Shown here one piece after another: positions 1 through 64,000 of a stretch of DNA of 64,000 nt. A program made the translations under genes and the position numbers. The DNA comes from Xylanibacter rarus (GTDB lineage Bacteria > Bacteroidota > Bacteroidia > Bacteroidales > Bacteroidaceae). Numbering within the stretch: the first letter of the stretch is position 1; every line of letters starts with the position of its first letter. The notes under the pieces are model-generated. The model worked only from the letters and a program-made list of their open reading frames with translations, made no database searches and was not told where the DNA came from. The stretch is taken from the NCBI RefSeq assembly GCF_001275135.1, contig NZ_LFQU01000004.1, positions 62,001-126,000 of the forward strand, read 5' to 3'.

Positions 1-919
1 TGCGGCGAGCCTGCTCCAGACGGGCGTCGGTCTGCCATCCCATGGCGTTTATAAAGTCGGCGGCGCCGCATATAAGGCCCGCCTTATTGTCGCGTATAAG
101 GTTGTTGCAGCCTTCAGAATACATGTCGCCCGTGCGGCCGGGAAAGGCAAACACGTCGCGGCTGTAGCCGTTGGCAATGCGCGCCGTTACAAGTCCGCCG
201 CCGTGAGAGGCACTCTCTATCAGCACCGTGGCGTCGGACATGCCTGCCACGATGCGGTTGCGGCGCAGAAAGTTGAGCTTGTCGGCATTGGTGTTTGAGA
301 AGAACTCGGTGAGCAGTCCGCCCTGGGTGAGCATCTTGTCGGCCGTGTCGCGGTGGCGTGGCGGATAGAGATAGTCTAATCCGTGAGCCAGTACGGCCAC
401 TGTGTCGAGTCCATTTGCCAGAGCCTCGCGGTGCGCGCATATGTCCACTCCGTATGCCAGTCCGCTTACAATGAGCACGTCGGGGCACATCGCAGACAAG
501 TCTTTAACAAAGCTGTGTATGCAGTCCTGCCCGTAGGCGGTGCAGTGGCGTGTGCCGACGATGTTGATTACGCGCATGCGGTTGAGCCTTGCCGTGCCCT
601 TATAGAACAGCACGAGCGGTGCGTCGATGCACTCCTTCAGCCGCTGCGGATAGTCTTCGCTGCCCATGCACAATATGCTTATGCCGTTACGTGCCGCAAA
701 CTCAATCTCGCTCTCTGCCCTCGCCTCTGCCTCAGCCGTGTCGGCCAGCGCCTCGGCAGTGCGCTTGTTGCAGTCGGGCATCAGGTCGCATATGTTGCGG
801 CGGTTGTCCATTATGGCCGTAGCGCTGCCCGTCTTGCGCCACAATGCGGTTATCTCGGCAGAATTAAAATAGCTGATTCTGCTGAGCGTAAGCATGTTTA
901 ATATCTCTTGTTCGTGCAT
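1..919 (-). CDS. dprA: DNA-processing protein DprA (3' part cut by window edge)
   Basis: DprA/Smf binds incoming single-stranded DNA and loads RecA during natural transformation. Translation from the ATG at 917-919 gives about 306 residues before the window ends. A short helical N-terminal region is followed by the Rossmann-like DprA core: IVGTRH near residue 118, GVDICAHREAL near 155, NFLRRNRIVAGMSD near 215 and GGGLVTARIANGYSRD near 238, all hallmarks of the family. The C-terminal winged-helix part expected after residue about 300 lies outside the window. It is probably co-transcribed with the thioesterase gene upstream on the same strand (97-bp gap). The gap carries a C-rich leader described separately. 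Confidence 0.93.
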   Translation of the reverse strand, partial: MHEQEILNMLTLSRISYFNSAEITALWRKTGSATAIMDNRRNICDLMPDCNKRTAEALADTAEAEARAESEIEFAARNGISILCMGSEDYPQRLKECIDAPLVLFYKGTARLNRMRVINIVGTRHCTAYGQDCIHSFVKDLSAMCPDVLIVSGLAYGVDICAHREALANGLDTVAVLAHGLDYLYPPRHRDTADKMLTQGGLLTEFFSNTNADKLNFLRRNRIVAGMSDATVLIESASHGGGLVTARIANGYSRDVFAFPGRTGDMYSEGCNNLIRDNKAGLICGAADFINAMGWQTDARLEQARR

Positions 920-930
920 GGCAGGGATGG

Positions 931-985
931 TTTTTGAGGATGGGAGGGACGGGATTTATGGGGCTTATGGGAGTGATGTGGGGGC
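931..985 (-). repeat. C-rich leader with degenerate CCCATAAG-type repeats upstream of dprA
   Basis: On the minus (sense) strand this stretch reads as short degenerate units of the type TCCCATAAGCCCCAT, ending just before the dprA start. The same word family occurs upstream of the S41 protease (about 52970-53048) and upstream of the symporter (about 44115-44150), always C-rich on the sense strand. No function is known to me. Confidence 0.45.
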
Positions 986-1016
986 TGAAGGCGCATGCGC
1001 CTGTGGCCGCTGCAGT

Positions 1017-1415
1017 CTAAAGCCAGCGGCTGAAAGCCTCGTCATATTCCTTGCTGTTGGCCAGTTTGCCGTTCACCAGGCATACAAGGTCTATCACGCC
1101 CTTGAAGCATATCTTGTTGTCAGAGGCGCGGTAGATGTCCTGATAGAACACATATCGCAAGCCTTCCTTCTTGAGGTTGAGGCATGATATAAACTCGTCG
1201 TCGCATCTCAGCGGCGTCTTATACTGCAGGTTCATGCGGGCCACGACGGCGTCGACGCCCTTGCGGTGCATCTCGGCGAAGCTTAGTCCGCACTCTTTCA
1301 GAAAGAGGTGGCGCGTGTGCTCGGTGTAGTGCAGATAGTTTGCGTTGTTCACAATGCCTTCGATGTCGCACTCATAGTCGCGAACCATCATTCGTGTGGT
1401 GAATATATATTCCAT
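1017..1415 (-). CDS. Acyl-CoA thioesterase, 4HBT hot-dog family (YbgC/FadM-like)
   Basis: A 132-residue single hot-dog-domain protein, the usual length for the YbgC/FadM family, which hydrolyses acyl-CoA or acyl-ACP thioesters in the cytoplasm. The N-terminal VRDYECDIEGIVNNANYL segment (residues about 12-29) is the classic catalytic motif with Asp followed by G-(I/V)-V-N-N-A-N-Y. The actual substrate cannot be told from sequence. The start at 1413-1415 lies only 8 nt from the end of a good -7 promoter box (1424-1431), so the transcript may be nearly leaderless. dprA follows 97 bp downstream on the same strand. Confidence 0.85.
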   Translation of the reverse strand: MEYIFTTRMMVRDYECDIEGIVNNANYLHYTEHTRHLFLKECGLSFAEMHRKGVDAVVARMNLQYKTPLRCDDEFISCLNLKKEGLRYVFYQDIYRASDNKICFKGVIDLVCLVNGKLANSKEYDEAFSRWL

Positions 1416-1423
1416 AATGGATG

Positions 1424-1431
1424 CAAAGATA
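1424..1431 (-). promoter_or_regulatory. -7 promoter box TATCTTTG for thioesterase/dprA
   Basis: TATCTTTG on the minus strand matches the Bacteroidota TAnnTTTG consensus. Its 3' end is 8 nt from the ATG of the thioesterase gene, which would put the transcription start at or within a few bases of the start codon. Confidence 0.65.
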
Positions 1432-1540
1432 AGGCTTTTTCCGTATTATTTTCTGTTTTTTTGTGCTAAAAGATTTGTTTTGTCTTCGCGGCAGTTTCTT
1501 AGTCAGGTTTATGCCCTTGTGATATGGGGCATGACGGGGC

Positions 1541-1667
1541 GTTTTCTGAAAGGTGGCCTTTTGGCTTGCGAAAGGGCACCTTTTACACGATGAAATGGCA
1601 CCTTTTGGAGCCTAAAACATGGCCTTTTAGGAAGCCGTTTGTATCATGTTGATAATCAAGAGGTTAC
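1541..1667 (-). repeat. 22-bp-periodic interspersed element, copy 1
   Basis: Four near-palindromic modules of the AAAAGG-nnn-CCTTTT type start at 1548, 1570, 1592 and 1614, exactly 22 bp apart. The GTTTTC end is on the left and the leader, read on the minus strand as GTAACCTCTTGATTATCA, is on the right (about 1650-1667). It lies between the stop of the DUF2851 gene and the thioesterase promoter. No gene is seen in the rest of the 1416-1758 gap. Confidence 0.9.
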
Positions 1668-1758
1668 AAATGGCCGTAAAATCGGCATCAATCCGGCTTC
1701 TGATATGCCGTTTTATATGGCACGGATTGCGATAAAAAGGCACATTTCTGTTGTCCTG

Positions 1759-3057
1759 TCAGCGCTTTGTCTTCAGATATTCGTATCCTATACGGCACCT
1801 CAGGCAGTCCTTCTTGTCGCAGTATTCCTTCTTCAGTTGTATCAGCGCCTGACTGTCTCCGGCGTTTTCGGCCTTCAGTCCGCACTGCTCCCACAGCCTT
1901 ACTATATGGTTGTTTTCTGCCCGCAGCTCACTGAGCAGACTGAACGCACGGCTGCACAGCGTGTCGTCGTGGCGGTGGCGGCCGTAGGCAAAGAGCATGG
2001 GCACGGCGGTGTTGATTATGAGCAGGTTGAGCGATGAGTCAGAGATGCTCTTGCGGTTCTTCACGCTCGTGCTGCCGAAGGTGTAGTGAGTCTCCCAGTA
2101 AGGCGTAACCCTGGTGCGCAGCAGGTCTTTAAGCTGCTCAACCGATGTACACTCGGCAAGGCGGCTCAGGTCGCTTTGGCGCGAATGATATAGCTGTGCC
2201 AGCTGCGATATGCGTATGTGGGGAAAGTTCTGAGGCCTCATTCTGAGAAATTTCCACATGCCGGCGTCAATGGGAGTGAGCCCGAACTTATGTGCCATAT
2301 ACTGATATTCCTTGCGCAGACGGTCGAAATAGCCCTCCTTCATGGCGTCGTCGCGGTAAGGTTCGGGTATGGTGTCATATTCCAGCAGACCTGCCTGTCC
2401 CATGAATATTGCCTCAATCTGGAACAGGTCGTCGCGGTGATGCGCCACGCTCTGCAGCGGAATGCTCATTGCCCACGCCTCAAAGGCGTCGCCGTTGACG
2501 CCGAATCCGTAGTTGCGCGCCATCGTTACGAAGAGCGCCGACTCCCACGAGCCTCCGCATCTGTCTGCCCTCTGCCTTATGGCGTCGGTCTTCTGCTCCA
2601 GCCGTTCGGCCTGCAGGCGGCTCATCCAGCTGTGAACCGTGAGCCGGCTTAGCTGCGGTATGATGGCGTAGCACGGCGGATAATGGTCGGTGGTGATAAG
2701 TTCGTCATAGTTGCGGCTAACCTCCTGCGGCACGTCGAGCCTTATCTGCGCCACCTTGCGGCCGTCGGATGTTATGATGTCAGGCCCCGTTTCGGCAGCC
2801 ACATGCAGCACAACGTTGTCATAGGCCTTGTCTTTGTCGTGTCCGTGCGCATACCAGTCGGATGCCTTGTCGTGTATCTCGATGTTTCCAACCCACATAG
2901 TGCCGCCAATTCTGACCTTCGCGTTGAAGAAGTCGGGCCCCGCGTTGGTGTTGGGCAGACCTGCATCTATCACTTCAACGCTCTCGCCCGTGGTTGTCAG
3001 GAGCGGTCTGGCAGGAAACATCTTGTGCTTCCATACATAATGAAGAAGCTTTTCCAT
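1759..3057 (-). CDS. DUF2851 family protein
   Basis: A 432-residue cytoplasmic protein of the DUF2851 family, conserved in Bacteroidota and of unknown function. Family-like segments are the N-terminal MEKLLHYVWKHKMF, an AGPDFFNAKVRI segment near residue 36 and WVGNIEIH near 54. The C-terminus has a Cys-rich KKDCLRCRIGYEYLK tail. The frame stays open upstream to 3195, but the start at 3055-3057 is preferred because the -7 box at 3131-3138 lies inside that extension and homologues begin at MEKLL. It seems monocistronic. No catalytic motif is recognised. Confidence 0.8.
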   Translation of the reverse strand: MEKLLHYVWKHKMFPARPLLTTTGESVEVIDAGLPNTNAGPDFFNAKVRIGGTMWVGNIEIHDKASDWYAHGHDKDKAYDNVVLHVAAETGPDIITSDGRKVAQIRLDVPQEVSRNYDELITTDHYPPCYAIIPQLSRLTVHSWMSRLQAERLEQKTDAIRQRADRCGGSWESALFVTMARNYGFGVNGDAFEAWAMSIPLQSVAHHRDDLFQIEAIFMGQAGLLEYDTIPEPYRDDAMKEGYFDRLRKEYQYMAHKFGLTPIDAGMWKFLRMRPQNFPHIRISQLAQLYHSRQSDLSRLAECTSVEQLKDLLRTRVTPYWETHYTFGSTSVKNRKSISDSSLNLLIINTAVPMLFAYGRHRHDDTLCSRAFSLLSELRAENNHIVRLWEQCGLKAENAGDSQALIQLKKEYCDKKDCLRCRIGYEYLKTKR

Positions 3058-3130
3058 AAGCGTGTTTTTATATAGTATATCAGTCGGTTGCAGGCCTTTG
3101 TCAGGCCCTGTGGCGCGTTTCTGCGCAATA

Positions 3131-3138
3131 CAAAGATA
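3131..3138 (-). promoter_or_regulatory. -7 promoter box TATCTTTG for DUF2851 gene
   Basis: TATCTTTG on the minus strand, about 74 bp upstream of the preferred start at 3057. It supports the shorter reading of the DUF2851 protein. Confidence 0.65.
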
Positions 3139-3140
3139 CG

Positions 3141-3181
3141 AAAAAATCCCGTACAAGATGTTTCCTGTACGGGATTTTTTA
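3141..3181 (-). terminator. Intrinsic terminator after the calycin-like gene
   Basis: Inverted repeat AAAAAATCCCGTACA ... TGTACGGGATTTTTT with a 10-nt loop. It lies 56 bp past the stop of the calycin-like gene and just upstream of the DUF2851 promoter, so it separates the two transcripts. The A and T tracts on both arms would let it work in either direction. Confidence 0.85.
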
Positions 3182-3236
3182 TCTTTAAGCGCCATAAGTC
3201 TGCGCCTTCAGCGGCACAGATGCTCGCTGCGCGTCA

Positions 3237-4205
3237 TTATTTCTTGATAACCTTAACGGTTGTTCCGTCGGCCTTCTTCAGGATGTTGAGACCCTTCTTC
3301 ATGCCGTTCAGCTTGTTTCCGTTGATGTCATATACAGCTTCAACGCCGCTGTTGGTTACAGGAGCGCTGATGCCTGCTGACTCATAACCGAACTTAACAT
3401 TGATATCCATGTCCATAACACCTGGAATTGAATACAGAATATTGATGTCGGCTTTCAGCTTGTCGTCAGTCATATCAGCTGTCATGTCAACGTCTACAGG
3501 TACGCCTTCAAGTGCCCAGTTAACCTCAGGATCGTCACCGTCCTTGATAGTTACGGTCTGCTTGGTGCTGAGTTTAACAACTCCGTCTTCCTCAACGGCG
3601 TCAACGTCTGTCATTTCAACAGTACCTACAGCCATAACTCCTGTAAGTTCGAAGTTCTTCAGGGCAAGAGTGTATTTGCCGTTTGACTGCTTTGTAACTT
3701 CGATTGTAGCCTGCTGAGCCGGCATTGTGCTGCCCATAGCTGTAACAACGAGGTTGTCTGTATAGCTCTTAGTCTGGCTTTCGGGTGTTCCGAACACAGC
3801 AGAGATATTCATTCCGACAGCAGATATTGTCATTGTCATGTAGAGTTTGTCGCCATGCATGTAGCTGCCTTCGTTGACAGTAACCTCAGCTGTAACAGGG
3901 ACTCCTATGTTTACTTTTACAGAAGCCTTTGTCTCTTCAAACCATGTGTATCCGCTTGGCTCCTCATCGTTGCCCTTTACGTTCTCAACCTTGATGTCGC
4001 CGAGGTTCAACGGACCGAAAGAGAAGTTCTTCAGAGTGATGTTGTAGAGTCCGTCAGAGCCTTCTACTTCCTCAACAGATATTGTTGATTCAGATATTGT
4101 AGGTTCGCCGCTGCCCAGAGAGATTGAAAGCTGGTCGGTAAAATCCTTAGCTCCTGCTGTAAGAGTGAGTGCGAGGAGCGCAATAATAGTAAAAATTTTC
4201 TTCAT
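3237..4205 (-). CDS. Secreted calycin-like domain protein
   Basis: A 322-residue exported protein with an N-terminal signal peptide (MKKIFTIIALLALTLTAGAKD). Two related beta-rich halves (about residues 22-150 and 155-290) share patterns such as LYNITLKNFSFGPLNLGDI and YTLALKNFELTGVMAVGTV, consistent with the calycin-like domain of Bacteroidota. The C-terminus, YDINGNKLNGMKKGLNIL followed by KVIKK, resembles the short C-terminal tails common on exported Prevotella proteins. It is the last gene of a three-gene envelope operon with the beta-barrel protein (24-bp gap) and the PCMD lipoprotein. Ligand unknown. Confidence 0.75.
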   Translation of the reverse strand: MKKIFTIIALLALTLTAGAKDFTDQLSISLGSGEPTISESTISVEEVEGSDGLYNITLKNFSFGPLNLGDIKVENVKGNDEEPSGYTWFEETKASVKVNIGVPVTAEVTVNEGSYMHGDKLYMTMTISAVGMNISAVFGTPESQTKSYTDNLVVTAMGSTMPAQQATIEVTKQSNGKYTLALKNFELTGVMAVGTVEMTDVDAVEEDGVVKLSTKQTVTIKDGDDPEVNWALEGVPVDVDMTADMTDDKLKADINILYSIPGVMDMDINVKFGYESAGISAPVTNSGVEAVYDINGNKLNGMKKGLNILKKADGTTVKVIKK

Positions 4206-4229
4206 CTTTTTCCTTGTTTTGTTATTATG

Positions 4230-4982
4230 TTACTTTATTTTATATGAAACACCTATTGTTCCGTAAATCGGGTAAAGCGTCTGTTCGATTGTGTCGAAGT
4301 GCTTTCTGAATATTCCGGTGAATCCCCATGAGACGTCGGCAAAGGCTCCCCACTGCTTGTGGAAGTACCATTCGGCGCCGAGCATCATGCCAAGCTGCCA
4401 TGAGCGCATGTCGTCGCTGAAGTCGTAAGTGCCGCGGCTGCCCTCGTCAGAGCCAAGCTCCACCTTTGCTCCGGTGGGGTCGCCGACACGCAGGTAGCCG
4501 TCGTAGGCATATCCGCGGAAGGAGTGCGACCTGACGTAAGACAGATAGGGACCGAGCTTCAGGTGCAGGTTGCTGTTAAGGGCGTAGGTTGCCTGCAGCG
4601 GAAGCGTGAGCATCCACATCTCCACCTCGGAAGCGTTGTGGCCGGTAAACTGGCCCTCTAGCCTCTGTCCTCCCCTCACGATGGCCATGTGATAGTTCTT
4701 GACGGTGGCGTCGATGTTCATTCCCTTGTTCTCAAGATGCAGTCCGGTGGTGAGTCCCCACTTGTCTGACAGGGGCTTGTATATGCCCAGTCCGAGCGAG
4801 AAGTTGGGCTCGAGCTTGTAGCTGTCGAGGCTTCTTATCGTCGCCGGCATGCCCATGGGGGCTGTGCCTCCCACGCTGTAGCCGAAGCGCAGGTTGTAAA
4901 CAAGATTGTCGAATATGCCTGCTCCGAAGGCCGCAGAGGCCGTAAATGCGGTCAGGACTAATGTGATAAACGTTTTCTTCAT
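4230..4982 (-). CDS. Outer-membrane beta-barrel protein (porin-like family)
   Basis: A 250-residue protein with signal peptide MKKTFITLVLTAFTASAAFG and alternating-hydrophobicity strands that suggest an 8-stranded outer-membrane barrel. Recognisable parts are the GLGIYKPLSDKWGLTTGLHL turn, the LPLQATYAL strand and a C-terminus ending in aromatic/hydrophobic residues (YGTIGVSYKIK). This resembles the OMP_b-brl/PorT-like families of Bacteroidota. It sits two bases from the PCMD lipoprotein gene and 24 bp from the calycin-like gene, so the three are surely co-transcribed and probably cooperate at the outer membrane. No specific cargo can be inferred. Confidence 0.75.
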   Translation of the reverse strand: MKKTFITLVLTAFTASAAFGAGIFDNLVYNLRFGYSVGGTAPMGMPATIRSLDSYKLEPNFSLGLGIYKPLSDKWGLTTGLHLENKGMNIDATVKNYHMAIVRGGQRLEGQFTGHNASEVEMWMLTLPLQATYALNSNLHLKLGPYLSYVRSHSFRGYAYDGYLRVGDPTGAKVELGSDEGSRGTYDFSDDMRSWQLGMMLGAEWYFHKQWGAFADVSWGFTGIFRKHFDTIEQTLYPIYGTIGVSYKIK

Positions 4983-4984
4983 GA

Positions 4985-6154
4985 CTATTCGGTTGTTTCT
5001 TCGCAGACCACTTCAACTTCGTCAACTATAAGCGTGCTGCCTAATGCACCCTTAAATGACGCTCCCTCGATACTTGATGTGAATACCACACTTAGGTTAT
5101 ATCCATGGTCAGCAAGTAGTTGCTTGTCTATCTCCGAACGATATTCAAAGTCAACATCAAACGATGTCCACTCTTGTGTATCTTTAACTTCCGGCACGCG
5201 GGCAATTGCTACAATATAAGGACTTGTCAACACATCGTCGCCATGGAGCGTTATGGCCTTATTATTGTTGTCATGATTTCTGTATATTACAGCATATATA
5301 TCGCCTTTGTCATAGGTTCCCGGTATCGGTTTCCTTTTTCCGTCAACGCATTCGCCGCCAGATTTATATTTATACCATCCTGTCAGCTTTAACGGAACTT
5401 TATCAAATGTGCGCCCGAAACTTGTTGCCTGCAATGCACCGTCAGTTCCACTGAGTGCCTTACTTGCATCAAATTCTCCTATATAGAGATTTCCTGCAGC
5501 TATACCCATATTGACCATTGAGCCGAAACTGCCGGTGCTCATCGTCTCAAGTTTAACACCCTTTCCCTTATATCCATCGGTTATTGGTGAGGAGGGATAG
5601 TTTTCCGGCGGTATTGAGCCGCCAATAAACTGTGCACTTAAATTAAATCCGGGGTTTCCTGTTGCCCAATTGCCCATCCAGCCGCCAGACTTTGAAAGGT
5701 CGCTCCATTCATAGAACTGACCGCCGGCACTGCCGTCTACAAGCCTTATGTTCTCAAAATCAAACTTGTTTGGCGATTCCGTAAGCCTAAATGACACGTT
5801 GTAAACACGGCTCCAATTACCGTCTTCAGACGTAACCTTATAAGTTACTTCCTTTTCGTCGCTGAAATCGTGCACCGAACCGCTTGCCGGCTCAATCTTT
5901 GCGCCTTCGGTTATATGAAATATCGGCGCCATTGCAGATACATCTGCGCCCTCTTTAATTTCAAAAACGATGTTATTCGCATCTGAAAGCACGTTTACCA
6001 GCGTGTCGCTGGGCGCGAAGAATATGTCTGAAGGATTGTCTGTGTGTACGTATGCCTGCTCGATGTCGCATTCAGCGTTGAGCGGCTCGTCCTTAAAGCA
6101 GGATGTCAACGAGCTGCATACGGCGATTGTCAGAAGTATATTGGTGAACTTCAT
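4985..6154 (-). CDS. PCMD domain-containing lipoprotein
   Basis: A 389-residue lipoprotein: the N-terminus MKFTNILLTIAVCSSLTSC gives a lipobox with Cys19. Residues about 25-130 look like an Ig/DUF-type N-terminal domain. From about 135 a jelly-roll-like region starts with FDFENIRLV and contains WMGNWATGNPGF and KLTGWYKYKSGG, typical of the PCMD (putative carbohydrate metabolism) domain. The C-terminus contains STLIVDEVEVV. It is the first gene of the envelope operon, with a -7 box 30 bp upstream. A surface-exposed carbohydrate-binding role is plausible but inferred only from the domain name. Confidence 0.78.
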   Translation of the reverse strand: MKFTNILLTIAVCSSLTSCFKDEPLNAECDIEQAYVHTDNPSDIFFAPSDTLVNVLSDANNIVFEIKEGADVSAMAPIFHITEGAKIEPASGSVHDFSDEKEVTYKVTSEDGNWSRVYNVSFRLTESPNKFDFENIRLVDGSAGGQFYEWSDLSKSGGWMGNWATGNPGFNLSAQFIGGSIPPENYPSSPITDGYKGKGVKLETMSTGSFGSMVNMGIAAGNLYIGEFDASKALSGTDGALQATSFGRTFDKVPLKLTGWYKYKSGGECVDGKRKPIPGTYDKGDIYAVIYRNHDNNNKAITLHGDDVLTSPYIVAIARVPEVKDTQEWTSFDVDFEYRSEIDKQLLADHGYNLSVVFTSSIEGASFKGALGSTLIVDEVEVVCEETTE

Positions 6155-6183
6155 TTATGATACGGGTATGATTTAATATCTTG

Positions 6184-6191
6184 CAAAGATA
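6184..6191 (-). promoter_or_regulatory. -7 promoter box TATCTTTG for the PCMD operon
   Basis: TATCTTTG on the minus strand, 29 bp upstream of the PCMD lipoprotein ATG, in an AT-rich intergenic region. Confidence 0.65.
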
Positions 6192-6370
6192 TTCCAAAAA
6201 TCAATGTACGCCAAATTATTTTAACAAAAATTACACCTTTTATACTAAACTTTTTGATTAAATAAAGTTTTATTCCATCTTTTGCGACAAATAGGACATT
6301 TGTCTATACATAAGGGCTGCACGTCTGATTTTATGCCGCCTGCGCTCAACCGGCAGACGGCTGTATGCGG

Positions 6371-6516
6371 GGCGACTTCTGAAAGGTATGCTTTTGCATT
6401 GTAAAAGGCCGTCTTTCAGACGACAAAAGGCCACCTTTTGCAAGCTAAAAGGTGGCCTTTTGGAAAGCGGAGTCAACGCTCCGCGTAAACTATTGTATAT
6501 CAAGGTATTACGTAAA
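6371..6516 (-). repeat. 22-bp-periodic interspersed element, copy 2
   Basis: Modules start at 6381, 6403, 6425 and 6447 (22-bp period). The leader side (about 6462-6516) is lengthened by a small hairpin, CGGAG-TCAACG-CTCCG, before a degenerate leader CGTAATACCTTGATATACA read on the minus strand. It lies between the M16 protease stop and the PCMD promoter. The rest of the 6192-6546 gap holds no recognised gene. Confidence 0.88.
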
Positions 6517-6546
6517 CACGACAAACTATGATGAGACCGGCGCGGA

Positions 6547-7776
6547 TCAGACGAATGTAAGCGCCGTGAGCTTGTCCTTGCTGAACACCTCGGCAGCCAC
6601 GGCCTGCAGCTCTTCGGCGGTCAGACGGTCTATCTGGCTCATCAGCGCCGTGACGTCTTTCTCCCAGCCATAGTGCAGGAAGCTCTTCGCGAAGTCGAGG
6701 GCGAAGCTCTCGCGGTTGTCACACGCCACGCCTATCTGTCCCTTTATCTGCCTCTTGGCGGCTGCAAGCTGTGCTGCCGACATGGGTTTCTGCGCCATGC
6801 GGTCGAGCTCGCGCATCACGAGGCGGCGGCATTTCTTCACGTCCTTAGGGTCGCAGCCGAAGTAGGCACACCACATTCCGGTGTCAGAATAGCTCACCAT
6901 CGAGCTGTCTACGGTGTACACCAGTCCGTGCTTCTCGCGCAAGGCTATGTTCAGACGGGCGTTCATGCCCGGTCCGCCGAGTATGTTGTTGAGCAGATAC
7001 AGGGCCATGCGCCTGTTGTCGTGCACGCTGTAGGCGCGGTTGCCTATCATCACATGGGCCTGATGAGTGTTCTTATGGCGGAGCAGTTCCTGCGGGTTAT
7101 ATTCGGGCAGGACGCCCTTCGGCACGCTGTCGACGAGCGGACTGCACGGCGGAAAGTCGGCCGTGGCCTTCTCGAGCAGTCTGACAAGACGGCTGAAACT
7201 GATGTCGCCGTAGGCGAAGAACACGGCATTCTCGGGACGATAGAAGCGGCGCGTGAAGCTCAGCGCGTTGTCCGTTGTATATTCGCGCAGGCGCTCCGCC
7301 CTGCCCAGGATGTTGTGTCCGAGCGGATGTCCGCTGAATATGGCGTTCTCAAACTCGTCATAAATCAGTTCTGCAGGCGAGTCGTTGTAACATTCAATCT
7401 CGTCGCATATCACCTCAATCTCCTTGTCAATCTCTGCCTGCGGATATGTGCTGTGGAACACCATGTCGGTAAGCAGGTCGACAGCTCTTGAGATGTGCTC
7501 CTTCAGCAGTGCCGCATAGAACACCGTGTCCTCCTTGTTGGTGAAGGCGTTGAGGTCGCCTCCCACCTTCTCCAGCCGGTTCAGTATCTGTATTGAGGTG
7601 CGCCTTGCGGTGCCCTTGAACGTGGTGTGCTCGCAGAAGTGGGCGATGCCTTCCTCTCCGGGCTGCTCGTCGCGCGTGCCGGCACATATGCCGTAGCCGC
7701 AATAAACCACGGGCGAGGCCGACGGCAGGTGGATAATCCTGAGGCCGTTGGCCAAAGTAGATGTATTATATTGCAT
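6547..7776 (-). CDS. M16 family zinc metallopeptidase
   Basis: A 409-residue peptidase of the pitrilysin/processing-peptidase family. The inverted zinc motif HFCEH (residues 46-50) provides two His ligands and the catalytic Glu. The third ligand is a Glu in the EIEVICDEIECYND segment (about residues 120-133). The GGPGMNARLNIALREKHGLVY stretch near 265-285 matches the second-domain substrate clamp. Length fits a single-chain, about 45 kDa cytoplasmic M16 protein. It is transcribed divergently from the kinase gene. Substrate not predictable. Confidence 0.9.
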   Translation of the reverse strand: MQYNTSTLANGLRIIHLPSASPVVYCGYGICAGTRDEQPGEEGIAHFCEHTTFKGTARRTSIQILNRLEKVGGDLNAFTNKEDTVFYAALLKEHISRAVDLLTDMVFHSTYPQAEIDKEIEVICDEIECYNDSPAELIYDEFENAIFSGHPLGHNILGRAERLREYTTDNALSFTRRFYRPENAVFFAYGDISFSRLVRLLEKATADFPPCSPLVDSVPKGVLPEYNPQELLRHKNTHQAHVMIGNRAYSVHDNRRMALYLLNNILGGPGMNARLNIALREKHGLVYTVDSSMVSYSDTGMWCAYFGCDPKDVKKCRRLVMRELDRMAQKPMSAAQLAAAKRQIKGQIGVACDNRESFALDFAKSFLHYGWEKDVTALMSQIDRLTAEELQAVAAEVFSKDKLTALTFV

Positions 7777-7810
7777 TTGTATCTTTTATTAAAGCTCAAA
7801 ATCCATTGTG

Positions 7811-7818
7811 CAAAAATA
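7811..7818 (-). promoter_or_regulatory. -7 promoter box TATTTTTG for the M16 peptidase gene
   Basis: TATTTTTG on the minus strand, 34 bp upstream of the M16 start codon, in the AT-rich divergent region. Confidence 0.55.
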
Positions 7819-7829
7819 CAACTTTTTAG

Positions 7830-7860
7830 TTTGTTATTTAATAAAAAATTCGGATATTTG
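7830..7860 (+). promoter_or_regulatory. Probable promoter for the PfkB-type kinase gene
   Basis: TTTG at 7830-7833, then 19 bp, then GATATTTG at 7853-7860, one mismatch from TAnnTTTG. This spacing equals that of the other promoters in the window. It implies a GC-rich 5' leader of about 165 nt before the kinase start. Confidence 0.5.
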
Positions 7861-8033
7861 CAGCTAATTATATCAACAGGGCGCACGCCGCGCACAGCGC
7901 CGCATGCCCGCACCGCAACAGCCGGAGGCCTAAGCCCGCAGGACCATCAGCCGCCGGCAGCACATCAGCCTGCGGCAAGGCGGACGGCAGGAGGCGCACA
8001 GGCAGCAGCCCGAAAATGTCAAAACTAAAACAG

Positions 8034-8981
8034 ATGAGGAAAGTTATAGGAATAGGTGAAACCGTGCTTGACATCATTTTCAAGAACGAACGTCCGGTGA
8101 GCGCCGTGCCGGGAGGCTCGGTCTACAACGGCATAATATCGCTCGGACGTGCCGGCGTGCCCGCAGCCTTTATCAGCGAGGTGGGCGACGACCGCATAGG
8201 CCGGCGCACGGTCGACTTCCTTAAGGAAAACGGAGTTGACGCCTCTAACGTCAACATGTTCAAGGGCAGCAAGTCGCCCGTGTCGCTCGCGTTTCTCAAC
8301 GACAACAACGACGCAGAATATATCTTCTATAAAGACCACCCGCACGACCGTCTCGACTACATATGTCCTGAGATCAACCGCGACGACATCGTCATGCTCG
8401 GCTCCTACTATGCCGTCAATCCCGTGATAAGGCCGCAGGTGGCAGCGCTCATGAACCATGCGCGCAGCAACGGGGCGATAATATATTACGACGTCAACTT
8501 CAGGTCGTCGCACGCCAACGAGGTGATGAAGCTCACGCCGAACATACTCGAGAACTTTGAATATGCCGACATCGTGCGCGGCAGCCACGACGACTTCAAG
8601 GTGATGTACAAGATGGAGACATCCGACAAAGTGTACAACTCGGAGATTTCTTTCTACTGCAAGAAGTTCATCTACACCAACGGCGCGCAGCCGGTAGAGC
8701 TTCATGCCGAGGGCGGATTCAGGAAGAGCTACCCCGTTACGGCCACCAGCACGGTGAGCACGATAGGCGCCGGCGACAACTTCAACGCCGGACTGGTGTA
8801 CGGAATGATGCGCTACGGAGTGACGCGCGACGTCATCGACCGCGGCCTCGGCGAGGAACTGTGGGACAAGGTGATTGAATGTGCGCAGAAGTTCTCGGCC
8901 AACTGCTGCAAGAGCATAGACAACTCTATCGACAAGGAGTTTGGCGAGGCCATGCGCAAGGAGGCCCTACAGGCCGGATAG
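8034..8981 (+). CDS. PfkB family carbohydrate kinase
   Basis: A 315-residue ribokinase/PfkB-family sugar kinase that transfers phosphate from ATP to a sugar hydroxyl. It shows the N-terminal VPGGSVYNGIISLGRAG substrate motif (residues about 25-41) and the C-terminal STIGAGDNFNAGL signature near 243, with the catalytic Asp of GAGD. MRKVIGIGETVLD is taken as the start; an in-frame ATG six codons upstream (8016) is the alternative. The sugar cannot be specified. The flavodiiron gene follows after 81 bp on the same strand. Confidence 0.85.
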   Translation: MRKVIGIGETVLDIIFKNERPVSAVPGGSVYNGIISLGRAGVPAAFISEVGDDRIGRRTVDFLKENGVDASNVNMFKGSKSPVSLAFLNDNNDAEYIFYKDHPHDRLDYICPEINRDDIVMLGSYYAVNPVIRPQVAALMNHARSNGAIIYYDVNFRSSHANEVMKLTPNILENFEYADIVRGSHDDFKVMYKMETSDKVYNSEISFYCKKFIYTNGAQPVELHAEGGFRKSYPVTATSTVSTIGAGDNFNAGLVYGMMRYGVTRDVIDRGLGEELWDKVIECAQKFSANCCKSIDNSIDKEFGEAMRKEALQAG

Positions 8982-9062
8982 ACACGCCGCCACGACAGCC
9001 GGAGGCGGCAGCCCATACCATGAAAAAAGAATAACAATAAACCAAATAAATTTATTTGAACC

Positions 9063-10256
9063 ATGATTGAGATTAAAGACAACATCTATTATGTAGGCGT
9101 CAACGACCGCAACAAGGAGCTCTTCGAGGGCCTATGGCCGCTGCCTAACGGAGTTTCGTACAACTCTTACCTCATTGTCGATGAGAAAGTGTGCCTCGTC
9201 GACACAGTCGAGGTAGACTTCTTCATGCCATATATCAAGAACATCAAGGAGGTGATAGGCAACCGCAAGATAGACTATCTGGTGATAAACCACATGGAAC
9301 CCGACCACAGCGGCGCCATAGAGCTTATCAGAAAATATTATCCCGAGATAAAGATCGTTGCCAACAAGAAGACGTTCGGCATGATCGAAGGCTTCTACGG
9401 CATAACGACCAACGAGGTGGAGGTGAAGAACGGCAGCAAGCTGAGCCTCGGAAGGCATGAGCTCAACTTCGTTCTGACGCCTATGGTTCACTGGCCCGAG
9501 ACGATGGTTACGCTCGACACGACGAGCAACGTGCTCTTCTCGGGCGACGCGTTCGGCTGCTTCGGCGCGCTGAACGGCGGCATAATAGACTCTGACATCA
9601 ACTGCGACACGTTCTGGCTCGAGATGGTTCGCTACTATTCGAACATCGTCGGCAAGTACGGAGTGCCCGTACAGAACGCCCTGAAGAAGCTTGAGGGAGT
9701 GCAGCTCGACTATATCTGCTCTACGCACGGCCCCGTATGGCACGAGCATATCAGCAAAGTGATAGACATATACGACCGTCTGAGCCGCTATGAGACCGAG
9801 GAAGGCATCGTGATATGCTACGGAACGATGTACGGCAACACAGAACGTATGGCCGAGGTGATAGCACGGGCGGCAAGCCAGGCAGGCATCAAGAACATCG
9901 TTATGTACAACGTGTCGAAGACTCACCACTCTTACATACTGCGCGACATATTCCGCTACCGCGCACTCATCGTGGGCGCACCGACCTACAACGCAGGTCT
10001 TTACCACGAAATGGAGGTTCTGCTGAGCGAGATAGCAGGCAAGGACATCAAGAACCGCCACTATATCGGATGGTTCGGAAGCTACGCATGGGCCGGCAAG
10101 GCCGTTGAGCGCATACACCACTGGAACGAAACCAAGCTGAAGTTTGAGGCTGTGGGCACTCCGGTTGAGATGAAGCAGAGTCTGAAAGAAGACTCTTACG
10201 CACAGTGTGAGGCCCTGGGCCGCGCCATGGCTGAAAGGCTTAAACAAGACCGATAA
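9063..10256 (+). CDS. Flavodiiron protein (FprA family A-type flavoprotein)
   Basis: A 397-residue flavodiiron protein, an oxygen- or NO-reducing enzyme that protects anaerobes. The N-terminal metallo-beta-lactamase-like domain carries the diiron ligands HMEPDHSG (H77, E79, D81, with H82), the His in PMVHWPE near 143, the Asp in SGDAFG near 162 and the His in STHGPVWH near 222. From about residue 250 a flavodoxin domain follows, with the FMN loop CYGTMYGNTERMAE. No rubredoxin domain is fused. Its stop overlaps the symporter start by one base (TAATG), so the two are translationally coupled. Confidence 0.93.
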   Translation: MIEIKDNIYYVGVNDRNKELFEGLWPLPNGVSYNSYLIVDEKVCLVDTVEVDFFMPYIKNIKEVIGNRKIDYLVINHMEPDHSGAIELIRKYYPEIKIVANKKTFGMIEGFYGITTNEVEVKNGSKLSLGRHELNFVLTPMVHWPETMVTLDTTSNVLFSGDAFGCFGALNGGIIDSDINCDTFWLEMVRYYSNIVGKYGVPVQNALKKLEGVQLDYICSTHGPVWHEHISKVIDIYDRLSRYETEEGIVICYGTMYGNTERMAEVIARAASQAGIKNIVMYNVSKTHHSYILRDIFRYRALIVGAPTYNAGLYHEMEVLLSEIAGKDIKNRHYIGWFGSYAWAGKAVERIHHWNETKLKFEAVGTPVEMKQSLKEDSYAQCEALGRAMAERLKQDR

Positions 10257-11458
10257 TGAAAAAGATAAAGCTGGGCCTGCTGCCAAGAGTTATCATAGCG
10301 ATAGCTCTTGGCATAGCGCTGGGCAATGTGCTCAGCCTGCCGGTAGTAAGGGTGTTCGTCACCTTCAACGCTGTGTTCAGCCAGTTTCTCAACTTTGTCA
10401 TTCCGCTGATAATCATCGGCCTGGTTACTCCTGCCATTGCCGACATCGGCAAGGGCGCGGGCAAGCTGCTGCTGGCCACGGTAGCCATAGCATACGCCGA
10501 CACGGTGCTCACTGGAGTGCTGTCGTATGGCGTGGGAACAAGCCTGTTCCCGTCGATGATTTCGTCGGTTTCCGACTTCAGTTCCGTTGTGAAGCCGGAG
10601 GGAACTGCTCCTTACTTCGAGATAACCATACCGCCAATGGCCGACGTCATGAGCGCACTGGTGTTCTCGTTTCTCATGGGCCTGTGTATAGCCTACAGCA
10701 ACACGCCCACTCTGAAAAATGCCTTCATGGAGCTGAAGGAGGTAATCACCAAGACCATAGCCGTGGCGGTGGTTCCGCTGTTGCCGCTCTTTATCTTCGG
10801 CATATTCCTTGATATGACGATGAAGGGCGACGCCATGCGCATCATGACGGTGTTTGCCAAGATTATAGTTGTAATCTTCGCGCTCCACATCTTTGTACTT
10901 CTTTACCAGTATGTCATAGCGGGAGCCATCGTAAGGCGCAACCCTCTGAGGCTGCTCATCAACATGCTGCCTGCCTACTTCACCGCTCTCGGCACGTCGT
11001 CGTCGGCAGCCACAATACCGGTGTCGCTGCGCCAGACGCTGAAGAACGGCGTGAGAAACGACATTGCGTCGTTCGTGGTGCCTCTGTGCGCCACAATCCA
11101 CATGTCGGGCTCTACGCTGAAGATCACGGCCTGCGCGCTTACGCTGTGCATGCTTGAGGGCATACCCCACTCACTGCCCGTGTTCATCCACTTCATAATG
11201 ATGCTCGGCATAGTGATGGTGGCAGCTCCGGGAGTGCCGGGAGGAAGCATCATGGCGGCTCTCGGACCGCTCGCCTCTATACTGGGGTTCAACACCGAGC
11301 AGCAGGCTCTGATGATTGCGCTCTACATTGCCATGGACAGCTTCGGCACGGCATGCAACGTTACGGGCGACGGAGCCATAGCGCTGGTTATCGACAAGAT
11401 GTTCAAGCCGAACAGAAAGGTAGCCGCAACTGCTGCGGACAACGCACCGGCGGAATAA
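10256..11458 (+). CDS. sstT: SstT-like serine/threonine (dicarboxylate/amino acid):Na+ symporter
   Basis: A 400-residue inner-membrane protein of the dicarboxylate/amino acid:cation symporter family, with about eight hydrophobic segments plus re-entrant loops. Diagnostic features are the serine-rich ALGTSSSAATIPVSL hairpin (near residue 244), PLCATIHMSGS (near 280), PGVPGGS (near 325) and the final MDSFGTACNVTGDG segment. The length suits SstT, a Na+-driven Ser/Thr importer. The assignment to SstT rather than another family member rests on overall pattern only. It starts inside the flavodiiron stop codon and is followed by a terminator. Confidence 0.82.
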   Translation: MKKIKLGLLPRVIIAIALGIALGNVLSLPVVRVFVTFNAVFSQFLNFVIPLIIIGLVTPAIADIGKGAGKLLLATVAIAYADTVLTGVLSYGVGTSLFPSMISSVSDFSSVVKPEGTAPYFEITIPPMADVMSALVFSFLMGLCIAYSNTPTLKNAFMELKEVITKTIAVAVVPLLPLFIFGIFLDMTMKGDAMRIMTVFAKIIVVIFALHIFVLLYQYVIAGAIVRRNPLRLLINMLPAYFTALGTSSSAATIPVSLRQTLKNGVRNDIASFVVPLCATIHMSGSTLKITACALTLCMLEGIPHSLPVFIHFIMMLGIVMVAAPGVPGGSIMAALGPLASILGFNTEQQALMIALYIAMDSFGTACNVTGDGAIALVIDKMFKPNRKVAATAADNAPAE

Positions 11459-11481
11459 CGGAATATATCTGAAAGAAAAAC

Positions 11482-11518
11482 AAAAGGCATCTTTCCGTTT
11501 ACGGAAAAATGCCTTTTT
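11482..11518 (+). terminator. Intrinsic terminator after sstT
   Basis: AAAAGGCAT and ATGCCTTTTT arms with an inner TTTCCGTTTACGGAAA hairpin, ending in a T tract, 24 bp past the sstT stop. Confidence 0.8.
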
Positions 11519-11580
11519 ATTTATGCCTTAACCGATATCGGAACGCCTGACGATACCCGTCTGAAATCGGCACGATACAT

Positions 11581-11697
11581 ACCTATTTGCAAAAGACCAC
11601 GTTTTAGCCTCTAAAAGGGCACATATTGCACGCTAAAAGAGCACCTTTTAGGAGCTAAAACGTGGCCTTTTGCAAAGCGTCTGACTGTCAGCGTGTT
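11581..11697 (-). repeat. 22-bp-periodic interspersed element, copy 3
   Basis: Modules start at 11591, 11613, 11635 and 11657. The leader read on the minus strand is CTAACACGCTGACAGTCA and overlaps the 3' end of the LOG-family gene. The TGA of the leader motif is that gene's stop codon. It sits between two convergent genes. Confidence 0.9.
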
Positions 11698-12230
11698 AGC
11701 AGCGCCTTCAGTTCGTCCATGCTATCGGCCGTCATGAGCGTCTTATCGAAGCCGCTGCGTATCACGCCCTTGGCCTTAAGGTCGTCGAGCATGGCAAGGA
11801 GAGAGTTCCAGAAGCCCTTCATGTTGTAGAGTATCACGGGTTTGCTGTGATATCCGATAGACGCCGACGCAGCGATGGTGAATATCTCGTCGAGCGTGCC
11901 CACGCCGCCCGGCAGCGCCACGGCAACGTCACACTGAGCCAGCATGAGGTCCTTGCGGTCGCTCAGGTTGTCGCACATCATCTTCACGTCAACATAGTCG
12001 GACACCTTTCCGCCCTTCTCTATAATCATCGGCACCACGCCTATCGTAGTGCCGCCTGCATCATGCACGGCCTTCGCCACACACTCCATAAGTCCCAGGT
12101 TGCATCCGCCGAACACCAGCGTATGCCCGTTTTCGGCCATCCATCGCCCCAGTTCTTCGGTCATTTTGAAGAAGTCGGGGTCGAGATTTGAATTTGCCGA
12201 ACAAAAAACTGCTATCTTCATTGTATTCAA
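11688..12230 (-). CDS. LOG family protein (TIGR00730 Rossmann fold)
   Basis: A 180-residue cytoplasmic protein of the LOG/YvdD family, nucleoside 5'-monophosphate phosphoribohydrolases that release free bases (cytokinin-activating in plants). It carries the FGGCNLGLMECVAKAV glycine-rich segment near residue 40 and the catalytic ALPGGVGTLDEIF motif near residue 105. A second ATG three codons in (MKIAVFC) is an equally good start. The last codons and the stop come from the leader of element copy 3. The higA stop lies 12 bp upstream of this gene, so it may be cotranscribed with higBA. Confidence 0.88.
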   Translation of the reverse strand: MNTMKIAVFCSANSNLDPDFFKMTEELGRWMAENGHTLVFGGCNLGLMECVAKAVHDAGGTTIGVVPMIIEKGGKVSDYVDVKMMCDNLSDRKDLMLAQCDVAVALPGGVGTLDEIFTIAASASIGYHSKPVILYNMKGFWNSLLAMLDDLKAKGVIRSGFDKTLMTADSMDELKALLTR

Positions 12231-12242
12231 ATAATTATCCGT

Positions 12243-12554
12243 TTACAGCAGCGCAGCTGCCTTTCTTATCTCCGCCAGCCTCTTTGCCAGCTTCTTGTCC
12301 TCCCTTGCCACCTGCAGATTATAGTCGCTCTGCATGCCCACAAGTATATATGCCGGAATGCCGAGAGCAGCCTCAAGCACCAGCGCAAGGTCGGTTGTTA
12401 CGGGCCGCTTGCCGTTAAGCACCTCGTTGAATGCTGTGTAAGGCAGGCCCAGACGCTCTGCCACCAACTTCTGCGACAGCTGTCTGCACTCCAGTTCGTC
12501 CTTTATCAGTTCGCCCGGATGCACCGGACTGAACGGTGTTGCCAACTCATCCAT
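12243..12554 (-). CDS. higA: HigA-type antitoxin (XRE helix-turn-helix)
   Basis: A 103-residue protein starting with FSPVHPGELIKDELECR, the signature N-terminus of HigA/VapI antitoxins. A helix-turn-helix follows at about residues 25-60 (LSQKLVAERLGLPYTAFNEV and NGKRPVT). It neutralises HigB and represses the operon promoter. It follows the toxin gene by 9 bp, the toxin-first order typical of higBA. The probable operator is the dyad at 13015-13035. Confidence 0.9.
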   Translation of the reverse strand: MDELATPFSPVHPGELIKDELECRQLSQKLVAERLGLPYTAFNEVLNGKRPVTTDLALVLEAALGIPAYILVGMQSDYNLQVAREDKKLAKRLAEIRKAAALL

Positions 12555-12563
12555 TTGTCTTGT

Positions 12564-12884
12564 CTATTTATAATGATTCGTAATGTCAGTCAAAGAACAT
12601 ATCTCAATCACTGCGCTGTCATCTGCCGAGGCTATCTCCCTGAACTCAAGCCGGTACTGGTTGTTTATTCTAACCGACGAAAGTCCCTTCTTGTCGCCCT
12701 GCAGTTTTTCATAATTGAGCGACCTGAACGGAAACAGGTCTTCTATGCGCCGTGCCTTGTACAGCACCCTGACGCACTTCACATATCCCTTGACAACCTG
12801 CGGCTGAAACCTGTGTTTCTTGTCCTGAGCCTTTCCCTTTTCGTAAAGCTCACGCAGATAATCTTTTTCAAAGTTTATTTTCAT
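12564..12884 (-). CDS. higB: HigB-type toxin (RelE superfamily mRNA interferase)
   Basis: A 106-residue RelE/HigB-like toxin, which cleaves mRNA on the ribosome in this family. The HigB pattern is clear: VLYKARRIEDLFPFRSLNYEKLQGDKKG (in two parts, near residues 40-70), then SVRINNQYRLEFRE and the C-terminal EICSLTDITNHYK. The frame is open to 12914, but MKINFEKDYLREL (12882-12884) is the family-like start. The leader from the predicted promoter is about 100 nt. The antitoxin follows after 9 bp. Confidence 0.9.
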   Translation of the reverse strand: MKINFEKDYLRELYEKGKAQDKKHRFQPQVVKGYVKCVRVLYKARRIEDLFPFRSLNYEKLQGDKKGLSSVRINNQYRLEFREIASADDSAVIEICSLTDITNHYK

Positions 12885-12993
12885 AAATTCAAACCAGACA
12901 CCTCTCCACACCAATTAGTCCATGCTGCCGTGTAAACAACGGCAACACTGCCATAACTCAGGCGTAAGTGTGGAAGTAATCTCTATCCAACGG

Positions 12994-13035
12994 CAAAGAT
13001 AACACATATTATCCTATTCACAAAAAAAGTGAATA
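12994..13035 (-). promoter_or_regulatory. higBA promoter with palindromic operator
   Basis: TATCTTTG (-7) at 12994-13001 on the minus strand. A TTTG -33 box at 13021-13024 lies 19 bp upstream. The perfect dyad TATTCAC-A7-GTGAATA at 13015-13035 covers the -33 box, the position expected for a HigA operator. The remaining bases of the 12885-13200 gap hold no gene apart from the helicase promoter. Confidence 0.65.
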
Positions 13036-13146
13036 TTAAATTTCATAAAACCTCTTTCATCCTTCACCATGTAACGTTTCCATGCGTCAAAGGCCTGCGC
13101 CACGGCGGGCATTTCAGCATAAAAGATGCAAGATTTTTCATTATTC

Positions 13147-13178
13147 ATTGTGCTTTATTCATTTATTTCGTATCTTTG
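13147..13178 (+). promoter_or_regulatory. Promoter for the DEAD-box helicase gene
   Basis: TATCTTTG at 13171-13178 with an ATTG -33-like box at 13147-13150, spacer 20. It lies downstream of the first in-frame ATG (13126), so that ATG is not in the transcript. This supports the TTG start at 13201. Confidence 0.65.
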
Positions 13179-13200
13179 CACCGCATTAATTATAATTAAT

Positions 13201-15084
13201 TTGAAGACATTTGAAGAATTAGGCGTAAGCGAAGAGATTCGCCGCGCTATTGAGGAGCTGGGCTTTGAACATCCCATGCCCGTACAGGAAGAAGTAATCC
13301 CCTATTTACTTGGTAACAGAAACGACGTAATTGCGCTGGCCCAGACGGGCACGGGCAAGACGGCTGCGTTCGGCATTCCGGTGCTGCAGCGCACCGACTC
13401 GCGTGTGCGTCAGACACAGGCGCTCATCCTCAGTCCCACCAGGGAGCTGTGCCTGCAGATAGCCGACGACCTGAAGGACTTTGCCAAATACATCGACGGC
13501 ATCAACATCGTGCCCGTATACGGCGGCACTTCTATCGAAAACCAGATAAAGTCGCTGCGCCACGGGGCACAGATAATAGTGGCCACGCCCGGCCGACTTA
13601 TCGACCTGATGAACCGCGGAGTGGCAAAGCTCGACGCCGTGAGGAACGTTGTGCTCGACGAAGCCGACGAAATGCTCAACATGGGCTTCTCTGAAAGCAT
13701 CGACGAGATACTCGAAGGCGTGCCCGAAGACCGCAACACGCTGCTCTTCTCGGCCACGATGAGCAAGGAAATAGAGAAGATTGCACGCAACTACCTGCAC
13801 GACCCGAAGGAGATTGTGGTGGGAAGCCGCAACGAAGGAGCCGAGCACGTAAACCACATATACTACATGGTGAACGCCAAGGACAAGTATCTGGCACTGA
13901 AACGCGTGGTAGACTACTTCCCGAAAATATTCGCCATAATCTTCTGCCGCACAAAACGCGAGACGCAGGAGATAGCCGACAAGCTGATACACGACGGCTA
14001 CAACGCCGAATCTCTGCACGGAGACCTGTCGCAGCAGCAGCGCGACCTCACCATGCAGAAGTTCCGCCAGCACATGACCCAGCTGCTCGTGGCCACCGAC
14101 GTGGCTGCCCGCGGACTCGACGTAGACGACCTTACGCACGTCATCAACTTCGGTCTGCCCGACGATATTGAGAGCTACACTCACCGCAGCGGACGAACAG
14201 GACGCGCCGGAAAGAAGGGCACCTCGATATCAATAATCCACTCTCGCGAGCGCTCAAAGATGCGAGCCATAGAGAAAACCATCGGCAAGAAGTTCGTAGA
14301 AGGCGTCATGCCGTCGGCTCAGGAGATATGCAAGAAGCAGCTCTACAAGGTGATGGACCAGATAGTCAAGACCGATGTGAACGAGGAAGAGATAGCTCCG
14401 TTCATGGAAGACATCAACCGCTACTTTGAATACATCGACAAAGAAGACCTCATAAAGAAGATTGTGAGCGTTGAGTTCGGCAAGTTCCTTGCCTATTATG
14501 CCGACGCTCCCGAAATCGGAAAGGTGCAGGTGCAGGGCGAAAGCCGCAAGAAAGACCGCAAGGACGACGCCCGCAAGCGCACCCGCAAGGCCGAAGAGGG
14601 CTACCGCCGCCTGTTTATCAACCTGGGAAAGGCCGACGGATTCTATCCCGGAGAGATAATGCAGTTTATCAACAAGCACATGAAGGGACGCCAGGAGGTG
14701 GGCAACATCGACCTGCTGAGCAAGATGTCGTACATAGAAGTGCCTGAAGAGGACGCAGAAAAGGTGATGGACGCGCTCGACGGAACTACATACAAGGGAC
14801 GCGACGTGCGCTGCAACGACGCCGACGAGGGCGGAAAAGGCCGCAGCAGAAAGCGCAGAGAGCCTAAGGACGGAGGCTTCGAGAGATTCGAGAAGAAGTC
14901 GAAGCGCCGTGCAAGAGAGGCTGAAGAAAGCCCCAAGAAGAAGAAAAAGGCCAAGGCACCGAAGGCCGACAGCAGCATAAACGACGACTGGCGGCAGTTC
15001 TTCAAGCGCGACAACGCCAAGCTGGTGGGCGACGAACCCGACTTCAGCGAGGAAGGATGGGCCGTAAGAAAGAAAAAGAAATAA
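13201..15084 (+). CDS. DEAD-box RNA helicase (DeaD/CsdA-like) with DbpA-type RNA-binding domain
   Basis: A 627-residue ATP-dependent RNA helicase. Motifs in order: F-motif/Q-motif (TFEELG ... MPVQEEVIP), AQTGTGKTAAFG (I), PTRELCLQI (Ia), ATPGRLIDL (Ib), VLDEADEML (II), LLFSATM (III), IIFCRTKRETQE (IV), VATDVAARGLDVDDL (V) and SYTHRSGRTGRAGKKG (VI). A DbpA-like RNA-binding domain follows at about 460-545 (YRRLFINLGKADGFYPGEI). The tail is Lys/Arg-rich and basic, ending in KKKK. TTG at 13201 is chosen as start because the promoter lies between it and the upstream ATG. Likely role: ribosome biogenesis or RNA decay. Confidence 0.92.
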   Translation: MKTFEELGVSEEIRRAIEELGFEHPMPVQEEVIPYLLGNRNDVIALAQTGTGKTAAFGIPVLQRTDSRVRQTQALILSPTRELCLQIADDLKDFAKYIDGINIVPVYGGTSIENQIKSLRHGAQIIVATPGRLIDLMNRGVAKLDAVRNVVLDEADEMLNMGFSESIDEILEGVPEDRNTLLFSATMSKEIEKIARNYLHDPKEIVVGSRNEGAEHVNHIYYMVNAKDKYLALKRVVDYFPKIFAIIFCRTKRETQEIADKLIHDGYNAESLHGDLSQQQRDLTMQKFRQHMTQLLVATDVAARGLDVDDLTHVINFGLPDDIESYTHRSGRTGRAGKKGTSISIIHSRERSKMRAIEKTIGKKFVEGVMPSAQEICKKQLYKVMDQIVKTDVNEEEIAPFMEDINRYFEYIDKEDLIKKIVSVEFGKFLAYYADAPEIGKVQVQGESRKKDRKDDARKRTRKAEEGYRRLFINLGKADGFYPGEIMQFINKHMKGRQEVGNIDLLSKMSYIEVPEEDAEKVMDALDGTTYKGRDVRCNDADEGGKGRSRKRREPKDGGFERFEKKSKRRAREAEESPKKKKKAKAPKADSSINDDWRQFFKRDNAKLVGDEPDFSEEGWAVRKKKK

Positions 15085-15118
15085 CAACAATACCTTAAAC
15101 TTTATCATTTACCTAAGA

Positions 15119-15154
15119 GGCGGCGGGGGCACAAAACCCTCGCCGCATTCTTTT
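15119..15154 (+). terminator. Intrinsic terminator after the DEAD-box gene
   Basis: GGCGGCGGGGG and CCCTCGCCGC form a strong GC stem with a short loop (GCACAAAA), followed by ATTCTTTT, 34 bp past the stop. Confidence 0.75.
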
Positions 15155-15211
15155 ATAACCGTGTATCACGACATACGGAAGGACCAATATGCGCAATTAG
15201 GGAGCAAAGTT

Positions 15212-15242
15212 TTTGCCGTTAAGGCGATTTTTCTTACATTTG
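15212..15242 (+). promoter_or_regulatory. Promoter for the beta-helix protein gene (shared sequence with 37882-37912)
   Basis: TTTG at 15212-15215, a 19-bp spacer, TACATTTG at 15235-15242. The core TTTGCCGTTAAGGC followed by ATTTTTCTTA is almost identical to the promoter upstream of the GH31 gene, including the spacer, which is unusual for spacer DNA. Confidence 0.7.
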
Positions 15243-15329
15243 CAGAAATAACCGGCCTGCAGCCCGACAGGCATCACGGGCAGGACGGACAGACGTATCT
15301 TAAATTACCTTTATCTAATAAATCAAATC

Positions 15330-17120
15330 ATGAAGAAATTGTTTTTTACCGTAATAGCCGCCCTCTGCTGCCACCTCACGGCACCGGCAGGCGACATATT
15401 CGTGTCATCAACCGCCGGCAACGACAAGGCAGCAGGCACACGCGAGGCGCCGCTGAAGACGCTCGAGCAGGCACTTAAGCAGGCAAGAGAGTGGCGCCGG
15501 CTCGGCTCAAGGAATGCCGAGGGGGGCATAAACATCATCATGGGCGGCGGCGTTTATCGCCTGTACAAGCCCCTGTTCATACGTCCCGAGGACAGCGGAA
15601 CGGCCGATAGCCCCACGATAATACGCTCTGCCGACGGCGAGAGGGCAGTAATCAGCGGCGGAACTGAGGTAAAAGGCTGGCGCAAGGGCTGCGACGACGA
15701 GCGACTTCCTGCCGGAGTGAGGGGCAAGGTGTGGGTGGCCGATGCGCCGATGACTGGCAACCGCATCGTGGAGACGCGCCAGTTGTGGGCCGGTGGACGC
15801 AAGGCCGTGCGCGCGTCGCAGTTTGCCTATGGCGTTATGGAGCGCATGAAGGCATTCAATACCACCGACGAGAGCATAACGATACCCACGCCCAAAATCG
15901 ACCTGAGCCACGCGCGGCAGCTCGAAATGACCGTGCATCAGCGCTGGGCGATAGCCATATTGCGTGTAAGAGAGATGAAAGACATGGGCAACGGACTGAC
16001 AAAGGTGTGGTTTCATCAGCCCGAAAGCCAGATAGAGTTTGCCCATCCGTGGCCTCAACCGGTCATCGACGGCGAGCGCGGCAGCTCTTCGTTCTTCCTC
16101 ACCAATGCCCTCGAACTGCTCGACGAGCCGGGCGAGTGGTACCAGGACTACCCTTCGGGCCGCATATACTATTATCCCGAAGACGGCAAGGACCCCAACA
16201 CGATGGACATCACGGTGCCCGTGCTCGAGACGCTGCTGACCATCGGCGGCACGCGCGAGCGCCACGTGAGCAACATAAGGTTTGAGAACATAGCCTTCGA
16301 GCACTCCGCATGGCGCCGACCGCTGTACGAGGGGCACGTCACCCTGCAAGGAGGCTTCCGCTTCATAGACGGCTACAAGCTGGCCGAACCGGGCCTGTTC
16401 CACAAGGCAGAGCTTGAAAATCAGGCATGGATAGCACGCCCCGAGGCAGCCGTGACGGCGCAGTTTGCCGACAGCATAGGCTTCAGCTCATGCACGTTCA
16501 GCCACACCGGCGCCACAGCCGTAGACCTAGCATACGCCGTAAGCTCGTCGGACATCACCGGATGCACCTTCACCGACATAGGCGGAACGGCAATAATGGC
16601 GGGCTGGTTTGGCGAGCAGGGCTTCGAGACGCACATACCCTACACGCCGGCAATAGGCAGCGACATGTGCAACAGACTGACCATTGAGCGCAACAAGATA
16701 ACCGACGCCGCCAACGAAGACTGGGGATGCGGCGCCGTGAGCGCAGGATATGTGAGAGACACGGAGATAAGCGGCAACGAGGTCTCGCACGTAAACTACT
16801 CTGGCATCTGCGTGGGCTGGGGCTGGACGCCGCTTGAGAGCGGCATGCGCAACAACCGCATAACCGGCAACACCGTTACCGACTACGCCCGACAGCTGTA
16901 CGACGCAGGCGGCATCTACACGCTGTCTAACCAGCCCGGCTCAGTTATCAGCGGCAACACGATAAGCATGCCCCACCCTGCCCCGTATGCAACCAACAGC
17001 AGAGCCTTCTGCATCTACTTCGACGAGGCCACCGACGGCTACACCGTAAGCGACAACAAGATGCCGCAGGAGAGCTTCGGCTACAACAGACCGGGCAAGA
17101 ATTTGAAGATAATAAAATAG
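15330..17120 (+). CDS. Secreted right-handed beta-helix protein, probable glycoside hydrolase
   Basis: A 596-residue exported protein with signal peptide MKKLFFTVIAALCCHLTAPAG. The start of the mature chain, DIFVSSTAGNDKAAGTREAPLKTL, is typical of parallel beta-helix carbohydrate-active enzymes. Beta-helix coils with repeated short N/G/I patterns run from about residue 310 to 580 (ISGNEVSHVNYSGICVGWGW, NRITGNTVTDYARQ, SVISGNTISM). The overall layout resembles GH141-type or related proteins, but the family cannot be fixed from sequence inspection and no catalytic residue is claimed. It is monocistronic between a terminator and element copy 4, outside the main polysaccharide locus. Confidence 0.7.
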   Translation: MKKLFFTVIAALCCHLTAPAGDIFVSSTAGNDKAAGTREAPLKTLEQALKQAREWRRLGSRNAEGGINIIMGGGVYRLYKPLFIRPEDSGTADSPTIIRSADGERAVISGGTEVKGWRKGCDDERLPAGVRGKVWVADAPMTGNRIVETRQLWAGGRKAVRASQFAYGVMERMKAFNTTDESITIPTPKIDLSHARQLEMTVHQRWAIAILRVREMKDMGNGLTKVWFHQPESQIEFAHPWPQPVIDGERGSSSFFLTNALELLDEPGEWYQDYPSGRIYYYPEDGKDPNTMDITVPVLETLLTIGGTRERHVSNIRFENIAFEHSAWRRPLYEGHVTLQGGFRFIDGYKLAEPGLFHKAELENQAWIARPEAAVTAQFADSIGFSSCTFSHTGATAVDLAYAVSSSDITGCTFTDIGGTAIMAGWFGEQGFETHIPYTPAIGSDMCNRLTIERNKITDAANEDWGCGAVSAGYVRDTEISGNEVSHVNYSGICVGWGWTPLESGMRNNRITGNTVTDYARQLYDAGGIYTLSNQPGSVISGNTISMPHPAPYATNSRAFCIYFDEATDGYTVSDNKMPQESFGYNRPGKNLKIIK

Positions 17121-17210
17121 CTGTCAGACACCAGACAGTTAGCGGCAAAAACGCCGCCCGACCACAGGCACAAATCAAAAAACATGACATCAGGCACACC
17201 CCCCACAGGG

Positions 17211-17340
17211 TATGTTTTCTAAAAGGCCACCTTTCGCATTGCAAAAGGTGGCCTTTTAGCGTGCAATATGTGGTCTTTTAGAGGCCAAAAGACGGTCTTT
17301 TGCAACGCCATTTATAACATATTGATATTCAGATGGTTAT
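17211..17340 (-). repeat. 22-bp-periodic interspersed element, copy 4
   Basis: Modules start at 17221, 17243, 17265 and 17287. The leader read on the minus strand is ATAACCATCTGAATATCA. A short extra segment (about 12 bp) separates the leader from the modules. The TAA of the leader is the stop codon of the AraC-type gene. It lies between convergent genes. Confidence 0.9.
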
Positions 17341-18221
17341 ATCCGCTCGCGGTATTTCTGCGGCGACATGCCCGTCTGCTTGCGGAAAAACGTGCCGAAG
17401 CTTGACGGATTGGGGAAATGGAAGTCGTCGGCAATCTCGGCAACGGTCTTTCCCGTGCTGTCGAGCAGCGACATAGCCTTGCGCGTTATCGCCTTGAAGA
17501 CAAGTTCCTGGACGGTGTATCCGCACACCGCCTTAGACAGCTCCGACAGATATTTGGGCGAGAGGCACAGCTTGTCGGCATAGAACGCCACTCCGCGCTC
17601 TGCCATATAGTGGCGGCCGATGAGCTGGATTAGCTTCAAGAACACCTCCGTGCGCCGCGCGTTGTGAGAGCCGTCGGCAAAATACTTGCGGCTGAACACC
17701 ATGCACAGACGGTAAGTGAGCGACAGAAGGAGCATCTTGCGCTCGCTCACGGCAAAGAGGTCGTCGGCCTGCGGCTCGCCGCTGCCTATCAGCGAGATAT
17801 ATCCCGCTATGTCGTCTTCGCATCCGGTGCTCCACACGCAGGGCAGGTCGGGCGACAGACGGGCGTAGAGCTGCACCGACTGCACCATCGTACCGACCAG
17901 ATAGCGTATAGGAGCCGTCTTATAGACAATGACGCTAAGGCGCAGCGTCTCCGACTTTCTCTCCACGCTGAAGAACACCCCTTCGGGTATAAACACGGTT
18001 TCGCCCCGGCAGGCCTTATGGGTGCGGCCCGACAGGGTGAACTCAAACTCGCCTTCGTGGCATACTATCAGGCCTATGCCGAAGTTGCTGAAGCCCTCCG
18101 TCATGCGCCCGGGCAGGTCGTTGACCACGCCCCCCGACGAGCACACGTCGGCCATGCAGGCTATGTCATGCTGCAATGCGGCAAGCCGTTCCGAAGCCTT
18201 TTCGTCTGTAGTCTTTTCCAT
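17337..18221 (-). CDS. AraC family transcriptional regulator
   Basis: A 294-residue regulator. Residues about 30-170 form a cupin-like sensory domain (GLIVCHEGEFEFTLSGRTHKACRGETVFIP). The C-terminal 100 residues hold the two AraC helix-turn-helix motifs: YADKLCLSPKYLSELSKAV and the highly conserved VAEIADDFHFPNPSSFGTFF, followed by RKQTGMSPQKYRERI. It is the last gene downstream of the efflux genes on the same strand (56-bp gap to the MFS stop), and presumably controls them. The stop codon lies in the leader of element copy 4. Inducer unknown. Confidence 0.88.
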   Translation of the reverse strand: MEKTTDEKASERLAALQHDIACMADVCSSGGVVNDLPGRMTEGFSNFGIGLIVCHEGEFEFTLSGRTHKACRGETVFIPEGVFFSVERKSETLRLSVIVYKTAPIRYLVGTMVQSVQLYARLSPDLPCVWSTGCEDDIAGYISLIGSGEPQADDLFAVSERKMLLLSLTYRLCMVFSRKYFADGSHNARRTEVFLKLIQLIGRHYMAERGVAFYADKLCLSPKYLSELSKAVCGYTVQELVFKAITRKAMSLLDSTGKTVAEIADDFHFPNPSSFGTFFRKQTGMSPQKYRERI

Positions 18222-18277
18222 AGCGGCAGATGTTTTACGGCCGCTAAGTTAATAAAATTATCTGACTTGGCCGACCG

Positions 18278-19954
18278 TCAGTCGCGCCAAGCAGATAATT
18301 TCCTCTTCTTATATGGATAAATGAGTACGAAGAGCATTGAGATAATACAGCCGTAGAAGGTCCATCCCGACATCTCCTTGACAGCCGACAGCGTGGCCTG
18401 CACCTGCACTTTGCCCTTAGCCGACATGGCAGCCATGTTCTCTGCCTCGGTCTCGCTGCGCCCCTGCCAGCGCATTCCCTGCAGGGTCTGGTCGTAGGAT
18501 GAAGCCGTCTGCGTGTCGGTGCGGTCGACATCCTGCGCAAACATCGTAACATAATGCTGCTGACGGTGCTGAAGCACGTTCGAATATAGTGCCGAACCGA
18601 TGCCCGGACCGATAACCATGCGCACGCTGAGCATGATGCATATCCATGTGGAAAGATACTTGTAGGGCATGCGCTGGTTGGCGTATACGGCCGTGAGAGA
18701 GTATATAAGCATCATGCCTGTTGAGCGTATAATCACAGGATACTTCATCCTTTCATAAAGTCCGGCCGTCTGCACCTCGAAATACATGAACAGGGCAGAC
18801 ACTCCGATGAGCAGAAATCCGAGGCCGAAGAGATATTTCAGCTTGACGTTGCGCGAGCCGAGGATTATTGCGATGACGGCTCCTATAAAGTAGCCAAGCA
18901 TGCTCCAGTTGCCCAGCGCAACGTTCTGCCAGTTGTCTATCTCCATGCCTATGCCGGTAAACACGTTGACAAACATCGAACTTGTGTTGAATACCATGAG
19001 CAGAAGGAACAGCACTATGCCCATATTTATCGTCCGCAGGCGGAACACTTCCATAAGGAAATAGGGCGAGCGGTGCGACCACTCCATGTAGAAGAACACT
19101 GCGGCAAACACAACGGTGAGTATAGTGGAGCGCACGATGGTAGGATCGGCAAACCAGTCGAGCGTCTTGCCGTAGACCAGTACATATATTCCGCAGGTCA
19201 TCATCGAGCTGAACACGGCCACGTTGCCAAACTTACGGAACGTTATCGGAAAGCGGCGGCCTTTGTATGCGTGGTAAGGCATCGTTACAAGCACCACAAG
19301 TATTGCCACGAGCGTCATGCCCATCATGTAGTAGTAGACGTCCTGCCACTGATATTCGTATGCCAGCCATGCCGTGAGCGACGTGCCGAGCTGTCCCAGA
19401 ATCATGAAGAACAGGTATATAATGGGCATGCTCTTGCTCTTCTCCGAGTCCAGGCGGTCCCATCCCTGCTCGTCGTCCGGCTCGTTGCCCGGCGTTATGT
19501 TACGCGTGGCCTCCATGCCGAAGGCGTAGCGTATGAGCGTAAACAGGTTGACCATCATCAGCACCATGCGCAGAAAACCCATGATAAGGCTGCACAGAGC
19601 CAGCACGAATATGCTGTCGGTGACGGCACACACATAGCTGAGAAGATACAGAAGGGAGAACCCCACTACGCACATCATCTTCTCGCGGCGTATGCACACC
19701 AGCTGATAAAAGAAGGGAGAGAAGGCCGCCATGCCTATAGACGTGACGAAACCGACAAACTGTATGTGTTCCGACTGTATGCCCAGTCCGCTCGTCATCT
19801 CGCCGCTGTTGGCGGTATATACGCCGCCCACCGTAAGGATAGGTATGAACAGAAGTATCAGCAGGATAATTCCGAGCGGCTTGGGCACCCAGTTGTAGAA
19901 CGGATAATTCTTGTATTTTGCCCCATAACTTACGCTAATCACATTTTGTTCCAT
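18278..19954 (-). CDS. MFS efflux transporter, EmrB/DHA2-like
   Basis: A 558-residue inner-membrane transporter with about 14 predicted membrane segments, beginning KPLGIILLILLFIPILTVGG. Size and context fit the 14-TM drug:H+ antiporter family that works with an EmrA-type adaptor and a TolC-type channel. The cytoplasmic loop near 130-165 (NITPGNEPDDEQGWDRLDSEKSK) is long for the family. It is third in an operon after the TolC and HlyD genes, with a 131-bp gap carrying AT-rich tandem repeats. Substrate cannot be predicted. Confidence 0.83.
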   Translation of the reverse strand: MEQNVISVSYGAKYKNYPFYNWVPKPLGIILLILLFIPILTVGGVYTANSGEMTSGLGIQSEHIQFVGFVTSIGMAAFSPFFYQLVCIRREKMMCVVGFSLLYLLSYVCAVTDSIFVLALCSLIMGFLRMVLMMVNLFTLIRYAFGMEATRNITPGNEPDDEQGWDRLDSEKSKSMPIIYLFFMILGQLGTSLTAWLAYEYQWQDVYYYMMGMTLVAILVVLVTMPYHAYKGRRFPITFRKFGNVAVFSSMMTCGIYVLVYGKTLDWFADPTIVRSTILTVVFAAVFFYMEWSHRSPYFLMEVFRLRTINMGIVLFLLLMVFNTSSMFVNVFTGIGMEIDNWQNVALGNWSMLGYFIGAVIAIILGSRNVKLKYLFGLGFLLIGVSALFMYFEVQTAGLYERMKYPVIIRSTGMMLIYSLTAVYANQRMPYKYLSTWICIMLSVRMVIGPGIGSALYSNVLQHRQQHYVTMFAQDVDRTDTQTASSYDQTLQGMRWQGRSETEAENMAAMSAKGKVQVQATLSAVKEMSGWTFYGCIISMLFVLIYPYKKRKLSAWRD

Positions 19955-19989
19955 GGCTCAATACTTTTTATGTTGAATGCTCCGGGAGC

Positions 19990-20080
19990 ATGTCTTCTTA
20001 ATTCTTAATTCTCAATTCTTAATTAAAAAGGACATATTTTCTTAATTCTTAATCCTTAATTCTTAATTAAAAATCTTCTG
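19990..20080. repeat. AT-rich tandem repeat of the TTCTTAATTCTTAATT type inside the efflux operon
   Basis: Two blocks of TTCTTAATTCTTAATT-like units, each ending in TTAATTAAAAA, separated by about 8 bp (GGACATAT). They fill most of the gap between the HlyD stop and the MFS start. Similar AT-rich words flank the four-helix-bundle gene near 50.3-50.8 kb. Confidence 0.75.
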
Positions 20081-20085
20081 CTTTG

Positions 20086-21183
20086 TTATTGCTTTTTGGC
20101 CTTTACGACCACCATCATTCCGGCAGCAAGGCGTTCGTTGTCGGCCTTCGACAGTCCTGTGAAGTCGATTCTGACAGGAACGCGCTGGCGAATCTTTACG
20201 AAGTTGCCGGCAGAATTGTCCGTCGGGACGAGCGAATACTTTGCTCCCGTGGCGCCTGAGATGGCCGTTATGCGTCCCTTAAACTCGCGTCCGTCCATTG
20301 CGTCCACTGTAAGCACAACCTCCTGACCTACGTGCAGATTCTCAATCTGCGTCTCCTTATAGTTTGCTATCACCCATTTCTGCGTGTCGGGCATGATGTA
20401 TGTCAGCGTCTGTCCTGCCGAAACATACTGTCCGTCCTCAACGGTGCGGCGTCCCAACTTGCCGTCGCAGGGAGCAACAACAACGGTGTAAGAGAGGTTA
20501 AGGCGTGCCATCTCGAGTGCGGCGCGTGCCCTTTCTATGGCAGCTTCAGAGCTTTGGCGGCGCGTAGACACCTCACTTACGCCCGACTTGGCAGCCTTCT
20601 GCTGACTGATAAGGCCGTCGAGCTTCTTCTTCGTGGCTTCATATTCGGTCTCAATCTGCTCCAGCTGTATCGGCGTTGCGGCGTTGCGCTCCAGCAGGTT
20701 CTTGTAGCGTGCGCGGTCTTTCTCGAGCTTTGCCAGGCGGATTTTCACCTCGGCGATAGACGACTCGTAGACAGATGCCGAAGCCTCTGACGTCTGCAGC
20801 GACTGCCCTACTACCGAAGCGCCGGCTATGGCGTCCTTAAGCGCAGCCTCGGCCTCCATCACACGTATGCGGTATTCGCGGTCGTCGAGTATCAGGAGGG
20901 TGTCGCCTTTCTTCACGTTCTGATGCTCCGTGAAGCAGACCTGCTTGATATAGCCCGACGCGCGGAGGTTTACGGGCGAGATATACTGCTCTATCTGAGC
21001 GTCGTTGCTTGTCTCGGTGTTATTGTAGTCGAGAAAAATCATTGACGTTTTCACTATTCCGCACACCAGGATTGCAATGCCGAAGATGCTTGCCACGATT
21101 TGTCTTGTGCGCTGTCTTCTAAGTTTCTTTGCCTGCTGAGCGTGTGTGCTGGTCTGCTGTATGTTGTTGTTCTGGGTTTCCAT
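20086..21183 (-). CDS. HlyD/EmrA family periplasmic adaptor
   Basis: A 365-residue membrane-fusion protein. A cytoplasmic N-terminus rich in Gln/Lys precedes one membrane anchor (about residues 30-52, VASIFGIAILVCGIVKTSMIF). After it come the biotinyl-lipoyl half (ISPVNLRASGYIKQVCFTEH), an alpha-helical hairpin (about 95-210) and the second lipoyl half (VVAPCDGKLGRRTVEDGQYV) near 230. The C-terminal part contains VLTVDAMDGREFKGRITAIS. It links the MFS pump to the TolC channel. It starts 70 bp after the TolC gene. Confidence 0.9.
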   Translation of the reverse strand: METQNNNIQQTSTHAQQAKKLRRQRTRQIVASIFGIAILVCGIVKTSMIFLDYNNTETSNDAQIEQYISPVNLRASGYIKQVCFTEHQNVKKGDTLLILDDREYRIRVMEAEAALKDAIAGASVVGQSLQTSEASASVYESSIAEVKIRLAKLEKDRARYKNLLERNAATPIQLEQIETEYEATKKKLDGLISQQKAAKSGVSEVSTRRQSSEAAIERARAALEMARLNLSYTVVVAPCDGKLGRRTVEDGQYVSAGQTLTYIMPDTQKWVIANYKETQIENLHVGQEVVLTVDAMDGREFKGRITAISGATGAKYSLVPTDNSAGNFVKIRQRVPVRIDFTGLSKADNERLAAGMMVVVKAKKQ

Positions 21184-21253
21184 TGTGGTATATTTTAAAG
21201 TTGTTGATATATGTTGATGTGATGTTATGTATGGTGTTGACCTGACATCAGGC

Positions 21254-22576
21254 TTATTTCAGCAGCGAGTCGAGCTGTCCCGTAAGCCTTAGCAGCGACA
21301 GAGCGGTCAGGCGGTAGCTGTAGTGAGCCGTTACATAGTTGTTCTGTGCCTCGCTCATCTGCATCTCGTCCTGCAGCACCTCGGTCATAGAGGCTATGCC
21401 TTCGCGGTAGAGTTCGGTGGTTACGGCGTAGACATCCTCGGCCAGGCGGTAGTTGTCGAGCTGCTTGGTGAAGTTGCGGCGACTGTTCATCAGGTCGTTG
21501 GTGGCATTCATGTATTGCGTGCGCAGACCTTTAAGGGCGTCGTCGTAAGCCAGGCGTGCGTTCTCGGCGTCGAGCTTCGCCTTGCGTATCTTGGAGCGTT
21601 TCTCCAGTCCGTCGAACACCGGAACGCGCAGCGTGATGCCCAGGCCCGATGAGTTGTACCAGTGGTTAGACGGTCCTGAGTGGAACCAGTTGCTGAACTT
21701 GTCGGTGAAGGCAGAGTAAGTGAAGTTGCCCGTGAGCATGAGCGACGGAAGATAGCCCTGCTGAATCATCTTCTGCTGCTTCTCCGACAGCTCGCCCTGC
21801 TTCTGCAACAGCTGCAGTTCGGGCAGCGACTCGCAAAGTCCCGACAGCTCGACGGCCTCAACACTCGAGGCATCCACGGGCGTCAGCGCGATGTCCTTGT
21901 CGACAGGATAGTCGATTACGTACTTCAGCATGTTGATCTGCTGCACGAGCATTGCCTCGGCGTTGTCGCGCTGCACCTGAAGGTTTTCCAGATTGATGTT
22001 CACTCTCTTGACGTCAACCTCCATGGCCATGCCGTTGTCGAAGAATGCCACGGTGATGTTCTTCAGCTCCTCCAGCCGCGTGATGTTGGCCCTGACGATG
22101 GCTATCTGCTCGGCTGTGCTCTGCGCGAGATAGTACATCTTGGCTATCTGCTCCATGAGATCGTTGCGCGCCTTGTCGTAGCCGAGGCGGTTGATGCGGT
22201 CCATCATCTTCGTGATGTCGAGCGCCGTGAGCAGCGTCTGGTTGTAGAGCGGCATCTGGAGCTGCAGTCCTGCCGAGGCGTTATACTGCAGTGTCTTCGT
22301 CACGTTGTACGGATTGCCGTATGCAGAGCCGTCGGTTACCGACACAGGCGGGTTGAAATTGTCGCTCATCGACACTACGGCGTTGATCTGCGGCAACAGC
22401 TTGGCACGGTTTTCGGTTATGGCGTGCCCGCCCTTTGCTATGTCGTTGCGCCTGGTCTGCAACTGCAGATTGTTCTCTATGCCCATGCGCAGACACTGAC
22501 TGAGCGTGAGCGTCTCCTGCGCATTAAGAGGAATAAGCGCGCAGGCAATGGCAAATGTGAATAATAGTCTCTTCAT
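21254..22576 (-). CDS. TolC family outer-membrane efflux protein
   Basis: A 440-residue outer-membrane channel with signal peptide MKRLLFTFAIACALIPLNAQ and the typical duplicated alpha-helical/beta structure: ETLTLSQCLRMGIENNLQLQ at the mature N-terminus and SGLGITLRVPVFDGLEKRSK near 310. Helices of the second repeat end in TAHYSYRLTALSLLRLTG. The frame is open to 22603, but the -7 box covers that position, so MKRLL is the start. First gene of the TolC-EmrA-EmrB-AraC operon. Confidence 0.9.
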   Translation of the reverse strand: MKRLLFTFAIACALIPLNAQETLTLSQCLRMGIENNLQLQTRRNDIAKGGHAITENRAKLLPQINAVVSMSDNFNPPVSVTDGSAYGNPYNVTKTLQYNASAGLQLQMPLYNQTLLTALDITKMMDRINRLGYDKARNDLMEQIAKMYYLAQSTAEQIAIVRANITRLEELKNITVAFFDNGMAMEVDVKRVNINLENLQVQRDNAEAMLVQQINMLKYVIDYPVDKDIALTPVDASSVEAVELSGLCESLPELQLLQKQGELSEKQQKMIQQGYLPSLMLTGNFTYSAFTDKFSNWFHSGPSNHWYNSSGLGITLRVPVFDGLEKRSKIRKAKLDAENARLAYDDALKGLRTQYMNATNDLMNSRRNFTKQLDNYRLAEDVYAVTTELYREGIASMTEVLQDEMQMSEAQNNYVTAHYSYRLTALSLLRLTGQLDSLLK

Positions 22577-22600
22577 ATCTTTTGTTTCATTTATCCGCTG

Positions 22601-22608
22601 CAAAGATA
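22601..22608 (-). promoter_or_regulatory. -7 promoter box TATCTTTG for the efflux operon
   Basis: TATCTTTG on the minus strand, 24 bp upstream of the TolC start codon, giving a leader of about 20 nt. Confidence 0.65.
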
Positions 22609-22775
22609 GGCAGTATGCTCCGTGCCGTCATTACGACATTTTCGTACCGTATGTTCATATTTTCCGTTTCTGCATGAAATAGTCAGAAACATATCAAAAA
22701 ACGGTTGCCGACAGCACATCGGGACAAACTTTATGGCGCCTCAGGACATACTTAATAAGGTAAGATATAACCGCA

Positions 22776-22893
22776 CGCATAACACACTGATACTCAATGC
22801 GTTGCAAAAGGCCATCTTTTAGCTCCTGAAAGGTGGCCTTTTAGCGTGCAATATGTGGTCTTTTGCAATGCGAAAGGGCACATATTGGAAAAC
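22776..22893 (+). repeat. 22-bp-periodic interspersed element, copy 5
   Basis: Leader ATAACACACTGATACTCAAT, then GCGTTGC, then modules at 22806, 22828, 22850 and 22872, ending GGAAAAC. Nearly identical to copy 7 (37705-37823). It lies between the divergent efflux and SusC promoters. Confidence 0.92.
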
Positions 22894-23339
22894 CGCCTGA
22901 TACGGAGCACCGCGCAACGGCATGCACGGCTATGAACAGCGATGCCCGGAAGCGGCTGCCGGAGACTAAACACAGACTGCCGGAAAATGTGCCTGCAACA
23001 GGCAGGGAGAATGATCACGAGGTGTATCTTTTATGATAAAAATATGCCGCAGAAGGTATAAAATGGTTTTAACAAATATTGGTTACACTTTGTAAAAATA
23101 TGCCCCGAAACACGGAAATTTAATGCCACTGACGTTACATTTAGACACTTTTAAGCCCGAAAACAGGTCATTTTTATGATATTAATGTGATTTTTACAAT
23201 TATTATCAATCCACTTTTTCTGCAAACGGTTGCGGACGTAACCGTCTGATATAATGCATTATAGCGAAATCCGGCGTTCACTTTCGTCCACTTCTTGTAT
23301 TTGCAGGCTTTACATGCGAAACTTTTTTTAATACTTTTG
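22894..23339 (+). promoter_or_regulatory. Long upstream region of the polysaccharide locus with a dyad and the susC promoter
   Basis: No gene is recognised here. An inverted repeat ACGGTT-N8-AACCGT lies at 23226-23245, a possible regulator site. TACTTTTG at 23332-23339 matches the -7 consensus and gives a leader of about 60 nt to the SusC start. The region before it is increasingly AT-rich. Operator assignment is a guess from symmetry. Confidence 0.4.
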
Positions 23340-23405
23340 CGCCGAAACTATTGCAAACCGCAAAAAACCGTGAATAAACATAATCTTTATAAAACTAATA
23401 ATTTT

Positions 23406-26400
23406 ATGAAAACGTGTAGATTTCTTATGCTAATCTTATTGGCCACATTGTTCTCAATGACGGCTGCCGCGCAGAAGATAGACTGCTCGGGAACCATCGT
23501 TGACACAAACGGTGAGCCGATTATCGGAGCATCTGTATTCCTTAAAGGCGAAACAAAGGGTGCAGTGTCCGACCTAAACGGAGTGTTTAAGCTGCAGCAG
23601 GTGCCTGAAGGCAGCATGATAACCGTGTCGTACATCGGCTACAAGACCGTAGAGACAAAGGCCGAAGCCGACATGCGCATCGTGATGCACGAGGACAACG
23701 AGCTGCTCAGCGAGGTTGTCGTAGTGGGTTACGGCGTACAGAAGAAGAGCGTCGTGACGGCATCAATAGCCAAGGTTTCGGCCGACGACCTGGCTGCCAC
23801 GGCACCCGTGCGCATGGACAACGCCCTGAAGGGACTCGCTGCCGGCGTTACCGTAACGTCGTCTTCAGGTCAGCCGGGAGCCGCAGCGCAGATACGTGTG
23901 CGCGGTATCGGTACCATCAACAACTCTGACCCGCTCTACATAGTAGACGGAATGCCTATCACCGGCGGACTCGACTACCTCAACCCGAGCGACATCGAGA
24001 GCATCGAGGTGCTCAAGGACGCAGCTTCGGGCGCAATATATGGTGCGCGTGCTGCCAATGGTGTTATTCTCGTCACGACCAAGAGCGGCAAGATAGGCAA
24101 GACACGCGTCAACTACAACTTCTCTTACGGATGGCAGAACCCGTGGAGAAAGCGCGACGTGCTCAACGCAACCGACTATGCCATAATGATGAACGAAGGA
24201 CGCATCAACTCTGGACAGGCTCCTCTCTACAGCGATCCTTACTCTTACGGCGAAGGAACAGACTGGCAGGAAGAGCTCTTCAACGACAATGCGCCCGTGT
24301 CAAACCACGAACTCACGGTGAGCGGTGCTTCTGAAAAGCTCAACTACTACCTCTCTCTCGGATACTACACACAGGAAGGTATCATCGGCGGCGACTACGA
24401 CCGCTCTAACTATAACCGTCTGACCCTGCGCAGCAACACCAAATATACTCTCTTCGACGAGAGCAAGACGCGCAACTGGCTCAACAAGCTCGACATCACG
24501 GTCAACCTCTCTTATGCCCGCGTTAAGAGCAAGAGCATCGACGCCAACTCGCAGTGGGGCTCGCCGCTGGGCAGCGCCCTGGCCATGTCGCCTATCCTCA
24601 CGCCTACCCTTACAGGCGAGGCTGCCGACGCACAGAACGACAAATATGCCGGAACGGCAGGCTATGTGCCCATGTATGACAAGAACGGCAACCTCTATAC
24701 TCTTGCCGGTCCTGACTATAACGAGATGACCAACCCGCTGCAGAACCTCTCTCTGCCGGGCGCAGCCAACTGGTCGCATAAGTTTGTTGCCAACTTCATA
24801 GGCGAGCTGCAGATATGGGACGGACTGAAATTCCGCACCTCTTACAGCGCCGACATGTCGTTCTGGGGCAACGAGTCATATACTCCGGTCTACTATCTCC
24901 GCGCCAACCAGTTCAGCGAATTCTCTAAAGCATCGTCTGAAAGCGACCGCGGCACGGTATGGCAGATTGAAAACGTGCTGACATACGACAAGACAATAGG
25001 CGACCACACATTCAACGTCGTGCTCGGACAGAGTGCGCTCAAGAACACAGGCTGGACTCTCGGAGGAAGCCGCAACTACCTCATTGACATCAACAAGCCT
25101 TACATCGACTATGCCAACGGACTTGCCGAAAACGGCGACCAGACCGTCTACGGCGGATATGCAGAGCCTTACACAATGGCATCTATGTTTGCCCGACTGA
25201 GCTACAACTACGCTGAGCGCTACATGGTGCAGGCCACTGTACGCCGCGACGGCAGCTCACGCTTCGGCGCCAACAACAGATACGCCACATTCCCGTCGTT
25301 CTCTCTCGGATGGAACGTAACCAACGAACCTTTCATGCAGAACCGTCCCGACTGGCTGTCTAACCTCAAGGTGCGCGTAAGCTGGGGTAAGAACGGTAAC
25401 GACAACATCGGTAACTTCCAGTATCTGTCGCTAACATCTGTCAACAACAACTACATCTTCGGACGCGACGAGGCCGTAACCAACGGTATAAAGGCAAGCA
25501 TCATTCCTAACCCTGACCTGAAATGGGAGGAATCAGAGCAGACTGACATCGGTCTCGACTTCGGCTTCTTCAACAACGCCCTTACCTTCACGGTAGACTA
25601 TTACAAGAAAAAGACCAACGGAATGCTCATGACTCTCTCTATACCTTCATACGTCGGCGAGAACAAACCTTACGGAAACGTGGGCGACATGGAGAACAGC
25701 GGAGTTGAGTTTGAGGCAGGATACAAGTTCAATGTTGCCGACGCTCACTTCAGTCTGAAGGGCAACGCCTCTTATCTTAAGAACAAACTGATAAAGCTCG
25801 GCAACGACACCGGCTTTGCCAACTACGACAGTTTCCAGACAGCAGGCACGATAACACGCGGTGAGAACGGACAGCCGTTCCCGTTCTTCTACGGCTACAA
25901 GACCGCAGGAATATTCCAGACACAGGAGGAAGTCAACTCTTATGTCAACGACAGAGGCGAGCTCATACAGCCGGATGCCAAACCCGGATACGTAAGATTT
26001 GTCGACATTGACGGCGACGGAGCCATCACTGCCAACGACCAGACCAAGATCGGAAAGGGAATGCCCGACTGGACATTCGGTATAAGCCTCAACGCTGAGT
26101 GGCGCGGATTCGACTTCAGCATGATGTGGCAGGGCGTTGCAGGCGCCGACGTGTTCGACGCTACACGACGTGTGGACATCGCCGCATCTAACCTTCCTTC
26201 ATGGATGCTGAGCCGCTGGACAGGTCCTGGCACATCAAACAAGTATCCTATGTTCATCCTCGGCGACAACGTAAACTGGGTTTCATCAGACCTCTATGTT
26301 CATGACGCCTCTTACTTCCGTCTGAAGAACATACAGCTGGGCTACACTCTGCCGCAAAGCCTCACACGAAAGGCATTCATCGAGAAGCTGCGCGTGTATG

Positions 26401-26543
26401 TCGCAGCCGAGAACCTGATAACGTTTACAAAATACTGGGGCTTCGACCCTGAGGTTGCATCAAGCGGAACATCTCTCGGAGTTGACTATGGCGTATATCC
26501 GCAGGCACGCGTATTCACCGTAGGTCTTAACCTGAGCTTCTGA
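23406..26543 (+). CDS. SusC-type TonB-dependent glycan transporter
   Basis: A 1045-residue outer-membrane receptor, normal length for SusC/RagA. Signal peptide MKTCRFLMLILLATLFSMTAAAQ; carboxypeptidase-regulatory-like domain (SGTIVDTNGEPIIGASVFLK ... ITVSYIGYKTVE, about 25-100); the TonB-box region SEVVVVGYGVQKKSVVT near 110; plug domain (AAQIRVRGIGTINNSDPLYI ... ILVTTKSGK) to about 220; and a barrel ending in RVFTVGLNLSF. It imports oligosaccharides as a complex with the SusD protein encoded 49 bp downstream. The open frame continues upstream to 23295, but the promoter box lies inside that stretch. Confidence 0.95.
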   Translation: MKTCRFLMLILLATLFSMTAAAQKIDCSGTIVDTNGEPIIGASVFLKGETKGAVSDLNGVFKLQQVPEGSMITVSYIGYKTVETKAEADMRIVMHEDNELLSEVVVVGYGVQKKSVVTASIAKVSADDLAATAPVRMDNALKGLAAGVTVTSSSGQPGAAAQIRVRGIGTINNSDPLYIVDGMPITGGLDYLNPSDIESIEVLKDAASGAIYGARAANGVILVTTKSGKIGKTRVNYNFSYGWQNPWRKRDVLNATDYAIMMNEGRINSGQAPLYSDPYSYGEGTDWQEELFNDNAPVSNHELTVSGASEKLNYYLSLGYYTQEGIIGGDYDRSNYNRLTLRSNTKYTLFDESKTRNWLNKLDITVNLSYARVKSKSIDANSQWGSPLGSALAMSPILTPTLTGEAADAQNDKYAGTAGYVPMYDKNGNLYTLAGPDYNEMTNPLQNLSLPGAANWSHKFVANFIGELQIWDGLKFRTSYSADMSFWGNESYTPVYYLRANQFSEFSKASSESDRGTVWQIENVLTYDKTIGDHTFNVVLGQSALKNTGWTLGGSRNYLIDINKPYIDYANGLAENGDQTVYGGYAEPYTMASMFARLSYNYAERYMVQATVRRDGSSRFGANNRYATFPSFSLGWNVTNEPFMQNRPDWLSNLKVRVSWGKNGNDNIGNFQYLSLTSVNNNYIFGRDEAVTNGIKASIIPNPDLKWEESEQTDIGLDFGFFNNALTFTVDYYKKKTNGMLMTLSIPSYVGENKPYGNVGDMENSGVEFEAGYKFNVADAHFSLKGNASYLKNKLIKLGNDTGFANYDSFQTAGTITRGENGQPFPFFYGYKTAGIFQTQEEVNSYVNDRGELIQPDAKPGYVRFVDIDGDGAITANDQTKIGKGMPDWTFGISLNAEWRGFDFSMMWQGVAGADVFDATRRVDIAASNLPSWMLSRWTGPGTSNKYPMFILGDNVNWVSSDLYVHDASYFRLKNIQLGYTLPQSLTRKAFIEKLRVYVAAENLITFTKYWGFDPEVASSGTSLGVDYGVYPQARVFTVGLNLSF

Positions 26544-26592
26544 TAAAGATACTGACTAATAAATCTTTAAATAAACGAAAAAACGACATATC

Positions 26593-28104
26593 ATGAAATC
26601 TAAAATATTGTTTGCATTCGGAATGCTTTCAGTGTTCACCCTGTCAGGATGTAGCGACGACTTTCTTGACCTGACACCTCCTACCGACACAGTGGGTGAA
26701 TACTTCAACACACAGGAGCACGTTGAGGAGGCTCTGGTGGCTGCATACAATCCTCTGCAGTGGCCCGACTGGGGCAACGGCTACTATTGCCCAATCAACC
26801 TGATGAGCGACATCATGGCCGACGACATCTGGGTGGGCGGCTCGAGCAAGACCGACAACCAGTTCTGGCACCTCATGATGAACTTTGAGGCGCTGCCAAA
26901 CCAGACTCCCGCAGGCTTGTGGACCGACGAATATTCAGGCGTCAAGCGCGCCAACGACGTGCTGAGCTATATCAACGACTCGCGCGACGAGCTGAGCCAG
27001 GACTTCATCGACAAGGCTTCGGCAGAAGCACGCGTGCTGAGAGCCTACTATTATAATAACCTCTGGAAGTTCTGGGGCAACATTCCTTTCTTCACGGACA
27101 ATCTTGAGGCAATGCCATACACGGCTCCGCAGCTGAAGGCCGACGAGGTTTACGAAAACGTGATAACCGACCTGAAGGACGTACTCGACAAAAACCTGCT
27201 GCCGATGAAGGCAGACGAGAGCGAGCTTGGCCGCGTAACACAGGCTATGGGATACATGCTCTACACCGAGATGGTGATGTATCAGAACGACGAGAGCAGA
27301 TACGGACAGGCCCTGCAGTATATGAGAGACATAATAAGCAGCGGACTCTACGACCTGAATCCTGACTATGCAGCCCTTTGGAAGGAGTCGGGCGAATGGT
27401 GCCAGGAGTCGATATGGGAAATCAACTATAAGTCGGAGAATGCCGTTCGCTCATACAGCAACCCGCTGGCTTCGGGCGGTACGGTGCTGCCAAGACTGAT
27501 AAGCCCCAACCAATGGGTTGACGGCACAGCCGGAGTGGCAGGCGGATGGGGATTCTGTCCGGTGCGCACAGAGACCTACGAGCGCTATGCAGGCAACGAC
27601 ACACGCCGCGACGCAACATGCTTCAACGCCGCTGCCAACGGCGAATATAACAAACGCTATCAGGACACGGGCTTCTTCCTGGCTAAATATATTGCCACAC
27701 CCGACGGCAACGCAGGACAGAAGGCCGATGCCGACCTCAACTTTAACAACAACCTGAGAGTTTACCGCTATGCTGAATGTCTGCTCAACGCTGCCGAACT
27801 GATACTGAAGACGGGCGGTGACCAGGCTGAAGCGCTGAGATATGTCAACCTGGTAAGACAGAGAGCGCACATAGCCACACTTGAAAGTGTGAGCGAAGAC
27901 ATAATAATAAGAGAGCGCCAGCTCGAGTTCGTGGGCGAAGGCAAACGCTACTGGGACCTCGTACGCACAGGCAAGGCACCTCAGGTGCTCGTTCCAGATG
28001 AGTATGGCTACCGCACAAACACATGGTCTGAGAGCAAGAAATATCTGCCGATACCTGACACTGAGATGTCGTCAGACCCGAACCTTAAACAAAACGATTA
28101 TTAA
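26593..28104 (+). CDS. SusD/RagB family nutrient-binding outer-membrane lipoprotein
   Basis: A 503-residue surface lipoprotein with lipobox TLSGC (Cys20). The mature N-terminus SDDFLDLTPPTDTVGEYFNT is a typical SusD start. The helical TPR-like scaffold includes AEARVLRAYYYNNLWKFWG near 140, and the conserved C-terminal part contains ILKTGGDQAEALRYVNLVRQ and ERQLEFVGEGKRYWDLVRTG. It forms the lid of the SusC transporter and binds the glycan. Located between susC and the glycan-binding lipoprotein gene, clearly one transcript. Confidence 0.95.
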   Translation: MKSKILFAFGMLSVFTLSGCSDDFLDLTPPTDTVGEYFNTQEHVEEALVAAYNPLQWPDWGNGYYCPINLMSDIMADDIWVGGSSKTDNQFWHLMMNFEALPNQTPAGLWTDEYSGVKRANDVLSYINDSRDELSQDFIDKASAEARVLRAYYYNNLWKFWGNIPFFTDNLEAMPYTAPQLKADEVYENVITDLKDVLDKNLLPMKADESELGRVTQAMGYMLYTEMVMYQNDESRYGQALQYMRDIISSGLYDLNPDYAALWKESGEWCQESIWEINYKSENAVRSYSNPLASGGTVLPRLISPNQWVDGTAGVAGGWGFCPVRTETYERYAGNDTRRDATCFNAAANGEYNKRYQDTGFFLAKYIATPDGNAGQKADADLNFNNNLRVYRYAECLLNAAELILKTGGDQAEALRYVNLVRQRAHIATLESVSEDIIIRERQLEFVGEGKRYWDLVRTGKAPQVLVPDEYGYRTNTWSESKKYLPIPDTEMSSDPNLKQNDY

Positions 28105-28110
28105 AAAAAG

Positions 28111-29490
28111 ATGAAAGCTATGAACAAGACATATAAAATATTTGGGAGCGCGCTGATGCTGCTGGGCCTCACTCTCGGCTCATGCTCGCCCGAAAGCTTT
28201 GAGGGTGCCGACCCCAACGGACTGCCCGACGCAGCAGCGTATGAGGAGTTTGTACACGTAACGGTTAATCAGGAGACCAACTATGCCGTGTTCTCATTCG
28301 ACGAGCAGCCCGGCGTGACACCTGTATGGATTATAGACGGAACTAAATACTCTACCGCAACGGTTGACTCTCAGTTCTACCGCAAGGCAGGCGACTACAC
28401 TGTTGCGCTGCAGATAAGAAACCGCAACGGCATGAGCGACGGCCAGATAACACGCACATTCCACATTGACAAGACACGAATAAGCGGATTTGGCGGATTC
28501 AAGGAGGACAGCGAGTTCAACATGTGGCGCAAGGCCAACATCGGCGATCCGTCGTTCTATTATGCTCCGGGATGGGCTCAGGCTGCCGACCCGACATGTG
28601 TCAAGAACGGTTATGACTATAGCATAACTCTGCCTTCAGCCACTTCAGAGAGATGGCAGGCTCAGATGTTCCTCGAAACAGACATGTCCACATCGGCAGA
28701 CAAGACATACGACTTCTCTGTAATACTGACTTCAAGCACCGATCATCCTGCTGTCATGGTGAAACTTGTTGACGCAAGCGACGACAACGTGTTCTACTTT
28801 GCCGAGGAAGTCGAGCTGAAGGCCGGTGAGCCTAAATGTTTCTGGAAGAGCGACATGGCGGGACTCGACATCAGCAAGCTGAAACTTGTGTTCGACTTCG
28901 GCGGAAACGCTGCCAACACGAGCATCAACATTGAGAGCCTCGTGCTGAAAGACCATGCCAACGATGACGGAACCGTGCTGCCGGAGGTTGACACCGACGA
29001 CACCGTATATGACTACGACGCTGAGACGAACCTATGGAAACCGGTTGATGACAACGGCGCATTCACCACAGAATTCTACTATGCACCGGGATGGAGCCAG
29101 ATAGCCGACCCGGCATTCACCGCCAGCAACGGCACATACACGGTGGTTCTGCCCGAGGCTACATTTGAGCAGTGGCAGGCACAGGTGAAGCTCCACACTG
29201 ACATCCCGGCCGAGGCAGGCGTAAAATACGACTTCTGCTGCACGCTGCACGCATCTGCCGCGACAAAGGGCGTTACGGTGAAGCTGACCGACAGCGCATC
29301 AGACGACAACTATCTGTTCATGAAGAAGGTTGACCTCGACGCCGATGCCGACTACACGCTGAAGGTTCCGGCAAGCGTTATGGCTACAGGTGCCGCCGAC
29401 AAACTGACTCTCGTGGTCGACTACGGAGGCAATCCGGCTGGTCTGACGGCATCTATAAGCAAGATAGTTCTGCAGAAAACAATAGAATAA
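28111..29490 (+). CDS. Surface glycan-binding lipoprotein with PKD-like and two tandem carbohydrate-binding-like modules
   Basis: A 459-residue lipoprotein (lipobox LTLGSC, Cys25) starting 6 bp after the SusD stop. A PKD/Ig-like domain covers about residues 45-125. Two homologous modules follow (about 127-290 and 305-458); both contain FYYAPGW, a WQAQ segment followed by a KTYDF/VKYDF strand, a VKL(V/T)DxxxDDN strand and a DYGGN/DFGGN turn. This arrangement matches SusE-position surface glycan-binding proteins of beta-glucan loci, but the ligand is inferred from neighbouring GH16 and GH3 genes. A start at the second Met (28120) is also possible. A terminator follows. Confidence 0.82.
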   Translation: MKAMNKTYKIFGSALMLLGLTLGSCSPESFEGADPNGLPDAAAYEEFVHVTVNQETNYAVFSFDEQPGVTPVWIIDGTKYSTATVDSQFYRKAGDYTVALQIRNRNGMSDGQITRTFHIDKTRISGFGGFKEDSEFNMWRKANIGDPSFYYAPGWAQAADPTCVKNGYDYSITLPSATSERWQAQMFLETDMSTSADKTYDFSVILTSSTDHPAVMVKLVDASDDNVFYFAEEVELKAGEPKCFWKSDMAGLDISKLKLVFDFGGNAANTSINIESLVLKDHANDDGTVLPEVDTDDTVYDYDAETNLWKPVDDNGAFTTEFYYAPGWSQIADPAFTASNGTYTVVLPEATFEQWQAQVKLHTDIPAEAGVKYDFCCTLHASAATKGVTVKLTDSASDDNYLFMKKVDLDADADYTLKVPASVMATGAADKLTLVVDYGGNPAGLTASISKIVLQKTIE

Positions 29491-29503
29491 TCTTTTTCAT
29501 ATT

Positions 29504-29549
29504 CCGGCGGAAAGGGCCCATGGCTCTTGCCCGCCGGGACTTTTCTTTT
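29504..29549 (+). terminator. Intrinsic terminator after the susCD-SGBP transcript
   Basis: CCGGCGG (29504-29510) pairs with CCGCCGG (29531-29537), with an inner partial stem, followed by ACTTTTCTTTTA. It would separate the transport genes from the downstream hydrolases. Confidence 0.75.
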
Positions 29550-29677
29550 ACTCGTTTCTAAATTATTTTTTTACCTTTCGATGCTTGTCGCAGACATATC
29601 CCACACCGCCGTAAAGGCCGCACAGCACCCACGCAAGGCACGCCTGCGGGGAGCTTGGGGAGCGTCTGCGGCAGCTT

Positions 29678-29797
29678 TATTTGCAAAAGACCGCAAATGA
29701 GGTTCCAAAAGGCCACCTTTTACAGGCTAAAAGGCCGTCTTTTGGAAGCTAAAAGGGCACCTTTTGCAACGCATTGAGGGTCAAGGCGTTACGCAGC
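29678..29797 (-). repeat. 22-bp-periodic interspersed element, copy 6
   Basis: Modules at 29685, 29707, 29729 and 29751; the first is degenerate. The leader on the minus strand is CGTAACGCCTTGACCCTCAA. It lies between the terminator and the GH16 gene, in the middle of the polysaccharide locus. The rest of the 29491-29849 gap shows no gene and no convincing -7 box. Confidence 0.9.
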
Positions 29798-29849
29798 CGT
29801 GCGAAACCAATGCGGCACAGGGCTGTAAATGCGAAAGAAAGACATCATC

Positions 29850-31208
29850 ATGGATATGAAGAAATATATTTTTGTTACAATATTTTCCGTGTTTGCCCTC
29901 ACGTCGTCGAGCTGCAGCAACAGCGACGACGACGGTCAGGCTGAGGCAGGCATATCGGTAAAGTGCTCGCCCGAAGAGATAACGGCAGGCGCAGCCGGAG
30001 GAACATTCAGCATAGACGTAACGTCTACCGGCAAGGGATGGACAGCCTACACGCCCGACACATGGATGGGCATCAGCCTCGACGGCACCACGGCTGACAA
30101 GGGAACCATAAAGCTCAGCGTCAGCGCCAACAAGGGCACGGAGGCACGCTCGGGCATGGTGGTGGTGCGCTCGGGCACTGTGCGCGACACTGTGAAAGTA
30201 AGTCAGACCGCCACGATAGGCGTTGCCGAAACTTCGGTCTATGCCCCTTCTGCCGGCGGAACGTTCAGCGTCGGGGTGAGTTCGAACGGCAACTTCACGG
30301 CATCTGCCGACGTGGCATGGATAAAGGCCACAGCCGCGGCAGGAGCGGTGAGCATAGAAGTGGAGCCGAGCAACGAACTGAAGTCGCGCTCGGGCATCGT
30401 TACCGTAGCCTCATCCGAAGGTTCTCAGCAGATAAGCGTAGTGCAGGAGTCGGCGCCCGACAACAACATCAGCGTGCCCGAAGGCTACCGCCTGGTGTGG
30501 AACGACGAGTTTGACCAAGGCACAACGCTCAACACCGCATGGTGGACTCACGAGGAGCAGGGCCCGGGATGGGTAAACAACGAGCTGCAGACCTATGTGG
30601 ACGGACAGGCTGCAGGCCGCCGCGTAACAGAGATTGCCGATGGAAAGCTCAGCATCAACTGCTTCAAGGCCGGCTCTGCGATATACTCAGGACGAGTATA
30701 TGCCAACGTGTCGACAGGCTGGAAGTACGGATGGTTTGAGGCACGCATAAAGCTTCCCAAGGGCAAGGGCACGTGGCCTGCCTTCTGGATGATGCCTGCG
30801 GGCAACGACTTCGCCACAAACCCGTGGCCGCGCTGCGGCGAGATAGACATCATGGAGGAAGTGGGAGCCGACCCGGGCGACGTGTCGTCGACCATACACT
30901 GCCAGAAATACAACAACACGGGCACTGCCATAGAGCATGCGACGCTGCACGTTGCCGACGCCGAAGACGAGTTCCACGTGTATGCCTGCGAGTGGACGCC
31001 CGACCATCTGAAGTTTTATGTCGACGGAAAGATGATTCTCGACTATGCCAACGACGGCTCAGGCGTTGAGGCATGGCCCTTCGACAAGCCCTTCTACATC
31101 ATCCTCAACCTTGCGTGGGGAGGCGACTGGGGCGGATACAAGGGCACCGACGACAGCGCACTGCCGGCGACCATGAAGGTCGACTACGTGCGCGTGTTCC
31201 AGAAGTAG
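29850..31208 (+). CDS. GH16 endo-beta-glucanase (laminarinase type) lipoprotein with two BACON domains
   Basis: A 452-residue surface lipoprotein: MDMKKYIFVTIFSVFALTSSSC gives lipobox Cys22. Two BACON domains follow (about 30-110 and 115-200), with repeated phrases AGGTFSIDV/AGGTFSVGV, ARSGMVVVRS and SRSGIVTVAS. The GH16 catalytic domain runs from about 208 to the end. Its active-site motif GEIDIMEEVG has nucleophile E331, D333 and acid/base E336, the form with the extra Met typical of beta-1,3-glucanases. It would cleave beta-1,3- or mixed-linkage glucan at the cell surface. In-frame Mets at 29829 and 29856 are alternative starts. Confidence 0.92.
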   Translation: MDMKKYIFVTIFSVFALTSSSCSNSDDDGQAEAGISVKCSPEEITAGAAGGTFSIDVTSTGKGWTAYTPDTWMGISLDGTTADKGTIKLSVSANKGTEARSGMVVVRSGTVRDTVKVSQTATIGVAETSVYAPSAGGTFSVGVSSNGNFTASADVAWIKATAAAGAVSIEVEPSNELKSRSGIVTVASSEGSQQISVVQESAPDNNISVPEGYRLVWNDEFDQGTTLNTAWWTHEEQGPGWVNNELQTYVDGQAAGRRVTEIADGKLSINCFKAGSAIYSGRVYANVSTGWKYGWFEARIKLPKGKGTWPAFWMMPAGNDFATNPWPRCGEIDIMEEVGADPGDVSSTIHCQKYNNTGTAIEHATLHVADAEDEFHVYACEWTPDHLKFYVDGKMILDYANDGSGVEAWPFDKPFYIILNLAWGGDWGGYKGTDDSALPATMKVDYVRVFQK

Positions 31209-31252
31209 CCCTCACACATATCACATAATGAAACTAAAAACACTTACATAAC

Positions 31253-33493
31253 ATGAAAATCTTTATTAAATCCATACCGGCCCTGCTCCTAGGCGTATGC
31301 TCAATGAGCGCCGCCGCACAGGGCATGCCGGTGTATCTCGATGAGACCAAACCCATTGAAGAGAGAGTGGAAGACGCCCTGAAGCGCATGACGCTCGACG
31401 AGAAGATTGCCGTAATCCACGCTCAGAGCAAGTTCAGCTCGCCCGGAGTAAAACGTCTGGGCATACCGGAGTTCTGGACCGACGACGGCCCTCACGGCGT
31501 GCGCCCCGACGTGCTGTGGGACAAATGGGAGCAGGCAGGCCAGACCAACGACTCGTGTGTGGCATTTCCGGCGCTAACGTGCCTTGCCGCCACATGGAAT
31601 CCTGCCATAAGCCGCCTCTACGGCGAAAGCCTCGGCGAGGAGGCTCTCTATCGCCGCAAGGACATGATTCTTGGCCCCGGCGTCAACATCTACCGCACTC
31701 CGCTGGGCGGACGCAACTTTGAATACATGGGCGAAGACCCCTACCTTGCCTCACGCATGGTGGTGCCCTACATCCAGGGCATGCAGTCAAAGGGCGTGGC
31801 AGCCTGCGTTAAGCACTTCGCTCTCAACAACGATGAGGAATACCGGCATCAGGTAAACGTCATAGTTGACGACCGTGCGCTCCACGAAATTTATCTTCCT
31901 GCCTTCAAGGCTGCCGTAACCGAGGCCGGAGTATGGGGCATAATGGGTGCCTACAACATGTACAAGAATCAGCACAACTGCCACAACCAGTGGCTGCTCA
32001 ACGACATACTGAAGGGCCAGTGGCGCTTCGACGGCGTGGTGGTATCCGACTGGGGCGGCGCACACGACACCCGTCAGGCTGTTGAGAACGGACTCGACAT
32101 GGAGTTCGGCACATGGACCGACGGCCTTGCCTTCGGCACTTCAGATGCCTACGACAACTATTATCTGGCTTCGCCTTACCGCAAACTGATACAGGACGGC
32201 ACCTACACGGAGAAGGAACTCAACGACAAGGTCAAACGTGTGCTGCGCCTTTTCTTCCGCACAAACATGAACCGCAACCGCCAGTTTGGCTCGCTCTGCT
32301 CTGAAGCTCACTACGACGCCGCACGCAAAATAGCCGCCGAAGGCATCGTCCTGCTGCAGAACAAGGGCCGCGTGCTGCCCATCGACACGCTGAAGGCACG
32401 CCGCGTGCTCGTCGTCGGCGAGAATGCCATCAAGATGATGACCGTAGGCGGCGGCAGCTCTTCGCTCAAGGCGCAGCATGAGGAACTGCCTCTCGACGGT
32501 CTGAAGGCTTGTCTCGAAGGCATGAACATCGAGGTTGACTATGCCCGCGGATATGTAGGCGACATCACAGGCGAGTACAACGGCGTAACCACAGGACAGC
32601 AACTTGCTGACAGCCGCTCGCCCGAAGAGCTTATAGCCGAAGCCGTAGACAAGGCGCGCAAGGCCGACTACGTGGTGTTCTTCGGCGGACTCAACAAGAG
32701 CGACTACCAGGATGCCGAGGGTCACGACCGCAAGTCTTACTCCCTGCCCTATGATCAGGACAAGGTGGTGGAGGCTCTTGCCAAGGCCAACAGGCGTCTG
32801 ATATTCGTCAACATATCGGGCAACGCCGTGGCAATGCCGTGGAAGAGCTCGGTGCCCGCAATAGTTCAGGGCTGGTTCCTCGGCTCAACGGCAGGCCATG
32901 CTCTTGCCGACGTGCTGACAGGACGCACCAACCCGTCGGGCAAACTGCCATTCACATGGCCGGCATCGCTCAACGATGTGGGTGCGCACAAGCTCAACAC
33001 ATATCCCGGAACATGGCGCGCCGACAAGAAAATCATTGACGAAGAGTATAAGGAAGGCATCTTTGTGGGCTACCGCTGGGCTGACAAGGAGAAGACAAAG
33101 CCGCTCTTTGCCTTCGGACACGGCGAGAGCTACACGAGCTTCAGAATAGGCAAGGCAAAGGCAAGTGCCGCAAGCATCACCACAGCCGACAGCCTTTCGT
33201 TCACCGTCAGCGTCACCAACACGGGCAAGGTGGCAGGCTCTGAGACGGTGCAGCTCTACATTCACGACTGCGAGTCGTCGCTTCCGCGCCCCTACAAGGA
33301 GCTTAAAGGATTCAGGAAAGTTTATCTCCAGCCGGGCGAAACCAAGGAAGTAACCATAACAATAGGCAAAGACGCCCTCAGCTTCTACGACGACAAGGCT
33401 GCCAGCTGGACCGCAGAGCCTGGACATTTTGAGGCTCTCGTGGGCAACGCTTCAGACAATATTGTGAGCAAAGTGGCGTTTACTCTGAAATAG
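31253..33493 (+). CDS. GH3 beta-glucosidase
   Basis: A 746-residue exported glycoside hydrolase family 3 enzyme with signal peptide MKIFIKSIPALLLGVCSMSAAAQ. The N-terminal TIM barrel has TDDGPHGVRPD near 80, ACVKHFALNN near 185 and the nucleophile D266 in VVSDWGG. The alpha/beta sandwich domain follows, with EGIVLLQNKGRVLPID near 365. A C-terminal fibronectin-III-like domain (about 640-746) contains LKGFRKVYLQPGE. It presumably hydrolyses glucan oligosaccharides in the periplasm. It lies 44 bp after GH16 and 27 bp before the second GH3. Confidence 0.92.
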   Translation: MKIFIKSIPALLLGVCSMSAAAQGMPVYLDETKPIEERVEDALKRMTLDEKIAVIHAQSKFSSPGVKRLGIPEFWTDDGPHGVRPDVLWDKWEQAGQTNDSCVAFPALTCLAATWNPAISRLYGESLGEEALYRRKDMILGPGVNIYRTPLGGRNFEYMGEDPYLASRMVVPYIQGMQSKGVAACVKHFALNNDEEYRHQVNVIVDDRALHEIYLPAFKAAVTEAGVWGIMGAYNMYKNQHNCHNQWLLNDILKGQWRFDGVVVSDWGGAHDTRQAVENGLDMEFGTWTDGLAFGTSDAYDNYYLASPYRKLIQDGTYTEKELNDKVKRVLRLFFRTNMNRNRQFGSLCSEAHYDAARKIAAEGIVLLQNKGRVLPIDTLKARRVLVVGENAIKMMTVGGGSSSLKAQHEELPLDGLKACLEGMNIEVDYARGYVGDITGEYNGVTTGQQLADSRSPEELIAEAVDKARKADYVVFFGGLNKSDYQDAEGHDRKSYSLPYDQDKVVEALAKANRRLIFVNISGNAVAMPWKSSVPAIVQGWFLGSTAGHALADVLTGRTNPSGKLPFTWPASLNDVGAHKLNTYPGTWRADKKIIDEEYKEGIFVGYRWADKEKTKPLFAFGHGESYTSFRIGKAKASAASITTADSLSFTVSVTNTGKVAGSETVQLYIHDCESSLPRPYKELKGFRKVYLQPGETKEVTITIGKDALSFYDDKAASWTAEPGHFEALVGNASDNIVSKVAFTLK

Positions 33494-33520
33494 TCATTGA
33501 CATCTAAAGACATAAATCAT

Positions 33521-37646
<4,126 letters not shown>

Positions 37647-37704
37647 CACATAACGCCATACTGGCAGCAATCACACAAGGTACGGCGGCCTACAGCCCGA
37701 CCAT

Positions 37705-37823
37705 TGCATAACCCATTGACGCTCAATGCGTTGCAAAAGGTCATCTTTTAGCTCCTGAAAGGTGGCCTTTTAGCGTGCAATATGTGGTCTTTTGCAATGC
37801 GAAATGGCACATATTGGAAAACC
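37705..37823 (+). repeat. 22-bp-periodic interspersed element, copy 7
   Basis: Leader ATAACCCATTGACGCTCAAT, then modules at 37735, 37757, 37779 and 37801, ending GGAAAAC. Only a few substitutions separate it from copy 5, 15 kb away. Confidence 0.92.
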
Positions 37824-37881
37824 TGGGGGAAACACTTAACCATGACAAGGGCTGAAAATACTGAAACATTTGGGATAATCC

Positions 37882-37912
37882 TTTGCCGTTAAGGCTATTT
37901 TTCTTATTTTTG
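37882..37912 (+). promoter_or_regulatory. Promoter for the GH31 gene (shared sequence with 15212-15242)
   Basis: TTTG at 37882-37885, 19-bp spacer, TATTTTTG at 37905-37912. The box-to-box sequence TTTGCCGTTAAGGC then ATTTTTCTTA is nearly the same as upstream of the beta-helix gene. Confidence 0.7.
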
Positions 37913-37917
37913 CAACA

Positions 37918-38309
37918 TAGCTCCTGCACGCCCACTACAGGGCAACGGCTGCAGGACGGGCCGTAAGCAGACCGCACGCGGACACACGGCTACGGCAACG
38001 GACAACACGATAATACGCAAACAACAATGGACAGAGAGCGACGCTCGAACATTATGCCTTATGGCATAGTACAAAAACAACACCGCTGCGTCATATCTAC
38101 AGCCACGGCAACTCATGCCGCCGCAGGCCGCAACGGCACACCGGCACGCAGCCGGCGCACACAAGCCACACGGCCACAAGACAAAACCTGAAAAGCATAA
38201 TAACAGAAGGCATAATTAGCACAGCCGCGCCCCCGGCCACGAAACACTAACGGCAAGGGGACGGAGGACTGAAAAAGCCGGCAAAAAACATATAAAAACA
38301 AACAAAAAA
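37918..38309 (+). other. Long GC-rich 5' leader of GH31 with a possible small ORF
   Basis: About 390 nt separate the predicted transcription start from the GH31 ATG. It contains an ATG-initiated 54-codon frame at 38027-38191 (begins MDRERRSNIMPYG, ends RPQDKT). The composition is A/C/G-rich with few stops in any frame, so this small frame could be chance. No terminator or known riboswitch was recognised. Confidence 0.3.
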
Positions 38310-40553
38310 ATGAAACCCACAAACTACCATCTTTTCGACTTTCTCGACTTCGACGTCAGCCTTAGCCGCAACGAGTCGCTATGGAAGGCATGCAAACCCT
38401 CAGCCGTGTTCGAGAACGACGGCGACATCTGCGTGCTCGTTCCGTTCCAGAAGCAGATACTGGCCAACGACATGGCAGCCGACACCGGCGTGCCGCGTGA
38501 GGAATATACGCTCATCATCAGGCAGTATGAGCCAAAGATCCTGCGCCTGTTCATAGGCTTCGGCGAGGAGCAGATGACCGACGAGTCGGAGATGTTGCAG
38601 ATGAGCGACAGGGTTAAGAAGACGCCGCTGAGCGTAAGCTTCGGCAACGGCCGATGGACCGTCACCGACCCCGAAGGCACCGTCAGGGCCGTTATCAACA
38701 TACAGGAGCCCGAGCTCGACCGCTGGAGCACGCTGCTGCCCGACCCGCAGGAGACGCTCGACATAAGGCTGTATCCCGACGGAAAGCGCGAGATACGCCT
38801 GGCCGCCTACGACCACTTCTCGCCTCCGCGCTACGACGCGCTGCCCATAGGCTTCTGCAAGCTTGACGGACAGAAGGAGCGCGCCACGATGTCGTTCGAG
38901 TGCAAGGCCGACGAATGTTTTGCCGGAACGGGCGAACGCTTCACCAAGATGGACCTCAGCGGACAGACGTTCTTCCTCAAGAACCAGGACGGACAGGGCG
39001 TAAACAACCGCCGCACATATAAGAACATTCCGTTCTACGTGTCGAGCCGCATGTACGGAGCATTCTATCACACCTGCGCCCACAGCAAGCTGTCGCTCGC
39101 CGGAGTGTCAACGCGCTCGGTAGAGTTCCTCAGCGACCAGGCCATGCTCGACGTATTCCTCATCGGAGGCGACTCTATGGAGGAGATTATCCGCGGCTAC
39201 CGCGACCTGACGGGCTACCCCTCGATGCCTCCCTTGTGGAGCTTCGGCGTGTGGATGAGCCGCATGACATACTTCAGTGCCGACGAGGTGAACGAGATTT
39301 GCGACCGCATGCGCCGCGAACATTATCCCTGCGACGTGATACACTTGGACACCGGCTGGTTTAAGACCGACTGGCTGTGCGAATGGAAGTTCAACGAAGA
39401 GCGCTTCCCCGACCCCGAAGGCTTCATCCGCGGCCTGAAGGACAAGGGCTACCGCGTAACTCTGTGGCAGCTGCCCTACGTGGCTGAGGATGCCGAACAG
39501 ATTGACGAGGCGCGCAAGAACCACTATATCTGCACGCTGACAAAGCAGCAGGAGGGCGAAGGTTCTAACTTCTCGGCCCTCGACTACGCCGGAACAATCG
39601 ACTTCACCGACCCCGCCGCCACCGAGTGGTACAAGGGTTTGCTGCGCCGTCTGCTGAACATGGGCGTGGCAGCGATAAAGACCGACTTCGGCGAAAACAT
39701 CCACATGGATGCCATCTACAAGAACATGAAGCCCGAACTGCTCAACAATCTCTATGCGCTGCTGTATCAGAAGGCTGCCTATGAGGTTACCAAGGAGGTT
39801 ACGGGCGACGGCATAGTATGGGCAAGAGCTGCCTGGGCGGGCTGCCAGCGCTATCCTCTGCACTGGGGAGGCGACTCATGCAGCTCGTGGGACGGCATGG
39901 CCGGATCGCTCAAGGGCGGACTTCACTTCGGTCTGTCGGGCTTCGCCTTCTGGAGCCACGACGTGCCCGGATTCCACACTCTGCCCAACTTCATGAACTC
40001 ACGTGTACGTGATGACGTCTACGTCCGCTGGACTCAGTTCGGCGTCTTCTCGTCACACATCCGCTATCACGGCACCAACAAGCGCGAGCCTTGGCACTAC
40101 CCTGCCATCGCCCCGATAGTGAAGAGATGGTGGCAGCTGCGCTATAAGCTCATACCTTACATCCTTCAGGAAAGCCGGAAGGCCGTAAGCGGCGGCTCAA
40201 CGGTGCTCCAGGCGCTGATATTCCATCACCCGGACGACCCCATGTGCTGGCATATCGACGACGAATATTACTTCGGCGACGACTTCCTCGTGGCTCCCGT
40301 GATGAACAGCGAAGGCCGCCGCGACGTCTATTTGCCTGAAGGCAACTGGGTGAACTTCTTCACCGGCGAGCGCTACAGCGGCGGAAAGTGGCTCAAAGAC
40401 CTCAATGTGCCGCTCGAACTGATGCCCGTCTACGTGCGCGAAGGTGCCGAAATACCTGTTTATCCCGAGCCGGTAGACTGCACAGACGACATGGACCTGA
40501 GCAAGACAGAATATATAAAGATTGACGGAAGGTTTGGAGGGATTGAGTGGTAA
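38310..40553 (+). CDS. GH31 alpha-glycosidase, YicI-like (alpha-xylosidase/alpha-glucosidase)
   Basis: A 747-residue GH31 enzyme with no signal peptide, hence cytoplasmic. An N-terminal beta-sandwich (about 1-260) precedes the TIM barrel. The nucleophile is D459 in AAIKTDFGENI and the acid/base D522 in HWGGDSCSSWDGM, with the following GSLKGGLHFGLSGFAFWSHD characteristic of the YicI branch. That branch favours alpha-xylosides, but isoprimeverose or maltose-type substrates cannot be told apart here. It follows the DUF6377 regulator after 663 bp with its own promoter, so an alpha-linked substrate may be handled alongside the beta-glucan locus. Confidence 0.9.
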   Translation: MKPTNYHLFDFLDFDVSLSRNESLWKACKPSAVFENDGDICVLVPFQKQILANDMAADTGVPREEYTLIIRQYEPKILRLFIGFGEEQMTDESEMLQMSDRVKKTPLSVSFGNGRWTVTDPEGTVRAVINIQEPELDRWSTLLPDPQETLDIRLYPDGKREIRLAAYDHFSPPRYDALPIGFCKLDGQKERATMSFECKADECFAGTGERFTKMDLSGQTFFLKNQDGQGVNNRRTYKNIPFYVSSRMYGAFYHTCAHSKLSLAGVSTRSVEFLSDQAMLDVFLIGGDSMEEIIRGYRDLTGYPSMPPLWSFGVWMSRMTYFSADEVNEICDRMRREHYPCDVIHLDTGWFKTDWLCEWKFNEERFPDPEGFIRGLKDKGYRVTLWQLPYVAEDAEQIDEARKNHYICTLTKQQEGEGSNFSALDYAGTIDFTDPAATEWYKGLLRRLLNMGVAAIKTDFGENIHMDAIYKNMKPELLNNLYALLYQKAAYEVTKEVTGDGIVWARAAWAGCQRYPLHWGGDSCSSWDGMAGSLKGGLHFGLSGFAFWSHDVPGFHTLPNFMNSRVRDDVYVRWTQFGVFSSHIRYHGTNKREPWHYPAIAPIVKRWWQLRYKLIPYILQESRKAVSGGSTVLQALIFHHPDDPMCWHIDDEYYFGDDFLVAPVMNSEGRRDVYLPEGNWVNFFTGERYSGGKWLKDLNVPLELMPVYVREGAEIPVYPEPVDCTDDMDLSKTEYIKIDGRFGGIEW

Positions 40554-40566
40554 TAGGTTAAATTGG

Positions 40567-40627
40567 TAGTTAAAGGAGTTAAAGTAGTTATCGCCGGCCG
40601 TGCCGGCTAGGAGTTAAAGCCATTAGT
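40567..40627 (+). repeat. AGTTAAAG / GCCGGC hairpin repeat, copy A
   Basis: TAGTTAAAGGAGTTAAAG, then TAGTTATC, the hairpin GCCGGC-CGT-GCCGGC (40593-40607), then TAGGAGTTAAAGCCATT. It is the inverted counterpart of the leaders at 40893-40952 and 44166-44229. Confidence 0.75.
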
Positions 40628-40728
40628 CTGAACGCTTATCGTCAATCTTACAATAAGTAAACAGACATTTAATACAATAGCTTCTGCCATAAGCAGGAAC
40701 GCAAAGCGATAACTTCTTTAACAACCCT

Positions 40729-40932
40729 AACCACCTGACAATCAGCAACAAAATAAAAAATATAGAGTCATTTGCCCGCAATGCCAATGGCTTTAGCCCT
40801 TAACCGGCACGGCCGGAGACAACACCTCAGACCTATCTAACCGCCTGACAATCAGCAATTAAATAAAAATATAGAGTCATTTACCAACAAGACAAATGAC
40901 TTTAACTCCTAGCCGGCACGGCCGGCGATAAC
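40729..40932. repeat. Tandem duplication of about 94 bp containing inverted copies of the hairpin repeat
   Basis: Unit 1 (40729-40822) and unit 2 (40839-40932) both read AACC(A/G)CCTGACAATCAGCAA, an AAATAAAAA tract, TATAGAGTCATTT, a variable part, and then the inverted hairpin repeat ACCGGCACGGCCGG or GCCGGCACGGCCGG. They are offset by 110 bp. They fill the 409-bp gap between GH31 and the fused methyltransferase; no gene is seen there. Confidence 0.8.
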
Positions 40933-40952
40933 TCCTTTAACTACTATAACTA
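40893..40952 (+). repeat. Hairpin leader immediately upstream of the fused methyltransferase (copy C)
   Basis: GACTTTAACTCCTA, hairpin GCCGGC-ACG-GCCGGC (40912-40926), then GATAACTCCTTTAACTACTA. It ends about 10 bp before the ATG and is almost identical to the leader of the symporter gene at 44166-44229. Confidence 0.75.
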
Positions 40953-40962
40953 CTTATTGAAC

Positions 40963-43900
40963 ATGTGGAAAAAGAATCTTGAAGAAACAAAACAGCGATA
41001 CATACAATGGTGGAACCACAAGGGCATTGTGCTGAACATGTGGGAACACTTTCAGGAAGGCGTCAAGCCGCATGCCGATGTGCCTGCGCCGCCAGCCCCG
41101 AAGGACCTCAACCAGAAATGGTTCGACCCGAAATGGCGCGCGGAATATCTCGATTGGTATGTGGCTCACAGCTGTCTGAAGGCCGATATGCTGCCGGTTG
41201 CAAACACACAGCTGGGCCCCGGCTCGCTCGCCGCTATCCTTGGAGGCGTGTTCGAAGGCGGAGAGGACACGATATGGATACACCCCGACCCTGACTTCAC
41301 CGACGACATAAAGTTTAATCCGGAGCATCCCAACTGGCTGCTGCACAAGCAACTGCTGACGGAATGTAAGAAGAAGGCCAAGGGCAACTATTATGTGGGC
41401 ATGCCCGACCTCATGGAAGGCATGGACGTTCTGGCGGCTCTGAAGGGCACCGACAAGGTGCTGATGGACACGGTTACGCAGCCTGAGGTGCTGGAACGGC
41501 AGATGCAGCAGATAAACGACATCTACTTCAAGGTGTTCGACGAGCTTTACGACATAATACGCGAGGGCGACGAGATGGCTTTCTGCTACTTCTCTTCGTG
41601 GGCACCGGGCAAGATGAGCAAGCTGCAGAGCGACATATCAACGATGATAAGCGTGGAAGACTACCGCCGCTTTGTGCAGCCTTTCATACGCGAACAGTGC
41701 CAGAAGATTGACTACACGCTGTATCATCTCGACGGAGTTGGCGCCCTTCATCATCTGCCGGCGCTGCTCGAGATTGAGGAACTCAACGCAATACAATGGA
41801 CTCCGGGCGTAGGTGAGCCGCAGGGTGGCTCGCCTAAATGGTACGACCTGTACAAGAAGATACTGGCAGGAGGCAAGAGTGTGATGGCATGCTGGGTAAC
41901 GCTCGACGAACTGCGGCCGCTGCTCGACAACATAGGAGGCAACGGAGTGCATATAGAGATGGACTTCCACAACGAGGACGAGGTGGAGAAAGCCATGCGC
42001 ATCGTTGAGGAATATCAGGAGGACGAGGCAAAGAAACCGCAGCAGGAGGACAACACCATACGCATAAGCGGCGGCAAGAACGACGCCGATAAGGACGTGG
42101 AGGCAATAATAGAGAGCGCCGAACGCGAGTTTGAGGAGCTTGCCGACAAGGGCGACAAGGTGCCTGCCGACTGGCTCGACGGCTGCCCCATCGTATCGGC
42201 AGGACGCAACCGCATACTCGTTATCGACGGAGCCATGGGCACGATGATACAGAGCCGACGCCTCGGCGAGGCCGACTTCCGCGGCGAAAGGCTTGCAGGG
42301 CATGACGTGAACGTGAAGGGATGCAACGACCTTCTGTGCCTTACGCGCCCCGACGTCATTGAGGACATTCACCGTAAGTATCTCGAAGCCGGAGCCGACA
42401 TCATCGAGACAAACACCTTCAACGCGCAGCGCATATCCATGGCAGACTATCATCTGGAGAACTTCTGCCGCGAGATAAACCTCGAGGCGTGCCGCATAGC
42501 GCGCAAGGCTGCCGACGAATTTACAGCCAAGACACCGCACAAGCCGCGCTTCGTGGCAGGTTCGATGGGTCCGACGAGCAAGACCTGCTCAATAACATCA
42601 GACACCACACAGCCGGGCTGGCATGCCTTCAGCTACGACACTCTGCGCGACGCCTACGCAGAACAGGCCGAAGCGCTGATTGAAGGCGGCGTCGACGCCC
42701 TGCTGATAGAGACGATATTCGACACAAAGAACGCGCAGGCGGCCATCGAGGCGGCACGCGGAGCAATGCGCAAGACAGGCAAACGTCTGCCGCTGATGCT
42801 GAGCTTCAGCATAGCCACTGCCGACGGACACAACATGCTGGGACAGAGCATCGGGGATTTCCTCGCATCCGTTGCCGGCAGCGACATCATGTCGGTGGGC
42901 GTAAACTGCTGTTCTGACGTAAGCCTTGCCGCCGACATGCTCGTACATCTCGGCAAGACTACGCCCTACATGATAAGCCTTTACCCCAACGCCGGCATGC
43001 CCGACGCCGAGGGACGCTACAGCCACACGCCCGAGATGCTGCAGCGCGAGCTGTGGCCGCTGATAGAGTGGCACGTGCTCAACATCGTGGGAGGATGCTG
43101 CGGCACAACCGACATGCACATCAGAAAGCTTGCCGAAGCCGTGGTTCCCGCCGAAGGACTTATCCTTTCGCCCCACCCTGCGCAACCATCTGATAATGAG
43201 GGCGTTGCAAAAGGTGGCCTTTTAGGCTCCAATATGCCGTCTTTTAGCGTGCAAAAGGTGGCCTTTCACAATGCAAAAGGTGACCTTTCAGAAAACCACG
43301 GGCACGACCATGCCGCCGAACCCTGTGAATGCTGCGCGCCGAAGGCCGCAAACGAGCCATCGGCAAGCGACGAGATATTCGACGCCATACTGCAAGGCAA
43401 CGCCGACAAGGCAGCCGAAGCGACGCAGAAGGCCGTAGACGCAGGCATGGCTCCGCAGGACATCATCAACAGTCAGATGATACGCGCCATGGGCGAGGTG
43501 GGCCAGCGCTTCCAGGACGGCAAGGCCTTTGTGCCCCAGCTGCTCATGGCAGGACGCGCCATGAAGGCCGCCCTCGTGCTGCTGAAGCCACTCATGGCAG
43601 GCAAGGCCGACGTTACGATAGGCCGCGTGGTCATCGGAACGGTAAAGGGCGACCTGCACGACATAGGCAAAAACCTCGTTGCATCGATGCTCGAGGGCAG
43701 CGGCTTTGAGGTGATAAACATCGGCATCGATGTGCCGAGCGACAAGTTTGTAGAGGCTCTGAAGGACAACCACGCCGACATCCTGTGCATGAGCGCCCTG
43801 CTTACCACGACAATGACCTACATGAAGGATGTAATCAAGGCCGTGGAAGACGCCGGACTGCGCGACAAGGTGAAGATTATGGTGGGCGGAGCGCCCGTAA

Positions 43901-43998
43901 GCCAGGCCTTCGCCGACGAGATAGGAGCCGACGGATACAGCGACAATGCCAACGAAGCAGTGAAGGTGGCAAGGGAGCTGGTGAAGGGAAAAGAATAA
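40963..43998 (+). CDS. Three-domain fusion: URO-D-type corrinoid methyltransferase + homocysteine S-methyltransferase + B12-binding domain
   Basis: A 1011-residue cytoplasmic protein. Residues about 1-345 form a uroporphyrinogen-decarboxylase-like domain of the corrinoid methyltransferase type (YIQWWNHKGIVLNMWEH; DYTLYHLDGVGALHHL). After a charged linker, about 415-735 form a MetH-like homocysteine S-methyltransferase domain: RILVIDGAMGTMIQ, AGADIIETNTFNAQ, and zinc cysteines in VNCC (649/650) and GGCCGT (712, 713). Residues 747-778 are encoded by an inserted interspersed element. About 795-880 form a helical cap, and 885-1011 a B12-binding domain with DLHDIG (D897, H899, G902). The folate-binding and SAM-reactivation domains of MetH are absent. 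Likely reaction: unknown methyl donor to cobalamin to homocysteine, giving methionine. An in-frame TTG two codons upstream is a weaker start. Confidence 0.85.
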   Translation: MWKKNLEETKQRYIQWWNHKGIVLNMWEHFQEGVKPHADVPAPPAPKDLNQKWFDPKWRAEYLDWYVAHSCLKADMLPVANTQLGPGSLAAILGGVFEGGEDTIWIHPDPDFTDDIKFNPEHPNWLLHKQLLTECKKKAKGNYYVGMPDLMEGMDVLAALKGTDKVLMDTVTQPEVLERQMQQINDIYFKVFDELYDIIREGDEMAFCYFSSWAPGKMSKLQSDISTMISVEDYRRFVQPFIREQCQKIDYTLYHLDGVGALHHLPALLEIEELNAIQWTPGVGEPQGGSPKWYDLYKKILAGGKSVMACWVTLDELRPLLDNIGGNGVHIEMDFHNEDEVEKAMRIVEEYQEDEAKKPQQEDNTIRISGGKNDADKDVEAIIESAEREFEELADKGDKVPADWLDGCPIVSAGRNRILVIDGAMGTMIQSRRLGEADFRGERLAGHDVNVKGCNDLLCLTRPDVIEDIHRKYLEAGADIIETNTFNAQRISMADYHLENFCREINLEACRIARKAADEFTAKTPHKPRFVAGSMGPTSKTCSITSDTTQPGWHAFSYDTLRDAYAEQAEALIEGGVDALLIETIFDTKNAQAAIEAARGAMRKTGKRLPLMLSFSIATADGHNMLGQSIGDFLASVAGSDIMSVGVNCCSDVSLAADMLVHLGKTTPYMISLYPNAGMPDAEGRYSHTPEMLQRELWPLIEWHVLNIVGGCCGTTDMHIRKLAEAVVPAEGLILSPHPAQPSDNEGVAKGGLLGSNMPSFSVQKVAFHNAKGDLSENHGHDHAAEPCECCAPKAANEPSASDEIFDAILQGNADKAAEATQKAVDAGMAPQDIINSQMIRAMGEVGQRFQDGKAFVPQLLMAGRAMKAALVLLKPLMAGKADVTIGRVVIGTVKGDLHDIGKNLVASMLEGSGFEVINIGIDVPSDKFVEALKDNHADILCMSALLTTTMTYMKDVIKAVEDAGLRDKVKIMVGGAPVSQAFADEIGADGYSDNANEAVKVARELVKGKE
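43183..43299 (+). repeat. 22-bp-periodic interspersed element, copy 8, inside the fused methyltransferase gene
   Basis: Leader CAACCATCTGATAATGAG, then GCGTTGC, modules at 43209, 43231, 43253 and 43275, ending TTTCAGAAAAC. The whole copy, about 117 bp or 39 codons, keeps the frame open and encodes the linker that includes VAKGGLLGSNMPSFSVQKVA. Confidence 0.92.
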
Positions 43999-44005
43999 TA
44001 TTTCA

Positions 44006-44050
44006 AGGAGTTAAAGGAGTTAGAGTAGTTAAAGGAGTTAAAGCCAAATG
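44006..44050 (+). repeat. AGTTAAAG repeat, copy D
   Basis: AAGGAGTTAAAGGAGTTAGA followed by GTAGTTAAAGGAGTTAAAG just after the fused methyltransferase stop. It is the same word set as copy A but lacks the hairpin. Around 44115-44150 the gap also holds CCCATAAGTCATACATCCCC, the C-rich word family. Confidence 0.6.
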
Positions 44051-44165
44051 CCCTGCCGGTTATTAACAAGGCTAAATACGCCGGTCATTACATCATCTGC
44101 AGCGCATCGGTCTCATTACTCCCATAAGTCATACATCCCCCATAAAGCCGCCAACCGGCTGTAAG

Positions 44166-44229
44166 GCTAATGACTTTAACTACTGAGCGGGCACAGCCCG
44201 CGATAACTCCTTTAACTACTATAACTACC
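44166..44229 (+). repeat. Hairpin leader upstream of the sodium:solute symporter (copy E)
   Basis: GACTTTAACTACTGA, hairpin GCGGGC-ACA-GCCCGC (44187-44201), then GATAACTCCTTTAACTACTA. Relative to copy C the third stem pair changes from C-G to G-C on both sides, so pairing is kept. Confidence 0.75.
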
Positions 44230-44246
44230 AAATAAACAACATATCC

Positions 44247-45851
44247 ATGAACTCACAATCATTACATGGCCTCGACTGGGGCATACTAATAGCATACTTC
44301 GTCATCCTGCTTGCCATCGGCATATGGGCAAGCACCAAGCGCAAGAAGGGCAGCAGCCTGTTTCTTGCCGAACATTCTCTGCGCTGGCATCACATAGGAT
44401 TCTCCATGTGGGGCACCAACGTAGGCCCCTCTATGCTCATAGCGTCGGCAAGCGCCGGCTTCACCACGGGCGTCGTGTCGGGCAACTACGCATGGTACGC
44501 CTTCGTCTTCATAGCCCTGCTCGCCTTCGTCTTCGCCCCGCGCTATCTCGGCAGCAAGGTTTCCACCCTGCCCGAGTTTATGGGCCTGCGCTTCGGACAG
44601 TCCACACGCAACATGCTGGCGTGGTATACCATCGTCACGATACTCATCTCGTGGCTCGCGCTGACGCTCTTCGCGGGTGGCATAATCATACGCCAGGTGT
44701 TCGGCATACCCATGTGGATGTCGGCATTCCTGCTGCTCGGCATCTCCGCCTTCTTCACAATGCTCGGCGGACTGAAGGCCGTGGCCTACACCAACGTATA
44801 TCAGATGGTGCTGCTCATACTCGTTTCGGCCACGCTGACCTTCGTAGGAATATACCGCCTCGGCGGCGACTCGTTCACAGGAGGCATCGCCGTGCTGGCC
44901 AATCCCGACATTGTGCCGTCTAATTACTGGAACCTCTTTCAGCCCAACAGCGACAAAGACTTCCCCTGGCTGCCCATACTGCTGGGTTATCCTATAAGCG
45001 GACTGTGGTTCTGGTGCACCGACCAGTCGATGGTTCAGCCCGTACTGGCAGCCAAAGACCTCAGCGAAGGACAGAAGGGAGCTAACTTTACGGGCTGGCT
45101 GAAGATACTCGACGTGGCCATATACATCATCCCCGGCATCGTATGCTTCGCCCTCTGGAAGACCGGTTTCTTCGGAGGCATGACCATTGAGGCCGACAAC
45201 GCCTACATGACTCTTGTGTCGAGCCTCTTCCCTGTGGGCATGGTTGGCCTCGTGCTTGCCGTTCTCACCGCCGCGCTCATCAGCACCATAGGCTCTGCGC
45301 TCAACGCCTTGAGCACGGTGTTCACGATGGACATCTACGTGAAGAACATCCGTCCGGAGGCCACACAGAAGGAAATAATGCGCACAGGACGCATAATAAC
45401 CGTCATAGGCGCACTGGTGTCGATAGTCATCACCGTGGCTGTTGACAACATAAAGGGCATGAACCTTTTCAACGTATTCCAGTCGGTGCTCAGCTTCATC
45501 GCACCACCTATGGCGGCAGTGTTCGTCATGGGCGTGTTCTGGAAGCGCTGCACGACGCTCGCCGCCAACGTAACGCTCACCTTCGGAACCATCTTCAGCA
45601 TCGGCTCGGGCATCCTTTACCTGTGGGTTATACCGGGAGCCACGGAGCAGGTGCACTTCATGATGCTGTCGTTCTACATCTTCGTAATCCTCATCATCAG
45701 CATGATTATCGTCAGCCTATGCAACAAGCAGGCAACGGTAAGCCCCGAGATAGTGAAGCTGAGCGAAAGACCAAAGCGCACAGTTGTGGTGGCATGGACG
45801 CTGCTTGCCGTGGTTATGGTGGCTCTCTACATATTCTTCAACGGACACTGA
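44247..45851 (+). CDS. Sodium:solute symporter (SSS/SGLT family)
   Basis: A 534-residue inner-membrane protein with about 13-14 hydrophobic segments. Family features: LDWGILIAYFVILLAIGIWA at the N-terminus, GFSMWGTNVGPSMLIASASA (TM1-2 core), GGLKAVAYTNVYQM near 172, GLWFWCTDQSMVQPVLAAKD near 255 and LISTIGSALNALSTVFTMDI near 350. This matches the SGLT-like branch, many of which import sugars. Its leader is nearly identical to that of the fused methyltransferase 250 bp upstream, hinting at co-regulation, so a methylated substrate is also conceivable. A strong terminator follows. Confidence 0.88.
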   Translation: MNSQSLHGLDWGILIAYFVILLAIGIWASTKRKKGSSLFLAEHSLRWHHIGFSMWGTNVGPSMLIASASAGFTTGVVSGNYAWYAFVFIALLAFVFAPRYLGSKVSTLPEFMGLRFGQSTRNMLAWYTIVTILISWLALTLFAGGIIIRQVFGIPMWMSAFLLLGISAFFTMLGGLKAVAYTNVYQMVLLILVSATLTFVGIYRLGGDSFTGGIAVLANPDIVPSNYWNLFQPNSDKDFPWLPILLGYPISGLWFWCTDQSMVQPVLAAKDLSEGQKGANFTGWLKILDVAIYIIPGIVCFALWKTGFFGGMTIEADNAYMTLVSSLFPVGMVGLVLAVLTAALISTIGSALNALSTVFTMDIYVKNIRPEATQKEIMRTGRIITVIGALVSIVITVAVDNIKGMNLFNVFQSVLSFIAPPMAAVFVMGVFWKRCTTLAANVTLTFGTIFSIGSGILYLWVIPGATEQVHFMMLSFYIFVILIISMIIVSLCNKQATVSPEIVKLSERPKRTVVVAWTLLAVVMVALYIFFNGH

Positions 45852-45876
45852 CAACAAAACTGAATTATGATACAGC

Positions 45877-45918
45877 AAAAAGCGCGGCAAGCCCTATGTG
45901 GACTTGCCGCGCTTTTCT
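45877..45918. terminator. Bidirectional intrinsic terminator after the symporter
   Basis: AAAAGCGCGGCAAG (45878-45891) pairs perfectly with CTTGCCGCGCTTTT (45903-45916). It stands between convergent genes and can serve both strands. The remaining 45919-46113 holds only loosely repeated words such as ATAAAAGACTATATG. Confidence 0.9.
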
Positions 45919-46113
45919 ATATGTTTCAAGCCATGTCTGACGCGCAATAAAAAGGCAGAAAGGCCCGTTTTAAAGGATTATACGCACGATAATAAAAGAC
46001 TATATGCCAGACTATAAAAGACAACTGAACGCATAATGAAAAGCGACACGGCATATAATGTAAGGCAACGCGACGCGAGATGAATCACGTTATCATGCCA
46101 AACGCACCGCAGA

Positions 46114-46800
46114 CTACTTCTTGCGGCGGCGCTTGTAGCAGTCTTTGAAGTCGCATAGACCGCACGAATATTCGAGCTTGCGCACCGAAGGACCGAGGCC
46201 TATCACGCCGCTCACCGACTTGATGGGCACCATAAGGCTCGAGTCGGTAAGGCTTACGCCGCACGGACGCTCCTCGCCGAACAGGGGGAAGAGCATCTGC
46301 TGCTGAGAGACATGCCACCCGCAGTAGCCCGGACTGAAGCGGTTGGTGTGGCGCCAGCCGCGCTCATCAATGGCTTTCTGCAGTGAAAGCTCCATGCAGT
46401 CGGCCGCCTTCTCGGCTATGACGCTGCCTATTGAGTCGGCAACAAACACCTTCACCATGTCGTCTTCGTCCTTAAGGCGGTGCTGAAGCTGCTCAAACTC
46501 CTCGCCGGCGGTGGCCACGAAGAAGGCGAAAGCCTGCGAGCCGCGCAGCTGCCGGCTGATGATGCGCCCCACGCTGAAGCTGACTGAGCCTACGGTGAGC
46601 ACATGCTGCTCTGCATCGAGCTGTCCGGGAGTGATGAAGAAGCAGAAACGCGGGCGCAGAACGGCCTTTATACGCTCCATGACGGCAGAGGTCTCGGCCT
46701 GCACGGCAGCGTCGGGCACGGCGTCGCCATAGCCCATCTGCTCGTAGACTTCAGACGGAAGGATGTTGAGGTCGTCGAAAATTATTTCCTGTTTTAGCAT
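46114..46800 (-). CDS. MetH-type reactivation domain protein (corrinoid protein activase)
   Basis: A 228-residue stand-alone version of the vitamin B12-dependent methionine synthase activation domain, which reductively remethylates inactive cob(II)alamin with S-adenosylmethionine. It carries the AdoMet-site segment RFSPGYCGWHVSQQQMLFPL (residues about 158-177) and, before it, the SIGSVIAEKAADCMELSLQ helix. The last 20 residues have Cys spaced as CGLCDFKDC and then a basic RRRKK tail, an unusual ending that could bind a metal or Fe-S cluster. MLKQEIIFDDL is used as start; the frame continues to 46839. It is last of three minus-strand genes, 177 bp after the URO-D gene. Confidence 0.82.
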   Translation of the reverse strand: MLKQEIIFDDLNILPSEVYEQMGYGDAVPDAAVQAETSAVMERIKAVLRPRFCFFITPGQLDAEQHVLTVGSVSFSVGRIISRQLRGSQAFAFFVATAGEEFEQLQHRLKDEDDMVKVFVADSIGSVIAEKAADCMELSLQKAIDERGWRHTNRFSPGYCGWHVSQQQMLFPLFGEERPCGVSLTDSSLMVPIKSVSGVIGLGPSVRKLEYSCGLCDFKDCYKRRRKK

Positions 46801-46977
46801 TTTATTCTGATTAAAAAGCGGCACAACGCTGCGCCGCATGACGCCGCTGCGGCCCTCGGAGGGTGCAGCGGCTTATGTAGTTAAGTATGTCGGGCGGGGT
46901 CTGTCAATATGAATCGAGTCTGACCATGACCTTTACGTCATGCTGCAAGGCCTCTGACGAACTGACAGAACCTGCGC

Positions 46978-47988
46978 TTACAGTTTGCTGTTCCACTCGC
47001 CGACAGCCTCAAAGAAGGCATCGATGTTGGCAAACGGAGTGTGCGGCGGGGTGTCGCATCCGCTTGATATCACAAAGTTTGGATAGTTGCTCATCTTGCG
47101 CAGCAGGTCTGTGGTGGCGCGGCGCATCTCGTCGGGCGTGGCAGACTTGAACAGACTGACGGGGTCGAGGTTGCCCATGGTGAGAGCCGTGGGCGGCACC
47201 TGACGCGACACCTGCTCCATGTCGCACTTGTTGCCGAAGTGATATGCGGCGGCTCCGGTGGCAGTCATGGCGTTGGTGCACTGCCCGGTGTTGCCGCAGT
47301 TGTGTAGCACGACGGTGAAATAGTCGTCCTGCACGGCCTCGACAATACGCCTGACGTAGACCGAAGAGAAGCGCATGCAGTCGTCGTCAGACATCAGTCC
47401 GGCGGCAGGCTCAGCCATGACAACGCCGTTGGCGCCCGTCTTCTTCAGCGCGATGCAGTATTTCAGGATGAAGTCGGTACACTTGTCGAGCAGCATGGCG
47501 GCAGCCTCGGGGTTCTGATATATCAGAATCATAATCTCCGACATGTCGTAGAGACGGCCTGCAAGCGAGAAAGGTCCGATGCATCCGGCAAGCACGGGGC
47601 GGTCGGTTATGGCACGGGCGGCCAGCAGATTGGCCTTGAGATATGCCGGCACGCGGCCTGCGCTGAGCGACGGCACCTGCAGACGTGCTATGTCGTCGGC
47701 GCTGTTGAGCATGTGCCCCCTGACGGCCGGCACCTCGTCGGGCTCGAAGGCGATGTCGGCGCCGAAGGCTTCAGCCTCAACGGTGAGGTCCATTATCACT
47801 GTGGCGGCAGCCGTGTCGTAGCGTCCGGCAAGCGCCCTGACGGCGTTGAAGTGCACCTCGCCGTCGCTCACGGCGTCGATCACGCGTCGCCCTATCATCT
47901 CGATGCCGGGATGTGTCATTATGGGCACAGCCATCACCTTCTTGCTGTCGATGACGGCTTTGGCCCATTCGGTCATGTTTATCTTCAT
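46978..47988 (-). CDS. URO-D/MtaA-CmuA family corrinoid methyltransferase
   Basis: A 336-residue protein of the uroporphyrinogen decarboxylase superfamily, on the MtaA/MtbA/CmuA side rather than true HemE. Zinc-site candidates are H and C of VVLHNCGNT (about residue 240) and C of ISSGCDTPPH (about 312), the HxC...C arrangement of methylcobamide:thiol methyltransferases. The segments AEAFGADIAFEPDEVPAV near 75 and LAGCIGPFSLAGRLYDM near 135 also fit. Substrate not predictable. It follows the nitroreductase gene by 20 bp and precedes the activase gene, suggesting one corrinoid-related operon. Confidence 0.85.
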   Translation of the reverse strand: MKINMTEWAKAVIDSKKVMAVPIMTHPGIEMIGRRVIDAVSDGEVHFNAVRALAGRYDTAAATVIMDLTVEAEAFGADIAFEPDEVPAVRGHMLNSADDIARLQVPSLSAGRVPAYLKANLLAARAITDRPVLAGCIGPFSLAGRLYDMSEIMILIYQNPEAAAMLLDKCTDFILKYCIALKKTGANGVVMAEPAAGLMSDDDCMRFSSVYVRRIVEAVQDDYFTVVLHNCGNTGQCTNAMTATGAAAYHFGNKCDMEQVSRQVPPTALTMGNLDPVSLFKSATPDEMRRATTDLLRKMSNYPNFVISSGCDTPPHTPFANIDAFFEAVGEWNSKL

Positions 47989-48008
47989 CTGTGTGTGTGC
48001 GTTATGTG

Positions 48009-48536
48009 TTATTCAACAAATCTTACGTAGTCATCCTTGCGCGGCGCAGCCTCTCTGACGGCACCCTCGCGCGGGTATCCCAGCACGCAGTGGCCTATGC
48101 CCTCATAGTCGCCCTCAATGCCCCATGCGCGCAGCATGGCCTTGCCTTCCTCGCTGTCGAACACCTCGCGGGCGCGGTGAATCCAGCAGCTGCCCAGTCC
48201 GAGAGCGTGTGCGGCGTTCATAAGGTTGCCCATTACGAGCGATCCGTCGTAGAGATAAGTGGGGCGTGTGCGGTCGGCCAGCACCACGAGCACCACCGGC
48301 GCGCCGTAGAAGGGGTCGGCCTCGGTGCCCATCACGGCGGCGTTGAGCTCAGAGAGGCGGTCGCGAACGGCCTTTGATGTTACGGCAACGATGAGCGGCG
48401 ACTGCGCTCCGCGGCCCGTTGGGGCGTAGGTTCCTGCCTCTGCCACAGCCTCGATAAGGCTGCGCTCCGGCATCCGGTCGGGGTCGAAGGCGCGCACGCT
48501 GCGGCGTGTCTTCATGTTTTCTATAACTGTGTTCAT
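48009..48536 (-). CDS. Nitroreductase family protein
   Basis: A 175-residue flavin (FMN) oxidoreductase of the nitroreductase superfamily. The N-terminal MKTRRSVRAFDPDRMPE supplies the Arg/Ser phosphate-binding motif. Further matches are AEAGTYAPTGRGAQS near 31 and the C-terminal ALGLGSCWIHRAREVF, then GIGHCVLGYP. It is first in the minus-strand operon with the URO-D methyltransferase and the MetH-type activase. In this context it could supply electrons for cobalamin reduction, but that is only inference from position. Electron donor and true substrate unknown. Confidence 0.85.
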   Translation of the reverse strand: MNTVIENMKTRRSVRAFDPDRMPERSLIEAVAEAGTYAPTGRGAQSPLIVAVTSKAVRDRLSELNAAVMGTEADPFYGAPVVLVVLADRTRPTYLYDGSLVMGNLMNAAHALGLGSCWIHRAREVFDSEEGKAMLRAWGIEGDYEGIGHCVLGYPREGAVREAAPRKDDYVRFVE

Positions 48537-48622
48537 AATCTTTACTGGTTAAAAAGTTTGTCTTTCACATGCCGCGGAGCGTCAGACTGACTGCCATTAT
48601 GCCGCGGCATGATTGATATGTG

Positions 48623-48630
48623 CAAAGATA
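48623..48630 (-). promoter_or_regulatory. -7 promoter box TATCTTTG for the nitroreductase-methyltransferase operon
   Basis: TATCTTTG on the minus strand, about 86 bp upstream of the nitroreductase start. The rest of the 48537-49105 gap holds element copy 9 and the acetyltransferase promoter, with no gene recognised. Confidence 0.6.
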
Positions 48631-48764
48631 CTAAAATTATCGTCCGCATGTTCAGGCGCAATGAATAAAAAGCCTTAAAGATACATTGAAAAACGTGCCG
48701 GAGACCCGAAAAAATGACATCGCGGCGCTGATTGCGGCCCGATGATGCGCCGGTTTTATCCGCC

Positions 48765-48883
48765 GTTGTAACATACTGACATTCAGCGCGTTGCAAAAAG
48801 CCATGTTTCAGGCTCTAAAAGATGGCCTTTCGGCGTGCAAAAGGTGGCCTTTTGGAGGCTGAAAGGGCACCTTTCGGAAAACA
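48765..48883 (+). repeat. 22-bp-periodic interspersed element, copy 9
   Basis: Leader GTAACATACTGACATTCAGC, then modules at 48795, 48817, 48839 and 48861, ending GGAAAAC. It lies between divergent promoters. Confidence 0.92.
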
Positions 48884-49064
48884 GGCACACGGCAGGCGCC
48901 ATCAGGGCGCGCCTCGGCACGGCCACAGACAGGCAGCAAGGACACTGTCTGAAGGCGGCACGGACCATGTGGCAGATGTGCATAAAAAGCTTACATACAA
49001 TGCCCAAAAAGCCTTAAAAAGGCTGATTTAGCGTTATTTATTTTTTTATATGGCGCAAAACTCG

Positions 49065-49072
49065 TATTTTTG
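49065..49072 (+). promoter_or_regulatory. -7 promoter box TATTTTTG for the acetyltransferase-like gene
   Basis: TATTTTTG about 33 bp upstream of the ATG at 49106, in an AT-rich tract. Confidence 0.55.
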
Positions 49073-49105
49073 CATGTTTAAGTTGTCTAATATAAAGTAA
49101 GACAA

Positions 49106-50254
49106 ATGTCAACTATTAAAATCAAAAAAGTAGAAACAAGGAAAGACCTTGAGCGGTTTATAGACTTTCACTATGACCTCTACAAGGACAATGAGTATGA
49201 CGTTCCCACACTGTTCAGCGACGACCTGAACACCCTGAGCAAGGACAAGAACGCGGCGTTCGAGTTCTCCGAGGCCGAGTATTTCATGGCGTTCGACGGA
49301 CGTGGGCGCATGGTGGGCCGCGTGGCAGCCATAATCAACCACCGCGCCAACAAGCGCTGGGGGCGCAAGTGCGTCAGATTCGGATGGATAGACTTCATCG
49401 ACGACATCAACGTGTCTAGGGCCCTGTTCGACGCCGTTGAGAAATACGGCAAGTCGAAAGGCATGGAAGAGATGATAGGTCCGCTCGGATTCACCGACCT
49501 CGACCCCGAAGGCATGCTCACAATGGGATTCGACCAGCTGGGCACTATGGCCACCATATACAACTATCCGTACTATCCGGAGCACATGGAGAAGCTGGGC
49601 GACTTCGAGAAGGACAACGACTATGTGGAGTTTAAGCTCATGGTGCCCGACAAAGTGCCCGAGAAATACACCAAGATAGCCGAGATGATACAGAAGCGCT
49701 ACGACCTGCACATCAGGAAACTGACCAAGAAGGACGTGTTTGAGGGCGGCTACGGCAAGAAGATGTTTGAGCTGATAAACACCTGCTTCAAGGACCTGTA
49801 CGGATATTCGGAACTGTCTGAAAGGCAGATCGACCAGTACATCAAGATGTACTTCCCCCTGGCCGACCTCAGCCTCATCACCGTTGTAGAGGACCGCAGC
49901 GCCGGCAACAAGCCCGTGGCCGTGGGCATCACCATCCCGTCGCTGTCGAAGGCGCTGCAGAAGTGCCGCCGCGGAAGGCTCTGGCCCTTCGGATGGTGGC
50001 ACGTGCTGAGGGCTCTGAAGGCTCACAAGACCGAGGGCGTAGACCTGCTGCTGCTCGGAGTGCTGCCCGAATACCGCATGAAGGGTGCCAACGCCCTTAT
50101 GTTCTACGACCTCATCCCGCGCTATCAGGCCTACGGATTCAAATGGGGCGAGAGCCAGGTTGAGATGGAGACCAACGAGAACGTGCAGAGCCAGTGGCAG
50201 TATCTCGAGACCATCCTCCACAAGAGAAGACGCTGCTACAAGAAGTGGATATAG
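49106..50254 (+). CDS. GNAT-like N-acetyltransferase family protein
   Basis: A 382-residue cytoplasmic protein conserved in Bacteroidota, with two GNAT-like folds. The N-terminal part has AEYFMAFDGRGRMVGRVAAI near 57 and the signature EEMIGPLGFTDLDPEGML near 122. The C-terminal part includes LLLLGVLPEYRMKGANALMF near 314, corresponding to the acetyl-CoA-binding loop region of the fold. The substrate is unknown. Transcribed alone, with a hairpin terminator right after the stop. Confidence 0.72.
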   Translation: MSTIKIKKVETRKDLERFIDFHYDLYKDNEYDVPTLFSDDLNTLSKDKNAAFEFSEAEYFMAFDGRGRMVGRVAAIINHRANKRWGRKCVRFGWIDFIDDINVSRALFDAVEKYGKSKGMEEMIGPLGFTDLDPEGMLTMGFDQLGTMATIYNYPYYPEHMEKLGDFEKDNDYVEFKLMVPDKVPEKYTKIAEMIQKRYDLHIRKLTKKDVFEGGYGKKMFELINTCFKDLYGYSELSERQIDQYIKMYFPLADLSLITVVEDRSAGNKPVAVGITIPSLSKALQKCRRGRLWPFGWWHVLRALKAHKTEGVDLLLLGVLPEYRMKGANALMFYDLIPRYQAYGFKWGESQVEMETNENVQSQWQYLETILHKRRRCYKKWI

Positions 50255-50255
50255 A

Positions 50256-50281
50256 TTTTCTGCCGGCAAACGGCAGAAAAT
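50256..50281. terminator. Short intrinsic terminator after the acetyltransferase-like gene
   Basis: TTTTCTGCCG-GCAAA-CGGCAGAAAA, a 10-bp perfect stem starting two bases after the stop codon, with A/T arms usable in either direction. Confidence 0.7.
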
Positions 50282-50310
50282 AATTAAAAATTAAAAGTAA
50301 AAATTAAACA
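50281..50310 (+). repeat. Left AT-rich inverted repeat flanking the four-helix-bundle gene
   Basis: AATTAAAAATTAAAAG then TAAAAATTAAACA. The reverse complement, with small changes, occurs at 50797-50828. Confidence 0.7.
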
Positions 50311-50385
50311 GCGAGGGGGATGGCAGGCGGTGATCATATCAACTTAAGCTGGCAGAAGTGTGGTAACAATTAAACAACGTTGATT

Positions 50386-50754
50386 ATGGCTGACGGCAAT
50401 AACATTGTGAAAGAAAAGGCGGAGAAGTTCGCCATACGCATTGTTAAGTGCAGCAGGTTCATAAGGGAAACCAAACGTGAATACTCGCTTGCCGACCAGC
50501 TGCTGCGTTGCGGCACCAGCATAGGTGCCAATCTTTATGAAGCTGAATTTGCACAAAGCAAAGCCGACTTTATAAGCAAGATGAGCATCGCGCTCAAAGA
50601 AGCGTCTGAAACCAAATATTGGCTGTGGCTGCTCCACTCGACAGACATACTGGAAGACAAGATTTACTACTCAATGAACACCGACTTGAAGAACATCATA
50701 AGTCTTCTTGTCTCAATATTGAGATCATTGAAGGGTGTAGACAGCAAGAAATAG
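50386..50754 (+). CDS. Four-helix-bundle protein (23S rRNA intervening-sequence protein family)
   Basis: A 122-residue all-helical protein of the S23/TIGR02436 family, first described from 23S rRNA intervening sequences and related to the Avd accessory protein of diversity-generating retroelements. Signature segments: CSRFIRETKREYSLADQLLR, then CGTSIGANLYEAEFAQSKADF (in two parts) and KEASETKYWLWLLHSTDIL. Function is not established. It is a single gene boxed in by inverted AT-rich repeats, unlike neighbouring genes, which suggests a movable or recently acquired cassette. ATG at 50386 is used rather than the TTG two codons upstream. Confidence 0.9.
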   Translation: MADGNNIVKEKAEKFAIRIVKCSRFIRETKREYSLADQLLRCGTSIGANLYEAEFAQSKADFISKMSIALKEASETKYWLWLLHSTDILEDKIYYSMNTDLKNIISLLVSILRSLKGVDSKK

Positions 50755-50796
50755 CTGACAACGCCACACCCAGCTGCCACCATATGCCGGCCACGA

Positions 50797-50828
50797 TGTT
50801 TAATTTTTAACTTTTAATTGTTAATTTT
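50797..50828 (-). repeat. Right AT-rich inverted repeat flanking the four-helix-bundle gene
   Basis: TGTTTAATTTTTAACTTTTA followed by ATTGTTAATTTT, the inverted partner of 50281-50310. It ends 8 bp before the parE start. Confidence 0.7.
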
Positions 50829-50836
50829 GGAATTTT

Positions 50837-52765
50837 ATGAGCGAAGAGAATAAAATTACAACCGAGTATACTGACGACAATATCAGGCACCTGTCTGACA
50901 TGGAGCACGTGCGCACCCGACCGGGAATGTACATCGGCCGACTTGGCGACGGATCCATGCCCGAGGACGGCATCTACGTGTTGCTCAAAGAGGTTATCGA
51001 CAACTCTATCGACGAGTTTAAGATGAACGCCGGCAAGCGCATCGAGATCGACATAGACAACAACCTCAGCGTGATGGTGCGCGACTACGGACGAGGCATA
51101 CCGCAGGGCAAGCTCATCGAGGCCGTAAGCGTGCTAAACACCGGAGGTAAATACGACTCCAAGGCGTTCAAGAAGAGCGTCGGACTCAACGGTGTGGGCA
51201 TCAAGGCCGTCAACGCGCTAAGCTCCAGGTTCGAGGTGAGGTCTTACCGCGACGGAACGGTGCGCACGGCGACATTCGAACGCGGCGTGCTGAAGAGCGA
51301 CACAACCGAGGAGACGCAGGACGAGACGGGTACATACATATACTTCGTGCCCGACGACACGCTCTTCAAGAACTACTCTTTCCACCACGACTTCGTGGAG
51401 ACGATGCTGCGCAACTACACCTACCTGAACACAGGACTGACCATCATGTACAACGGACGCAGGATTCTGAGCCGCAACGGACTTGAAGACCTGCTCAACG
51501 ACACGATGACCAACGACGGCATCTACCCCATAATACACCTCAAGGGCGAAGACATCGAGATTGCGTTCACGCACACCAACCAGTATGGCGAGGAGTATCA
51601 CTCGTTCGTAAACGGACAGCACACCACGCAGGGCGGTACTCACCAGAGCGCGTTCAAGGAGCACATAGCCCGCACGATAAAGGAGTTTTTCAACAAAAAC
51701 TTCGAATATACCGACATCCGCAACGGCCTCGTGGCAGCCATAGCCGTCAACGTCGAGGAGCCGATGTTTGAGAGTCAGACCAAGATTAAGCTCGGATCGC
51801 TTACCATGAGCCCCGACGGCGTCAGCGTAAACAAGTACGTGGGCGACTTCATCAAGAACGAGGTGGACAACTATCTGCACAAACACTCCGACGTGGCAGA
51901 GGTTATGCTGCAGAAGATTCAGGCCAGCGAGAAGGAAAGAAAGGAGATGGCAGGAGTGACAAAGCTGGCACGCGAGCGCGCCAAGAAAGCCAACCTGCAC
52001 AACCGGAAGCTGCGCGACTGCCGCATACACTTCTCCGACGTGAAGAACAACCGCAAGGAGGAAAGCTCCATCTTCATCACCGAGGGCGACTCAGCGAGCG
52101 GTTCTATCACCAAGAGCCGCGACGTAAACACGCAGGCTGTGTTCTCTCTCAGGGGCAAGCCGCTCAACTCTTTCGGACTCACCAAAAAGGTGGTGTACGA
52201 GAACGAGGAGTTTAATCTGCTTCAGGCAGCCCTCGACATTGAGGACGGACTCGACACACTGCGCTACAACAAGGTGATTGTTGCAACCGATGCCGATGTC
52301 GACGGCATGCACATCCGACTGCTCATAATAACCTTCTTCCTGCAGTTCTTCCCCGAACTCATCAAGAAGGGACACGTATACGTGCTGCAGACGCCGCTCT
52401 TCCGCGTCAGAAACCGCCGCACGAAGGTGCGCAACAAGAAGGCGCTCGAAGACGTAAAAGGCAAGAAGGGCGACTTCATCACCCGCTATTGCTACAGCGA
52501 CGAGGAGCGCGTAAAGGCCATAGAGGAGCTTGGTCCCGACCCTGAGATAACCCGATTCAAAGGTCTTGGAGAGATAAGTCCCGACGAGTTTGTCAACTTC
52601 ATCGGCCCCGACATGCGCCTCGAGCAGGTTACTCTGCACAAGACCGACCAGGTGCAGAAGCTCCTGGAGTACTACATGGGCAAGAATACGCCCGAGCGAC
52701 AGAACTTCATCATAGACAACCTGGTGATAGAGGAAGACCGTCCCGAAGAGGAAGAAAAGTTCTGA
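50837..52765 (+). CDS. parE: DNA topoisomerase IV subunit B (ParE)
   Basis: A 642-residue type IIA topoisomerase ATPase subunit. GHKL ATPase: [18 protein letters not shown] near 26, the E of [11 protein letters not shown] near 52, [10 protein letters not shown] near 82 and [14 protein letters not shown] near 115. Transducer domain: the QTKIKLGS lysine loop near 316. Toprim: ITEGDSASG (E416, D418) and the acidic DADVDG (D485, D487, D489), followed by FKGLGEISP. Its size (about 640) and lack of the GyrB insert fit ParE, which decatenates replicated chromosomes with ParC. The right AT-rich repeat lies just upstream, so its usual promoter region may have been altered. Confidence 0.93.
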
Positions 52766-53063
52766 CAAGGGGCAAAAGGAACGTAAAGGAGACGCAGAAT
52801 AAGTCCAACGGCAATGCTGATGAAACATAATGAGCATGCGGAAAGGGCATTAATGATACGTGGAAGGGGCATTAATGATATGCGGAAGAAGGATGAAAGC
52901 CATGCAAAGTAAACACAAAAGCCATGCAGAATAAGCATGAAAACAATGCAAGAGTCATTCATCCGCGCATCATCAGTCCCATTCCTCCCATCTCTCCCAC
53001 AACATCCGTTCCTCCCATAAGTCCCATCCCCCACAATCATCCCATAAAAGAAACATCACAACA
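52766..53063. other. Gap between parE and the S41 protease with short direct repeats and a C-rich leader
   Basis: Two tandem 22-23-bp units containing GGGCATTAATGATA occur at 52838-52882, and AAGCCATGCA words recur at about 52896-52930. From about 52970 to 53048 the strand is C-rich with units such as CCTCCCATAAGTCCCATCCC. No gene or clear promoter is seen. Confidence 0.5.
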
Positions 53064-54692
53064 ATGATAAACACAACCATCAGAAAGATAAAAGCCGCAC
53101 TGGCAAAGACTGCCACCAAGGCCCTCGTTGCCGTCGCACCGGCTGTCATGTCGTGCCTTCCGGCCGGCGCGCAGATGAACATCGACTTCTCTTACGACAG
53201 TCCGCTGCGCAAGCTGCAGATAGCCGAAATGGCAATAAACAACCTCTACGTCGACTCGGTTGACGAGAAGAAGCTCGTTGAGGACGCTATAAGGGGCATG
53301 CTGGAGAAGCTCGACCCCCACTCATCTTACTCCGACCCGGAGGAAGTGAAGGCAATGAACGAACCGCTGCAGGGCAACTTCGACGGCATAGGCGTGCAGT
53401 TCAACATGGTTGACGACACGCTGCTCGTCATTCAGCCCGTGTCGAAAGGCCCGTCGGAGAAGGTGGGCATCATGGCAGGCGACCGCATAGTGAACGTGAA
53501 CGACACTGCCATTGCGGGCGTGAAGATGAAGAAAGAGGAGATAATGAAGCGTCTGCGCGGACCCCGAGGCACAACGGTGAAGCTGGGAATTGTGCGCCGC
53601 GGCGTGCCCGACGTGATGTATTTCACGGTGAAGAGAGACAAGATTCCGGTGAAGAGCGTGGACGCCGTCTACATGATTCGCCCGCAGATAGGCTACATAA
53701 GGATAGGAAACTTCGGCGCGACGACATACAAGGAGTTTATGGAAGGCATGGAGAAGCTGAAAGCCGAGGGCATGAAAGACCTGATACTCGACCTTCAGGA
53801 CAACGGCGGAGGATATCTGCAGGCTGCCGTGGAGATAGCCAACGAGTTCTTGCCGAAGGACGATCTGATTGTATATACCGACGGACGCCGCATCAGACGC
53901 ATGGACTATAAGGCGCGCGGCAACGGCTCTTTCCTGACAGGACGCGTGTATGTGCTCGTCAACGAGTTCACGGCGTCGGCCGCAGAGATTGTTACCGGAG
54001 CGATACAAGACCACGACCGCGGCATCGTAATCGGCCGCCGCACGTTCGGCAAGGGCCTCGTTCAGCGCCCGATCGACCTGCCCGACGGCTCCATGATACG
54101 ACTAACCATTGCCCACTACTACACTCCTTCGGGACGATGCATACAGAAGCCATACACCAAAGGAGACATAGAGGACTATGCGATGGACTTTGAGAAGCGC
54201 CTGAAACACGGCGAACTGACCAACCGCGACAGCATTCACTTCGCCGATTCGCTGAAGTTCTACACGCTGAAAGAGCACCGCACGGTGTACGGCGGAGGCG
54301 GAATAATGCCCGACACGTTCGTGCCTCTGGACACACTTCAGTACACCAAGTTCCACCGCCAGCTCGTGCTGAAGGGCATAGTGATAAACACCGACCTGAG
54401 ATATATCGACAAGAACCGCAAGCAACTCGTAGGCGACTACCCGACGTTCGAGGCGTTCAGAAGCCGTTTTGAGGTGCCGCAGGAACTTATCGACGAGATA
54501 ATGAAGGAGGCGGAGAAGCAGAAGATAAAGCCGAAAGACGACGAAGAACTGCAGCGCACGCTGCCCTATCTGAAATCGCAGCTGAAGGCTCTCGTGGCGC
54601 GCGACCTCTTCGACATGAGCGAATACTTCCAGATTATCAACGAGACAAGCGACATCGTGAAGAAGGGAGTGGAGCTCTCGGCAGGCAAATAA
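53064..54692 (+). CDS. S41 family C-terminal processing peptidase (CtpA-like)
   Basis: A 542-residue exported serine protease. Signal peptide region to about residue 36 (VMSCLPAGAQ). An N-terminal helical domain has MLEKLDPHSSY near 78. The PDZ domain (about 95-190) holds FDGIGVQF and IMAGDRIVNVNDT. The S41 core follows, with DLQDNGGGYLQAAVEIANEF near 245 and a Ser/Lys dyad at S305 (NEFTASAAEIV) and K330 (RRTFGKGLVQ). The C-terminal extension ends in charged helices. It degrades or trims periplasmic proteins. Close linkage with parE and coaD is common in Bacteroidota. Confidence 0.92.
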   Translation: MINTTIRKIKAALAKTATKALVAVAPAVMSCLPAGAQMNIDFSYDSPLRKLQIAEMAINNLYVDSVDEKKLVEDAIRGMLEKLDPHSSYSDPEEVKAMNEPLQGNFDGIGVQFNMVDDTLLVIQPVSKGPSEKVGIMAGDRIVNVNDTAIAGVKMKKEEIMKRLRGPRGTTVKLGIVRRGVPDVMYFTVKRDKIPVKSVDAVYMIRPQIGYIRIGNFGATTYKEFMEGMEKLKAEGMKDLILDLQDNGGGYLQAAVEIANEFLPKDDLIVYTDGRRIRRMDYKARGNGSFLTGRVYVLVNEFTASAAEIVTGAIQDHDRGIVIGRRTFGKGLVQRPIDLPDGSMIRLTIAHYYTPSGRCIQKPYTKGDIEDYAMDFEKRLKHGELTNRDSIHFADSLKFYTLKEHRTVYGGGGIMPDTFVPLDTLQYTKFHRQLVLKGIVINTDLRYIDKNRKQLVGDYPTFEAFRSRFEVPQELIDEIMKEAEKQKIKPKDDEELQRTLPYLKSQLKALVARDLFDMSEYFQIINETSDIVKKGVELSAGK

Positions 54693-54703
54693 AGGGCTGA
54701 CGG

Positions 54704-54796
54704 GATAAAAGTAATGGGACCAATAAGACTGATATGGCGCCTGTGCTGATATTGTTGCACGGCCATCGGTCTTATTGGTCCCATTACTTTTATCCT
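54704..54796. terminator. 93-nt perfect long inverted repeat between convergent genes
   Basis: The arms 54704-54730 and 54770-54796 are perfect 27-bp complements, beginning GGATAAAAGTAATGGGACCA, around a 39-nt loop. It lies 11 bp after the S41 stop and 11 bp before the ybeY stop, so it can terminate both. The arms are much longer than a normal terminator needs and lack a plain GC core/T-tail design, so a small inverted-repeat element is an alternative. Confidence 0.7.
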
Positions 54797-54807
54797 CTCG
54801 GGGCTTC

Positions 54808-55224
54808 TCAGAGCTTAATCATGGCAAGCGCCTTGTTCTCGGCAGCCTCCATAATCTCGCGCTCTCCGGGGCCTTTGTCGTTGATGCCGCAGAGATGCAG
54901 TATGCCGTGGATAATCACACGGTGAAGCTCCTCGTTGTAGTCCTTGCCCAGCTGCTCGGCGTTTGAGCGCACGGTGTCGAGCGAGATGACTATGTCGCCG
55001 CTGATTGTGTCGTCCTCGTCATAGTCGAACGTGATGATGTCAGTGTAGTAGTTGTGGCCCAGATACTCGTTGTTAACCTCAAGAATCTTGTCGTCGTTGA
55101 CAAACATATATCCTATTTCGCCAACCTTGCGGCCATATTCGGCGGCCACGGCCTTTATCCATGCCGATGTGTCGCGCTTTCTTATTGCCGGCATTTTTAC
55201 GCCGTCGGTGTTGTATGTTATCAT
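54808..55224 (-). CDS. ybeY: Endoribonuclease YbeY
   Basis: A 138-residue single-strand RNase for 16S rRNA 3'-end maturation and ribosome quality control. The zinc motif is HGILHLCGINDK (about residues 105-116). The two first His are kept, but the third His of the textbook HGxLHLxGYDH is replaced in the DKGPGE stretch, as often seen in Bacteroidota. The upstream YLGHNYYTDIITFDYD is the second hallmark. It is third in the ruvB-coaD-ybeY order on the minus strand, 112 bp after coaD. Confidence 0.92.
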   Translation of the reverse strand: MITYNTDGVKMPAIRKRDTSAWIKAVAAEYGRKVGEIGYMFVNDDKILEVNNEYLGHNYYTDIITFDYDEDDTISGDIVISLDTVRSNAEQLGKDYNEELHRVIIHGILHLCGINDKGPGEREIMEAAENKALAMIKL

Positions 55225-55336
55225 ATTTTGCTGTTTATTTTCGTTCTGAAGGCTTGCCGCACGGCGTGCGGTAAGTTATAGCCAAGATGCGCTTAAGTGC
55301 GTCAGAAGGCGTTATATTGCCCTCTGCGGGCACGTC

Positions 55337-55816
55337 TTAAGGCTCCTTAATCTCTGTCTTGCGTCCCTGCTCAGGTGCGGGCAGAAACTCGGCGGCGTCC
55401 TTGCCGAAGTGGATAAGCTCGCGCACCATGCTCGACGACACGCTCTCATATTCAGGCTCGGCATACAGCAGGATGGTCTCTATGCCGCCTATCTTGCGGT
55501 TGATGTCTGCCTGCTCGCGCTCATACTCAAAGTCCTTGATGCTGCGCACGCCCTTGATGATGAAGCCGGCGCCCTCGCGGCGGGCAAAGTCGACGGTGAG
55601 GTCGCTGTATTCCTTTACCTCCACCTTAGGCTCGTCGGCATACAGGCGTGCAATGGCCTTCACCCTTGTCTGCGCGCTGTACATGTATTTCTTGCGCTCG
55701 TTGAAGCCCACGCCGATGACAATCCGGTCGAACAACGGCAGCGCACGTCTGACAATGGCATGATGACCGGTGGTGAAGGGGTCGAAGCTTCCTACGAAAA
55801 TGCCTGTTCTCTGCAT
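55337..55816 (-). CDS. coaD: Phosphopantetheine adenylyltransferase
   Basis: A 159-residue enzyme that adenylates 4'-phosphopantetheine to dephospho-CoA, the penultimate CoA step. Nucleotidyltransferase motif GSFDPFTTGHHAIV (residues 9-22), the RKKYMYSAQTRVKAI loop near 41, KGVRSIKDFEYE near 88 and the ATP-binding VSSSMVRELI near 124. Length is standard. It starts 67 bp downstream of the ruvB stop on the same strand. Confidence 0.95.
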   Translation of the reverse strand: MQRTGIFVGSFDPFTTGHHAIVRRALPLFDRIVIGVGFNERKKYMYSAQTRVKAIARLYADEPKVEVKEYSDLTVDFARREGAGFIIKGVRSIKDFEYEREQADINRKIGGIETILLYAEPEYESVSSSMVRELIHFGKDAAEFLPAPEQGRKTEIKEP

Positions 55817-55883
55817 TGATTTCTATCTGTTGTTTTGTTGATTTTTATATATACATTCTGTCTGACTGCACCGTCAGCATGGC

Positions 55884-56924
55884 CTATCCCATGCCGAAGA
55901 GGTCGGGCTCCATCACGTTGCCGGCATACGGATTGCGGCCGAAGTGGTTGTAGGCAAGCTCCGTGACCATACGTCCGCGCGGCGTGCGCTTGATGAATCC
56001 CTCCATGATGAGGTAAGGCTCATACACCTCCTCAACGGTTCCGGCGTCCTCGCCTATTGCCGTGGCTATGGTGGTGATGCCCACGGGGCCGCCCTTGAAC
56101 TTGTCGATGATTGTCAGCAGAATCTTGTTGTCAATCTCGTCGAGGCCATACTGGTCGATGTTCAGCGCCGTCAGCGCCACCTTCGATATGGCTGTGTCTA
56201 TGCGTCCCGTGCCCTTCACCTGCGCAAAGTCTCTCACCCTGCGCAGCAGGGCGTTGGCTATACGTGGCGTTCCGCGGCTGCGGCGGGCTATCTCTACGGC
56301 AGCGTCGTCGTCGATGGGCACCTTGAGTATCGATGCCGAGCGCTTCAGAATCTTGGTGAGCGTCTCGGGTTCGTAGTATTCCAGATGCAGGTTGATGCCG
56401 AATCGGGCGCGCAGCGGCGCGGTGAGCAGTCCGCTACGGGTTGTTGCCCCCACGAGAGTGAAGGGGTTGAGGTCAATCTGTATCGAGCGTGCCGACGGTC
56501 CCTTGTCTATCATGATGTCGATGCGGTAGTCCTCCATAGCCGAGTAGAGATACTCCTCAACGACGGGCGACAGGCGGTGAATCTCGTCGATGAACAGCAC
56601 GTCGTTAGGCTCGAGCGACGTCAGTATGCCTGCCAGGTCGCCCGGCTTGTCGAGCACGGGGCCGCTCGTCAGCTTGAAGCCCACGCCCAGCTCGTTGGCA
56701 ATGATGTTGCTCAGCGTGGTCTTTCCCAGTCCGGGAGGGCCGTGCAGCAGGGTGTGGTCGAGCGGCTCGCCGCGGTATTTGGCGGCCTCTACGAACACCT
56801 CGAGGTTCTCCACCACCTTCTGCTGTCCGCTGAAGTCGCCGAAGCGCAGCGGTCTGAGGGCGTTCTCAAACTCCTTCTCGGCCGACGACAGCGACTCTTT
56901 TCTTATATCGAAATTATCGTCCAT
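55884..56924 (-). CDS. ruvB: Holliday junction branch-migration ATPase RuvB
   Basis: A 346-residue AAA+ motor that drives Holliday junction migration with RuvA. N-terminal [19 protein letters not shown]; Walker [14 protein letters not shown] near residue 60; Walker [11 protein letters not shown] near 109; sensor [10 protein letters not shown] near 157; the arginine-finger region [11 protein letters not shown] near 167; and the C-terminal winged-helix with the [15 protein letters not shown] and [13 protein letters not shown] signatures. First gene of the ruvB-coaD-ybeY group, with a -7 box 26 bp upstream. Confidence 0.96.
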
Positions 56925-56949
56925 TATTCTTTTATCTTTCAGTCGAATG

Positions 56950-56957
56950 CAAAGTTA
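56950..56957 (-). promoter_or_regulatory. -7 promoter box TAACTTTG for ruvB
   Basis: TAACTTTG on the minus strand, 25 bp upstream of the ruvB start. Confidence 0.6.
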
Positions 56958-57120
56958 AGCATTTTATTTGTTATAATCACGCAAAACCATAAGAATATCT
57001 CAGCCGCGGCAGACGGCGGCGTCACTGTTTCCGGCAGGCCGCCCTGCCGCCGCTCAGTCTTGCCTGCGGGGCATGTCGTGCCGGCGCCCGTGCCGTGCTG
57101 AAATGTGCCCGTGCAGCGGC

Positions 57121-57241
57121 CGTTTTCCGATATGTGCCCTTTTGCATTCCGAAAGGGCACCTTTTACACGCCAAAAGGCCGTCTTTTGCAGGCTAAAACA
57201 TGGCCTTTTGCAACGCATTGAGCATCAGGGCGTTACGCAGG
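57121..57241 (-). repeat. 22-bp-periodic interspersed element, copy 10
   Basis: Modules at 57129, 57151, 57173 and 57195. The leader on the minus strand is CGTAACGCCCTGATGCTCAA. It is flanked on the left by CGTTTTC. Positioned between the divergent ruvB and TonB-receptor genes. Confidence 0.9.
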
Positions 57242-57509
57242 GGCATACCGACGCATCGCCGCCAAGCCATATACAGCGCCCCCGCCGCCACACGCACGCC
57301 ACCCCGTGCGCCACGCCTTAAAACCTGCCCGAAAACCGTCAGAATGTCATATTATGTTAACGCAGAGACTATATAAATAGGTATTTAAACAGATTTTAAT
57401 AAATTGAAATAAATTTGTAACAAGTTGTTAAATACACTATAACCGCAGCGTAACGGCTTTGTAACACAGAATGCAGACCTTTGCAGCGTTAAAATTATTT
57501 TAGTTTTTT
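57242..57509 (+). other. AT-rich upstream region of the TonB-dependent receptor
   Basis: No gene is seen. From about 57340 the DNA becomes strongly AT-rich. GACCTTTG at 57476-57483 is a partial match to the -7 consensus, with TTTG at 57458-57461 only 14 bp upstream, so the promoter is uncertain. Confidence 0.3.
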
Positions 57510-60293
57510 ATGAGAAAAAATTACAAAAAATTATCGCTATTTTGCTTATCTGCGATGCTTTCTGTAGCAGCAGTGGCTGTTACTGACTCTAACGAAGCTA
57601 ACTTAGGAACCATGCGCGGACGAATCGTCGACAACTCTAATCAGGTGTTGCCCGGCGCAACCGTTATGATCGAGAATCTGCACACAGGTGTTGTTAGCGA
57701 CGCTAACGGATTCTACACAATACCCAACCTGAAACCGGGAGTCTACACGGTGAAGGTTTCTTACGTAGGCTACCAGCCGACAACGGCTAAACTGACCATA
57801 TCTGCCGAAAAGACAGAAGTGAAAGACTTCGTGCTGTCAGAGGGAATGGAGCTTAAGGGCGTTGAGGTAAAAGGAGCGTTCCACGGACAGAGCCGTGCGA
57901 TAAACACTCAGAAGAATAACTTTAACATAACCAACGTCGTGTCGGCCGACCAGATCGGCAAGTTCCCCGACTCTAACATCGGCGACGCCCTGAAGCGTAT
58001 CAACGGTATCAACGTGCAGTATGACCAGGGCGAGGCACGCTTCGGACAGGTGCGCGGAACATCACCCGACCTCACATCGGTAACCGTCAACGGCAACCGT
58101 CTGCCTTCTGCCGAGGGCGACATACGCAACGTGCAGCTCGACCTCATACCGGCCGACATGATTCAGACCATCGAAGTGAACAAGGTTGTTACGGCCGACA
58201 TGGACGGCGACGCCATCGGCGGATCGATAAACCTCATAACCAAAAACACTCCGTACAAGGAAGTGTTCAACATAACGGCTGGAACGGGCTACAGCTGGAT
58301 AAGCGAAAAGCCGCAGCTTAACCTCGGACTGACCTACGGCAACCGCTTCTTCAACGACAAGCTGGGCTTCATGGCAGCCATTTCTTACCAGAACTCACCG
58401 GCTGGATCGGACAACACTGAGTTTGAATACGACATCGACGACGACGGCAAGGTGGTGCTCACCGACGCCGAGGTAAGACAATACTACGTTACACGTGAGC
58501 GTCAGAGCTACTCGCTCTCACTCGACTACGTGTTCAACCCCAACCATAAAGTGTTCTTCAACGGTATCTACAACCGCCGCAACGACTGGGAGAACCGCTA
58601 CCGCGTGTCATACAAAGACCTGGCAGACGGCGAGGGAGAGATGAAGGCACAGATAGAAACCAAGGGAGGATCTGCCGACAACCGCGGCGCACGACTTGAG
58701 CGCCAGCAGACCATGGACTACACCCTTGGCGGCGAGCACCTGCTCTGGGACAAGCTCTCTGCCGACTGGTCGGCATCGTTCTCAAGAGCTTCTGAGGGAC
58801 GCCCCGACGAGCGCTACATGAGTCTTGAGCAGAAAGACATAACCATCAACATGGCCGACGCCGGACTGCGCCAGCCCTACTCTACAACATACATCAACCT
58901 CGACGAGGGCGAATGGAAGCTCGACGAGTTTACAAACGCCAACGAGAACATCATAGAGAACGAGTGGAAGTTCAAGCTCGACTTCGAGTTGCCGCTCGCA
59001 AACGGACTCTACGGCAACAAGCTTAAGTTCGGAGGAAAATACACACGCAAGTCGAAGACAAAGGACGTTGTATGCTACGACTACACCGACGGCTACGAAG
59101 CAATGTTCGGCGACGACTATTCTAACTACTACATCAACCGCATACGCGACGGATTCATGCCCGGAAGCCAGTATAAGTCGACAATGTTCATCGACAAGAA
59201 CTACCTCGGAGGCATCAGCCACGTTGACCTGGCAGCCATGGGCGGCGAGCAGGTGCTCGAGGAGTCGGCAGGCAACTACGACGCAACAGAGCAGGTTTCG
59301 GCAGGCTATCTGCGCTTTGAGCAGAAGCTCGGAAAGAAACTTGAACTTATGCTCGGACTCAGAATGGAGGCCACAAACCTGAAGACAAGCGGCTTCAACT
59401 GGATTGTCGACGAGGACGAGAACGAATATCTCGAGCCGACCGGCACCTACAAGAACAACTATATCAACTGGCTGCCGAGCGTGTTGCTGAAATATAACGC
59501 CACAGACGACCTGAAGGTGCGCGCATCTTACACCAAGACGCTGGCACGTCCTAAATACTCTCACATGATGCCGGGCAGCAGCATCAACCGCACCGAATCG
59601 CCTGTTGAGGTGTTCGTGGGCAACCCTGACCTGAAGCCGGTTATCTCTAACAACTACGACCTGTCGGCAGAATACTACTTCAAGAGCGTAGGTCTGGTGT
59701 CTGCATCACTCTTCTACAAGCGCATCAACGACTATATGGTTGAGCATGTGTCTAAAGGCAGCTACGGCAACTACGACGACTGCAAGATAACACGACCCGT
59801 AAACGCATTCGACGCAGACCTACTGGGCGTTGAGCTCGGACTGCAGCGCGACTTCGGATTCATACATCCGTCACTCAAGTGCTTCGGCTTCTACGGCAAC
59901 TATACCTACACTCACAGCAACGTGGTCAAGTCTGTATTCGGCAACAAAGACGAGCAGGCTCTGCCCGGTTCGCCGGAGCACATGGCCAACGCGTCGCTCT
60001 ACTTCGACAAGGGCGGACTGAACGTGCGTCTCTCTTACAACTTCACTTCTGCCTTCCAGGACGACGAGGAGTATCAGGAAGAGGCACAGCTGCGCCGCTA
60101 CTACGACAAGGTTAACTATCTCGACCTGAACGCAAGCTACACATGGGGCAAGGACATCAAGTACACCTTCTATGCCGCTGCCAACAACCTGCTGAACCAG
60201 CCGCTGCGCTACTACCAGGGAGAGAAGGACCGCACAATGCAGGTGGAGTACTACGGAGTGAAACTCCAGGCCGGATTCAAGCTCAGCTTCTAA
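57510..60293 (+). CDS. TonB-dependent receptor (non-SusC type)
   Basis: A 927-residue outer-membrane receptor. Signal peptide to about residue 25; carboxypeptidase-regulatory-like domain (RGRIVDNSNQVLPGATVMIE ... VKVSYVGYQPTTAKL, about 35-100); plug with QIGKFPDSNIGDALKRINGI near 151 and MDGDAIGGSINLITKNTP near 231; barrel ending in GVKLQAGFKLSF. The plug wording resembles the TIGR01782-type receptors of Proteobacteria and Bacteroidota. No SusD partner follows. Instead a phosphatase-like gene lies 205 bp downstream, suggesting uptake of a phosphorylated or phosphate-containing compound (inference). Confidence 0.9.
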   Translation: MRKNYKKLSLFCLSAMLSVAAVAVTDSNEANLGTMRGRIVDNSNQVLPGATVMIENLHTGVVSDANGFYTIPNLKPGVYTVKVSYVGYQPTTAKLTISAEKTEVKDFVLSEGMELKGVEVKGAFHGQSRAINTQKNNFNITNVVSADQIGKFPDSNIGDALKRINGINVQYDQGEARFGQVRGTSPDLTSVTVNGNRLPSAEGDIRNVQLDLIPADMIQTIEVNKVVTADMDGDAIGGSINLITKNTPYKEVFNITAGTGYSWISEKPQLNLGLTYGNRFFNDKLGFMAAISYQNSPAGSDNTEFEYDIDDDGKVVLTDAEVRQYYVTRERQSYSLSLDYVFNPNHKVFFNGIYNRRNDWENRYRVSYKDLADGEGEMKAQIETKGGSADNRGARLERQQTMDYTLGGEHLLWDKLSADWSASFSRASEGRPDERYMSLEQKDITINMADAGLRQPYSTTYINLDEGEWKLDEFTNANENIIENEWKFKLDFELPLANGLYGNKLKFGGKYTRKSKTKDVVCYDYTDGYEAMFGDDYSNYYINRIRDGFMPGSQYKSTMFIDKNYLGGISHVDLAAMGGEQVLEESAGNYDATEQVSAGYLRFEQKLGKKLELMLGLRMEATNLKTSGFNWIVDEDENEYLEPTGTYKNNYINWLPSVLLKYNATDDLKVRASYTKTLARPKYSHMMPGSSINRTESPVEVFVGNPDLKPVISNNYDLSAEYYFKSVGLVSASLFYKRINDYMVEHVSKGSYGNYDDCKITRPVNAFDADLLGVELGLQRDFGFIHPSLKCFGFYGNYTYTHSNVVKSVFGNKDEQALPGSPEHMANASLYFDKGGLNVRLSYNFTSAFQDDEEYQEEAQLRRYYDKVNYLDLNASYTWGKDIKYTFYAAANNLLNQPLRYYQGEKDRTMQVEYYGVKLQAGFKLSF

Positions 60294-60498
60294 GCCGGAA
60301 ACGACTGAACGGTCATGAGAGTAATGTTTAAGAAGAATAGATTTATAATGAATTCCTGAAACGGATTAGCACAGATGAAACCGGGAAAACAGGCGTGAGA
60401 GAGTACAAAATGACTTACAGCAAGTTATCAGTATGTGCTCGGCCTGCTGTCCCGGCTTTGCTTTCAAAACGAATATAAACAACAAAAACATCACAACA

Positions 60499-61440
60499 AT
60501 GAAGAAACTTTCAACAACTCTGATTTTGCTTTTAGTGGCCGTGATGAGCATCATGGCGCAGACTCCCGAGCAGTGGGCCAAGCTGGAGAAGGATGTCAAC
60601 TTCTACGTGGCCAACGACCTGGGACGCAACGGATACTACGACCAGAAGCCTATAGCCGAACTGATGGGACGCATGGCCGAGACCGTGGGCATAGAATGTG
60701 TGGCAGCGCCGGGCGACGTGCACCACTTTGAGGGTGTGCGCAGCACGCAGGACCCCCTCTGGATGACCAACTATGAGCTTATATACAGCCATCCCGAACT
60801 GATGCTCGACTGGTATCCGACGCTCGGAAACCACGAGTACCGCGGCAACACGCAGGCCGTGCTCGACTACACAAACGTGAGCGCACGCTGGGCCATGCCG
60901 GCAAGATACTACACAAAGGTGATTGAGGACGGCGGAGTGACCGTAAGACTGGTGTTCATAGACACTGCACCGATGATTGACAAATACCGCAACGACACAG
61001 AGAAATATCCCGACGCAGGCAAGCAGGACTACAACAAGCAGCTCGAATGGCTCGACTCTGTGCTCTCTTCGGCCAAGGAAGACTGGGTTATCGTGCTGGG
61101 CCACCACCCCGTTTATGCCGACACGGGCAAGGACACATCTGAGCGCGGCGACATGCAGGCACGCCTGAACCCGATACTGACCAAGCACAAGAACGTGAGC
61201 ATGTATATCTGCGGACACATACACAACTTCCAGCACATACGCAAGCCGGGCTGCAACATCGACTACGTGGTGAACACGAGCGGATCGCTGAGCCGTCCGA
61301 AGGTAAAGGCAGTAGACGGAACACAGTTCTGCAGCGGCGTGACGGGCTTCTCGCTGGTATGTGCCGACAAGACCACCCTGTCGCTCCATCTCATCGACAA
61401 GGACGGAAAGGTGGTATACACGGTTAACCACAAGAAATAA
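60499..61440 (+). CDS. Exported metallophosphoesterase, purple acid phosphatase-like
   Basis: A 313-residue exported protein with signal peptide MKKLSTTLILLLVAVMSIMAQ. It follows the tartrate-resistant acid phosphatase pattern: NDLGRNGYYDQ (usual GDWGR) near 35, APGDVHHFEGV (usual GDNFYxxG) near 73, TLGNHEYRG near 110, VLGHHPVYA near 202 and CGHIHNFQHI near 237. The His/Asp/Asn ligands of the last three motifs are intact. The second motif lacks the usual Asn/Tyr, which may change metal binding. MKKLS is the start; the frame is open from 60433. It probably dephosphorylates a periplasmic substrate taken up by the adjacent receptor. Confidence 0.85.
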   Translation: MKKLSTTLILLLVAVMSIMAQTPEQWAKLEKDVNFYVANDLGRNGYYDQKPIAELMGRMAETVGIECVAAPGDVHHFEGVRSTQDPLWMTNYELIYSHPELMLDWYPTLGNHEYRGNTQAVLDYTNVSARWAMPARYYTKVIEDGGVTVRLVFIDTAPMIDKYRNDTEKYPDAGKQDYNKQLEWLDSVLSSAKEDWVIVLGHHPVYADTGKDTSERGDMQARLNPILTKHKNVSMYICGHIHNFQHIRKPGCNIDYVVNTSGSLSRPKVKAVDGTQFCSGVTGFSLVCADKTTLSLHLIDKDGKVVYTVNHKK

Positions 61441-61475
61441 CAAATTCTTCTTTTTTCTTTAAAATTAAGCACTAT

Positions 61476-61516
61476 TAAAGGCGGCAAGGACAACATCCCT
61501 GTCGCCTTTTGCTTTT
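61476..61516 (+). terminator. Intrinsic terminator after the phosphatase-like gene
   Basis: AAAGGCG (61477-61483) pairs with CGCCTTT (61503-61509) with additional partial pairing inside, followed by TTGCTTTTCTT. Confidence 0.7.
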
Positions 61517-61596
61517 CTTGCGGCATGCTTACACGCCCGGAAAGCGTGCCTCTTCATGTGTATTCGATGTGCAAAAACAGCTGTCGGCAACGTACT

Positions 61597-61724
61597 TCAT
61601 AACCTTCTGATAATCAGCCACATAAATACAGCCATGCAAAACGTGCCCTTTCAGCCTGCAAAAGATGGCCTTTCGGACGGCGAAACATGGCCTTTTGCAG
61701 CGCAAGACACGGCATTTCGGAAAA
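61597..61724 (+). repeat. 22-bp-periodic interspersed element, copy 11
   Basis: Leader CATAACCTTCTGATAATCAG, then modules at 61638, 61660, 61682 and 61704, ending GGAAAAC. The last module is degenerate. No gene is recognised in the rest of the 61441-61970 gap except the promoter below. Confidence 0.88.
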
Positions 61725-61875
61725 CGGCATCGCAGGGCATGCCTAACAGAAGGCATCAGTGCTGAAAATATTTTACATCACGCCGTTACGCCACACCACC
61801 CTGCCCCGGCAGCACAATCATGCCCGGCAGGCAAAATTTATGGTCTCCTTACTTGTGCGTGAGCCTCAAACGTTG

Positions 61876-61883
61876 TATATTTG
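61876..61883 (+). promoter_or_regulatory. -7 promoter box TATATTTG for the THUMP-like methyltransferase gene
   Basis: TATATTTG, 87 bp upstream of the ATG at 61971. It overlaps the upstream in-frame ATG at 61881, which is therefore not the start. Confidence 0.6.
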
Positions 61884-61970
61884 TGCCTGACGAAGGGCTG
61901 CACCGCCGCATGGCACGCCGCACGGCATACCGGCCACGGTAACGGCACAATGCGCCCGCAACAAACTTAT

Positions 61971-63218
61971 ATGAAGACAATGAACACTGAAGAATTTATA
62001 ATGCTCCACCGCAACGACGACGTCAGGGCGCTCGCCCTGAAGGCTGCCGGAGCGAAGGACATAGACCTGGGCTACGCGCTCGACCAGATTGCAGGATGGC
62101 AGACGGCACGCAGGAAGCTGCCGCAATGGGCCGCGACAGAGGGCATAAAGTATCCGCCGCACCTGTCGATGGAGCAGTGCTCGTCGGAACAGACGGCCAT
62201 CTACAAGGCAGACGTGGCGCAGAGGCTCGTCAGCGGGCTGCCACGCGAGGCAGAGAGCGTGCTCGTTGACCTGACGGGCGGACTGGGCGTCGACTTCTCT
62301 TACATGGCGCGCCGCTTCAGCCGTGGCGTCTACGTTGAGCGACAGAGCCATTTGTGTGAGCTCTCGCGGCATAACATGGGCGTGCTGGGCATCAGTCAGG
62401 CCGAGGTGGTCTGCACCGATTCTGAGCAATTTATGGGCCAGATGGGGCATGTCACGATGATATTTGCCGACCCGGCACGGCGCGACAGCCATGGCGGAAG
62501 GACTTTTGCCGTGGCTGACTGCACGCCCGACGTGCTGGCCATGCGCGACGAGATGCTGGCCAAGGCCGACTTCGTGATGCTGAAACTGTCGCCCATGCTC
62601 GACTGGCACAAGACGGTGGCCGACTTCGGCAGCTGTGTGGGCGAGGTGCACATCGTGTCGGCAGGCAACGAGTGTAAGGAGCTGCTGCTCGTCATGTCGG
62701 CACGCTTTGACGGACTGACCAGCGTCACGTGCGTCAACGACGGCAGCATATTCAGCTATAATCCGCAGACAGACATACAGAGAAATATAACGGATGAAGA
62801 CGGTACGGGCGATGACGCCGGCGGCAACGGCAGCCACGCGCCGCTGAGCCTGCAGCCGGGCATGAGCCTCTATGAGCCTAATCCGTCGGTGATGAAGGCA
62901 GGATGCTTCGGCCGCATAGAGGCAGCCTTCGGCGCAAGACAGATAAGCCGCGACAGCCATCTGTTCGTGTCGGAGCAGAGAGCCGTCGGATTTCCGGGCC
63001 GCGCCTTCGTCATAAAGGCCATAAGCAGCATGAACCGCAAGGAACTGAAGAAGGCGCTCGGCGGCATAGGCAAGGCAAACATAACCACGCGCAACTTTCC
63101 GATGAAGGCCGAAGAACTGAGAAAGCGTCTGAAGCTGGGCGACGGGGGCGACTGCTACATCATGGCCACCACCACGGCCGACGGCTCGCACGTGCTGATA
63201 ATATGCGCCAAGGAGTGA
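61971..63218 (+). CDS. Class I SAM-dependent methyltransferase with THUMP-like C-terminal domain
   Basis: A 415-residue protein of a family conserved in Bacteroidota. An N-terminal helical part (LALKAAGAKDIDLGYALDQI) is followed by WQTARRKLPQWAATEGIKYP. The Rossmann methyltransferase core has VLVDLTGGLGVDFSYMARRF near 94 as the SAM-binding motif and MIFADPARRD near 163 as the catalytic-type DPAR motif of nucleic-acid methyltransferases. The last 80 residues form the THUMP-like domain (NITTRNFPMKAEELRKRLKL). Probably an RNA methyltransferase, but target unknown. The 43-bp spacing to the next gene suggests co-transcription. Confidence 0.82.
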   Translation: MKTMNTEEFIMLHRNDDVRALALKAAGAKDIDLGYALDQIAGWQTARRKLPQWAATEGIKYPPHLSMEQCSSEQTAIYKADVAQRLVSGLPREAESVLVDLTGGLGVDFSYMARRFSRGVYVERQSHLCELSRHNMGVLGISQAEVVCTDSEQFMGQMGHVTMIFADPARRDSHGGRTFAVADCTPDVLAMRDEMLAKADFVMLKLSPMLDWHKTVADFGSCVGEVHIVSAGNECKELLLVMSARFDGLTSVTCVNDGSIFSYNPQTDIQRNITDEDGTGDDAGGNGSHAPLSLQPGMSLYEPNPSVMKAGCFGRIEAAFGARQISRDSHLFVSEQRAVGFPGRAFVIKAISSMNRKELKKALGGIGKANITTRNFPMKAEELRKRLKLGDGGDCYIMATTTADGSHVLIICAKE

Positions 63219-63260
63219 GCCGGAACAGATATGACAACATAACAAAAAACATAAACAGCA

Positions 63261-64000
63261 ATGAAAAAATCTATATTATCGCTGGCACTGGCGCTGCTTG
63301 CGGCAGTGGCAACGGCACAAGGACCGCAGGTAAGGACAGCCTGCGGAGTGGTTGAAGGCACCTGCGAGTCGGGCATAAAGGTGTTTAAGGGCATACCCTT
63401 TGCAGCGCCGCCCACAGGCCCACTGCGCTGGAAGGCACCGCAGCCGGCAGCCCGATGGCAGGGCGTGCGCAAGGCAACGGAGTTTGGTCCCAACCCTATG
63501 CAGCAGCCTATATACGGCGACATGAACTTCGGCACAAAGAAGATGAGCGAAGACTGCCTGTATCTTAACATCTGGACGCCGGCAAAAAGCATGGACGAGA
63601 AGCTGCCCGTGCTGATCTACTTCAACGGCGGCGGACTGATGGCAGGCAGCGGCAGCGAGCCGCGGTATGCCGGAATGAGCATGGCGCGCAAGGGCATCGT
63701 GGCCGTTACGGCAAACTACCGCGAGGGCATATTCGGATTCTTCGCTCATCCTGACCTGTCAAAGGAGACAGCATACAAGGGCTCGGGCAACTACGGCTTT
63801 ATGGATCAGGCGGCAGCCATACAGTGGCTCAGGGACAACATAGCGGCATTCGGCGGCGACCCCGACAGGATAACCATTGCCGGCGAGTCGGCAGGCTCGA
63901 TGTCGGTGAGCGCGCTCATGGCATCGCCCGTGTCGCGAAACCTCTTCTGCAGAGCAATAGGCTCGAGCGGTTCGGTGATAGCCTTCGGCAAGATTGCCAC
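63261..64000 (+). CDS. Exported type B carboxylesterase (5' part; runs off window)
   Basis: The first 246 residues of an alpha/beta-hydrolase of the carboxylesterase/para-nitrobenzyl esterase family. Signal peptide MKKSILSLALALLAAVATAQ; KGIPFAAPPTGPLRWK near 50; SEDCLYLNIWTPA near 95; and the nucleophile elbow IAGESAGSMSVSAL with catalytic S210. The oxyanion loop reads FNGGGL where the family normally has HGGGF, so the usual His is an Asn. The Glu/Asp and His of the triad lie beyond the window. Ester substrate unknown. Confidence 0.88.
   Translation, partial: MKKSILSLALALLAAVATAQGPQVRTACGVVEGTCESGIKVFKGIPFAAPPTGPLRWKAPQPAARWQGVRKATEFGPNPMQQPIYGDMNFGTKKMSEDCLYLNIWTPAKSMDEKLPVLIYFNGGGLMAGSGSEPRYAGMSMARKGIVAVTANYREGIFGFFAHPDLSKETAYKGSGNYGFMDQAAAIQWLRDNIAAFGGDPDRITIAGESAGSMSVSALMASPVSRNLFCRAIGSSGSVIAFGKIA

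Follow-up and report, generated by a model that had tools for sequence, protein, structure and literature searches.

Palindromic repeats that lie between genes and also in frame within genes have been described as the Rickettsia palindromic elements (Ogata et al. 2000, 2002, as presented in PMC10969869), and in the enterobacteria, ERIC/RU repeats have been reported fused to open reading frames (ORFs) (PMC2759123). To the extent that these two sources describe it, the in-frame capture of palindromic repeats is already established for the Rickettsia elements and is reported for ERIC-like repeats. The BrickBuilt MITE of Porphyromonas gingivalis, with the consensus AGAYCATARTATCCTCTCRTRTG, has terminal inverted repeats and 19 copies in strain ATCC 33277, and is reported to be always intergenic (PMC4596501). 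PINSR, a repeat of 188 bp in Prevotella intermedia and P. nigrescens, occurs in 177-184 intergenic copies per genome; most of its positions are common to two strains, and its published description reports no terminal inverted repeats (PMC4755523).

Here, we describe an interspersed element in a stretch of 64,000 nucleotides from Xylanibacter rarus (hereafter, the window), one copy of which is read in frame as part of the linker of a corrinoid fusion protein. What is new in this case is that the copy is shared by five species, and that it occupies a linker which, in at least three further species, is made up of different repeats. The element resembles the Rickettsia palindromic elements in being a short palindromic repeat, both intergenic and in frame, that adds residues to an existing protein: the in-frame insertion is seen in five species, and the hairpins of the family have mean folding z-scores of -4.6 to -5.3. 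The Rickettsia elements, however, are described from many unrelated genes, where they code for a conserved peptide, whereas here a single orthologous linker is involved, with no conserved peptide, and the modular 22-bp array is unlike the elements presented in that source (PMC10969869). Among the 137 elements that we placed, there is one clearly intragenic locus, together with three candidates at ORF starts. The ERIC/RU repeats are likewise intergenic repeats of similar size that are read in frame within genes; the reported cases concern many small or hypothetical ORFs and some conserved enzymes, whereas the present one concerns a conserved multidomain protein in five species (PMC2759123). BrickBuilt is also a Bacteroidales element, with short direct repeats (of 23 nt) between a leader and a tail, but its repeat consensus is different (PMC4596501), and the flank consensus of the element in genome G000 shows, by eye, no terminal inverted repeats such as those of BrickBuilt and other MITEs. 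PINSR, compared here by its description and not by its sequence, is likewise a repeat with many intergenic copies in a Prevotella clade (PMC4755523). Of our 137 elements, 129 are intergenic, and the linker copy is not. Among the papers listed by our literature searches, none was on the present Prevotella element family.

An Element Copy in the Linker of a Corrinoid Fusion Protein

The fusion gene (Table 1) starts with the ATG at 40963, with the TTG at 40957 as a possible alternative, and codes for a protein of 1011-1013 amino acids. Its conserved N-terminal domain of about 398 amino acids had no sequence match in Pfam, NCBIfam or PDB, and none of the papers listed by a literature search was on the enzyme fusion. 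The gene lies in a possible methyl-transfer cluster (window 38310-47988) that comprises GH31, corrinoid fusion, sodium:solute symporter, methionine-synthase activation-domain-like protein, and MtaA/CmuA-type URO-D methyltransferase. GH31 adjoins the fusion gene throughout the related loci L063-L069, and the symporter follows the fusion in all four of those loci that extend far enough (L063, L064, L065, and L067). Both flanks of the fusion gene (40557-40962 and 44000-44049) carry a second repeat family, GGAGTTAAAGGAGTTA plus a 109-bp tandem.

Table 1. Positions of the fusion gene, its domains, and the element copies in the window
Feature	Position	Strand	Basis or remark
Fusion gene (unnamed N-terminal domain, homocysteine S-methyltransferase, corrinoid-binding module)	40963..43998	+	ORF, Pfam domains, orthologous fusions
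N-terminal part of about 398 aa, conserved	40963..42156	+	Alignment
Homocysteine S-methyltransferase domain PF02574	42217..43143	+	Pfam (S-methyl_trans); residues 421-729 counted from 40957
Corrinoid-binding module PF02607 + PF02310	43369..43962	+	Pfam (B12-binding_2, residues 805-876, and B12-binding, residues 889-1002, counted from 40957)
Interspersed element, in frame in linker: 5' leader, four 22-bp modules, 3' end GAAAACC	43178..43299	+	Borders approximate
Module 1 of linker copy	43209..43223	+	
Module 2 of linker copy	43231..43245	+	
Module 3 of linker copy	43253..43267	+	
Module 4 of linker copy	43275..43289	+	
Linker HGHDH...PCECC, probably older and retained	43297..43335	+	CxCC motif common to L073, L080, L087, L103, L118; homology inferred
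Preceding element copy, intergenic	37735..37793	+	About 5.5 kb upstream of linker copy
Following element copy, intergenic	48795..48875	+	About 5.6 kb downstream of linker copy

The linker copy, the eighth of the 11 elements along the window, has modules spaced by exactly 22 bp, which begin at codon positions 3, 1, 2, and 3, so that all three frames are used and are open. The original prediction had placed this copy wholly within the reading frame, between the homocysteine methyltransferase and B12-binding domains, with each module read in a different open frame, and the ORF and the Pfam domains bear this out. It had also described an element of about 117 bp, divisible by 3 and without a stop; the open frame stands, but the divisibility is not established for the element because its ends are fuzzy. 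"Gly/Ser/Lys-rich" was a loose term for a linker in which these residues make up 13 of 39. Each of the remaining five frames across 43183-43299 contains at least one stop. Open frames of 117 bp are about as frequent in elements in which four or more modules were detected (65/306, 0.21) as in random intergenic 117-mers (548/2736, 0.20), and the openness alone is thus unremarkable.

Age of the Fusion and of Its Linker

Relatives were scanned with one genome per species, and the best 80 of 211 were kept as loci. By motif and length, 69 of these best 80 combine the S-methyltransferase part with the corrinoid part in a single ORF, eight keep the corrinoid part and have no S-methyltransferase motif, and three are truncated at a contig end. 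The 69 loci plus the window, 70 in total, are the basis of the tree and of the linker counts below, with the other eight and three dropped. An antisense ORF, L015, was set aside. The loci with no S-methyltransferase motif are L083 and seven from Bacteroides/Phocaeicola (L071, L075, L091, L095, L098, L102, and L135; 604-610 amino acids); in these seven, the N-terminal part is fused to the corrinoid part. Judged from these loci, the fusion predates the element.

The linker, too, is probably older. In the window, the residues HGHDH...PCECC follow directly 3' of the element, and the CxCC motif recurs in five element-free proteins among the other 69 of full length: L073, L080, and L087 (each of these three with HG just before it), L118 (HSH before), and L103. 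Most relatives have no such motif, and the homology of the five with the window is our inference. The insertion thus most likely extended a linker that was already there, or took the place of part of it, which agrees with one of the two alternatives in the original prediction, the lengthening of an existing linker: the CxCC motif is retained after the insert and is present in the five element-free proteins.

Distribution of the Linker Copy among Species

The element is present at the same place in the linker and in the same frame in L063 (Marseilla massiliensis An824), L065, L066, and L067. In the other 76 of the best 80 of 211 loci, no element was found in the ORFs at up to 4 mismatches. Because four other species share its place and frame, the linker copy is not an assembly artefact, an explanation that can be set aside. 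The nucleotide tree of the conserved domains is win,(L063,((L065,L066),((L067,L069),L068))), with in-clade supports of 97-100. The element-free L064 falls outside the window clade, and its genome has five element matches against six for a control pattern. Within the clade, L068 and L069 have no element in the linker, though their genomes keep the family. These observations suggest one gain and two losses as the simplest history, and by parsimony, a single ancestral capture would account for the five copies. In the alignment of homologues, the relatives without the element carry other linker residues; among the loci compared, no element-free genome has the same ones, and the linker of L064 differs. 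We found no empty site whose borders are exact, and transposition is therefore a putative route of insertion.

The Element Family and Its Placement

Each module consists of RAAAGRNNNYCTTTY and a 7-bp spacer, together 22 bp. The 11 elements of the window together hold 29 module pairs when up to 3 mismatches are allowed, against none in 100 dinucleotide shuffles. Neighboring modules tend to be complementary. Against the expectation for random pairs of modules within each genome, the pairs of neighboring modules whose 7-base cores are complementary throughout number 16/90 in G004 (1.9 expected), 15/95 in G053 (2.4 expected), 5/53 in G010 (1.3 expected), and 7/119 in G000 (3.3 expected), and same-strand identity shows no significant excess over random pairs. 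The mean complementarity is clear in G004 (z 5.3) and G053 (z 4.2), and weak in G010 (z 1.9) and the window's own genome (z 1.3). Within the four-module elements, pairing is better between modules 1 and 2 and between modules 3 and 4 than between modules 2 and 3 in G000, G004, and G053; in G010 (n = 5), this holds for modules 1 and 2 only. By eye, 10 of the 11 listed module pairs of G084 are exact reverse complements over five core bases. In other words, the cores differ among species, and the complementarity of adjacent modules is kept. Together with the RNA folding z-scores, whose means of -4.6 to -5.3 were obtained in four genomes, this means that the element behaves as a tandem-hairpin array with species-variable cores.

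The strict element pattern has at least one match in 18 of 120 genomes of the genus, and at least five in 9 of 120. No Rfam covariance model matched over the window at gathering scores, nor in 43100-43400 at E values up to 1. In the flank consensus of 34 four-module elements of G000, the two ends differ and, by eye, are not inverted copies of each other; terminal inverted repeats are absent from this consensus, and the consensus of G004, G053, and G010 is too weak to judge.

In the fetched stretches of five genomes, 80-90% of which is predicted coding DNA, 129 of the 137 elements are intergenic, two lie at a gene edge, and six are inside a predicted ORF, according to gene calls made by a simple codon-usage script and not taken from a curated annotation. 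Two of the six are in the linker of the corrinoid fusion, one in G000 and the other in G078, the contig of which was retrieved for this purpose, so that its linker copy is a deliberate inclusion. One falls where the start of a DXS gene is over-extended. The remaining three are at most 41 nt away from a predicted start, and would be intergenic if translation began at a later start codon. The earlier statement that the element is intergenic elsewhere is thus nearly accurate, apart from the two edge overlaps and the six in predicted ORFs. A role of the elements as terminators found no support in the orientation of neighboring genes: the 127 intergenic elements with genes on both sides lie in 71 tandem, 30 divergent, and 26 convergent gaps, against a background of 360, 110, and 94, respectively, for all gaps of at least 120 bp.

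On the seven contigs tested, the elements tend to be spaced more evenly than at random, as judged from 5000 random intergenic placements per contig, with P values that are uncorrected for multiple tests. The minimum spacing of 4356 bp in G000:C4 (22 elements in 160 kb) and of 13623 bp in G010:C3 (16 elements in 400 kb) was reached in 0/5000 placements each. The P values for the minimum and for the coefficient of variation (CV) are both <0.0002 in G000:C4; they are, respectively, 0.0038 and 0.0022 in G000:C2, <0.0002 and 0.019 in G010:C3, 0.007 and 0.014 in G004:C2, 0.11 and 0.0006 in G004:C3, 0.22 and 0.0076 in G053:C3, and 0.014 and 0.43 in G053:C1. The linker copy conforms to the local spacing, with about 5.5 kb on each side. 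The elements of the window are spread across 1548-61696, with even spacing. Such evenness could reflect a function (e.g., in chromosome organization) or the target immunity of a mobile element.

Constraint on the Inserted Segment

In six orthologue pairs, pN/pS (uncorrected) is 0.5-1.0 for the element segment and 0.20-0.23 for the domains. The amino acid identity of the segment is 16-20/38 in six of seven pairs, in which the domains are 81-87% identical, and its third codon positions are slightly more variable than the others (12 of 38 invariant, against 16 first and 13 second positions). The segments of L065 and L066 differ by two nonsynonymous changes only, with a pS of 0. We withdrew synonymous constraint as an explanation for this value, which is found in 16% of the windows of the same gene pair. 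The residues AK (modules 1 and 4) and P.F recur among the orthologues, and some constraint at the protein level may therefore persist. On these comparisons, however, the protein-level constraint on the insert is weak, and as two of the clade's seven species also lack the element, to call it "domesticated" overstates the case.

In modules 1-3 of the window, L063, L065, and L067, the arms AAAAG/CTTTT are invariant at 17/30 positions, against 7/29 in the core and spacer (P = 0.011 when stratified by codon position, in a single test with four sequences). Because L067 has lost module 4, this module was not included. Over all four modules, given with no P value, the counts are 18/40 and 8/41. This hints at a nucleic-acid-level constraint on the module arms, and such better conservation of the arms than of the cores and spacers is unexpected for a mere passenger. 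The linker copy of the window has a weak hairpin potential: on the mRNA strand its z is -2.1, whereas 37 elements of G000 average -4.95. Compared with synonymous-codon controls, the hairpin potential of the linker copy is elevated in L065 (z -3.0) and L066 (z -3.3), which are close kin and not independent, and does not exceed the controls in the window, L063, and L067 (z -1.1 to -1.3). In the AlphaFold2 model (mean pLDDT 74.9, pTM 0.44), residues 743-798 have a pLDDT below 50 and no secondary structure. The linker is thus probably disordered, though low values of this kind may also stem from the poor alignment of the linker.

Repeats in Other Linkers

Over the 70 proteins, the CCGT motif and the corrinoid helix are 86-160 amino acids apart (median 96; window 122). 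The linkers of L142, L123, and L068, chosen for their repetitive look, consist of genome-dispersed repeats unlike the window's element, with 20, 63, and 71 matches (the last in G004) in their own genomes, counts that include the linker itself, both strands, and overlapping matches. As controls, a conserved segment of L142 has one match (itself) and the ordinary-looking linker of L118 has two. In L068, another repeat thus fills the place of the element. A less selective test within each locus gave a weak result: 10 of 70 linkers, six of them in the window's clade, match non-ORF DNA of their own locus, against 8/70, 3/70, and 6/70 for three conserved segments. The linker looks like a tolerant trap for repeats.

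Weighing the Explanations

We consider it the probable explanation that the element was captured in frame by an older, variable linker, in which it was tolerated and serves as an interchangeable spacer. In the ancestor of the seven sampled Prevotella-like species, one copy of a normally intergenic hairpin-array element would have moved, perhaps by transposition, into the linker in frame; this linker would already have been present and variable, and probably disordered, and the captured element would have been retained in five of the seven species and lost from two. The linker may act purely as a flexible tether that accepts many open sequences of suitable length, the captured element being one such spacer, and because of this tolerance, it could trap a repeat family that is active in the lineage. 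The original prediction had also raised the possibility that the insertion joined two formerly separate genes. The position of the element between two domains fits this idea, and nothing else does. The relatives without the element in their linker are already fused (69 of the best 80 of 211 loci in one ORF), so the insertion did not join two genes in this clade, and in the 604-610-amino-acid Bacteroides/Phocaeicola proteins, the N-terminal and corrinoid parts are fused even without the S-methyltransferase motif; we give this idea next to no credence. It is also very unlikely that the residues coded by the element were selected for a specific role in the protein, such as the length of the swing or a contact surface. 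The frame is kept in five species, with the register held through modules 1-3 and some residues recurring, but the segment is far more divergent than the 81-87% identical domains, its third codon positions vary only slightly more than the rest, AlphaFold2 predicts no structure for it, and two species of the clade do without it.

A stronger competitor to tolerated capture, though still unlikely, is that the element is kept here as a DNA or RNA site, with the disordered linker merely permitting its position within a gene; such a site might consist of tandem hairpins or phased A/T tracts, one every few kilobases. The invariance of the arms, the minimum spacings of G000:C4 and G010:C3, the distance of about 5.5 kb from the linker copy to either neighbor, and the hairpin potential of L065 and L066 beyond their codon controls all argue for it. 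Yet the arm result is a single test on four sequences, the hairpin of the window copy is weak, and those of the window, L063, and L067 stay within the controls that the two related loci exceed. The spacing is not significant everywhere (CV in G053:C1; minimum in G004:C3 and G053:C3), the lack of synonymous divergence between L065 and L066 is ordinary for that gene pair, and the linkers of L068 and L069 have no element while their genomes keep the family. A broader form of this idea, which we regard as unlikely, is that the elements are chromosome-wide, evenly spaced tandem-hairpin sites whose placement is selected or target-immune, the linker copy being both such a site and a protein tether.

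Significance

Tolerated capture in the linker would provide an example, shared by several species, of non-coding repeats as a source of linker sequence in a multidomain enzyme. It also brings to light a Prevotella element family whose hairpin modules are complementary and whose spacing is unusually even. If that spacing is functional, the coding copy would offer a clean test of whether such an element is retained for its DNA or for the peptide that it encodes.
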